Below, piece after piece: positions 1 to 37,543 of a DNA stretch of 37,543 nucleotides; positions within the stretch are counted from its first letter, which is position 1; each line of letters begins with the position of its first letter. The notes under the pieces were generated by a model. The model saw only the letters and a list, made by a program, of their open reading frames with translations, did no database searches and had not been told where the DNA came from. The stretch is taken from the NCBI GenBank assembly GCA_001920415.1, contig MNJR01000059.1, positions 133,575 to 171,117 of the forward strand, in the 5' to 3' direction. Source of the stretch: Acidobacteria bacterium 13_1_20CM_3_53_8. GTDB lineage: Bacteria > Acidobacteriota > Blastocatellia > Pyrinomonadales > Pyrinomonadaceae. Made by a program: the position numbers and the translations under genes.

Positions 1-2469
1 CCGCAGGCGCAACCCCCGTCGGCTGCCGCCGCTCAGACACAGGCAGAGGCTACGACCGGCGCTCATAGCGCTGCGACGGGAAGGAACATAGTGCTCCCGC
101 CAGCGAAGTCTGCGCCCGTGACTATCCCACGATTCGAGCGCCCGCCGACAATTGATGGAAGGCTCGATGATGAAGTGTGGCGTCATGCAATCGTCTTGCG
201 CGATTTTTATCAGATAAGCCCTGGCGACAACATCGCGCCGTCGAAGCAGACGGAAGTTTTCATAGGCTACGATTCCAGATTCCTCTATTTCGCTTTTCAT
301 GCCTACGACGACCCTACGAAAGTGCGCGCCACTCTAGCCAAGCGCGACAACGTGTTCGGCGAAGACAACGTGCGCATCTTCCTTGATACCTTCAACGACC
401 AGCGCAAAGCTTACGTTCTGGGCTTCAACCCTTTCGGAATTCAACAGGACGGAATTCTTTCAGAGAGCGGCGGAACGGATTACAGCGTTGACGTGGTGAT
501 GGAATCGAAGGGTGTGTTGACCGAAGACGGTTACACTGTCGAAGTTGCGATTCCGTTCAAGTCGCTTCGTTACGAAGCAGGGCGCAGCAGGCTCTGGGGG
601 CTTCACGTCTGGCGCAACATTGATCGCTTCAACGACGAGATGGATTCGTGGATGCCTGTATCGCGTGACCGCGTGGGCACGCTCAACCAGGAAGGCCATC
701 TCACGGGCCTGGAAGGAATTTCTACGGAGAGAACTCTGGAACTAATTCCGAGTCTCACGTTATCGGAGACAGGCCGCCGCGTTAGCTCCATTCCACAGAG
801 CGTGCTTAGCAGCACGCCCGGCCTTATTGATCCAGGTCGTTTCGTCAATGATCCAATTCATTTAGACCCCGGCTTGAACGTGAAGTACGGAATAACGCCG
901 ACCGTGACGCTTGATCTGACGCTGAACCCGGACTTTGCGCAGGTCGAAGCGGATCAGTTGGTCGTTACGACCAACCAGCGCTTCCCAATCTTCTACCCAG
1001 AACGTCGTCCGTTCTTTCTTGAAGGCATAGACATCTTTCAAACTCCGCTCACGGCAGTTCACACGCGCGCAATCATTGACCCGGACGCGGCTGTGAAGCT
1101 AACAGGCAAGCGAGGTCGAAACAGTTTTGGATTCTTGCTAGCCTCCGACAATGGGCCTGGAAACTTCAGCGAAGACGAGCGCGCGTCGTTGCGCCAGTGT
1201 CAGGAGCGAAGGCTCTTTAACCCGAGCGTGACTTGCTCCCTTGAAGGCTTTGTTGACAGGAACGCCTTCATAGGCGTCCTTCGAGTTAAGCACGATGTCG
1301 GGCGCGAAAACTCATTAGGCTTGATTGCTACCAGCTACAACTTTATACAGAAGCACAATCAACTCGGCGGCATTGACGGCCACTTCCGCCCGAACAAAGT
1401 CACTACAGTTGATTTCCAGCTGCTCGGCACTACCTCGCGTCGCTCCTTCTCTGATCCAGTCCTGGGTCACAACATCTACCGCACCGGAAACGGCCTAGCA
1501 TACGAAGCGCTCTACGATGTGACGAAACGCAACTGGGGCTGGCAACTTTACGCAGAAGGACGCACGCGCGATTATCGTGCGGAGGTTGGCTTCACGCCGC
1601 GAACTGATACTAACTACGACGCATTCGCATTTCGTTATAGCACCGACCCGCAGCCGAAGAAGCGTCTTATAGGCTGGCAGATTACTAGCTACACGCATCT
1701 GGACTACGATTGGCGAGCGCGCATACAGATATGGGAATCGGACGTTGTCTCCACATGGTTCTTCCAGCGCAGCACGACCTTCTACGTGGCCTATCGCAGA
1801 GGCTACGAACGACTGTATGAAGAGGAGTTCGGGATTGTGCGGACTGCCACACGTTCCGGCAAATTCTTCGGTCCCGGCGTGCGCTCTACGCCGAAGAACC
1901 ATTACGTAGCCTTCTTCTCGATGGTGCCCAACAAGCAGTTGTCGTTCAGCGTGAAGACTGCCTATCGCATGGGCACTTTCGATTTCGATTTCGGTGGCGG
2001 GCCGAAATTCCCGCGCGTCAGCCCTCTTGCGCTCACAAATCCGAACGCGCTACAGCTAGACCCAGGCGCTGGCAATCTTCTTGACATAACGGGCAGCGCA
2101 AGCTACAAGCCTACGTCTGCCCTGAACTTCACGCTCAACTTTACGAAGAACAGGCTCGTGCGCGAGGATACCAATCGCGTGGCGTTTGATGACAACATAG
2201 TAAGCCTGCGGGGTACTTATCAATTCACGCGATTCCTGGCAGCGCGTGCGCGTGTTGATTACACCTCGCTTCAGCAGCGTGCCCGCGCGCAGTTTCTTCT
2301 GGCATGGACACCCGGCCCCGGCACTGCTTTTTACCTTGGCTACAACGATGACGTTAATTACAACTTCTTCAGCCCGATAAATGGTCTTCAGGAGCCGGGC
2401 ATAAATCGCAACAGCCGCACCTTTTTCATCAAGATGTCTTACTTGTTCCGTAAAAGCTTTGGCGGGTAA
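1..2469 (+). CDS. DUF5916 family outer-membrane protein with N-terminal CBM9-like domain (5' end outside window)
   Basis: The reading frame is open from base 1, so the true start with its export signal lies upstream; GTG at 91 is only the first in-frame start inside the window. Residues counted from 91: about 10-200 form a carbohydrate-binding family 9-like beta domain (PPTIDGRLDDEVW, then a GYD..FLYFAFHAYDDP strand pair). The DUF5916 hallmark follows near 290-325 (LNPDFAQVEADQ, then FPIFYPERRPFFLEG). The rest has alternating aromatic strands and ends in SYLFRKSFGG, as expected for an outer-membrane beta barrel. Such proteins are common in Acidobacteriota and Bacteroidota; their substrate is not established, with import or binding of glycans or peptides suggested. 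It stands alone, 334 bp before the efflux genes, and a long palindrome lies just after the stop. Family call is firm, role open. Confidence 0.85.
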   Translation, partial: PQAQPPSAAAAQTQAEATTGAHSAATGRNIVLPPAKSAPVTIPRFERPPTIDGRLDDEVWRHAIVLRDFYQISPGDNIAPSKQTEVFIGYDSRFLYFAFHAYDDPTKVRATLAKRDNVFGEDNVRIFLDTFNDQRKAYVLGFNPFGIQQDGILSESGGTDYSVDVVMESKGVLTEDGYTVEVAIPFKSLRYEAGRSRLWGLHVWRNIDRFNDEMDSWMPVSRDRVGTLNQEGHLTGLEGISTERTLELIPSLTLSETGRRVSSIPQSVLSSTPGLIDPGRFVNDPIHLDPGLNVKYGITPTVTLDLTLNPDFAQVEADQLVVTTNQRFPIFYPERRPFFLEGIDIFQTPLTAVHTRAIIDPDAAVKLTGKRGRNSFGFLLASDNGPGNFSEDERASLRQCQERRLFNPSVTCSLEGFVDRNAFIGVLRVKHDVGRENSLGLIATSYNFIQKHNQLGGIDGHFRPNKVTTVDFQLLGTTSRRSFSDPVLGHNIYRTGNGLAYEALYDVTKRNWGWQLYAEGRTRDYRAEVGFTPRTDTNYDAFAFRYSTDPQPKKRLIGWQITSYTHLDYDWRARIQIWESDVVSTWFFQRSTTFYVAYRRGYERLYEEEFGIVRTATRSGKFFGPGVRSTPKNHYVAFFSMVPNKQLSFSVKTAYRMGTFDFDFGGGPKFPRVSPLALTNPNALQLDPGAGNLLDITGSASYKPTSALNFTLNFTKNRLVREDTNRVAFDDNIVSLRGTYQFTRFLAARARVDYTSLQQRARAQFLLAWTPGPGTAFYLGYNDDVNYNFFSPINGLQEPGINRNSRTFFIKMSYLFRKSFGG

Positions 2470-2508
2470 GAAACTTAAAGGCGCGGCGGCGTGGGCTAGT
2501 AAGAGGCA

Positions 2509-2657
2509 ATTTCAAAACCTTCTTAGCGAGCTTTGCTCTTTTCTTTGCGCCTTTGCGTGAACATGCAATTCACATGATTCTTGAGTGTTAAGAGAATTGC
2601 ATGTTCACGCAAAGGCGCAAAGGAAAATGCTTAAGCTCGCTAAGAAGGTTTTGAAAT
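2509..2657. repeat. Long imperfect palindrome with TTTGCG words
   Basis: Left arm 2509-2571 and right arm 2594-2657 are reverse complements over more than 55 of about 63 bases, with a 22-base loop. Both arms carry the words CTTCTTAGCGAGCTT and CTTTGCGCCTTTGCGTGAA. A related palindrome with the same words is at 18720-18806. It sits after the stop of the DUF5916 gene and before the efflux operon, so it could end transcription, but there is no U-tract. The rest of the 334-bp spacer shows nothing else I can name. Confidence 0.85.
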
Positions 2658-2803
2658 GCGCTCTAAGTATTTTTTCTAAATCTTGAAGGGCGTTCGCACA
2701 CTCTAATTGCGCGCGCCCTTCGCTTGTTCAGTAAATGTGGCAGTCGCGTGATAAACTATGACCTTTCAAGACTAGATAGTTTCCTGACCATTCAGTCTTT
2801 AAG

Positions 2804-4033
2804 ATGACAAAGTCTTCATTCATAAAATCCAGAGGGCAGAGCACTGTCGCATTATTCGCTCTTATCTTGTCGGCGTCGCTCGTCATCTCTTGCAAAAGCG
2901 GTTACCCAGCGTCTGCAAAGCAGGGCGCTAATGATGCGCGCGAGCCTAAGTCGGTTCATGTCGCGCAGGTAGCGGAAATTCCTGTGGGGCAAACGGTGAC
3001 TGTGACGGGCGCGCTTGCGGCGGAAGACCGGGCGACCATCAGCGTGAAAGTGCCCGGAAGATTGCGCTCTATCTCAGTTGATCTTGGCAGCGTGGTTCGA
3101 CGCGGGCAGGTGATTGCAGAGATTGATCCTGTAGATTACAAGTTGAAAGTCGAGCAAGCGGAAGCAGCTTTGCAACAGGCGCGTGCGCGTCTTGGGTTAG
3201 CGCCCGATGGTGACGACGACCGCGTTGACCCTGAGCAGACCGGAACGGTAAGACAGGCGCGCGCGCGTCTTGACGAAGCGAAAACTAATCGTGAGCGCGC
3301 ATCAACTTTAGTGCAGCAGGGCGTCATCTCGCGCGCAGAGTTTGACAGCCAGGATGCGGCCTTCAAAGTTGCTCAGAGCAATTATCAGGATGCATTGGAA
3401 GAGATTCGCAACCGTCAGGCAGTGCTCGCGCAACGACGAACGGAGCTTGCGCTTGCTCGCCAGCAACTCTCCGACACGACCATCTCAGTTCCTTTCGATG
3501 GCATGGTCGAAGAAAAGCGCGCGAGCATAGGTGAATACCTTGCGGCTGGCGCGCCCATCGTTACCGTTGTGCGCGTGAACCCTTTGAGGTTTCGCGGCGA
3601 AGTGCCGGAGCGCGACGCGCACGCTGTTCGTTCAGGTCAACAGGTTCGCTTGAGCGTAGAAGGCGATGCTAACATCTACACGGGTCGAATAGTCCGCTTG
3701 AGTCCGACTATCTCAGAACAGAACCGCGTGCTCATGGTCGAAGCCGAAGTCAGCAACAATGGAACTTTGCGCCCCGGAGCTTTCGCGCGCGCGGACATAG
3801 TGACCAGCGAAGGAAGCATGGCCGTGACCGTTCCAACGAGCGCCGTAACAACTTTCGCAGGGATAGAAAAAGTCATCATAGTCGAGAACGGCAAGGCCGT
3901 AGAGAAGCCCGTCACGACGGGGCGGCGCGGCGACAACTGGATAGAAATTCTCTCCGGCGTCAGCCTGGGCGATTCCGTAGTCATTGACCCCGGCAACCTT
4001 CAATCCGGCCAGCCAGTGAATGTTATTCAGTGA
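2804..4033 (+). CDS. RND efflux periplasmic adaptor (membrane fusion lipoprotein)
   Basis: Membrane fusion protein that couples an inner-membrane RND pump to an outer-membrane channel. The N-terminus is a lipoprotein signal with lipobox VISC, acylated Cys at residue 30. Then come the first half of the lipoyl/barrel-sandwich domain (about 60-115, VKVPGRLRSISVDLGSVVRRGQ), an alpha-helical hairpin rich in Ala, Gln and Arg (about 115-225), the second lipoyl half (TISVPFDGMVEEKRASIGEYL), a beta-barrel domain and a membrane-proximal domain ending GNLQSGQPVNVIQ. At 409 aa it has the usual HlyD/AcrA length. The pump gene follows 102 bp later with a palindrome in between; no outer-membrane TolC-like gene is in the window. 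Substrate cannot be read from sequence. Confidence 0.92.
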   Translation: MTKSSFIKSRGQSTVALFALILSASLVISCKSGYPASAKQGANDAREPKSVHVAQVAEIPVGQTVTVTGALAAEDRATISVKVPGRLRSISVDLGSVVRRGQVIAEIDPVDYKLKVEQAEAALQQARARLGLAPDGDDDRVDPEQTGTVRQARARLDEAKTNRERASTLVQQGVISRAEFDSQDAAFKVAQSNYQDALEEIRNRQAVLAQRRTELALARQQLSDTTISVPFDGMVEEKRASIGEYLAAGAPIVTVVRVNPLRFRGEVPERDAHAVRSGQQVRLSVEGDANIYTGRIVRLSPTISEQNRVLMVEAEVSNNGTLRPGAFARADIVTSEGSMAVTVPTSAVTTFAGIEKVIIVENGKAVEKPVTTGRRGDNWIEILSGVSLGDSVVIDPGNLQSGQPVNVIQ

Positions 4034-4039
4034 TAAGAA

Positions 4040-4128
4040 CAGTTTTCAGTTTTGAGTTTTCAGTTTTCAGAAAGAAGCGAAATGCTCTTATCTGAAAACT
4101 GAAAACTAAAAACTGAAAACTCAAAACT
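4040..4128. repeat. Intra-operon palindrome of CAGTTTT/AAAACTG words
   Basis: The left part is built of repeated AGTTTTCAG/AGTTTTGAG units up to about 4071; the right part (4091-4128) is the complementary run of GAAAACT/AAAACTC. Because the words repeat, several registers can pair. It fills nearly the whole gap between adaptor and pump genes and ends 7 bases before the pump ATG, where no Shine-Dalgarno sequence is visible. The same words recur at 15750-15840. Confidence 0.85.
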
Positions 4129-4135
4129 ATCTTTT

Positions 4136-7100
4136 ATGCAGAAGCTCGCTGAAATCTGTATTCGTCGTCCGGTGTTTGCGGCGATGATAATCCTGGCGCT
4201 GGTTGTGGTGGGCGCGGCTGGCTATTTCAAGTTGGGCGTTGACCGCTTTCCATCGGTTGATTTGCCTACGGTGAGCGTGCGCACTACGCTGGCTGGCGCT
4301 TCGCCCGAAGAGATTGAATCGGAGATTTCGCAGCCTCTAGAAGAGGTCGTCAATACGGTTGACGGCATAGACACCTTGCGCTCTGTCTCCGCGCAGGGCG
4401 TATCCATCCTGATAGTAACTTTCAAACTCGACCGCGACATTGATACAGCCGCTCAGGATGTGCGCGACCGTGTGAGTCAGGTCATAAGTCGCCTGCCCGC
4501 AGACACGCTGCCGCCGGTCGTAGCGAAATTCGATAACGACTCGACGCCTGTTTTGACCGTTGCGCTTTCGTCTGATCGCTCCGTGCGAGAACTGACCGAG
4601 ATGGCGAACAACATTGTGAAGCTAAGGTTGGAGCGCGCGGGCGGCGTGGGCGCGGTCAACGTAGTCGGCGGACTTGATCGAGCAATCAACATCTGGGTTG
4701 ATGCCGAGCGGCTGGCGGCCTACAAAATTCCCATCACAGCAGTAAGACAGGCGCTCGTTCGACAGAATGCAGACGTGCCGGGCGGAAACGTTGACGCTGG
4801 CCGACGCGAACTCACACTTCGCACGCTGGGGCGATATGCAGACCCGCGCGAATTCAACAATCTGGTCATTGCAAACATCAACGGCGCGCCGGTTCGCGTC
4901 AATGACATAGGACACGCTGAAGACGGTACAAAGGAGCAACGCTCCATCTCGCGCTTGAACGGCGAGCCTACCGTGACGCTTGAAGTTCAGCGTCAGTCGG
5001 GCGCGAACACAATCGAAGTCATCAACAACGTCAAGCAGGAACTGGCGCGCATCAACGGGCAACTCCCTTCGGACGTTCGCCTGGAAGTGATACGCGACCA
5101 GTCGCGCTATATCAACGAGGCGCTGCACGAGATTCAGACTCACTTGATCTTGGGAAGCATACTGGCTTGCCTTGTTGTCCTGGCCTTCATGCGCTCGTGG
5201 CGCTCAACGATTATCGCCGGCATTGCAATTCCCGCGTCCGTCATCTCGACTTTTGGGATGATGAAGGCTCTGAATTTCACACTGAATAGCGTGACTATGC
5301 TAGCGCTCGTGCTGATGGTCGGCGTGGTGATTGACGATGCGATTGTCGTGCTCGAAAACATCTTTCGTTTCGTGGAAGAGAAGGGCATGACGCCAATGCG
5401 CGCAGCCCGTGAGGCCACAGCCGACATAGGTCTGGCCGTCATGGCTACAACGCTTTCGCTCGTAGTCATCTTCGTTCCCGTCTCATTTATGTCTTCCATC
5501 TCCGGGCGATTCCTATATCAATTCGGCATCACTGCGGCTGTGGCAATCATGGTGAGCTTGCTGGTTTCATTCACGCTGACGCCTATGATGAGCGCGCGAC
5601 TTCTTCGGGCTGAAGACGCGCAGAAGGCTGGCGGACACTCAGAGCAATTGGAAGCATCAGCAGCATCGCGCAGAGGATTTTACGGATGGCTTGACCGCCG
5701 TTACACGCGGATTCTTGAATTCGCAATGCACCACCGCATAATCATCGCAGTGCTAGCAATCGCTGTCATCTCGTCTAGCGTGCCGCTCTATCGTGTTGTC
5801 AAGCAGGAATACATACCTACAGACGTTGACGAAGCGGAGTTTGATGTTGGCGTGACTGCGCCCGAAGGGACTAGCCTCGCCGCTATGAATGAAGCGATGC
5901 TCGCGGTCGAGGAAGAGATTCGACAGACGCCGGGCGTGCGACTTGAACTGGCTTCGGCGGGAGGCTCTTTTCTGGGCGCGGTCAATCAGGGAACGATTTA
6001 CGTTCGCATTGCGCCGCATGATGAGCGCGTCTTCTCGCCCACTCGATTATGGAAAGGAATCACGAGCGGCCACCCGCTCGAAGCTTTTCAGGGGAACTAC
6101 AAGCAGAGCGATGTGATGCAGGAGATTCGCGCGCGTTTGAAAAAGTATGCGCCGCTTCGCTTCAGCGTTCGCAACGCGCCATCGTTCAACATTGGCGGCG
6201 GCAATTACGATATTGATTTCGTGATTCGCGGCCCTGATCTTGTCTCGCTCGCTCGTTACGCGAACCAGTTGCGAGAGCGTAGCGCGCAGCTTGGCGGCAT
6301 TGTTGACGCGGACACGACTTTGAAGCTGGATAAGCCTGAGCTTCGCGTCACGATTGACCGCGCGCGTGCGGCAGACCTAGGCGTTGACACTTCAGACATA
6401 GCAACGTCGCTACGCTTGATGGTGGGCGGCGACGAGCGCGTCTCAAGATTCCGCGACGCTTCCGTGGACGAAGACTACGACGTTGAGCTTCGCCTATCGG
6501 ATAGAGATCGACGCGATGCTGCAACCATCTCTCGTCTCTACGTTCCAAGTTCGCATGGCGGGCTTGTTAACCTTGGAAATCTGGTCAACATACGCGAAGA
6601 CATCAGCCCGTCGCGCATTGATCGTCTGGACAGGCAGCGGCAGGTCTCTCTTCGCGCAACGGTCGCGCTGGGCTACGCGCTCGCAGACCGCATTGAAGCA
6701 TTAAGAAGTGCTTCGGCAGAGATGAACATGCCTGCGGCTTACACCACTGCGGTTTCGGGGCGCGGGCGCGAGCTTGAGAGAACATTTTATGAATTCATCT
6801 TCGCCTTCCTGCTCTCAATCGCTTTCATGTACATGATTCTCGCGTCGCAGTTCGAGAGCGTGATTCACCCAGTGACTATCTTGCTGAGTCTGCCGCTCGC
6901 CGTTCCGTTCGCGCTTCTCTCGCTGTGGGCTACTGGCGATACGCTCAATCTCTATTCAGCGCTGGGCGTTCTGGTTCTCTTCGGCGTGGTGAAGAAGAAC
7001 GCTATCTTGCAGATTGACCATATGAACAATCTAAGGGCGCGCGGGATGGAGCGCTACAGCGCGATCATTCAAGGAAACCGCGACCGGCTGCGCCCGATTT

Positions 7101-7444
7101 TGATGACGACGCTGGCGCTCGTCGCGGGCATGTTGCCGCTCGCTCTGGGCACGGGGCCTGGCGCGGAAGAGCGACGCTCAATCGCTGTCGTAGTCATTGG
7201 CGGACAGACGCTCTCGCTTCTTCTCACCTTGATTGCAACGCCCGTGGCTTATTCCATATTCGACGACCTGGGCTGGAATGCTGCGTGGAGCGCGCGCGTC
7301 AAACGAGTGCAGGGCGCGTTCAAGAGAAAGCGGAAGACGGTCGAAGAAGTTAATGAAGGCGATGGCCATTTTAACGAGCCGCAGTTATTGAATGAAGCGG
7401 AGCGAGAAGAAGAGATTGAGGCCGGGGTGGGAAGCGGCGATTGA
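4136..7444 (+). CDS. RND family efflux transporter, inner-membrane pump (AcrB/HAE1-like)
   Basis: Proton-driven drug or solute exporter of the inner membrane, working with the adaptor encoded just upstream. The start MQKLAEICIRRPVFAAMIIL is the canonical first helix. Two sets of helices flank two large periplasmic loops. The proton-relay Asp pair is seen in GVVIDDAIVVLENIF (helix 4, near residue 400) and the matching Lys in GVVKKNAILQIDH (helix 10). The 1102-aa length is normal for HAE1 pumps. The last 40 or so residues form an unusual acidic, Lys/Glu-rich cytoplasmic tail (RKRKTVEEVNEGDG...). ATG at 4136 is chosen because upstream sequence is the palindrome; there is no clear ribosome site, so translation may depend on the preceding gene. 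It is closer to multidrug than to metal pumps by these motifs; substrate unknown. Confidence 0.93.
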   Translation: MQKLAEICIRRPVFAAMIILALVVVGAAGYFKLGVDRFPSVDLPTVSVRTTLAGASPEEIESEISQPLEEVVNTVDGIDTLRSVSAQGVSILIVTFKLDRDIDTAAQDVRDRVSQVISRLPADTLPPVVAKFDNDSTPVLTVALSSDRSVRELTEMANNIVKLRLERAGGVGAVNVVGGLDRAINIWVDAERLAAYKIPITAVRQALVRQNADVPGGNVDAGRRELTLRTLGRYADPREFNNLVIANINGAPVRVNDIGHAEDGTKEQRSISRLNGEPTVTLEVQRQSGANTIEVINNVKQELARINGQLPSDVRLEVIRDQSRYINEALHEIQTHLILGSILACLVVLAFMRSWRSTIIAGIAIPASVISTFGMMKALNFTLNSVTMLALVLMVGVVIDDAIVVLENIFRFVEEKGMTPMRAAREATADIGLAVMATTLSLVVIFVPVSFMSSISGRFLYQFGITAAVAIMVSLLVSFTLTPMMSARLLRAEDAQKAGGHSEQLEASAASRRGFYGWLDRRYTRILEFAMHHRIIIAVLAIAVISSSVPLYRVVKQEYIPTDVDEAEFDVGVTAPEGTSLAAMNEAMLAVEEEIRQTPGVRLELASAGGSFLGAVNQGTIYVRIAPHDERVFSPTRLWKGITSGHPLEAFQGNYKQSDVMQEIRARLKKYAPLRFSVRNAPSFNIGGGNYDIDFVIRGPDLVSLARYANQLRERSAQLGGIVDADTTLKLDKPELRVTIDRARAADLGVDTSDIATSLRLMVGGDERVSRFRDASVDEDYDVELRLSDRDRRDAATISRLYVPSSHGGLVNLGNLVNIREDISPSRIDRLDRQRQVSLRATVALGYALADRIEALRSASAEMNMPAAYTTAVSGRGRELERTFYEFIFAFLLSIAFMYMILASQFESVIHPVTILLSLPLAVPFALLSLWATGDTLNLYSALGVLVLFGVVKKNAILQIDHMNNLRARGMERYSAIIQGNRDRLRPILMTTLALVAGMLPLALGTGPGAEERRSIAVVVIGGQTLSLLLTLIATPVAYSIFDDLGWNAAWSARVKRVQGAFKRKRKTVEEVNEGDGHFNEPQLLNEAEREEEIEAGVGSGD

Positions 7445-7466
7445 ACGGTTAGAGCAGAAAGTTTTT

Positions 7467-7837
7467 AGCCCGCGCAAGCGGGCGGCAGCATAAAGCCCGG
7501 TGCGTAAGCGCCGGGTTAAGAGTGCGATCAAGATTACGAAAGCCCGCGTGAGCGGGCGACAGCGCGTAGTAATCATAGCGTGAGTTCGACGTAAGAGAGA
7601 AAGGGAGAGAACTATCCACTAAATCACACTAAACCACACGAAGAGAAGAATTCGTTTAGTGTCGTTTCGTGTGATTTAGTGGATAATTCACTTGCTCGTA
7701 CCTCTCTTTTGGCTTACATAGAACTCACGTTAATCATAGGGCTGTCGCCCGCTTACGCGGGCTTTCGTAATCTTTATTGCCATGCTAACCCGGCGCTTAC
7801 GCACCGGGCTTTATGCTGTCGCCCGCTTGCGCGGGCT
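7467..7837. repeat. 371-bp nested palindrome between convergent genes
   Basis: The outer shells pair 7467-7570 with 7738-7837; they contain small hairpins such as AGCCCGCGCAAGCGGGC and AGCCCGGTGCGTAAGCGCCGGG, which reappear inverted on the right. The core pairs 7613-7640 (TATCCACTAAATCACAC) with 7665-7686 (GTGTGATTTAGTGGATA). Intermediate blocks (AATCATAG, GTGAGTTC) also match. It fills the gap between the pump stop (7444) and the M16 gene stop (7864), so a bidirectional terminator role is plausible. Confidence 0.85.
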
Positions 7838-7863
7838 TGTTTCCAACTTTCACGTAAGTTGAA

Positions 7864-9390
7864 TCACTGAAACACCTGATCCACCGCCACAACCTTAACG
7901 TTCTCAGGCCGCACGTTGATGCGGTAATCTTGAATAATCTTGTCCTCGTCCAATATGGCCTGCGGCTTCGGTGCATTGTAGGTGATAGGCGAAGACGTGT
8001 TATTGACTATAGCGTTACGCAAAGTCTCGCCGTCCCGCGTGATGAGAACGATGCGCATGTCATCCGACTTCAGATATTTCCTTATAGCGCGATTCACATC
8101 CGCGAGCGTCAGTCGCGAGAGCCGCTGGCGCATGTAGTCATTAAAGTTCGGGATGCCGTAGTAGCGGCTGTCCAGCGCATAGCCGAGCGTGGCGTCCTGC
8201 GTCTGCGTCAGTATGTTGACGTGCTTCATCAGATATTGCTGCGTTACCTCGAACGCTTCCTGCGACATTCCATCGCGCACAAGCTTGTTGTATTCGTAAA
8301 GCGCCGCTCGAAGCGCGAACATTCCCTGATTCGGCGGGACGGGTCGAATCCATATCTGGAAAATCTGCTGCTGTCGTCCAAGATTCGGATCAGGCTGGAA
8401 CTGGAACATGCCGCGCGGGAAATATTCTATGTAAGAATAGTCGCCGTAGTTAAGCCCTCGCGCCTCGCGCAGACGCTGGTAGAGATAGCTGTTGGACGAA
8501 CGATGTTCGCCGAAATAAGAGGCTACTATGGCGAGCGCAGGCCAATCAGGGTCGCGGCGTGTGACGCTTATGGGAAAGCCTAGCGAGATTGCTGTCGAGC
8601 GCGTCTCTCGCTCGACAATCTCTATGTGCATTCCGGGTTCAAGCTTGGGCTGAAGAATCTTCACGCTGTTCGCCTTGCCTGCGGGAAGCTTCATGAAGTC
8701 CGCTCTGATTTTTTGCGGGAAGTTCGCCGGATAGTTTCCTGCTAGACCGACCACAAGATTCGCCTGAGTGTAGTTGTTGCGATAAAACTCGCGCACGTCA
8801 TCCAGGGTGAGCGCGTCCAGCGTGCTCAATCGTCCCACGTTTTGATGACCGTAAGGGTGGTTGGCGTAGATCATGTTGTAAAGCTCTTCTTTGCCAAGCT
8901 CCTCGTCGTTGTTCTCACGAAGATTCACCTTCAGAAAGTTTATAGCATCTGTTTTCAGGCGTGTGAAATCATCCTCGCGGAAGCCCGGGTCAAGTAGCAT
9001 CTGCTGAATTAGCTGATAGTAGTTGCTCAGATTGTCCATGTGCGTCGTGCCGCTAAAGACGGTCATCTCTTTATCAATCTGAGAATCGAAGGATGTCGCC
9101 ATAGGGTACATCGCCGTAACAATCTGATCGTAGGTGAGCGCGCGCGAGCCGCCCTGCGCGAGCATAGCTGCTGTGAGCGCGGCCACGCCCTCTTTCCCCT
9201 GCGGGTCAGAGGCAGAGCCTGTGTTGAAGAGTATGCGGAATGAGACGAGCGGCGATTGGCTCGGCTGCAAGACCATCTGAATGGCTTGTCTGGTTCCTCT
9301 GGCGGCGGGCGTCCTGGTGCGCCTGCTTGTCTGTGCGATTCCGCTTAACGATAGGGCGAACATGAGAAATGCTACAGTTGCTGTCTTCAT
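7864..9390 (-). CDS. M16 family peptidase-like protein, zinc site absent (regulatory subunit)
   Basis: The 508-aa protein begins with a signal peptide (MKTATVAFLMFALSLSGIAQ). It has the two-domain M16 fold, but the HxxEH zinc motif expected in the first domain is not there: the aligned stretch reads GKEGVAALTAAMLAQGG. The second half keeps the Arg/Tyr element typical of M16 partners (LREARGLNYGDYSY). Family knowledge: bacterial M16 peptidases often work as a heterodimer of one catalytic and one non-catalytic chain. Its ATG overlaps the stop of the catalytic gene by 4 bases (9387-9390, ATGA), so the two are translationally coupled. Likely periplasmic or secreted peptide degradation; natural substrate unknown. 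Confidence 0.88.
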   Translation of the reverse strand: MKTATVAFLMFALSLSGIAQTSRRTRTPAARGTRQAIQMVLQPSQSPLVSFRILFNTGSASDPQGKEGVAALTAAMLAQGGSRALTYDQIVTAMYPMATSFDSQIDKEMTVFSGTTHMDNLSNYYQLIQQMLLDPGFREDDFTRLKTDAINFLKVNLRENNDEELGKEELYNMIYANHPYGHQNVGRLSTLDALTLDDVREFYRNNYTQANLVVGLAGNYPANFPQKIRADFMKLPAGKANSVKILQPKLEPGMHIEIVERETRSTAISLGFPISVTRRDPDWPALAIVASYFGEHRSSNSYLYQRLREARGLNYGDYSYIEYFPRGMFQFQPDPNLGRQQQIFQIWIRPVPPNQGMFALRAALYEYNKLVRDGMSQEAFEVTQQYLMKHVNILTQTQDATLGYALDSRYYGIPNFNDYMRQRLSRLTLADVNRAIRKYLKSDDMRIVLITRDGETLRNAIVNNTSSPITYNAPKPQAILDEDKIIQDYRINVRPENVKVVAVDQVFQ

Positions 9391-10748
9391 TGTTGTGTCT
9401 GCCCTCCAGTCGCTGGTTTGTAATTGAGCGTGACAATCGTGCGGCTCTGTTCGCGGAAATATTTTTGGGCCATCGCGCGTATGTCTTCCGGCGTCACACG
9501 GTCGTAAAGGTCGAAGAGTTTGTTGATGGTTTCGGGCGTGCGCCTGAGCGCTATGTATGGCGCAAGATTGTCGGCTATGGCTTCGTTGCTGTTCAATGAA
9601 AGCGCAGTGCTGTAACGAAGGCGCGAGCGCGTCTCGTCCAGCTTCTTCTGCGTAATCAACTCTGTACTGAACCGCTTGAAAGTTTCCAGGATTTGATCGC
9701 GCACGTAATCAACATCCTCCGGTTTTTTGACGCGCGCAAACACTGTGAAAAGCTCCGGGTTCATGCGGTCGTCAAACGATGGCGAGACGAAATCCACCTT
9801 CTGCTCACGAAGGACTAATCGCTGGTACAGGTCTGAGTTTTCGCCGAAAGCTATGGGAGCAAGCAGGTCTAGCGCGGCCTTGTCAATCTGCTCGTCCGAG
9901 TACGCAGGGCCGTGAAAGGCTACGGCGACAAGGGGAAGAGTTGGCGAAGGCCAGTCAACGTGCGCCGTGCGGCTTTCGCTTTGCGCAGGCTCAACGGGAA
10001 TATCCGGCACGTAGTTGCCGCGCTGCCAGTCGCCGAAATATTTCTTCGTCAAATCCAGAGCCTGCTGTCTGGTCACATCGCCGACTATCGTTATGGTCAC
10101 GTATTCGGGGCGGTAGTAGCGATTGAAGAACTGAAGGCTATAGTCGTACTGGTTGGGCATATCTTCAACATCGCGCAGGAAGCCCATAGTCGTGTGCGAG
10201 TATGTGTGCTTCTTGAACGCCGTCTCGCGCAGCACCTCGAAGAGCTTCTCGAACGGGTTAGAGCTGTTCTTGTTGAACTCGCCCAGAACGGCCAGAGTCT
10301 CCGTCTTGTAAGCCGACTGATCGTACTTCAGATGCTGGAAGCGATCAGCCTCAAGGCGCATGACGGAATCCAAGTCTTCCTTTGAAAATACCTCGTGGAA
10401 TACCGTGCGGTCGTCCGTAGTGTAAGCGTTGTCGGATGCGCCCGCGCGTTTGAGAATCTGGTCGCGCTCTTCGGGCGTGTAATGCTCGCTGCCCCGAAAC
10501 ATAAGATGCTCGAACAGGTGCGCGTAGCCGCTGCGTCCCTGCTCAATCTCGTTGCGCGAGCCAGTGGAGACGACTATGTAGAGCGCAACGAGATTCTTCT
10601 GATCCGTCGGAACGGTCACAAGCCGCAGCCCGTTCGGCAGATCGTCAATCGAATAGCTATAAGGGAAAATCTTACGCTGCGTCTGCCTCTGCGAAACCAC
10701 CAGAAGCGGTATGCAAAGCAGGAGCGCTACGACGAGAAATGTTTTCAT
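9387..10748 (-). CDS. M16 family zinc metallopeptidase, catalytic subunit
   Basis: Signal peptide MKTFLVVALLLCIPLLVVSQ, then an M16 domain with the inverted zinc motif HLFEH at residues 77-81 and the third ligand Glu at 157 (TETLAVLGEFNK), the standard 76-residue spacing. The second domain runs from about 190 to 440 (YYRPEYVTITIVGDVTRQQAL, typical M16_C). At 453 aa it matches the short bacterial M16 class (PqqL/processing-peptidase-like). First gene of a two-gene minus-strand operon with the inactive partner downstream. The 291-bp gap 10749-11039 upstream shows no gene; it must hold the promoters for this operon and for the plus-strand gene at 11040, but I could not fix them by eye. Confidence 0.92.
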   Translation of the reverse strand: MKTFLVVALLLCIPLLVVSQRQTQRKIFPYSYSIDDLPNGLRLVTVPTDQKNLVALYIVVSTGSRNEIEQGRSGYAHLFEHLMFRGSEHYTPEERDQILKRAGASDNAYTTDDRTVFHEVFSKEDLDSVMRLEADRFQHLKYDQSAYKTETLAVLGEFNKNSSNPFEKLFEVLRETAFKKHTYSHTTMGFLRDVEDMPNQYDYSLQFFNRYYRPEYVTITIVGDVTRQQALDLTKKYFGDWQRGNYVPDIPVEPAQSESRTAHVDWPSPTLPLVAVAFHGPAYSDEQIDKAALDLLAPIAFGENSDLYQRLVLREQKVDFVSPSFDDRMNPELFTVFARVKKPEDVDYVRDQILETFKRFSTELITQKKLDETRSRLRYSTALSLNSNEAIADNLAPYIALRRTPETINKLFDLYDRVTPEDIRAMAQKYFREQSRTIVTLNYKPATGGQTQQ

Positions 10749-11039
10749 CGTGATAACTCCTCGAAGGTTAGAATCAAGAATTGGATTGAGACGAAGCAGA
10801 TTATAGCATGAAGGTAGTTTTGGGAAAGAATCTAGAAGCGGCGGTCAGTAAAGGTTTTTCGGTGAAGGCGGGCGGCCTCGCACGGGCGCTCTATGCAGCG
10901 CTCAAGGGTGTATGCTCAACAAAGTTCGTGACGAATTAAAGTTCTTGTCTTTTTTCAATTCCTGAGCTACTCTTCCACGCCTCTGCAACCAGATCTACCC
11001 AAATCTCTAACACCCTTTCTAAAACAGGAGACAAAAATT

Positions 11040-11462
11040 ATGCCCAGCTTATATGGAACACAGTTAGCAGTAACCGGCGGCGACGTTGGCCCCCAGAACA
11101 ATGGTTACACACCTGTGCCGGGTCTGGGAACACTCTCTATCACGGACGATTTCCTGCAATTCGGTGGAAGCGCGCAGGTGACTCTATTCCTGGGCAGCGC
11201 AAACTCTATTGACGCAGATTCGTTCAACCTGTATGTGCAGATAGTGGATACAGCGACGAACAACGTTGTGTCGGAAGTGGTCTTCTATGGTGGTAGCGGC
11301 TATAACGGAATGATGATCGTTTCGGCCTACTATCAGATTGCGGCTAACACCCAGCCGGTTCTGCAAGCCCAGTGGCAAGTTATGGGAAGTACGGGCCTCA
11401 CAATCGCAGCCCCGACAACCATCTCATTCACCGCAGCCGTCTTTGAATCTCAATCTACTTAA
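11040..11462 (+). CDS. Hypothetical beta-rich 140-aa protein
   Basis: I do not recognise a family. ATG at 11040 is preceded by a good ribosome site (ACAGGAG, 9 bases upstream). There is no signal peptide or membrane segment. The protein is rich in Gly, Ser, Thr, Asn and Gln with alternating hydrophobic strands (DDFLQFGGSAQVTLFLG, SFNLYVQIVD, GMMIVSAYYQIAAN, TTISFTAAVFESQST), pointing to an all-beta fold of one domain. It is a single gene, divergent from the M16 operon and convergent with pncB, with a perfect palindrome right after its stop. The clean frame, ribosome site and terminator support a real gene; function unknown. Confidence 0.75.
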   Translation: MPSLYGTQLAVTGGDVGPQNNGYTPVPGLGTLSITDDFLQFGGSAQVTLFLGSANSIDADSFNLYVQIVDTATNNVVSEVVFYGGSGYNGMMIVSAYYQIAANTQPVLQAQWQVMGSTGLTIAAPTTISFTAAVFESQST

Positions 11463-11482
11463 AGCCTGCTTGGGTGTAACTC

Positions 11483-11560
11483 AGGTCAGTACCGCCTGCG
11501 GTAGCGGGCGGGTCATCGTCGCATCAATCACCCGCCCGCTACCGCAGGCGGTACTGACCT
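11483..11560. terminator. Perfect 31-bp palindrome, probable bidirectional terminator
   Basis: Arms 11483-11513 and 11530-11560 are exact reverse complements over 31 bases with a 16-base loop. The arms carry CAGTACCGCCTGCGGTAGCG. They lie between the stop at 11462 on plus and the pncB stop beginning at 11562 on minus, filling the convergent gap. No U-tract is present, so intrinsic termination is inferred from stem strength and position. The arm words recur in the palindrome 26241-26418. Confidence 0.85.
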
Positions 11561-11561
11561 T

Positions 11562-13037
11562 TCAACTACTGATTACTTCGTCTTTAACTGCTGGAAGTTT
11601 ATCTGCGAGTTCATCAGGGACATTCAGAACTTCCTGCCAGCCGGACTCGTCAGCCTTCATGCGCGTTGTCAGTTCTTCGCGCAGACGGCGAAGTCGTTCG
11701 CTCAGAATCACTGGATAGTTGTTGATGTCCGAGAAGCGATGGCGCTGCTCTTCTACGAATGCTTTCTGCTTTGTGATTGAAGGAATCGCGTCGTGGTGGC
11801 CGTTCTCCCAGAACGTAACGAGCAGGCGCTCGACTTTTGTTGCGCCGGGAATCTCTATGTGCTCATCGTCCAACCCGATTACGTCCGCGACGTAATTGCC
11901 CGCCTCGTCCGTCCCTCGGAAGACTTGCAGCAGGCCGGGCAGCGTGGTCTTCTCAGGGTTGTGCGAAGCCTTCAGCGTGGGCAGACCCTCTATGATGCAC
12001 TCTTTGAATATAACGCCAGCGACCTCTTCAACCTCGCTCGCCAGTTTCGTGCCGACGCCGAAGCCAGCGGCTGCGGGAAACTCTTCGACAATTCGCCGCA
12101 CCTTCTCAACGTCAAGGTCGCCTGTAAGAATAGGCATCAGACCGCGCAGGCCATTCGCCTCGAAAAATCGTAAACACCATTCTCCTAATTTAGCTAAATC
12201 GCCTGAGTCAACTCTGAAACCTTTGAACGCACGGCGGCGCGCTTCCGTCGAAGTCGCTGCCATAGCAGCGTGAACCGCGCCCATAAAGACATCAATCGTG
12301 TCTAACAGCAGAGTCGTTCCGTTCGGGTTCGCGTCCAGCCATCGCTCGAAGGCAACCTGCTCGAAATGTTTGGGCCTATTCGTGCGCTCATCAATCTCAG
12401 GCTCTTGCATGTACTCCATGAAAGATTGCTGCCAGTAGTGCGCTTCAGTTCCGACCGCAGGGATTTCCAGACGGTGAGCAGCCTCCATGTTCGACGTATC
12501 GTTGAAGCCGCCTATGAATGCGTAGGTCGCAACTTCAACGGCGCGCTCTATGTCGCCGTTGCGACGAAGCGAGAAGTCCGAGAGCCAGCGGTCTTCGGCA
12601 GCCATACGAAACTGCATGGCAAGCGATGCAGTCGTCATAGGAAGATCGAATGCGTGCTCGAACTTAATCTCCTGCGCCTGCGTCAAACCGAACGGGCCTG
12701 TAATGTCTGCGAAAGGCTCTTGTGCGAACATGATCGTCGCGGGACGCACCGCGCGAATCGCTCCGACGAAGTGCATGTCCTCAATGGCCTCTGCGAAGAG
12801 CTTCAAATCGCCGCGATCCTGTTCGAGAAAGCGCACGCGCGGGCGATCAATGTTGCTGTTAATCAGCATTCGCACAAGCCGCTCGTGACCAAGACACGGC
12901 GCGAACCTCAATTTTCGCTGCGTAACATAAAACGTAGCCTCAGCATCGCTCAGCAATTTACCATGCAGCCGCGTCACATCCTTGTACGACGCATTGCCCA
13001 TAGCGGCGTGGTAGCGATCTATATTTAAAGTTCCCAT
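11562..13037 (-). CDS. pncB: Nicotinate phosphoribosyltransferase
   Basis: Converts nicotinate and PRPP to nicotinate mononucleotide, the committed step of NAD salvage (Preiss-Handler pathway), in the cytosol. The 491-aa protein opens with NIDRYHAAMG and carries the family's substrate loop GFRVDSGDLAKLGEW, the barrel strand PILTGDLDVEKVRRI and GFGVGTKLASEVEEVAGVIFK, followed by the segment LKASHNPEKTTLPG that contains Lys/Thr residues typical of PncB. The length fits the longer bacterial NAPRTase group. It is the last gene of a minus-strand group with nicotinamidase (13420-13974), which makes its substrate, and a small membrane protein between them. The perfect palindrome 11483-11560 begins one base after its stop. 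Confidence 0.93.
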   Translation of the reverse strand: MGTLNIDRYHAAMGNASYKDVTRLHGKLLSDAEATFYVTQRKLRFAPCLGHERLVRMLINSNIDRPRVRFLEQDRGDLKLFAEAIEDMHFVGAIRAVRPATIMFAQEPFADITGPFGLTQAQEIKFEHAFDLPMTTASLAMQFRMAAEDRWLSDFSLRRNGDIERAVEVATYAFIGGFNDTSNMEAAHRLEIPAVGTEAHYWQQSFMEYMQEPEIDERTNRPKHFEQVAFERWLDANPNGTTLLLDTIDVFMGAVHAAMAATSTEARRRAFKGFRVDSGDLAKLGEWCLRFFEANGLRGLMPILTGDLDVEKVRRIVEEFPAAAGFGVGTKLASEVEEVAGVIFKECIIEGLPTLKASHNPEKTTLPGLLQVFRGTDEAGNYVADVIGLDDEHIEIPGATKVERLLVTFWENGHHDAIPSITKQKAFVEEQRHRFSDINNYPVILSERLRRLREELTTRMKADESGWQEVLNVPDELADKLPAVKDEVISS

Positions 13038-13111
13038 ATCACAAACAAAAGTAGATCAATGAGCTTAAAGAAACATGTTGAATAATTAAACTCTCAAAGA
13101 CTGTTCATATA

Positions 13112-13399
13112 TTAACTGGTTTCAGTATCGGATATTTCACGCGCTGCTCTGACAAGAACAAGAGCGCCTCCAATACTTAATCCAATCAGACCTCCGCAGA
13201 CAAACCCAAGGCCACCAAAAAAGATTGGTCCTATATTCTTTTCGATTGAAACAAATTTATATCGCTCTTGAGGTGGAACGCTTTCCCAGAGCTTTGTTGC
13301 TTTGTAGTCGGAAATTAATCCGATAAGCACGCCAAGGATCAAAGCAACAAAGCTTCCTATAAGGGCAGACTTTAGAATGGTAAGAATATCTTTAAGCAT
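13112..13399 (-). CDS. Small two-helix membrane protein, unknown
   Basis: The 95-aa protein has two hydrophobic helices (about 12-31, ALIGSFVALILGVLIGLIS, and 57-83, IFFGGLGFVCGGLIGLSIGG) separated by a charged loop and followed by a short charged tail. I recognise no family. It starts 20 bases after the nicotinamidase stop and ends 74 bases before pncB, in the same direction, so it probably shares their transcript. A role in nicotinamide uptake is conceivable from position only; there is no motif for it. The base composition is more A/T-rich than both neighbours, so it may be a later insertion. Confidence 0.7.
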   Translation of the reverse strand: MLKDILTILKSALIGSFVALILGVLIGLISDYKATKLWESVPPQERYKFVSIEKNIGPIFFGGLGFVCGGLIGLSIGGALVLVRAAREISDTETS

Positions 13400-13419
13400 T
13401 AGAAGGCACGCTTAAACTT

Positions 13420-13974
13420 TCAAATAATTTGAGCGCCCGCCTCTCGCATCTCTTCTACTGCGCGTTGGCCGTCGCCGGGGCTGACTTCTACGGGACGCAT
13501 CGCTTCGCTAACTACTTTTACATTGAAACCTTCGCGGCGTGCATCGAGCGCTGTGTTTTTAACGCAGTAGTCTGTTGCAAGGCCGCCCACCCAGACCTCT
13601 TTGACTCCATTTTCTCGCAAAAGTTTCGCCAACTCTGTTCCGTCGAAAGCCGAATAGCTGTCTTCGTCGCCCATGCCTTTCGAGATGATTTTGATGCGCG
13701 GGTCGTCCGTTAACTCTTTATGAAATTCTGCGCCCGGCGTCTCCTGCACACAATGAACAGGCCAAGTGCCGCCAAACTCTGCGAAGTGTTTGGTTCGTCT
13801 AGGATGCCAGTCGCGGCTTTTAACCACCACATCGCCGCGATTCAGAAATTCTTTGATTAAACGATTGAGCGGCGCAACCACCTCGTCGCCGTGCGGAACA
13901 GCCAAAGCTCCGCCCGGACAGAAATCGTTCTGCACATCAACGACAATCAGCGCACGCTTCTTCCCCTCCGTCAT
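13420..13974 (-). CDS. pncA: Nicotinamidase
   Basis: Cysteine hydrolase that turns nicotinamide into nicotinate and ammonia, feeding PncB in the same gene group. The 184-aa isochorismatase-like fold shows the catalytic triad Asp13 (ALIVVDVQNDFCPGGAL), Lys99 (IKIISKGMG) and Cys137 (GGLATDYCVKNTALDA). Metal ligands appear in SRDWHPRRTKHF (Asp55, His57, His63), and the cis-peptide region is GTWPVHCVQETPGAEFH. All expected residues are present and the length is normal. It is the first gene of the minus-strand group; upstream lie two palindromes (14002-14128 and 14151-14208). Confidence 0.94.
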   Translation of the reverse strand: MTEGKKRALIVVDVQNDFCPGGALAVPHGDEVVAPLNRLIKEFLNRGDVVVKSRDWHPRRTKHFAEFGGTWPVHCVQETPGAEFHKELTDDPRIKIISKGMGDEDSYSAFDGTELAKLLRENGVKEVWVGGLATDYCVKNTALDARREGFNVKVVSEAMRPVEVSPGDGQRAVEEMREAGAQII

Positions 13975-14001
13975 TGCAACTTCAACCTCCGAAAACTAAA
14001 G

Positions 14002-14128
14002 AAGTCTGGAGTCTGGAGCCAGAAGGATTTTCGATTTGCGATTTTGGATTTTCGATTGGAAGAAGCGGAGAGCTTTTTAAATCGAAAATCTAAAATCGCA
14101 AATCGAAAATCCTTCTGGCTCCAGACTT
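14002..14128. repeat. Palindrome of TCTGGAG and ATCGAAAAT words
   Basis: Left arm 14002-14057 (AAGTCTGGAG, GGAGCCAGAAGGATTTTCGA) pairs with right arm 14080-14128 (TCGAAAATCCTTCTGGCTCC, AGACTT) with small indels caused by duplicated words in the left arm. It lies upstream of pncA and downstream of the secreted-protein gene at 14297-14866. Confidence 0.85.
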
Positions 14129-14150
14129 TTCTGACATCTGTTCTTTATAG

Positions 14151-14208
14151 CTTAACTCTCAACAATCAAGTGAGCAAACCTCTGCGACCTTCGTTGTTGA
14201 GAGTTAAG
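14151..14208. repeat. 15-bp-arm inverted repeat
   Basis: CTTAACTCTCAACAA (14151-14165) is exactly complementary to TTGTTGAGAGTTAAG (14194-14208) across a 28-base loop. It lies between pncA and the gene ending at 14297; it could be a terminator for the latter (minus strand) or an operator upstream of pncA. Nothing else is seen in 14209-14296. Confidence 0.7.
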
Positions 14209-14296
14209 TCGTGCGTTGGTCAGCTCCGGCCACGACTCAAGCGACTTCGGTCAAGACTTGAGAGAGACTAGAATCGGAGGCATTTCAGTTTTGGGC

Positions 14297-14866
14297 TTAC
14301 CGCCGACAGCAACCTTCGCCTGCTCCCGTGACGCCAAGAACCGCGTCCAAGCCTGTAACGCTGCTATCATTGTGTACCACTATGCGAAGCGTGTTCGTTC
14401 CGGGAACAAACGCAGTTCCGCTGTAAGTTCCTCCTTTCGGCGCGCCTGTGAAGTTATAGCTGCCTGTGGTGGCGAAGATTTGTGTGCCGTTAAGGTAGGC
14501 TTTAGCGCCGTTGTCCGCATAGAAAGCTAGCCTCAAGGAGTTCCCTGTCTGGCATGTGCAGAAAACGTACTCGTAGGTGTAATCGCCGGTAGCAATCCCG
14601 CGCGAAGCATCTACCGAGACCCAACTGGAAGCTCCAATAGGAGCAGCCCATCCCCCATATGGAGAGACGTTTACAGGAGCCTTAGGCGCTGTGACGCCCG
14701 GCCCGCTGACGAGCATCCAGCCCGGCTTGCCCGTTGTAGTTTCAAAATTTCCACACCCTGCTTGAGCTTCAGCTTCAATTAGAGCATGAGGGCGAGCTTC
14801 ACCTTGAGATAGAGTTGCTAAGCTAGCGACAGCGATTAAGCAAACCATTGAAAACAGTCGTTTCAT
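14297..14866 (-). CDS. Secreted 189-aa protein, galactose-binding/PA14-like beta fold, unknown
   Basis: Signal peptide of about 24 residues (MKRLFSMVCLIAVASLATLSQG). The mature part has a beta-sandwich look: GGWAAPIGASSWVSVDASRG, then GDYTYEYVFCTCQTGNSLRLAFYADNGAKAYLNGTQI, then TNTLRIVVHNDSSVTGLDAVLGVTG. The phrases for a cold-frame 'yln.g..i' loop and 'n.l.i.v.n' strand are common in galactose-binding-like and PA14-like domains of exported proteins. It has four Cys, two at the very end (GEGCCRR). ATG at 14866 has AAAGGAG eight bases upstream. A single gene; carbohydrate binding is only an analogy. Confidence 0.75.
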   Translation of the reverse strand: MKRLFSMVCLIAVASLATLSQGEARPHALIEAEAQAGCGNFETTTGKPGWMLVSGPGVTAPKAPVNVSPYGGWAAPIGASSWVSVDASRGIATGDYTYEYVFCTCQTGNSLRLAFYADNGAKAYLNGTQIFATTGSYNFTGAPKGGTYSGTAFVPGTNTLRIVVHNDSSVTGLDAVLGVTGAGEGCCRR

Positions 14867-15321
14867 CGTATTCTCCTTTGAACCGCTTTAATTGAAAGAT
14901 AACCCACAGCGTCTCACTTGACGGCAGTGGATCGTTTCGATGTTGAGCGAGTAAGAGCGCTACGTTTGGCCTGAAAGTGCGGAACCTAAGGATAGCGCAG
15001 TGGAAGCGAGATTCAGGAGACCTGCTGGCGAATTCCAGGCGATACAATAAGGAATCGGGATGTCTTTGCTATTTCACCTTTCTCTATTAGCAGCACCTGT
15101 CGGGAATCTGGCCGTAAGAGCTATTTTCTATAGCCTTGGCCTTGTTAGATAATCCCCTGAATGGGTCGGACAATATATAGTTGTACGGGAGATGTCAAGA
15201 AAAGCTATACGATGTAAATCACACGTAATCATCCACATTCTCTGCGACTTTGCGCCCTTTGAGTGAAACTTTCATCACACGCGAGATGCAAAGCGATTGT
15301 ATGACATGAAGCTCTGAAAAT
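14867..15321. other. 455-bp spacer without a gene
   Basis: No coding frame stands out. It contains a minus-strand inverted repeat pairing GGCC and GCTAT with ATAGC and GGCC (around 15086-15119), and a single half of the TTTGCG word family near 15245-15300 (GACTTTGCGCCCTTTGAGTG) without its opposite arm. The promoter of the 14297-14866 gene must lie here. No known riboswitch was recognised. Confidence 0.5.
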
Positions 15322-15729
15322 TTAGCGAGTCTGCTTTGCTATTATTACGCCAAGCAGCAGGGTGCCACCGATAATGGCGGCCAGGCCAATTGCTAATTTA
15401 CCTATATCCGCGCCGGTGTTATGCGTTCTGCCGCACTTGAAGCTTGCGACCTCGTTGTAAGGAATCACAGTTCTGTTGCCGTGATGGAAGATTACGAAAT
15501 AGTCCTCCGTAGTCTCTCCTATACTACCTTTCAGCTTCTGCCCGTTATGCAATGTGACTTCAATGCGCGGTTCTACGTGTCCTGCAACCTGGTGGAGTAC
15601 GCAAGCCTTCAGCGCGCCCTCCATGTCAGATTGCTGATTCGCCGTCTGCTGTGCTAGGACGGGCTGCACGTTGGCGGCGATGAAAGTTAACAGGCAGGCC
15701 AATCCGAATGACAAAAGTTTTTTGAGCAT
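15322..15729 (-). CDS. Exported LSm-like small protein with C-terminal membrane helix
   Basis: 135 aa: signal peptide or N-terminal helix (LLSFGLACLLTFIAANVQPVLAQ), then an Sm/LSm-like beta motif (IEVTLHNGQKLKGSIGETTEDYFVI, then NRTVIPYNEVASFK), and a C-terminal hydrophobic helix (IGKLAIGLAAIIGGTLLLGVII). The pattern 'v.l.nG..l.G.i......f.......v.v.y..v..' is typical of SH3/Sm-fold proteins found exported in Acidobacteriota. There it is unlikely to bind RNA, and its role is unknown. ATG at 15729 has GAGG about 7 bases upstream. A single gene; the palindrome 15750-15840 lies just upstream. Confidence 0.75.
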   Translation of the reverse strand: MLKKLLSFGLACLLTFIAANVQPVLAQQTANQQSDMEGALKACVLHQVAGHVEPRIEVTLHNGQKLKGSIGETTEDYFVIFHHGNRTVIPYNEVASFKCGRTHNTGADIGKLAIGLAAIIGGTLLLGVIIAKQTR

Positions 15730-15749
15730 AGTACCTCGGAAGAAAGTGC

Positions 15750-15840
15750 TAAGAGCAGTTTTCAGTTTTGAGTTTTCAGTTTTAAGTTAAAAGCTTTCTG
15801 CTCTTCTTTCTGAAAACTTAAAACTAAAAACTGTTTCTTA
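15750..15840. repeat. Palindrome of CAGTTTT words, sister of 4040-4128
   Basis: Left arm 15750-15779 (TAAGAGCAGTTTTCAGTTTT...) pairs with right arm 15810-15840 (...AAAACTGTTTCTTA) with few mismatches. It shares with 4040-4128 a stretch of more than 20 bases, although the genes around the two are unrelated. The remainder to 15989 shows nothing clear. Confidence 0.85.
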
Positions 15841-15989
15841 AAGCGGGATTGCAAGGCGTAGGCCAGAGAAGGGAGGTGCGTAAATGCTGTAGGTATGAAC
15901 GAAAAAGGCATTAGCCAGTTTGACGAGCGAGAGGATTTGCCGCTGGCCTATGCAGGAAAATTAAGACAGGTGAAAGGCGTGCGCGTCTG

Positions 15990-16331
15990 TTAATTATCGC
16001 TTTTCGCTTTACCCGATTCACCTTCATACAACTCAAAGAAAGGTAGAAGACTGCTGAGGGTCAGCACCTCTTCTACTTTTCCGTGCAGATTCAAAAGCTT
16101 CAGATAACCGCTCGCGCGACCCAAGGCGACCGAGCTTGAGACGAGTTCGCCAACGCCGCTTGAGTCTATGTATTTAACGTCCGCGAGGTTCAGAACGACG
16201 TTCTTCCTGTCCTGGCCTATTAGTCTGCGAACAGTCTCGCGCAACCTTGCGCTTCCGCCGCCCATGATGATGCTGCCCTCAAGGTCAAGTATAGTAACGT
16301 CCCCCGTCTGTCGTTCTTTAATGTCGAGCAT
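15990..16331 (-). CDS. STAS-domain protein (anti-sigma factor antagonist-like)
   Basis: A one-domain STAS protein of 113 aa: MLDIKERQTGDVTILDLEG, RETVRRLIGQDRKNVVLNL, then YIDSSGVGELVSSSVA with the conserved Ser that is phosphorylated in SpoIIAA/RsbV-type switches. Partner switching with a kinase of the RsbW type is the known role; none is encoded here. I chose ATG at 16331 because the family starts at this point; the frame opens further up to a GTG at 16448 that overlaps the stop of the upstream kinase gene (GTGA), giving 152 aa with a non-conserved lead. It follows the hybrid kinase closely and probably shares its transcript. Confidence 0.88.
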   Translation of the reverse strand: MLDIKERQTGDVTILDLEGSIIMGGGSARLRETVRRLIGQDRKNVVLNLADVKYIDSSGVGELVSSSVALGRASGYLKLLNLHGKVEEVLTLSSLLPFFELYEGESGKAKSDN

Positions 16332-16444
16332 GGCTTGAAAAAATTCTGCTCCTGAGCTTGTAGAAATGTTCCGACCGGCGACCGTTTTATTATAGCTCTT
16401 TTTCCATCGGGCGAGGATAAAAACTTCACCCCTGAGTGGCGCGC

Positions 16445-18376
16445 TCACAGAGACTTGTCCAGAGCCTCACGCACGCGTTTGACCAGAGCATCGGGAGCGA
16501 ACGGCTTCTGTATGAAATTCACTCCTTTGTCGAGCACGCCGTGATGCACTATGGCATCATCCGTATAGCCGGACATATAGAGAACTTTTATCCCTGTACG
16601 TAGACGAGCAATCCCTTCGGCCAATGCTCTGCCGCCCATTTCAGGCATAACAACGTCCGTGATGACCAGATGAATCTCGCTCCTGTATTCTTCGCCTATA
16701 CGCAGCGCCTCTTTGCCGTTGTTTGCAACCAGCACCTTGTAGCCTTCCAGTTCCAGCGTGTCGTAAACTAAGCCGCGTACCAATTCTTCATCCTCAACGA
16801 GCAAAATTGTTTCTGACCCTCTATGCGATTCGCTCTTTTCTAATAAAAATCTTTCGGTCTCAACCTGTTCATCCACTCGCGGCAGGTAAACCTTGAAGGT
16901 CGTTCCCTTATAGGCTTCGCTGTAGACCCAAATGTTTCCTCCAGACTGTTTGACTATGCCGTACACAGTAGAGAGTCCAAGCCCCGTGCCCTTTCCCATC
17001 TCTTTGGTTGTAAAGAAAGGCTCGAAGATGTGCGCCTGCGTTTCGGGAATCATTCCGTGTCCGGTGTCGCTGACGGCTATCATCACATAGTGGCCGGGTT
17101 CTACTGCGACATGCTGGCTAGCATACTTTTTGTCAAGATAAACGTTCTTAGTTTCTATGGTAAGCTTGCCGCCCTCTGGCATAGCGTCGCGCGCGTTGAC
17201 GACCAGATTCATAATCACCTGTACCATCTGTCCGGGGTCTGCCTTTACCTGCCCCAACGATGGGTCAAGCACTGCGCGCAACTCTACATCTTCGCCTATA
17301 AGCCGCTTGAGCATCTTCTCCGTCTCAGAGATTATAGAGTTAAGGTTTAGAACTTTCGGTTGCAATACCTGCTTGCGGCTAAAAGCCAGCAGTTGGCTCG
17401 TCAGCGAGGTTGCGCGCAGTCCGGCTTTTCTAATCTCCTCAAGATTGGCGCGAAGAGGATCATCCGCGCCTAATCGCCTTAGCGCCAAATCCGAATAGCC
17501 CATGATTGCCGTCAGCAGATTATTGAAGTCATGAGCGATTCCGCCAGCAAGGCGTCCGACTGCTTCCAGCTTTTGCGAACGCTGCAATTGCTCCTCCAAA
17601 TTCTTTCGCTCCATAACATCTCGCGCTATGCCTTGAACTCCTACTGCAACTCCATTTTCGTAAATCAGTCTGGTGTTCACTTCTACGGCGACACGCCGAC
17701 CGTCCTTCGTAATTATCTCAAGTTCGTAAGCGCTCTGCTCTTCGCCTGCGAGTTTGCGCCCAATCATCTGCCGCGCCTTCTCAATATATTCGGGCGCGAC
17801 TGTTTGCGAGATGCCCATTGTGAGAGCCTCTTCGAGCGTATAGCCTGTGATTCGCTGTCCGGCTTTATTGAGCGAGGTGTAGCGGCCTTCCAGATCGTGC
17901 GTGTAGATGATGTCCTGAGCATTTTCCACAAGATCGCGGTAACGCTCTTCGCTCTCTTTAAGCGCAGCCTCGAGCCGCCCGCGCTCCAGCAGACGAGAGA
18001 CTTTAGCTATTAATCGCACAGGCTCGTAAGGAGCTTCCAGATAATCATCCGCGCCCGCCTGTAATCCCTTGACGGCGCTCTCCGTGCTCAAGTGAAAAGC
18101 GCTGACCAGCAGTAGAGGCGTGTCGCCTAACTCCTTGTCTTCGCGCACAATGTGACAAAGCTCGAATCCGTTGACGTTCGGCATTGCGACATCACTGATA
18201 ATCAGATCAGGATGCTCGCGCTTTGCAATCTTGAAACCTTCGCGCCCGTCTTCGGCCATCAACACGTTATAGCCTGTCTTGCGCAGCAGCACAGCCATAA
18301 GGTTCAACTGGTCAGGAACATCATTAACGATGAGGATTACATCGTTGCGCGGACTTTCCTTACTTTCAGAATACAT
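16445..18376 (-). CDS. Hybrid sensor histidine kinase (REC-PAS-HisKA-HATPase-REC)
   Basis: 643-aa cytoplasmic signalling protein. Order: receiver domain (about 12-130, phospho-acceptor Asp62 in LIISDVAMPNV), PAS sensor (about 143-265), HisKA with His282 (GRLAGGIAHDFNNLL), HATPase_c with N box (MNLVVNARDAMPEGG), G1 (SDTGHGM) and G2 (GKGTGLGLSTVYGIV), then a C-terminal receiver (about 525-640, ITDVVMPEMGG, FIQKPFAP). No membrane segment is visible. The first receiver is odd: its usual Lys-Pro is replaced (DYLEAPYEP). ATG at 18376 has AGGAG 10 bases upstream; the frame extends to 18457 but that lead looks non-coding. The STAS gene follows. The signal and output are unknown. Confidence 0.93.
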   Translation of the reverse strand: MYSESKESPRNDVILIVNDVPDQLNLMAVLLRKTGYNVLMAEDGREGFKIAKREHPDLIISDVAMPNVNGFELCHIVREDKELGDTPLLLVSAFHLSTESAVKGLQAGADDYLEAPYEPVRLIAKVSRLLERGRLEAALKESEERYRDLVENAQDIIYTHDLEGRYTSLNKAGQRITGYTLEEALTMGISQTVAPEYIEKARQMIGRKLAGEEQSAYELEIITKDGRRVAVEVNTRLIYENGVAVGVQGIARDVMERKNLEEQLQRSQKLEAVGRLAGGIAHDFNNLLTAIMGYSDLALRRLGADDPLRANLEEIRKAGLRATSLTSQLLAFSRKQVLQPKVLNLNSIISETEKMLKRLIGEDVELRAVLDPSLGQVKADPGQMVQVIMNLVVNARDAMPEGGKLTIETKNVYLDKKYASQHVAVEPGHYVMIAVSDTGHGMIPETQAHIFEPFFTTKEMGKGTGLGLSTVYGIVKQSGGNIWVYSEAYKGTTFKVYLPRVDEQVETERFLLEKSESHRGSETILLVEDEELVRGLVYDTLELEGYKVLVANNGKEALRIGEEYRSEIHLVITDVVMPEMGGRALAEGIARLRTGIKVLYMSGYTDDAIVHHGVLDKGVNFIQKPFAPDALVKRVREALDKSL

Positions 18377-18982
18377 AACAGTAAAGCTCCTCTTGTCCTC
18401 CCTACGGAAGAACAGAGTCCTTAGAGCGCACCCCCGTGCGGCTCCGCCGAAGCGCATGGGTACGCTAACAAAGACAAGTGCGCCTTGGTGAGAGGACGCT
18501 AAATTAAAAAATTCCGGGCAGTTTATTTTTTCTACGCTTCGCGCATGAGGCGTAGGGGAGTACAGGCTGGGCTTTGGTCGTATTTCGACCAGAGAGTAAG
18601 TCGGGTTTCAAAATTATGAGTCTGTTAAGCTGGAGACATTATACTCTGAATTGGCCCATAGCGGAAAGGGAATAGATAGGGAGTAATGTGTCTTTTACAT
18701 CAGGAGAGCAATGGAAAACCTCTTTGCGTTCTTCTTAGCGCCTTTGCGACTTGGCGTGAAAATCTATCTCACGCAAAGACGCAAGGACGCAAAGAAACGC
18801 AAAGAGTAGAGTGTTTGCTCATGAATATTTTCTTCATATGTGAAATTGACTTACTACTGGATAGGGAATCGAATATTTCCAGAAAGGACTTAACGAAGTC
18901 AGAGGTGTTTATAATGCTGGATTGAAAATTTGAAATTGACAGGTATTTCGTAGCAGAATTACAAGCGAAAGGGGCGAAGATT
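18377..18982. other. 606-bp divergent spacer
   Basis: The spacer between the kinase (minus) and the Uma2 gene (plus) must contain both promoters. Besides the palindrome 18720-18806 it holds only A/T-rich sequence, including a doubled GAAATTTGAAATTGAC-like stretch near 18920. No gene is supported. Confidence 0.5.
18720..18806. repeat. Palindrome with TTTGCG words, sister of 2509-2657
   Basis: Left arm 18720-18759 (CTCTTTGCGTTCTT..., GCGCCTTTGCGACTTGGCGT) pairs imperfectly with right arm 18769-18806 (TCACGCAAAGACGCAAGGAC, GCAAAGAAACGCAAAGAG). The arms are internally repetitive, each being several CTTTGCG units. Confidence 0.82.
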
Positions 18983-19594
18983 ATGGTAGCCAATCCGACA
19001 CGCCATTATACGCTGGAAGAATATTTTGAGTTGGAGAGACGCGACGAAGAGAGATACGAATACTGGAACGGCGAAGTTTTCTGCATGAGTGGCGTTAGCC
19101 CTGAGCACGATCAGATTGAATCAAACCTGAATTTTCACCTCAGAAATAAACTGGCCGGGCGCAACTGCCGCGTCTTTCTTGCGAACATGAGAATCAAAGT
19201 GCCAAGCGCGCCGCCCTATCGCTACGCAGACTTGTCTGCGCTGTGTGGGGAAGCGCGATTTGAAAAGATTGGCGGCGTTGATGCCTTAACAAATCCTTCG
19301 CTGATTATAGAGGTGCTGTCGGAAAGTACAGAAGCTTATGACAGGGGAGATAAGTTCACACACTACAAATCCGTTCCAACTTTTAGCGAATATCTGCTCA
19401 TCGCGCAACACCGTCCACACGTTACGCAGTTCGTCAAGCAAGACGAAGGCAGTTGGCTGCAACATGAATTCAATGATCTCAATGCAGCCTTGAATCTGGT
19501 TTCGCTCGGTTGTGAGTTAACCATGACTGAGGTTTATCAAAACATCACGTTCGATGAGAACGCGCCGCCATACAATCTTCGTCCTTCTTCTTAA
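18983..19594 (+). CDS. Uma2 family (DUF820) restriction-endonuclease-fold protein
   Basis: 203 aa with the full Uma2 pattern: YTLEEYFELERRDEERYEYWNGEVFCMSG, then LRNKLAGRNCRVFLANMRIKV, then the PD-(D/E)XK-type core PSLIIEVLSESTEAYDRGDKFTHYKSVPTFSEYLLIAQ. Such proteins are abundant in Cyanobacteria and also in Acidobacteriota and Chloroflexota; the nuclease fold is established but their biological role is not. A single gene with a G-rich ribosome site (AAAGGGGCG) upstream of ATG 18983. It does not belong to either flanking group. Confidence 0.9.
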   Translation: MVANPTRHYTLEEYFELERRDEERYEYWNGEVFCMSGVSPEHDQIESNLNFHLRNKLAGRNCRVFLANMRIKVPSAPPYRYADLSALCGEARFEKIGGVDALTNPSLIIEVLSESTEAYDRGDKFTHYKSVPTFSEYLLIAQHRPHVTQFVKQDEGSWLQHEFNDLNAALNLVSLGCELTMTEVYQNITFDENAPPYNLRPSS

Positions 19595-19726
19595 ATAGTC
19601 CTGCTGTACGGGATCAGCCGCCTCAAATTTTTTCACAGCAGCTTTATGTCGCACCTGTTTTAGGCGCTTATGACAACAGAGATGTCGAACTTCTGGCTCA
19701 TCTTTTCATGAAAACCATTTCGCGCT

Positions 19727-21031
19727 TTATCTCATGCAAGCAAAGAGAGTGCGACCGTAATTGTTTGCGAAGGGCTGGACATTATCTTGGTCTGTGCCAA
19801 GACGGTGAATTTTCGTGAAAGTTGTATTCTCGCGTAACCATTGCTCTATGCGGTCTGCGTTCCAGCCCGCGAGCGATTCACGAAACCATTCCTCGTGCTC
19901 CTGTCCCATGTCGAAGAACAGAATGGTTTTGGTCGCGCGGTCAATCAGTTTCAGCATCTCTATGGCCGAGATGCTCATCTGGTTCAGAATGAAATGATGC
20001 ATCAGGCTAAAGCAGGAGACAACGTCATGGCTTCCCGGATTTTTCTGTAGAAAGCGAACCGCCTCCGAGCGCGTGACCTGTTCCGGCTTAAGTCCGTAAA
20101 CGCGCCGCCCTATCTCGATTGCAGCCCAGTCAATCTCCACGCCGTAAGCATCAAAGCCAAGCTCGCCGAAAGCGCGCACGAACCAGCCGTAGCTGCAAGC
20201 TATGTCAAGGTAGGTCGGGCGTTCCGGCAGAAGCTCAGAATGCTCTTCCAGAAATTTTTTCATCATTTCAAACCGATCAACACAACGACGAATGAGAATC
20301 CAGTGACGGCCAAGCTCAGGGCTTTCGACGGGCTGGTAAAGCTCCATCTCGCCTCTTATTGCGCACCATGCGTAATCGCGTATGAGTTGTTGCAGCGGAG
20401 TGCGTACAGAAGGTGGAGTGACAAGGACGCCATAGCTTTTTTCGCCGCGCACGTAAGCGATTGCAAGACGATGATTGCCGTCCAGCACCTCGTAGCAGTC
20501 GGAAAATTCTATAGGGCAGACGCGAACCATAGAATCGGGCGATGAGAATTCAGGCGCGCTGCGGGCGAAGGCGACATTCTGCTCTTTGCCGTTGAAACGG
20601 TTGACGAGGCCACGAGCAATCTGTTCAACTTCCTCTTCGCGCGTGCAGTAGAAGTATTGGCCTACGACGTTCATGCACTGAACGGCGTTTGCGAAGTAAG
20701 CGGTTTGACGGAAAACTTCAGGACGAAAAATCTCTTCTCCGATTCGCTTGTACTCTTCAAGAAAGCGAACCTGCGGCGATTGTGAGATGGGCGTTGACGG
20801 GCGCAGGAAATCGCCTGTATGCCGAGCATAGGCCGCCGACGATAGGCCGTGCTCGCCGCCGCGCAGCAACCTATCGAACGGCACGACCTTTTTCACAGGT
20901 CTGGTGTTGAAGCATCGCCAAGTGCGCAGCAAAGTTCCGTAGGCTCGCGTTATGGGAGAATCCTGCCTCTGGTGAAAATAGTCGGCCAGAGGGTTTTGGC
21001 GCAGTGAAAGTTTTTTTTGATTATCTGACAT
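19727..21031 (-). CDS. ParB-like domain fused to SAM-dependent methyltransferase, polysaccharide locus
   Basis: 434 aa in two parts. Residues about 140-220 show a ParB/sulfiredoxin-like signature (CYEVLDGNHRLAIAYVRGEK). Residues about 260-400 are a class I methyltransferase (motif I region YLDIACSYGWFVRAFGELGF, acidic end of strand 2 in AYGVEID, later DVVSCFSLMHHFIL and KTILFFDMGQEHEEW). It is the last gene of the minus-strand group that starts with the glycosyltransferases and includes Wzm and Wzt, with a palindromic spacer of 416 bp before it. By analogy with chain-capping methyltransferases next to Wzt it may modify the exported glycan; substrate not provable from sequence. Confidence 0.8.
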   Translation of the reverse strand: MSDNQKKLSLRQNPLADYFHQRQDSPITRAYGTLLRTWRCFNTRPVKKVVPFDRLLRGGEHGLSSAAYARHTGDFLRPSTPISQSPQVRFLEEYKRIGEEIFRPEVFRQTAYFANAVQCMNVVGQYFYCTREEEVEQIARGLVNRFNGKEQNVAFARSAPEFSSPDSMVRVCPIEFSDCYEVLDGNHRLAIAYVRGEKSYGVLVTPPSVRTPLQQLIRDYAWCAIRGEMELYQPVESPELGRHWILIRRCVDRFEMMKKFLEEHSELLPERPTYLDIACSYGWFVRAFGELGFDAYGVEIDWAAIEIGRRVYGLKPEQVTRSEAVRFLQKNPGSHDVVSCFSLMHHFILNQMSISAIEMLKLIDRATKTILFFDMGQEHEEWFRESLAGWNADRIEQWLRENTTFTKIHRLGTDQDNVQPFANNYGRTLFACMR

Positions 21032-21130
21032 CGGTTGTTTGTGGAGTTAGAAGAGGTATGCGCTTCAAAGATAAAACATTCTTTCTTAACTGATGTTACG
21101 CATCAGTAACTTTGTCGAAGTCGCCCGAAT

Positions 21131-21381
21131 GAGCCTGCGCAAGCAGGCGGAAGATTGTAGCCCCTGACGAAGCCGAAGGCGTAGTCTGGGGTATACGATG
21201 AGAAGATAGATGGAGTCTGCTTTAGCAGACGACAGATGTTTATGCTGTAGGCGGCTATCTTTCATCTCGCGCCTCTGCCGTCTGCTAACGCAGACTAAAA
21301 TAATATATCCATCACCTACCCCAGACTCAGCTTTCGCTTCGTCTGGGGCTTTACTCTGGTCGTCTGCTCGCGCAGACTCTG
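21131..21381. repeat. Nested palindromes of GTCTGC...GCAGAC and CCCCAGAC words
   Basis: Outer arms 21159-21193 (AGCCCCTGACGAAGCCGAAG) and 21317-21350 (CTTTCGCTTCGTCTGGGGCT) are imperfect complements. Inside and around are small hairpins: GCCTGCGCAAGCAGGC, AGTCTGCTTTAGCAGAC, GTCTGCTAACGCAGAC and GTCTGCTCGCGCAGAC. It fills most of the gap between the wzt stop and the methyltransferase start. Confidence 0.8.
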
Positions 21382-21447
21382 TTGTCGCTTTCTTTCAAAC
21401 ATTTCAACTGCGTATCATGAGTTTCTTAATCCTCATGCCGTCACGCT

Positions 21448-22704
21448 TTATGAACCGACTCTATTCATAACAGCTTCAGCTTCTTCCGATTTATCACCTT
21501 CGTCATCTTGAATGAGTCGCCACTCGTGCGGCACGTAGAATTTGCCGCGCACCAGCTTGCCCGGCGCAACGCGCAGCGCAGTGAAATTGTATTGCGTCCA
21601 ATCGTAGAACTTTGGAGTGCCGCGTGGCTTAATTACTATGTCTGTGTAATAGGTGCCCGGCATAAGTCCTAGTCCAGAGCCGCTGAATTCTATTGCGCCA
21701 GCGCCCCGTTTAAGATGAATGGGCGCGCCGCTCACCTCCGTAGTGAACTGGCACTGCTGTTCACCTTCTGCCGAGTAGAAGAAAAGCTCGAAGACGACAT
21801 CTGAAAGGTCTGCGTGAGCGAAGAAATCTAATCGCGCAACAAAGGGCGCGCCCGTGTGAAGGACGGTCGCGGCGTGCGCGCTCGAATCTTGAAAACTGAG
21901 AGCGCGAACCTCTGCCAGCTTCTCCTGGTTTGCTAAGGTTTCGTCCCTTTGCGTCGTCTTGATGGGTGACAAGGCGGTTTCATACTGCGCTATGACTTCG
22001 CGTGCCGTGCCGATTGTAACTATCTGCCCGCGCTGTAAAAGTATCACGCGATCGCACAAACGCTCGACCGCCGCCAAATCGTGCGAGATAAAGACTATGG
22101 TTGTCCCTGCGTGTTTGACCTCGGCTATGCGCTGCAAGCATTTCTCTTGAAAAGCAGCATCGCCGACGGCTAGCACTTCATCCAGGAGCAGAATGTCCGG
22201 GTCAAGATGCGCGGCGATCGAAAAGCCCAGCCGCACGTACATCCCTGAAGAGTATCGCTTGACGGGCGTTTCCAGAAACTGACGCACCCCTGCGAAGTCA
22301 ACTATGCTATCGAGCCTTGCTGAAATCTGGCGGCGAGTCATGCCCAGGATAGCGCCGTTCAAATAGATGTTCTCGCGCCCAGTCAGTTCCGGGTGAAAGC
22401 CCGAGCCGACTTCTATCAGAGCAGAGAGCCGCCCGTTAATCATAATCTCGCCCGTAGTCGGCGCAGTGATGCTCGAAAGCAGTTTCAGGATGGTGCTTTT
22501 GCCGGCGCCGTTGTGGCCTATGATGCCCAGGGCTTCGCCGCTTCGCACCTCGAAGCTCACGTCACGAAGCGCCCAGAAATCTTCTGTGCGCGAGCGCAGG
22601 CTTTGAAGCTTGCGCATGAGCGGATGGCGCTTGCCGTCCTCTTCGCCGCGCTGGCGCACGCGATACTTTTTAGAGACATGCTCGAATTTCAGATCAATCG
22701 TCAA
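21448..22704 (-). CDS. wzt: Polysaccharide ABC exporter ATPase with C-terminal carbohydrate-binding domain (Wzt-like)
   Basis: ATPase of an O-antigen or capsule-type ABC exporter at the inner membrane. The first 240 residues are the nucleotide-binding domain: Walker A GHNGAGKST (63-71), signature YSSGMYVRLGFSIA, Walker B DILLLDEVLAVGD. The NBD has the inserted segment before Walker A usual for Wzt. Residues about 255-405 are an extra beta domain (VVFELFFYSAEGEQQCQF, GLGLMPGTYYTDI), matching the Wzt C-terminal glycan-binding domain that reads the terminal modification of the chain in known O-antigen systems. The permease gene is upstream on the same strand, with a palindrome of about 197 bp filling the gap. 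Confidence 0.9.
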   Translation of the reverse strand: MTIDLKFEHVSKKYRVRQRGEEDGKRHPLMRKLQSLRSRTEDFWALRDVSFEVRSGEALGIIGHNGAGKSTILKLLSSITAPTTGEIMINGRLSALIEVGSGFHPELTGRENIYLNGAILGMTRRQISARLDSIVDFAGVRQFLETPVKRYSSGMYVRLGFSIAAHLDPDILLLDEVLAVGDAAFQEKCLQRIAEVKHAGTTIVFISHDLAAVERLCDRVILLQRGQIVTIGTAREVIAQYETALSPIKTTQRDETLANQEKLAEVRALSFQDSSAHAATVLHTGAPFVARLDFFAHADLSDVVFELFFYSAEGEQQCQFTTEVSGAPIHLKRGAGAIEFSGSGLGLMPGTYYTDIVIKPRGTPKFYDWTQYNFTALRVAPGKLVRGKFYVPHEWRLIQDDEGDKSEEAEAVMNRVGS

Positions 22705-22722
22705 TCGCTTTAATCCTTCACT

Positions 22723-22920
22723 CAGGTCTATTCATTTTCATGTTAAGAGAACAATCCACACGAAACGGCACGAAGGAAAAGATCATCCACGAAGATACAC
22801 GAAACAACACGAAAAGAGATCGAATCTTGTCTCGCTCTTTTTCTTCGTGCCGTTTCGTGTGAATTCGTGGATGATCTTTTCTTCATAGAATTCTCTTCGG
22901 TCTGCGATTGAATAGACCTC
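22723..22920. repeat. Long palindrome between wzm and wzt
   Basis: The outermost arms AGGTCTATTCA (22724-22734) and TGAATAGACCT (22909-22919) are exact. Inside, the words ACACGAAACGGCACGAAG and GATCATCCACGAA on the left meet their complements (TTCGTGCCGTTTCGTGTG, TTCGTGGATGATC) on the right, with duplicated copies on the left. It takes up essentially the whole spacer between the wzm stop and the wzt start. Confidence 0.85.
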
Positions 22921-23802
22921 TCAGATGATGTCGGCCACAGTGGCTTCGACGTGCTTGAAATAGATGTATGTCGCTGGAAGCAGGATGACTGCTATCAGTG
23001 TAGAGATGCTCAGCGAATAAAAGTCTGGAGCCGTGCCCATCAAAATAACTCGCCTGAAATTCTCTATCAATCCGGCCATAGGGTTCAGCAGGTAAAGAGT
23101 GCGAAAGCTGGCTGGCACAGAGTTTAAGGGATAAACGACAGGCGACGCGAACATCCAGAGCTGTAGCAAGAGCGGCATGGCAAGACCAATGTCACGGAAG
23201 CGCACCTGCGTTGCAGAGAGAACGAAAGCAACGGATGTTGCGAACATCGTCAGCACTAGAATGATGGGCAGCGCATAAAGGGCTTTTACGGTTAAGCCTA
23301 CGTGATAATAGACCAGAAGTCCGGCCAGCACGGTTGAAGCAACCAGAAAATCGAAGAGCGCAGCGATGACATAAGAGAGCGGCAAAATCTCGCGCGGGAA
23401 ATATACCTTCGTGACGAGTTGAGAATGGGACACAAGACCGCTCGCCGAGTTGGTCACGCAAGTAGAGAAGTAAGTCCAGGGCAGAAGCGCCACGTAAGAG
23501 AAGACGGCATACGGCGCGCCCTCACTCGGCATCTTCGCTATGAGCGAGAAGATGACGGTGTAGATAAGCATCAAGGAGAGCGGTTGCAGAATCGCCCAGA
23601 AAAGGCCAAGCACAGATTGCTTGTATCGAACCTTAACGCGATGCGCGCTTAGCGTCAGTAGCAGGTCTCTGTACTGCGCAAGCAGCACAATATTGCTCAG
23701 TAGTCCCAGGGGAGAGAACGAAGGCGGGCGAATAATCTTCACACGACGATTCGTCTCGCGCACGCCGTGTTCGATTGAGTCTGCTGAAATATCAGGATTC
23801 AT
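22921..23802 (-). CDS. wzm: Polysaccharide ABC exporter permease (Wzm-like, ABC-2 type)
   Basis: 293-aa integral membrane permease with six hydrophobic helices. The N-terminal amphipathic signature of the family is clear: RVKVRYKQSVLGLFWAILQPL. Later come PYAVFSYVALLPWTYFS, TKVYFPREILPLSYVIAALFDFL and the C-terminal WMFASPVVYPL, NPMAGLIENFRRVIL. These match ABC-2 exporters of the Wzm/KpsM/TagG group; the partner ATPase downstream with a glycan-binding tail points to the Wzm type. It starts 30 bases after the stop of the upstream glycosyltransferase gene, so they are co-transcribed. Confidence 0.92.
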   Translation of the reverse strand: MNPDISADSIEHGVRETNRRVKIIRPPSFSPLGLLSNIVLLAQYRDLLLTLSAHRVKVRYKQSVLGLFWAILQPLSLMLIYTVIFSLIAKMPSEGAPYAVFSYVALLPWTYFSTCVTNSASGLVSHSQLVTKVYFPREILPLSYVIAALFDFLVASTVLAGLLVYYHVGLTVKALYALPIILVLTMFATSVAFVLSATQVRFRDIGLAMPLLLQLWMFASPVVYPLNSVPASFRTLYLLNPMAGLIENFRRVILMGTAPDFYSLSISTLIAVILLPATYIYFKHVEATVADII

Positions 23803-23832
23803 CTGGATAAATTGGTCAGTTTAATTCTGGAT

Positions 23833-24771
23833 TCAACGCGCTGGCCTGTAAAAGTGTTTGCCGTAGAAGAAGCCCGCTAAATCCCAGAGCGCAAGCTCGT
23901 CGGAAAAACGTTGCGAAGGGTCTTTAACTTGGCCCAGCATTGCTCGCCCCATTCTGACCAGGCCGCGCGCCGCGCTGCCGTAAACGTACCTCGGCACGCC
24001 AAGAAGGTAAGCGACAGGCTCTTTGCGCTCGCGGTCTTTGACGCCTAGCGACACTGCGCGCCAGAAGCACCAGCGGCGATGATAGCTCTTGGTCAATCGC
24101 TCAGGCGGAATGTAATGATAAATCACCATTTCGGGGAGATACAGCCCGCGCCCGCCAGCGGCCAGCAAGCGTTCTGTCATATCTTCATCTTCGACAGAGA
24201 GAAGGCGATTGCCGTTGCGCCCCAATGCTACGGAATAATATCCGACCCTTTGCAGCATCGGGCGGGCTATCACAGAGTTGCCGCCCATCAAGACGCCATC
24301 GTAGCCTTCGCCGAACGTGCGCACCTCCGAGCCGCAATCAATCCACCCTATGACGGCTGGGTAAGCTTTAGGCAGCCAGGCGGGTTGTTCAGCCCCCCAT
24401 CTGGGCTTGCATTGACCGCTGATGAAATCAATGCTGCCCCGGCTAAATGCCGAATGGATGCACGCGTACCAGTGTTCGTCAATCTCCTCGTCGTCATCAA
24501 TCATCCCGACTAGATCGCCACAGGTCGCCGCTATGCCGGCGTTGAGCGCGCGCGATCTTCCCTGTTTACCTTCAAACACGTAATTGAACCTGTCTCCGAA
24601 CCTCTTTATATAATCTTCCACGACCTGCCGCGTATCGTCCTTCGAGTTATTGTCAACAGCCGTGACGCGAACGCTCAAGCCTTCGGGGAGACGTGCGGCT
24701 AGCAAGCTATCCAACGTTCGTTTTAGCAGGTAGCTTCGATTATAAGTCGGGATGATTACGTCCAGTTTCAT
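23833..24771 (-). CDS. Glycosyltransferase family 2
   Basis: GT-A fold transferase: MKLDVIIPTYNRSYLLKRTL at the start, then VTAVDNNSKDDT, the nucleotide-sugar binding DDDEEID motif (GDLVGMIDDDEEIDEHW), GGNSVIARP and the acceptor-side SVEDEDMTERLLAAG (ED of the ExD-type base). About 312 aa; no membrane helix. I chose ATG at 24771 because family members begin at MKLDVIIPTYN; an in-frame ATG at 24846, only 8 bases after the preceding gene's stop, would add 25 Pro/Arg-rich residues. Neither start has a clear ribosome site. Second gene of the glycan operon; donor and acceptor cannot be named. Confidence 0.9.
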   Translation of the reverse strand: MKLDVIIPTYNRSYLLKRTLDSLLAARLPEGLSVRVTAVDNNSKDDTRQVVEDYIKRFGDRFNYVFEGKQGRSRALNAGIAATCGDLVGMIDDDEEIDEHWYACIHSAFSRGSIDFISGQCKPRWGAEQPAWLPKAYPAVIGWIDCGSEVRTFGEGYDGVLMGGNSVIARPMLQRVGYYSVALGRNGNRLLSVEDEDMTERLLAAGGRGLYLPEMVIYHYIPPERLTKSYHRRWCFWRAVSLGVKDRERKEPVAYLLGVPRYVYGSAARGLVRMGRAMLGQVKDPSQRFSDELALWDLAGFFYGKHFYRPAR

Positions 24772-24853
24772 CTGTTTAGGATTCGGGCGATGAGCGAATT
24801 CGCCAGGGCGCGCGACCAAAGGCTGATTCGGTTGCCGTGAGCGCATCTTGAGT

Positions 24854-25831
24854 TCAAGCTGTATTCTTCACCTTTGCTTTGCGCGCTAGATTTTGCTGGC
24901 GCAGATCATAAAGTCGTCTGAACAGTTGGGGCGCAAGGCGCAAGCCTACGACCGTGATGCTCAGTTTGGGTTTATGAAAGAAAGCGTTGGCTCGCGCAAA
25001 AGCTTCTCGCGCGTTCGCGTACTGACCGTCTAGAAGTTTCTGCTTGCCATGCGCCAAGTCTAACTCTGCGCGGCGATGCTGCATCTGCGCGCGCGTTAAC
25101 TGCTTCATCTCTGTCGAAAGCGATGATTCGCGCAACCATTTTTCGTAAACTCCGATTTCACCTTCAAGCTGGCGCGCTTCATCCGCGCAAAGACTCGCCC
25201 CGTGCAGACGGTGACGAGCGAGCACCTGCTGTTGATAATCCAACTGCCCGCCCTTGTGCGCCAATCTGAGCCAGAGGTCAAAATCCTCGCAGTAATAAAA
25301 GCTGGCATCGAACAATCCCGCGTCAATTAAAGATTGCCTGCGTGCGACCGTGCACGAAGTGATGATTGTGCAATCCCAACTGAGCAGGCTCTCGAAAGTG
25401 GTCGCGCCGCGCGAGGGGCAGATGTCCATGAAAGTGCGCCCCGAAAGAGGCGAATCGCCGACCAGAAGCGCGTCCGCGTAAATCAGGTCAAGTGAAGGGT
25501 TCTTTGAGAGCGCCTGCATCTGTTGAGATAAATAGTCGGGCAGCCACACGTCGTCGCCGTCCAGAAATGCTACGTATTCACCGCGCGCTTTTGAAATCCC
25601 TGTATTGCGAGCGCCGCCCGGGCCGCTGTTCTCCTGCTTTAAGTAAACTACGCGCTCAATGTAAGGCTCAAGCGCCTGTTCAAGCTCAAGAGTGTCGGGC
25701 GAGCCGTCGTTGATTATAATTGTTTCGTAATCGGTAAAACTTTGCGCGAAGACGGACTCAAGAGCCTCGCCTATGTACGGCGCGGTATTGTAGGCCGGGA
25801 TGATTACGCTTACGGCTGGCGCTTCGTTCAT
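24854..25831 (-). CDS. Glycosyltransferase family 2
   Basis: 325 aa. Starts MNEAPAVSVIIPAYNTAPYI, followed by ETIIINDGSPD, NSGPGGARNTGISKARGEYVAFLDGDD (DGDD is the donor-binding DXD-type site) and CEDFDLWLRLAHKGG (catalytic ED region). After about residue 230 there is a helical, Gln/Ala/Arg-rich tail (LTRAQMQHRRAELDLAHGKQ) found in many GT2 enzymes of exopolysaccharide loci. It is the first gene of the minus-strand operon leading to wzm and wzt. Its upstream region (25832-26240) carries a small inverted repeat at 25903-25955 but no promoter I can fix. Confidence 0.9.
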   Translation of the reverse strand: MNEAPAVSVIIPAYNTAPYIGEALESVFAQSFTDYETIIINDGSPDTLELEQALEPYIERVVYLKQENSGPGGARNTGISKARGEYVAFLDGDDVWLPDYLSQQMQALSKNPSLDLIYADALLVGDSPLSGRTFMDICPSRGATTFESLLSWDCTIITSCTVARRQSLIDAGLFDASFYYCEDFDLWLRLAHKGGQLDYQQQVLARHRLHGASLCADEARQLEGEIGVYEKWLRESSLSTEMKQLTRAQMQHRRAELDLAHGKQKLLDGQYANAREAFARANAFFHKPKLSITVVGLRLAPQLFRRLYDLRQQNLARKAKVKNTA

Positions 25832-25902
25832 ATGTTACAGGTTACGTGTGAGGGCGTCCGAATTGGACATTGGAAACATTCTCATGGGCGGCGAAGACCC
25901 TC

Positions 25903-25955
25903 ATTCGGTCGCCTACGGTCGCCAAGCGTCGGGCGCTCGCGGCACTTGACCGAAT
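25903..25955. repeat. Inverted repeat upstream of the glycan operon
   Basis: ATTCGGTC (25903-25910) and GACCGAAT (25948-25955) are exact complements; between them are short repeated words (GTCGCC, GGTCGCC). It lies about 70 bases upstream of the first glycosyltransferase start on the minus strand, where it could affect expression. Confidence 0.55.
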
Positions 25956-26240
25956 TATTGTAGCAAAATTATTGGAGCGAAAGTAACTATTATTATATAT
26001 TCCGCCCTACGCAGGGCTACAGTTAATGAAATGACCGCGGGCAGCTATTCTCCTCTAATGAGCTTCCGTAGCATCTCTATTCTGAAGAAAATGCTTTCAC
26101 CTATCAACCCCGCGCGCTGCGGACGGGAACGCGCACCGAAAAGTAAGAGCAAAGGCAAGGATTGAGTGGAAAGAGGAGTTAATTCACTCTTTACATATAT
26201 ACTGTCTGTAACGATTTGAAATTGCGTGCTAGCCAAAAGT

Positions 26241-26418
26241 AGATCAGTACCGCTCGGCTTAAGCTGGGCGGGTGAAGAAGGTAAAAGGCAAAAGTAAAAA
26301 GGCAAAAGGAAGGATGAAACTACTTTTAATTTTTAATTGAAATGCTTTTTGCCTTATCCCTTTTGCCTTTTACCTTTTTACTTTTACCTTTGCGAAGCTA
26401 CCGCAGGCGGTACTGACT
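26241..26418. repeat. Composite palindrome: CAGTACCGC arms around GGCAAAAG words
   Basis: The outer layer AGATCAGTACCGC (26241) faces GCGGTACTGACT (ending 26418), the words of the perfect palindrome at 11483-11560. The inner layer pairs GGTAAAAGGCAAAAGTAAAA with TTTTTACTTTTACC and TTTTGCCTTTTACC. The centre is ACTTTTAATTTTTAATTG. It occupies the spacer before the large secreted protein. The rest of 25832-26441 shows no gene. Confidence 0.8.
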
Positions 26419-26441
26419 CAATACTTCAAAAAGCGGATCAT

Positions 26442-29400
26442 ATGCCCCGACCCGTTTCTCTCAAACAATTACGAAGATATATAGGCGTACTGTTGATTGC
26501 CGTCGGCGTGATGGCGCTGGGCTGGCGTGTGGCCGTGCAAGTGTCTGCGCAGACCTCTACGACGGTAATCTTCAGCGATGATTTTAACGACAACTCGCGC
26601 GACACCTCTAAGTGGAACGTGGGCGTGCTGAGCCAGGCTTCGGGCGACTTCGATTCAAGGGTTACTGTTCGTGAGCAGAATCAGCGCCTTGAGATTACGC
26701 CGCTGAATAGTGTGAAAGGGCGAAATTACAACGGCTACGTCTCTGTATCATCTTTTAATCTGACGAACGCGCGCGCTATGGTCGAAGCTGTTCAAGTGCC
26801 CACGAGCAGTTCCTCGTTCGCGCTCTTCGCGGTTGGGATTAATAGCAACAACTGGTTTCGCATCAGGGCTAACTCCAGCACTATCTATTTCCAGCAGAAC
26901 ATTAACGGCGCTATAGATTCTACAAGCGTTACATACAACTCCACGCAGCATCATTACTGGCGCATACGGCACGATTCTTCGAGCGGCAACATCACGTTCG
27001 AGACCAGCGCAGACAATATAACGTGGACGGCGCGGCGAACTGTACAGCCGCAAATTTCTATCACAGCATTGCGCCTGGAGCTTAACGGTGGAACGGACGG
27101 GTCTGTAAACTCGCCCGGCATGGCTATATTCAATAACCCTGTGCTTGACATGACGAGCGTGACGCCCACTCCGACTCCCACGCCAACGCCAACTCCTATA
27201 CCGTCGCCCAACGTACTATTGAGCGATAATTTCAACGCCACCTCGATTGATACGACCAGGTGGTACGTAGGCGCGCTCAGCAAGCCCTTTGATACGGCTG
27301 TAACGTCGCGCCAGCAGAATGGTCAATTGCAAATCAGTCCACTCAGTTCCGCGAGCGGCGAGCATTACGGCGGCTATGTCTCTTTGAGTAAGTGGAATTT
27401 GACAGGCGCGCGCGCCACCGTTCAGATAGTGCAGCCTGCCACGAACGCCGCAGGCAACGAAACAAATTTTTATCTCTCTATAGACAGCAACAACTGGTAT
27501 CGTTTCAAAATAGAGGAGGGAAAACTCTATTTTTATCAGGATATAAGCGGGAATAAAACATACGTTACGGTTCCTTACAACGCAACGCAGCATCAATGGC
27601 TGCGGCTACGACATGACCCCGCAATAGATGCGATTATTTGGGAGACCAGCCCGGACGGCGCGGCGTGGACGGTCATGCGTATAGAGACACGCGCTCTGCC
27701 CATCACGGCACTGAATGTAGAGCTTGATGCTGGTACATATCAGGCTGTCAGTTCGCCCGGCACAGCCCTGTTCGACAACTTCACTCTGGATTTAAACGGC
27801 GCATCACCCATACCAACGCCGACCCCGACTCCGACTCCAACGCCGAGTCCAACCCCTACGCCCTCGCCTACGCCTACGTCGTCGCTTACGCTGGTCTTCG
27901 GCGATGATTTCAATGACAACTTTCGGGACACTGCACGTTGGAATCTGGGGGTATTCAGCCTTCCGCCTTCGGCTTATAACCCAAGCATTCCCGTCCTTGA
28001 ACAGAACCAGAGGTTGGAGATCATGCCGCAAGCTAATACTTCCGTACAGTCTTATAACGGATACGTCTCGGCTGCGACCTTTAACATGACAGGCGCGTCT
28101 GCGACCGTGCAAGTGCTGCAAGTGCCCGGCGGGTCAGCCCAGGCAATTTTCGCTGTCGGCGTTGACAGCCAGGATTGGTTTCGCATAGCTTCGCGCTCAG
28201 GTCTAATCTTTTTCGAGGACATGTCCTTCGGCACGAAGAGTTCCGTAAGCATCACCTACAACGCAGCGCAGCACCGTTACATGCGTATTCGACATGATAG
28301 CGGGACAGATTTGATCAGTTTTGAAACAAGCGGCGACGGGCTTGTGTGGACTGTGCAGCGCACAATTTCCAGACAATTTGGAATAACCGCTATGCGCATG
28401 GAGTTGGACGGCGGTACGTTCGAGGCAGTGAGTGTGCCCGGCACAGCCATCTTCGACAACTTCCGTCTTGAGTCAGTCTTCCCTACACAGACGGCCTGGA
28501 GCAAACGCAACGAGGTGGTCAACGACAGCGTTTCGACGCACCGCTATAGCCACCCTCAACCCTTTGAGTTGGACAACGGCGCTCTGATTGCAGGATTCAC
28601 TACAAACGAAGACTCTACCATTTACCAATACAAGCTGATTCGCTCAACGGACGGCGGCGCAACGTGGAGTTCAAAAGTCACCATAGCCGCAAGCTCCAGC
28701 AACATATACGAAGGGTCTTTCGCGCAGACGAGCGCCACGAATCTGGTCTGCGTCTACGGCGACGGTGATGGTGTAGCCCTGAAGCGCTCCAGTGATCGTG
28801 GCGCGACATGGGGAAGCGCTATAACGATTGCGCCGACGGGAGGCGGAGCCGATTGTCACCCGTCAATCGCCAATCTGGGCAACAATAATCTTTTAATCGC
28901 CTATGGCTATAGCGGCAAAATCCTGATCACGAAGTCAACGGACGGCGGCGCAACGTGGAGCATTCCAACGACTGTGTCTGCGAGCGCGACTCAATATTAC
29001 AACTCGCCCTCAGTGGTTCGTATGCCATCAGGCGCTCTGGTGCTTGCCTTTACTTCGGGCACAGGAGACGCGCTCGCCCCGCGCATCTACATCATGCGCT
29101 CGCTGGATTCTGGAGCCACGTGGTCATCGCCCGTTACGACGAAAGCTGCGGCGCAATATAGCTTCAACGATCCCAACCTTACAGTGCTCAATAACGGCGA
29201 TCTTGTGATGTGGCTTGTCAACGGCAAAGAGAACGGCATCAGGTGGGATTCCTTCATGCTCTCGCACGACGGGGGACAGACGTGGAGTTGCGAATCCTTC
29301 GTCTACAACAACGGCGACCCGCACAGACTAAACGGCATACAGCTAAGAAACGGCTCTATGATTCTCATGTGCGCTTCCCGTGACGGCTCCGACACCGAGT

Positions 29401-29456
29401 ATCACATAACATCGCTCGCGCCTCCACCGAATTGGCCCACCAGCCAGTGTCCTTGA
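26442..29456 (+). CDS. Large secreted protein: three laminin/concanavalin-like domains, Pro/Thr linkers, C-terminal BNR (sialidase-type) domain
   Basis: 1004 aa. An N-terminal hydrophobic segment (RRYIGVLLIAVGVMALGWRVAVQVSAQ) serves as signal or anchor. Three homologous domains of about 200 aa follow, each opening with a variant of FSDDFNDNSRDTSKWNVGVLS and closing with a variant of PGTAIFDNFRLES. They are joined by linkers of alternating Pro and Thr (encoded near 27160-27205 and 27805-27875). Residues about 685-1000 form a sialidase-like propeller with five Asp-box/BNR repeats (STDGGATWSS, SSDRGATWGS, STDGGATWSI, SLDSGATWSS, SHDGGQTWSC). I chose ATG 26442; the open frame starts at 26337 but that lead is palindrome sequence. 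Likely extracellular glycan binding or hydrolysis; activity not certain. Confidence 0.85.
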   Translation: MPRPVSLKQLRRYIGVLLIAVGVMALGWRVAVQVSAQTSTTVIFSDDFNDNSRDTSKWNVGVLSQASGDFDSRVTVREQNQRLEITPLNSVKGRNYNGYVSVSSFNLTNARAMVEAVQVPTSSSSFALFAVGINSNNWFRIRANSSTIYFQQNINGAIDSTSVTYNSTQHHYWRIRHDSSSGNITFETSADNITWTARRTVQPQISITALRLELNGGTDGSVNSPGMAIFNNPVLDMTSVTPTPTPTPTPTPIPSPNVLLSDNFNATSIDTTRWYVGALSKPFDTAVTSRQQNGQLQISPLSSASGEHYGGYVSLSKWNLTGARATVQIVQPATNAAGNETNFYLSIDSNNWYRFKIEEGKLYFYQDISGNKTYVTVPYNATQHQWLRLRHDPAIDAIIWETSPDGAAWTVMRIETRALPITALNVELDAGTYQAVSSPGTALFDNFTLDLNGASPIPTPTPTPTPTPSPTPTPSPTPTSSLTLVFGDDFNDNFRDTARWNLGVFSLPPSAYNPSIPVLEQNQRLEIMPQANTSVQSYNGYVSAATFNMTGASATVQVLQVPGGSAQAIFAVGVDSQDWFRIASRSGLIFFEDMSFGTKSSVSITYNAAQHRYMRIRHDSGTDLISFETSGDGLVWTVQRTISRQFGITAMRMELDGGTFEAVSVPGTAIFDNFRLESVFPTQTAWSKRNEVVNDSVSTHRYSHPQPFELDNGALIAGFTTNEDSTIYQYKLIRSTDGGATWSSKVTIAASSSNIYEGSFAQTSATNLVCVYGDGDGVALKRSSDRGATWGSAITIAPTGGGADCHPSIANLGNNNLLIAYGYSGKILITKSTDGGATWSIPTTVSASATQYYNSPSVVRMPSGALVLAFTSGTGDALAPRIYIMRSLDSGATWSSPVTTKAAAQYSFNDPNLTVLNNGDLVMWLVNGKENGIRWDSFMLSHDGGQTWSCESFVYNNGDPHRLNGIQLRNGSMILMCASRDGSDTEYHITSLAPPPNWPTSQCP

Positions 29457-29901
29457 TTACGGGAACACTAAAGGCTACACACTGGAACGCGAGCGCAAAT
29501 CTGGCCTTACGCGCAAACGTAAACAGACACCTACGAAGTGGCACCTTAACCACTGGCGCGTTCGTTCGTTATGCTCGCGTTAGATGGATAAACGCGCCAT
29601 TCTCAATCGGATGTTGCTAAGATATTGTTATGGACAATCGGAAGATGAAAAGCGCTTCCGTGATAGCGCGTATTAAATTCCACAATTGAATCTTTCTGTG
29701 GAATTATAACAGGCGACGGATAGCTGTTGAGATTTGCTATGAATAGCTGTAAAAGTAACCTATCTGGTGTGGAAGCACCGCAGCCACCTAATTCATCAAC
29801 AGTATTGGCTGCCTAATTACTCGACCAATACAAATTCCATAGCAATTCCTTAAGGTGCGGCGGATTAGACGGCTAAATGGGCGTAATATGACACGGCGAT
29901 T
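29457..29901. other. 445-bp spacer before the cassette array
   Basis: No gene is supported, and in particular no integrase. An inverted repeat AATTCCACA / TGTGGAATT sits at 29676-29684 and 29697-29705. Near 29817-29895 the sequence weakly resembles a decayed attC (CCTAATTACTCGACC ... GGCTAAATGGGCGTAAT), too diverged to call. Confidence 0.5.
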
Positions 29902-29929
29902 AGTACGCCTAACTTAAGTTATCTGTACT
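29902..29929 (+). other. attI-like integron core site at the start of the array
   Basis: Two integrase-type cores face each other: GCCTAAC (29907-29913) and GTTATCT (29918-29924), 4 bases apart, the geometry of an attI simple site (L and R boxes). They lie inside a larger imperfect palindrome AGTAC...AACTTAAGTT...GTACT. The first cassette begins at 29919, directly after the G of GTTATCT. It could instead be an attC reduced by deletion of its stem. Confidence 0.5.
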
Positions 29930-30202
29930 GCGCCGCTAATGCGAGAGTTGAATTGAAAAGAGGTTGTGCATCGCCGCTCGCTTTGTTGAATAGAATTGAT
30001 AGTTGGATGATTTAGCTCTGTGAATTGGATTGAACATAGAATCTAGATGCTAGACTAATCGCTATCGCGTGCGCTCGCGGGCGAGAATGTTTGGCGCGCC
30101 AGATAACAAATCAATCAACCGGACGCTCGACCTGAATGCCTTTCATCATTTATCTTTACGACGATAGTTGAATGATTGCTCTCGCGCCGGTTATCTCAAG
30201 CG
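29919..30202 (+). mobile_element. Recurrent ORF-less cassette, copy 1
   Basis: 284 bp with no coding frame. Conserved blocks shared with copies 2-5: TTATCTG at the start, CTGCGCCGCT and ATGCGAGAG, then ATCGCCGCTCGCTTTGTTGA, TTTAGCTCTG, and CTAATCGCTATCGCG followed by TGCGCTCGCGGGCGAG, ending GGCGCGCCAGATAAC and the attC. Linkers between blocks are A/T-rich and variable. Confidence 0.85.
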
Positions 30203-30208
30203 TTATCT
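30101..30208 (+). other. attC site 1
   Basis: R'' AGATAAC (30101-30107), L-side arm CAAATCAATCAACCGGACGC, returning arm GCGCCGGTTATCTCAAGC, R' GTTATCT (30202-30208). Length 108. By eye it is identical over its full length to attC site 7. Confidence 0.88.
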
Positions 30209-30485
30209 GGTCTGCGCCGCTGATGCGAGAGTTGAATAGAAAGAGGTTGAGCATCGCCGCTCGCTTTCTTGAATAATGATGATAGTTGAATTGCTTAGCT
30301 CTGCGAATTGAATAGAATGTTGAATGATAATGCTAGGCTAATCGCCATGCGGCGTGCGCTCGCGGCGAAATGTTTGGCGCGCCAGATAACAAATCAATGA
30401 ACCGGACGCTCGACTTGCAATCCTCTCAAGATTATCCTTTGCTTCGGAGGTTGGATGCTTGCTCTCGCGCCGGTTATCTCAAGCG
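30203..30485 (+). mobile_element. Recurrent ORF-less cassette, copy 2
   Basis: 283 bp, no coding frame, tandem with copy 1. Conserved blocks as in copy 1, but the GC-rich hairpin region is altered (CTAATCGCCATGCGGCG, TGCGCTCGCGGCG) in a way that still pairs around the unchanged TGCGCT loop. Confidence 0.85.
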
Positions 30486-30491
30486 TTAGGT
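30384..30491 (+). other. attC site 2
   Basis: R'' AGATAAC (30384-30390), arms AAATCAATGAACCGGACGC and GCGCCGGTTATCTCAAGC, R' GTTAGGT (30485-30491). Its variable central part matches attC site 8 with only a few differences. Confidence 0.87.
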
Positions 30492-30528
30492 TTCTTCCTT
30501 TTCCCAAGCCAATTGATAAAATGTCTGC

Positions 30529-31071
30529 ATGAAGATTAAAGACCTGAAACAATATCTTGATACGCGCTCTAGGGAACAATTGATTGCTGAAATAGGCGAT
30601 ATGTTCTCAAAGATAGATTCAGTCAGGGATTACTATCAGAGCAAGCTGAATTTCGGCTATAGCGCAGAAGTGGCGGAGAAATATAAGTCCAGCATCAAAC
30701 ATGAATTCTTCCCTGCGCGTGGCTTTGGTCGAGCACAACTGTCTGTTGCCAGAAAAGCTGTTAGTGATTACAGAAAAGTATCTGATTCAAAGTTCGGTGT
30801 GGCAGACGTGATGCTTTATTATGTTGAAATAGGTGTGCAGTTCACCAATACCTATGGAGATATTGATGAAGCTTTCTATAACAGCATGGAGAGCATGTAT
30901 GAAAGGGTAGTAAAATATATCGTGCAGCATAGGATGCAAGGGCAGTTTGAAGAGAGGTGTCGCAAGATCGTAGCCGACACGTCAGAAATGGGCTGGGGAT
31001 TTCACGATGGGTTGAGCTATATCTATGCAGAGCATTTCAAGGAAGAATCATCATCGGAGAGCGAAACCTAA
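30529..31071 (+). CDS. Cassette-encoded DUF6155-like protein
   Basis: 180 aa, soluble, mostly helical and charged: MKIKDLKQYLDTRSREQLIAEIGDMFSKIDSVRDYYQSKL, then RAQLSVARKAVSDYRKVS and YYVEIGVQFTNTYGDIDEAFYNSMESMYERVVKYI. The N-terminal pattern (LKQYL..RSREQLIAEI....S.VRDYYQSKL) recalls DUF6155, a family of unknown function; I hold this match as moderate. The TAA stop lies inside the R'' core of attC site 3, typical for a cassette gene. The cassette runs from 30486 to 31169 and starts TTAGGTTTC, complementary to GAAACCTAA at its end. No strong ribosome site precedes ATG 30529. Confidence 0.8.
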   Translation: MKIKDLKQYLDTRSREQLIAEIGDMFSKIDSVRDYYQSKLNFGYSAEVAEKYKSSIKHEFFPARGFGRAQLSVARKAVSDYRKVSDSKFGVADVMLYYVEIGVQFTNTYGDIDEAFYNSMESMYERVVKYIVQHRMQGQFEERCRKIVADTSEMGWGFHDGLSYIYAEHFKEESSSESET

Positions 31072-31175
31072 CAACTCATTCAACCCGACGCCTCGATAGC
31101 ATTCTTTTCATCGTTGAATTATCCTTCCTGTGTTGAAGGCTGTTCGCTCGGCGCGGGTTAATTCGGGCGTTATCT
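31066..31175 (+). other. attC site 3
   Basis: R'' ACCTAAC (31066-31072), arm CAACTCATTCAACCCGACGC, returning arm GGCGCGGGTTAATTCGGGC, R' GTTATCT (31169-31175). Its arms closely match attC site 11. Confidence 0.9.
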
Positions 31176-31431
31176 GGTCTGCGCCGCTGATGCGAGAGTT
31201 GATAAAGAATAAAGTTGAGCATCGCCGCTCGCTTTGTTGAATAATGATGAGAGTTGAATCGCTTGACTCTGCGTGTGAATCACAGATTGAATCTAGATGC
31301 TAGACTAATCGCTATCGCGTGCGCTCGCGGGCGAGAATGATTGGCGCGACAGATAACAAATCAATCAACCGGACGCGCAATCAGCTTGGATTTTATCTTC
31401 GATGTTGGCGGCGCGCCGGTTATCTCAAGCG
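31170..31431 (+). mobile_element. Recurrent ORF-less cassette, copy 3
   Basis: 262 bp, no coding frame; the body matches copies 1, 2, 4 and 5 block by block. Its attC is shorter (87 bp). It shares GAATCTAGATGCTAGACTAA exactly with copy 1 but its 5' block with copies 2 and 5, a mosaic pattern. Confidence 0.85.
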
Positions 31432-31437
31432 TTAGGC
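31351..31437 (+). other. attC site 4
   Basis: R'' AGATAAC (31351-31357), arms AAATCAATCAACCGGACGC and GCGCGCCGGTTATCTCAAGC, R' GTTAGGC (31431-31437). The shortest attC of the array. Confidence 0.87.
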
Positions 31438-31557
31438 GGCTGCAACCTTCTTAGCATTACCCTCGTAATAGCGAAGCAAGAACGTAATGTTAGGCGCGCT
31501 GTTAATATGTGCACTCTCTGATCATTATGTAAGTAGAGATGCCTGGAGGGAGTTGAT

Positions 31558-31587
31558 ATGAAGGAGCACCAAGAGAATATCAAATGA
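31558..31587 (+). CDS. Nine-residue leader peptide upstream of cassette membrane protein
   Basis: ATG at 31558 reads MKEHQENIK and stops in TGA at 31585-31587, overlapping the ATG of the next gene (ATGA). A strong ribosome site (GGAGGGAG) precedes this mini-frame, whereas none is well placed for the downstream ATG. This suggests translational coupling. Very short, so held with moderate confidence. Confidence 0.45.
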   Translation: MKEHQENIK

Positions 31588-31967
31588 AACCTAACGTTAT
31601 GTTAACCATCGCGTCCCTGCTCTCGATCCTCTTCGGCACGTTTCACCTAGCGGACGACATCAACCGCGGGATGTCACCGGGAGGGCTTACAAACCTCACT
31701 GCGGTGGTCTTCTGCGTCGTCGGGCTGTACGGAACGCTCGTGCTCGCCGGACGGCGCTCGGGGTATGTCATCATCCTCCTCGCGTCGCTCCTGTTGATGG
31801 GCGTCCCCGTCATCCACATGAGAGGGAAGGGTATCGGCTTCGGGACCACCCGCAGCGGGGGTCTCTTCTTCGTCTGGACACTCCTCGCGATGGGCGTGAC
31901 CGCGCTCTTCTCCGTCATCCTCTCGGCGCGCGGACTGTGGAGCCTGCGACGGGGCCAGCCCCAGTAG
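31584..31967 (+). CDS. Cassette-encoded small four-helix membrane protein
   Basis: 127 aa with four hydrophobic helices: VMLTIASLLSILFGTFHLAD, LTAVVFCVVGLYGTLVLAG, GYVIILLASLLLMGVPVIHM and GLFFVWTLLAMGVTALFSVIL, and a basic C-terminus (GLWSLRRGQPQ). I do not recognise a family. Codon and base composition are much more G/C-rich than the neighbouring cassettes, pointing to a foreign source. The ATG overlaps a nine-codon leader frame. The cassette is 31432-32240, with extra core-like sites at 31489-31495 and 32078-32084 that suggest it is a fusion of two cassettes. Confidence 0.78.
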   Translation: MKPNVMLTIASLLSILFGTFHLADDINRGMSPGGLTNLTAVVFCVVGLYGTLVLAGRRSGYVIILLASLLLMGVPVIHMRGKGIGFGTTRSGGLFFVWTLLAMGVTALFSVILSARGLWSLRRGQPQ

Positions 31968-32140
31968 TCCAACAAACCGAACACAGAAAGGCCCGTCGCC
32001 GAGGCGGTCTGTGAGCGGCGCGGATCGGATTGCGGTCGGCGACCGCCGCGCGAGAGTTCTATTCAAGGCGAAGTGCGGGCTAACAACTCGATGGAGCCGA
32101 CCCGGCCAGCATACAGCAGTCGCCTCCTGACTCACGCGCC

Positions 32141-32246
32141 ACCTAACAACTCATTCAACCGGAGCGGCGGTTGCGTGCTTTTCATCATTCTTCTATCCTT
32201 CAATCTTGAATGATTTTGCGCCGCCCGGTTAATTTGGGCGTTAGGC
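32141..32246 (+). other. attC site 5
   Basis: R'' ACCTAAC (32141-32147), arm AACTCATTCAACCGGAGCGG, returning arm CGCCGCCCGGTTAATTTGGG, R' GTTAGGC (32240-32246). Confidence 0.9.
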
Positions 32247-32277
32247 ATCTTTATTTTGTGTAGTATGGTAGGTGGAT

Positions 32278-33099
32278 ATGACGATAGTATTTACCCCAGC
32301 TTTCAATGCTTTGGTGAAGGAAGCTCAATTCACTAAAGAGATGCTTGGCTCTGGTGCAACTCAAATTCGAGGTGCAAATTATGCAACGAAGGGCATCTAT
32401 TTCCAAGCCTTTACCAGTTTATCTACAGGGTTAGAACGAATCGGGAAACTTTGCCTCATGCTTGATTACTATATCGAAACTCAGGGGCAATTCCCGGATG
32501 ACAAGTATATGAAGAATGTGATTGGGCATAAAATTTCCCTCATTTATCAAAAATCAATGTCCATAATTAATGACCGCTCAATTTCGCTAAATTACTTGGG
32601 AAATCTTGATGGAACAATCCATCAAAATATTTTGACAGTTCTCTCCGATTTTGCTGGGGGAGATCGTTATTCCAACATTAATCTCTTGGTTAGAAGCAAA
32701 CGGCAAAGTGATCCTATCGCCTCGTGGTTTGAAACAGTAGATCGGGCTATCTTCCAGTTATGCGTTTCTGCCAAGAAAAAGGCCACGATTGCACACAATG
32801 CCCATATAGTTAATCAAATGATTGGCGGCTTTTCGAGTGTTCTTTATAGCTCTGAATCTGGAAGCGAAATTACAGATGTTGAAGACGCAAGCTATAGAAC
32901 TGGAATGTGGAAGGCCGTCGCACCGTATCGTCAGCTATTTGTCTTGCAAATAATTAGATTCTGGGTGGAATTGGTATGGGGGCTGCAAGATAAGGCAATG
33001 GCAATTGGTAATGATATTCCATTTCTTAGTGAAATATTTGCCCCCTTCTACAACGACGATTCCTACCTTAGAAGCCGTAAAACATGGGATAAGATTTGA
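32278..33099 (+). CDS. Cassette-encoded hypothetical protein (273 aa)
   Basis: I do not recognise the family. The protein is soluble and largely helical. A stretch GLERIGKLCLMLDYYIETQG followed by NVIGHKISLIYQKS recalls the 'G.ER..K........GH.L..L' layout seen in some HEPN-like proteins, but no R-x4-6-H catalytic motif is clear, so this is only a hint. ATG at 32278 is favoured by AGGTGG just upstream; an in-frame GTG at 32272 would add two residues. The gene is clearly more A/T-rich than its neighbours, a sign of separate origin. It fills cassette 32241-33252, whose attC has an altered R' core. Confidence 0.75.
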   Translation: MTIVFTPAFNALVKEAQFTKEMLGSGATQIRGANYATKGIYFQAFTSLSTGLERIGKLCLMLDYYIETQGQFPDDKYMKNVIGHKISLIYQKSMSIINDRSISLNYLGNLDGTIHQNILTVLSDFAGGDRYSNINLLVRSKRQSDPIASWFETVDRAIFQLCVSAKKKATIAHNAHIVNQMIGGFSSVLYSSESGSEITDVEDASYRTGMWKAVAPYRQLFVLQIIRFWVELVWGLQDKAMAIGNDIPFLSEIFAPFYNDDSYLRSRKTWDKI

Positions 33100-33156
33100 T
33101 TTCGTCAAGAATGGCAGCACAAATTAAAATCGCTCCGCATTTTATCGAAGTACGCC

Positions 33157-33258
33157 GCCTAACAACTCATTCAACCGGAGCGCGGGTTAGCTTGATTTTC
33201 ATCGTCAACTTGAATCTGTCGGCGTTGTGTGCGCGCCCGGTTAATTCGGGCATTATCT
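33157..33258 (+). other. attC site 6, altered R' core
   Basis: R'' GCCTAAC (33157-33163), arm AACTCATTCAACCGGAGCGC, returning arm GCGCCCGGTTAATTCGGGC, but the R' core reads ATTATCT (33252-33258) in place of GTTATCT. The changed base is the G next to the cleavage point. Confidence 0.85.
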
Positions 33259-33536
33259 GTACTGCGCCGCTGATGCGAGAGGCATGAGATAATGAAGATG
33301 CTGATCGCCGCTCGCTTCGTTGAATAGAATTGAGAGTTGAATGGTTTAGCTCTGCGTGTGGAAATGTTGCTTGAATCTAAATGCAAGGCTAATCGCTATC
33401 GCGTGCGCTCGCGGGCGAGAATGATTGGCGCGACAGATAACAAATCAATCAACCGGACGCTCGACCTGAATGCCTTTCATCATTTATCTTTACGACGATA
33501 GTTGAATGATTGCTCTCGCGCCGGTTATCTCAAGCG
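33253..33536 (+). mobile_element. Recurrent ORF-less cassette, copy 4
   Basis: 284 bp, no coding frame. It starts TTATCTGTACTG like copy 1. The segment after ATGCGAGAG differs (GCATGAGATAATGAAGATGC) while the later blocks are conserved. Its attC equals that of copy 1. Confidence 0.85.
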
Positions 33537-33542
33537 TTATCT
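33435..33542 (+). other. attC site 7
   Basis: R'' AGATAAC (33435-33441), R' GTTATCT (33536-33542), 108 bp. Identical by eye to attC site 1 although the cassette bodies before them differ at many positions. Confidence 0.88.
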
Positions 33543-33819
33543 GGTCTGCGCCGCTGATGCGAGAGTTGAATAGAAAGAGGTTGTGCATCGCCGCTCGCTT
33601 TGTTGAATATGGATGAGAGTTGAATGGTTTAACTCTGCGAGTGACAATGTTCGTTGAATTTCTATGCGAGGCTAATCGCTATCGCGTGCGCTCGCGGGCG
33701 AGAATGTTTGGCGCGCCAGATAACAAATCAATCAACCGGACGCTCGACTTGCAATCCTCTCAAGATTATCCTTTGATTCGGAGGTTGGATGATTGTTCTC
33801 GCGCCGGTTATCTCAAGCG
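33537..33819 (+). mobile_element. Recurrent ORF-less cassette, copy 5
   Basis: 283 bp, no coding frame, tandem with copy 4 in the same order as copies 1 and 2. The 5' block matches copy 2 and the attC is close to that of copy 2. Confidence 0.85.
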
Positions 33820-33825
33820 TTGGGC
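33718..33825 (+). other. attC site 8
   Basis: R'' AGATAAC (33718-33724), arms AAATCAATCAACCGGACGC and GCGCCGGTTATCTCAAGC, R' GTTGGGC (33819-33825). Confidence 0.87.
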
Positions 33826-33892
33826 GTTTAGTATGGGCTTGCCCTCACGCCGTAGCGGTCGACGGTAATAGGTTTCACCGGAGATATCGATA

Positions 33893-34414
33893 ATGCAAAT
33901 AGGGGCAACAGTCATCGCTGCCGTAATCGCTGCGTTTGCGGCGATATTTATGGGCATCGGAAATCTGTACGCGGGATATCGTCTCAAACGGAAAGAATTC
34001 AGGGTCGCGCAAATCAAATCACGAATAGATACGCTGGAACAAGCAGCCGTATCTAGCGGCCCAGCGTCAGATACGGACGACCAAACTGAAGAAAATGATC
34101 CTCTATTAAGAGCGGTGAACGCCGTCAAGGCTGCCGCTTGGCATCGCCTAACAGCAACGGAGAACCAATACGCCAAATACAAGTGGTTGTTGAATCCGGA
34201 GAGTCATGTCCTGTTAGAGAAGCTCTTAGCCGAGTGTAATCAGCGATCTAGTAACCTCGCACTGGCCAGCACCGAACGCGACCACGCAAAGTTTCAGCGG
34301 GACCTTCCAGAGTTCGTCGGCAAGACGCATGAATTACAAAAGGCGTACGAGAGGGCTAGGCTCGCTTCTATTGAAGCCTTATATTTCATTCTCAAGAAAG
34401 AGGTCGGAATATAA
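33893..34414 (+). CDS. Cassette-encoded membrane-anchored coiled protein, unknown
   Basis: 173 aa. One N-terminal membrane helix (GATVIAAVIAAFAAIFMGIGNLYAGY) followed by a charged, helical cytoplasmic or periplasmic part with Gln/Glu/Lys/Arg-rich stretches likely to coil (RLKRKEFRVAQIKSRIDTLE, then DLPEFVGKTHELQKAYERAR). I recognise no family. ATG at 33893 has CCGGAG about 10 bases upstream. The cassette (33820-34522) starts TTGGGCGTTT and its R'' is preceded by AAACGCCCAA, an exact 10-base complement. Its attC (site 9) is of a class different from all others here, so it probably came from another integron. Confidence 0.78.
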   Translation: MQIGATVIAAVIAAFAAIFMGIGNLYAGYRLKRKEFRVAQIKSRIDTLEQAAVSSGPASDTDDQTEENDPLLRAVNAVKAAAWHRLTATENQYAKYKWLLNPESHVLLEKLLAECNQRSSNLALASTERDHAKFQRDLPEFVGKTHELQKAYERARLASIEALYFILKKEVGI

Positions 34415-34422
34415 TCGCAAAC

Positions 34423-34528
34423 GCCCAACAAATCGTTGGACGCGAGCGGCGGTAGCGCCTCTCGCAAGTAGCTCGGTGCGGCGAAGGGTGCTTTGATTCG
34501 CGCCGCCGCGTCAACTCAACCGTTAGGT
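34423..34528 (+). other. attC site 9, divergent class
   Basis: R'' GCCCAAC (34423-34429), arm AAATCGTTGGACGCGAGCGG, returning arm CCGCCGCGTCAACTCAACC, R' GTTAGGT (34522-34528). The arms do not resemble the other ten sites. Confidence 0.85.
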
Positions 34529-34846
34529 TTCTGTTGAATGGTTAGGCTCAAAGAATTGAATCAGCTATCTTGAACTCAAATGAAGCAGAAGATTACTTGG
34601 ATGCTAATGCTTCTTGAATGGTGTGAGCCACACGCTAGGAATCGAAAGTTGATGCTTTGCTAAGTTGAATCGCCATGCGGCGCATCTTGCATTGAATGAT
34701 AGAATCTATGCTGAAGAATGATGAGACGAAGAATGCTAAAGATGAACGAAACCTAACAACTCATTCAACGCGAGCGGAAATAGCTTGGATGTCATTCGCC
34801 AGATCGGAGGCTTCTCTCAATTCTTCCCGCCGCGTTAATTCGGGCG
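34523..34846 (+). mobile_element. Unique ORF-less cassette
   Basis: 324 bp without a supported frame. It starts TTAGGTTTC, matching GAAACCTAA before its attC. Its body contains repeated TTGAAT words at irregular spacing and the phrase TTGAATCGCCATGCGGCG, which resembles the hairpin region of recurrent copy 2, so it may be a distant relative of that family. Confidence 0.75.
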
Positions 34847-34852
34847 TTAGGC
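34751..34852 (+). other. attC site 10
   Basis: R'' ACCTAAC (34751-34757), arm AACTCATTCAACGCGAGCGG, returning arm CCGCCGCGTTAATTCGGGC, R' GTTAGGC (34846-34852). Confidence 0.9.
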
Positions 34853-35007
34853 TGCTTCCTAATCAATGACTTTCTTACATCTATCTTGCCAAGATGTGAA
34901 ACGTTTTACGTCAAAAAGCCATATAAGGAGTGGAGGGCATTTTTCGAGGGCGGCGTGTCAGAGTCACCCCGCCACTACAATCAACCAAGAGAGGATGGAG
35001 GCAAATC

Positions 35008-36696
35008 ATGGCCGACCGAAAGGTGTTTCAAGATAGCGTAACGCCGCTCCCCGAGCAATCAGGACTAACTCACAACGGTCTGATGATAAATGCTGCAGAG
35101 CCAGAGCACCGGGATGAGATGATGACAGTTCTCTTTTCACTTGCGATTCCACCGCAAGCGCAGGCGCAGTTGGAAGAGAGGGTAGCTAGGGGAGAAGTCG
35201 TGCCGCTCGCAGAACTACAGAAGGACTATACTCCCAGCCCAGCCAGCCGTGAGTCGCTCGTGGGCTGGTTGAAGAAAGAGGGGTTCGAGATTATGGAGGT
35301 GTCAGACGATGGCACCAGCGTCTACGCACGGGCCAGCGTAGATCATATCGAGAAAAGTCTAGAGGTCAACATGACTCGTGTAACCAAGGACGGCATCACG
35401 TACACCGCCGCGCAAAATGCGCCGAGTCTGCCAGCTAATGTTGGGAAAGACGTTCACGCGATCATTGGGTTACAGCCGTTTCGGCAAGCGCACAAGAATA
35501 GTCGGAAGTGTTTCCCTTCGGGCGGCAATCGCATTTCTCTGCCGACAGGAGGTGCCGCGAAGAAAGGTGCGGCGAAAAAAGGCGTTACCAAAAAAGCTGC
35601 CGCCAAAGTAGGAGCCGCTGCTGCTGGCCCTTCGCCGAACATCCAAAATGCTCCCCCGTACCTTGTGCAGGAGATACTTAAGGCTTATAACGCCGACGGC
35701 TTGTCCGTGACCGGAAAGGGGCAAACGATTGCGATCCTGATTGACACTTTCCCCAACGATGCGGACCTAAAAGCTTTTTGGAAGCGTAACAACCTTCCGA
35801 ATACTTTGAAGCAGATTAAGAAGATCAACGTCAAGGGGGGCCAACTTCCCCCGCCGGAAGGTGAAGAGAGCCTTGACGTTGAATGGGCGAGCGGGATTGC
35901 GCCTAGCGCGAAGATCAGAATTTATGCCTCCGGATCATTGAGGTTCGTTGACCTTGATAGGGCCCTTGATCGTATTATCGCGGACTTGCCGACCCAGCCG
36001 GGGATGCGGCAATTGTCTATCAGTTTAGGTCTGGGCGAAACCTTCATGGGTGGGCCGCAGGGTGAGGTTGCGACGCAACACCAAAAGTTTCTCCGGCTCG
36101 CCGCCTCTGGCGTCAATGTTTTTGTTTCCAGCGGGGATGCAGGATCGAACCCCAGTGACAGTGGACACAGTTCAACAGGACCCACGCAAGCAGAGTATGA
36201 GTCTTCGGATTTGAGCGTTATTGGGGTAGGTGGTACGACTCTGACTCTCGCGGCAAACGGTATTGTTGTAGGTGAGAATGGCTGGACAGGCAGTGGCGGG
36301 GGTAAAAGTATCTTCTTCTCCCGTCCCTCGTGGCAGACTGGGGTCGGGGTGCCTCCTGGCAACGAACGACTCGTGCCGGATGTGAGTCTCGCCGCTGATC
36401 CTAATAAGGGTGCCTTTCTAGTGTTCCAAGGGAAGGTGGTCCAAATTGGCGGAACTAGCTGGAGTGCTCCTGTTTGGGCTGGCTTTTGCGCCTTGATAAA
36501 CGAGGCGCGAGCGAAGGCGAATAAGCCCCTCTTGCCATTTCTCAATCCGCTGATTTACCCGCTGATGGGTAGCTCATCCTTCCGGGACATCCTGACGGGG
36601 AATAACGGAGCTTTTGCAGCCAGCCCAGGCTACGATTTGGTCACGGGCATCGGTGTGCCAAACGTTAAGGCACTGATTAAAGCTTTAACGCAGTAG
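35008..36696 (+). CDS. Cassette-encoded S53 (sedolisin/kumamolisin-type) serine-carboxyl peptidase
   Basis: 562 aa. Residues about 30-165 form the pro-kumamolisin activation domain (VLFSLAIPPQAQAQLEERVA, then YARASVDHIEKSLEVNM). A Lys/Ala-rich linker follows (about 183-208, AAKKGAAKKGVTKKAAAK), then the S53 catalytic domain: Glu and Asp of the triad in GEESLDVEWASGIAP, the oxyanion Asp in VFVSSGDAGS, the nucleophile Ser in GGTSWSAPVWAGF, and the C-terminal calcium site (FRDILTGNNG, then GYDLVTGIGVPN). All catalytic residues are present. ATG 35008 has GGAGG 7 bases upstream; the frame is open back to 34930. No signal peptide is visible. Very large for a cassette gene; the cassette is 34847-37135. 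Confidence 0.9.
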   Translation: MADRKVFQDSVTPLPEQSGLTHNGLMINAAEPEHRDEMMTVLFSLAIPPQAQAQLEERVARGEVVPLAELQKDYTPSPASRESLVGWLKKEGFEIMEVSDDGTSVYARASVDHIEKSLEVNMTRVTKDGITYTAAQNAPSLPANVGKDVHAIIGLQPFRQAHKNSRKCFPSGGNRISLPTGGAAKKGAAKKGVTKKAAAKVGAAAAGPSPNIQNAPPYLVQEILKAYNADGLSVTGKGQTIAILIDTFPNDADLKAFWKRNNLPNTLKQIKKINVKGGQLPPPEGEESLDVEWASGIAPSAKIRIYASGSLRFVDLDRALDRIIADLPTQPGMRQLSISLGLGETFMGGPQGEVATQHQKFLRLAASGVNVFVSSGDAGSNPSDSGHSSTGPTQAEYESSDLSVIGVGGTTLTLAANGIVVGENGWTGSGGGKSIFFSRPSWQTGVGVPPGNERLVPDVSLAADPNKGAFLVFQGKVVQIGGTSWSAPVWAGFCALINEARAKANKPLLPFLNPLIYPLMGSSSFRDILTGNNGAFAASPGYDLVTGIGVPNVKALIKALTQ

Positions 36697-37032
36697 GGGA
36701 GTTGCTCCTCTGGACTCCTCAGAGTTAGCTCGCCGATGCGAGGCGCTGTCTAACACCTACTACAGGGCGGTGCGCCATGTGTGATCCTTCGCGAGACGGA
36801 AAACTCATGGCGCGCTGCGGCAGAACTCGACCGCTCAGATGGTCGTGCCGGATTTAGGCACTGGCTGAGAACCCGTCGCTTTATCACGTCGCGAGTCACT
36901 TCACAGTTCAGTTGGATATTTCACTACGAGGTCGAACCGCCTCCCTCCGTAGTATTCTTCACACGGCTTGATACATGCTGAGCGGTTCCTTGCGAAGTGC
37001 CATTGAGCGGCGCGTGGTTTCAATGACAGGCA
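36697..37032. other. 336-bp tail of the peptidase cassette
   Basis: No gene is well supported between the peptidase stop and attC site 11. A GTCTAAC core-like word lies at 36748-36754 without a matching R' partner. A GTG-started 66-codon frame at 36781-36981 has no ribosome site or recognisable motif. Confidence 0.45.
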
Positions 37033-37141
37033 GCCTAACAACTCATTCAACCCGACGCCTCGATAGCATTCTTTTCATGATGTTTCCTCTGATGTAGATT
37101 GAAGGCTTCTCGCTCGGCGCGGGTTAATTCGAGCGTTATGC
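37033..37141 (+). other. attC site 11
   Basis: R'' GCCTAAC (37033-37039), arm AACTCATTCAACCCGACGCC, returning arm GGCGCGGGTTAATTCGAGC, R' GTTATGC (37135-37141). The arm sequence, including CTCGATAGCATTCTTTTCAT, is shared with attC site 3. Confidence 0.9.
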
Positions 37142-37162
37142 GCCTAGCGAGGATAGATAACC

Positions 37163-37543
37163 ATGAAGCGAAGCAAGCGAAGATTCTCATACGCGGAACG
37201 CTACGCCGTCTGGTATTGCAATGGTCAGCGATGCTGGTGGTGCCGCCAGCCACTACGACTCTTTGAGGTAACTATAGATCACGTACTGCCAGAGTCACTG
37301 CTAGACGATGAGGAGAATCGACAGGCAATCCTATCTGAGTACGGCCTGCCGAATGACTTCAACATAAACGGCTATGAAAACTGGCTCCCGTGTCACAATC
37401 ATTGCAACCAGAGCAAAGGTAATACAAGTCCGGTCTTCATACCCGCCAACAAAGCAATACTTGACGGGTTAAAACAGAGGGCGCGCAAAGCCGAGCGCAC
37501 AGCACGTTCCGTGTCGTCAAACGTTGCCAAAGACAGCGTATTC
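37163..37543 (+). CDS. Cassette-encoded HNH endonuclease (3' end outside window)
   Basis: 127 codons with no stop before the right edge. Translation starts MKRSKRRFSYAERYAVWYC; ribosome site AGGA lies about 9 bases upstream of ATG 37163. It shows an HNH/zinc-finger layout: CWWC (first Cys pair), TIDHVLPES (the DH of the catalytic His), then NWLPCHNHCNQSKGN (Asn, second Cys/His pair). This is the McrA/5-methylcytosine-type or general HNH arrangement; such nucleases are frequent in restriction systems and integron cassettes. The C-terminal part seen is basic (KQRARKAERTARSV). Full length and any fused domain are unknown. It belongs to the cassette starting at 37136. Confidence 0.85.
   Translation, partial: MKRSKRRFSYAERYAVWYCNGQRCWWCRQPLRLFEVTIDHVLPESLLDDEENRQAILSEYGLPNDFNINGYENWLPCHNHCNQSKGNTSPVFIPANKAILDGLKQRARKAERTARSVSSNVAKDSVF

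Follow-up and report, generated by a model that had tools for sequence, protein, structure and literature searches.

The window analysed here, a stretch of 37,543 nucleotides from Acidobacteria bacterium 13_1_20CM_3_53_8, contains an array of integron cassettes on the plus strand, headed by an attI-like site (29727-29918; core 29863-29918, GATTAGACGGCTAAAT...TACGCCTAACTTA|GTTATC) that has no adjoining integrase gene. Eleven attC sites lie in the window, and five of the 12 cassettes, counting the one cut at the window end, are copies of a single ORF-less family, hereafter E; both this proportion and the borders of the five copies are exactly those of the first-pass annotation. Copy 1 (29919-30202, +) is the first cassette after the attI-like site, with its body at 29919-30107 and an attC of loop type A at 30101-30208, and is followed by copy 2 (30203-30485, +; attC 30384-30491, loop type B). 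A coding cassette (30486-31169, +; attC 31066-31175), whose 180-aa product belongs to Pfam DUF6155, separates copy 2 from copy 3 (31170-31431, +; attC 31351-31437, short loop type C). Two further coding cassettes (31432-33252, +; attC 32141-32246 and 33157-33258), one with a 127-aa sense or a 153-aa antisense frame and the second with a frame of 275 aa, precede copy 4 (33253-33536, +; attC 33435-33542), whose type A loop is identical to that of copy 1, and copy 5 (33537-33819, +; attC 33718-33825, loop type B). Loop types and bodies look uncoupled.

Each copy is a complete integron cassette of 261-285 bp, made up of an attC and a body of roughly 189 bp without an ORF, and is bounded on either side by a G^TT recombination point, except that the point before copy 4 is A^TT. 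A covariance model built on 28 attC sites, in which the R'' and R' boxes and the L'' and L' boxes pair and 8 of 13 pairs have changed on both sides, matches at all five copies (71.6-80.0 bits), partly by construction for the three training sites that are themselves E attCs. The E family belongs to the ORF-less class of integron gene cassettes, and its attC is unlike the majority attC type of the genome. The claim that the copies carry no gene holds as well: body lengths modulo 3 vary, the longest open stretch differs in frame and strand between copies, and six-frame stop counts over the ten E bodies known to us leave no frame open in all of them, so that a conserved small ORF was rejected.

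Copy number, spread and divergence

The search of Acidobacteriota genomes proposed in the first-pass annotation recovered nine E copies in the genome itself, on five contigs (C60, C97, C127, C152 and C44) with differing neighbours, and a tenth in a genome of another genus (G133), where it is the sole copy and also stands first after an attI-like site. Among the 85 cassettes of the own genome with both borders, a set that includes the first cassette of C97, E has nine copies, the related ORF-less family E' two and a further ORF-less family, E'', also two, while repeated coding cassettes occur only as pairs; the only family above two copies is thus a non-coding one. Body identity among the five window copies is 0.75-0.85, and full-cassette identity among the nine own-genome copies is 69-91%. 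Recent duplication alone, named at first pass as what might account for the shared blocks, was therefore rejected as the explanation, with copies this diverged and one of them in another genus. Furthermore, C60 and C127 share 97% identity over 199 bp in their attI units but 86% in the bodies inserted there, which suggests that the E cassettes probably reached these sites separately from the attI copies.

In the search of 162 genomes of the class, 16 candidates per genome were scored, a depth at which weak homologues may escape; weak matches at C79 and G041 did not hold up when read by eye, and one at C97 is E'. A two-block pattern run over genome contigs gave 14 loci, of which the G133 record matched the body model and the other 13 did not, and one viral contig fits the pattern but not the body model. 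Copy 5, used as the one query against plasmids and phages, gave no match. Across 396 genomes of the phylum, a 22-base block was matched with at most three mismatches in 13 genomes: in the own genome at the nine known copies and at a three-mismatch site on C98 that is not a copy, and in the other 12 once each with two or three mismatches, which we take as chance. In a DNA search of the class, 69 nt of the attC part were matched at 81% at a contig start in G050, where a further copy may be cut off; a 34-nt match in G123 was not accepted by eye.

attI-like sites and the head of the array

A pattern search found nine dispersed attI-like sites on nine contigs of the own genome, each followed by cassettes. 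The window site is 96-97% identical over 197-199 bp to those at C97 and C127, and the core recurs at C44, C61, C76, C103, C152 and C23; other attC clusters (e.g. C69, C111, C24 and C149) had no attI-like site in this search. In addition, contig C31 breaks off within an attI unit. By eye, the sites read CCTAA-N5-GTTA preceded by repeated GYCTAAT-like motifs, that is, a putative L box, a GTT R box and upstream integrase-type repeats, features by which the array heads would qualify as attI. We presume that they are comparable to attI1. The site beside intI in the relative G127 shows 70% identity over 57 nt with that at C127 and 78% over 76 nt with that at C61; in G133, the intI-linked site and the attI-like site heading the E array agree at 93% over 91 nt.

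In the own genome IntI was found neither above the cut-off nor at E<=1e-40, while 51 of the 162 class genomes have IntI over the cut-off, with that of G133 at C102. Since the assembly is 95.89% complete, either loss of intI or an assembly gap could account for this. No Pfam recombinase was found among the upstream neighbour genes at six of the nine sites, C60, C97, C127, C152, C44 and C61, and tblastn with the IntI of two relatives against a retrieved set of own-genome loci gave distant matches only, all of them on contigs that lack an attI-like site.

The first cassette after the nine sites is E at four, E' at two and a coding cassette at three. E or E' therefore fills six of nine attI-adjacent slots against 11 such cassettes among the 85 (p=7.5e-5, a post hoc value that pools E and E'), and E alone fills four of nine (p=0.006). 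In intI-linked arrays of relatives, cassettes that pass the short ORF-less filter used for the own genome make up 3 of 11 first versus 2 of 54 non-first cassettes (Fisher p=0.03), with 9 of the 11 starts guessed from end complementarity, the start in G153 ambiguous, and the longest-ORF value of the first cassette of G127 set by hand, its body exceeding the filter length anyway. The three have longest ORFs of 45 aa (G034), 61 aa antisense (G056) and 71 aa (G161). We take this excess as a weak independent sign of the same head bias. E copies are, then, placed after attI-like or attC sites, do not stem from one recent duplication and are over-represented beside attI.

Conserved blocks and a strand-polar motif

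The first-pass annotation described five GC-rich blocks kept in fixed order. Two of them, CTGCGCCGCT and ATCGCCGCTCGCTT, are indeed present in all five window copies, and in all ten known E copies; the other three fall short of this, TTAGCTCTG occurring in three of the five and CTAATCGCTATCGCG and TGCGCTCGCGGGCGAG in four each, with copy 2 the exception. The E interior has 73 invariant columns out of 155, with runs of 14 and 11, and the longest run was matched in a fraction of 0.0008 of 10,000 column shuffles, which shows clustering beyond chance. These interior blocks are kept in both genera.

In addition to the blocks, the ten E bodies carry TTGAAT 36 times in sense and never in antisense, whereas 51 coding cassettes (47.5 kb) carry it 23 and 24 times on the two strands. 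The motif extends to the other two families. E'' lies in the window at 34523-34846 (+), starts with TTAGGTTTCTGTTGAATGG and ends with ACGAAACCTAAC before its attC, and has a second copy downstream on the same contig (L033:12479-12796). The three families, all TTGAAT-rich in sense, account for 13 of the 14 short ORF-less cassettes, and the fourteenth has a 56-codon frame; the count is limited to short cassettes, and two longer ones without an ORF of 80 aa, the second of C103 (588 bp) and the third of C76 (939 bp), stand outside the families. All 17 triple-TTGAAT matches in the own genome lie inside two of the three families; the same search had matches in 74 of 162 genomes (own included), those listed being largely low-complexity, so it is informative for the own genome only.

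Folding and covariation

The structured RNA proposed at first pass is unsupported rather than excluded. Interiors of 11 sequences (ten E bodies and one E') fold on average no better than shuffles, with mean z -0.03 in sense and -0.9 in antisense, two antisense interiors falling below -2 (copy 5, -3.6; C127, -2.6). Full-length bodies gave mean z -1.5 in sense and -2.7 in antisense, an excess that mostly disappears without the terminal repeat because it comes mainly from this inverted repeat; terminal complementarity is common in cassettes here, a run of 9 or more occurring in 29 of 62 other cassettes. The covariation check suggested at first pass found 1 of 37 pairs doubly changed and an unfavourable RNAalifold covariation term (+0.48). 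The best interior hairpin was equalled by 278 of 500 column shuffles, and Rfam 15 has no match at E<=1 in window positions 29400-37543. Ten sequences with a mean column identity of 86% give these tests low power. E is probably not a classical structured RNA. Thus, of the earlier proposal of an RNA, promoter or protein-binding element, what stands is an ORF-less, cassette-borne element with blocks conserved beyond recent duplication, and what does not is the structured RNA.

A candidate regulatory cassette and its rivals

We tentatively favour the reading that E is an integrase-mobilised regulatory ("promoter") cassette acting in cis at array heads, a reading we hold to be plausible but not yet probable. 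Each copy would have been inserted by an integron integrase that worked in trans or has since disappeared; the body would be cis-acting regulatory DNA, built of the conserved blocks and the sense TTGAAT motifs, and may give a promoter or leader to the coding cassettes downstream. E could thereby stand in for, or beside, the Pc promoter normally tied to intI, which the dispersed attI-like sites lack. Short ORF-less cassettes come first in intI-bearing arrays too, and the lack of Pc can therefore explain the position at most in part. The promoter or binding-array reading fits the array-head position together with published gene-less precedents: most of 29 gene-less Vibrio cassettes are reported to show sense promoter activity (PMC11014356), and promoters are likewise reported for ORF-less oral Treponema cassettes, of which one stands first in its array (PMC6557892), although a first-position ORF-less cassette gave no expression gain beyond Pc in that study (PMC6557892).

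A consensus scan found no sense sigma-70-like site inside the five window copies; the region has 10 such sites (6.8 +/- 2.7 expected), four of them inside E copies and all four antisense. As in silico promoter calls did not predict the activity of the Vibrio gene-less cassettes (PMC11014356), the scan weighs little either way. Terminator-like sites number 10 in the region (4.2 +/- 1.9 expected), and the two sense ones inside copies 2 and 3 would ill suit a leader or promoter; by eye, the stem is not preserved in other E copies.

The main rival is a selfish, MITE-like non-coding cassette with no host function, whose attC and ends would serve an integrase well as substrates and so let it spread; we consider it a real possibility, if a somewhat doubtful one. 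As integron cassettes are inserted at attI, one that moves actively would stand first, and the head position would then mark the latest insertions. That E alone exceeds two copies and has an attC unlike the majority type agrees with this. On the other hand, clustered invariant interior blocks shared by both genera are not needed for attC mobility, the strand-polar TTGAAT is common to three ORF-less families, and a recent burst would have left E bodies less diverged than they are. That the body acts as a cassette-borne sRNA or as a structured leader, read in the direction of the array and making contacts through UUGAAU and small hairpins, appears unlikely to us: the folding averages, the single doubly changed pair, the shuffled hairpins and the Rfam result argue against it, even if sRNA-Xcc1 is a precedent for an sRNA in an integron cassette (PMC12444791, PMC8876359), a hairpin at columns 82-102 of alignment A1 stays in pairing register in 93.8% of cells versus 22-54% when slid, a second hairpin has by eye three versions (CGCC-ATGC-GGCG, CGCT-ATAC-AGCG and CGGC-AATA-GCCG), and the two low antisense interiors point the same way.

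Decay of former gene cassettes into remnants without a present role would be a very improbable origin, given that recurrent families, not one-off remnants, make up 13 of 14 short ORF-less cassettes, and that blocks are conserved over ten E copies with no frame open in all. Pseudogenised gene-less cassettes are nevertheless reported in Vibrio (PMC11014356), and the long second cassette of C103 and third of C76 could be such remnants. We give equally little credence to the idea that the body modulates recombination, through binding or decoy sites for an integron integrase or through half-attC remnants in reverse orientation. Read in reverse complement, TTGAAT gives ATTCAA, a sequence that 21 of the 28 aligned attC sites have in their left end, and GTTGAATGGTTAGGC in E'' resembles by eye an attC left half on the other strand; but ATTCAA is absent from E's own attC in all ten copies, and an ORF-less cassette in G116 has two sense TTGAAT and an attC without ATTCAA. 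The latter cassette also weakens a pairing of TTGAAT in RNA with the ATTCAA of attC.

A wider version of the regulatory reading would be a multi-site integron, in which nine complete attI sites on nine contigs, with no integrase gene detected nearby, each seed cassettes, and a superfamily of non-coding cassettes with sense TTGAAT and GC-rich blocks, spread over three or more genera of the class, forms a dedicated control module at array heads, either a portable Pc replacement or a contact site for a trans-acting RNA. We regard this as unlikely but worth stating.

Relation to known gene-less cassettes

Cassettes without an ORF have been described before, chiefly from Vibrio and Treponema, but as a class they are poorly explained. 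E resembles the gene-less "promoter cassettes" of the Vibrio superintegron in having an attC and no ORF, in lying in chromosomal arrays and in the proposed cis effect downstream (PMC11014356). The Vibrio cassettes are 491-666 bp long, with promoters established by experiment (PMC11014356), whereas E, known from its sequence, is 261-285 bp, multi-copy and marked by conserved blocks and TTGAAT. The Treponema cassettes of the oral metagenome are likewise ORF-less, with one in first array position, and showed promoter activity in a reporter (PMC6557892); E is set beside them by description. Unlike them, E lies at attI-like sites without an adjoining integrase gene. Non-coding RNA content is described for the widespread Xanthomonas sRNA-Xcc1 cassette (PMC12444791, PMC8876359), which also encodes symE and whose RNA has been studied experimentally, in contrast to the E region with its lack of an Rfam match.

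New here are the three TTGAAT-rich ORF-less families that take in 13 of the 14 short ORF-less cassettes, and the nine dispersed attI-like sites without a detected integrase, often headed by E or E'. With nearly all short ORF-less cassettes in a few repeated families that share blocks and a polar motif, function becomes directly testable. The dispersed sites suggest how one integrase could serve many arrays, and bear on the origin of CALINs (clusters of attC sites lacking an integron integrase) and on their expression without Pc. CALINs are likewise attC arrays without a neighbouring integrase and movable in trans (PMC12444791); the definition given there does not call for an attI (PMC12444791), whereas each of the nine cassette runs here starts at a complete attI-like site.

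Cassettes of the E family

The five window stretches at 29919-30202, 30203-30485, 31170-31431, 33253-33536 and 33537-33819 are cassettes within a longer integron-type array, and all belong to one ORF-less family, E, whose members consist of a body of ~189 bp followed by an attC site. The source genome, G000, is assembled as 6.1 Mb in 155 contigs (C numbers), of which C60 carries the window at 133575-171117. An attC covariance model was trained on 28 sites, in which 8 of the 13 stem pairs have changed on both sides. It detects 11 attC sites within the window, whose end truncates one further cassette; counting that one, E accounts for 5 of 12 cassettes. This bears out the proportion proposed in the first-pass annotation; its borders for the five copies are exact against the cassette coordinates, and its claim that they lack a reading frame also stands, as no frame is conserved. 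Of the five blocks which it regarded as kept in every copy, two are indeed present in all five, but two others occur in four and one in three. At the junction before copy 4 (window 33252-33253), GGGCATTATC takes the place of the expected GGGCGTTATC, the G at the recombination point being changed to A.

Nine full copies of E were found in G000, five on C60 and one each on C97, C127, C152 and C44, with full-cassette identities of 69-91%. E alone exceeds two copies in this genome; repeated coding cassettes occur as pairs. A tenth copy lies in G133, which corresponds to record QHXQ01000123.1, from a soil MAG of gp4 Acidobacteria; the hit of a model of the E body scores equally in both. Among the 162 genomes of the class, with limited candidate scoring, no clear body-model match was seen outside these two, and searches of plasmids and phages gave no match. 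In G050, a contig start matches the attC portion of E at 81% and possibly represents a cut copy. Over the ten copies, 73 of 155 interior columns are invariant, with runs of 14 and 11, and the longest run was matched in a fraction of 0.0008 of column-shuffle trials. E elements are dispersed integron cassettes under block constraint, and they stand disproportionately at attI-like sites.

attI-like sites and the first cassette

The unit upstream of the first cassette is ~140-200 bp long, ends at the recombination point and contains a core of ~56-60 bp. A 22-base core pattern (at most 3 mismatches, reversed control, 162 class genomes) identified nine sites in G000, one each on C60, C97, C127, C152, C44, C61, C103, C76 and C23, and none for the reversed control; among the other 161 genomes it matched in G133 alone, at one site. 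All nine G000 sites are followed by cassettes (just one is visible on C44, as the contig ends there), while no such site was found at other attC clusters of the genome, e.g., those on C69, C111, C24 and C149. By upstream similarity, C60, C127 and C97 form one clade and C44, C61, C103 and C23 another, with C152 and C76 as lone cores. The site adjoining the integrase gene (intI) in G127, a relative, has 78% identity with the C61 site (76 nt) and 70% with the C127 site (57 nt). The intI-linked attI of G133, on its contig C102, shares 93% identity across 91 nt with a site on its C128, which heads an E-first array without intI in view, indicating that dispersed attI copies also occur in an integrase-bearing genome. 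In G000, no IntI was found above the cut-off, nor at an E-value ≤1e-40, and the weaker recombinase matches resemble other tyrosine recombinases. Contig C31 terminates within an attI unit, so an assembly gap may underlie the missing IntI.

The first cassette after the site is E on C60, C127, C152 and C44; it is E', a family related to E and one of two further ORF-less, TTGAAT-rich families (E' and E''), on C97 and C61, and coding on C103, C76 and C23. G000 has 117 attC sites at an E-value ≤0.01, and 11 of the 85 cassettes with both borders are E or E'. Their occupation of the first slot at 6 of 9 sites gives p=7.5e-5 for at least six, and that of E alone at four of nine gives p=0.006, both in post hoc tests. 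In relatives with intI, a filter for short ORF-less cassettes (body <320 nt, longest ORF <80 aa) was passed by 3 of 11 first versus 2 of 54 non-first cassettes (p=0.03). Since these intI-linked arrays show the same excess, the bias is not confined to intI-less sites and may be general. Between C60 and C127, the attI units are 97% identical and the inserted E bodies 86%, so E and attI were probably not copied as a single unit.

The TTGAAT motif and other ORF-less cassettes

In the ten E bodies, TTGAAT occurs 36 times in sense and never in antisense orientation. The E'' cassettes (window 34523-34846 and L033:12479-12796) carry 5 and 6 sense copies and no antisense copy, and the E' cassettes two sense copies each, with one antisense, whereas the 51 coding cassettes (47.5 kb) have 23 and 24 on the two strands. 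All 17 matches of a triple-TTGAAT pattern in G000, some overlapping, fall within E or E'', and the reversed control gave none. The two E' copies, L038:9068-9380 (C61) and ~L034:12567-12879 (C97), follow attI directly and are ~80% identical to each other.

Of the 85 cassettes in G000, 14 pass the short ORF-less filter: 13 from families E, E' and E'', plus one that has a 56-codon frame. No ORF of 80 aa is present in two longer cassettes either, the second on C103 (L040:7128-7715, 588 bp, with two sense TTGAAT) and the third on C76 (L111:7861-8799, 939 bp); both fall outside the three families. In G116, of another genus, a 210 bp ORF-less cassette (L206:3195-3404) shares the GTTATC type of ends (GTTATCTCGC..GCGAGATAAC) and also GTTGAATGGTTTAA, but gives no match to the body model. 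A 221 bp cassette in G034 (L212:292-512), with no ORF >45 aa, directly follows an intI-adjacent attI.

Body ends, folding and attC loops

The two ends of the E body are complementary and pair (GTTATCTGG..CCAGATAAC plus GCGCC/GGCGC). In 62 non-E cassettes from G000 and relatives, the cassette start is complementary to the stretch just upstream of attC over a median run of 8 bases. In 29 of the 62, the run reaches 9-11 bases, past the 7-base core, so complementary ends by themselves do not set E apart. Such 9-11-base runs look as if the stem carried on in the excised circle.

The first-pass annotation had proposed a structured RNA as one candidate, with covarying pairs as the check. RNAalifold returned an unfavourable covariation term, with 1 of 37 predicted pairs doubly changed. 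Full bodies have mean fold z values against shuffles of -1.5 (sense) and -2.7 (antisense), which become -0.03 and -0.9 once the ends are removed (11 sequences); antisense interiors of copy 5 (z -3.6) and of the C127 copy (z -2.6) stay low. Within the interior, the best hairpin stays in register yet does not beat shuffles, and a second small hairpin exists in three sequence versions (by eye).

The attC loops of E fall into three types, 93-100% identical within a type, while bodies with the same loop type are 67-89% identical; mean body likeness is 0.75 within and 0.78 between types. On these comparisons, body and attC look uncoupled. Homologous exchange among the copies would explain this, if its breakpoint lay close to the left end of attC, which is conserved.

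Possible function

ORF-less cassettes and promoter cassettes are already known. Two variants, cassette families that occur in several copies and have a polar motif in common, and the presence of several complete attI sites in a genome that lacks intI, were not found described in the open-access papers covered, mostly at the level of titles and abstract beginnings, which is no proof of absence.

We infer that E would act in cis on arrays, as a promoter or leader cassette. Sense promoter activity is reported for most of 29 gene-less Vibrio cassettes (PMC11014356), and a promoter cassette in first position is described in a review as able to bring a new promoter (PMC8876359). The Treponema report gives promoter activity in ORF-less cassettes, and a first-position ORF-less cassette that added nothing to Pc (PMC6557892). 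A consensus scan of the five window copies gave no support for a sense promoter; copies 2 and 3 do contain two terminator-like sites on the sense strand. The alternative that E is selfish, a cassette without coding function, has almost the same probability as the promoter or leader role. The cassette next after E on C127 (L035:992-1789) encodes a TIR-domain protein, which also matches ThsB_TIR of Thoeris defence.
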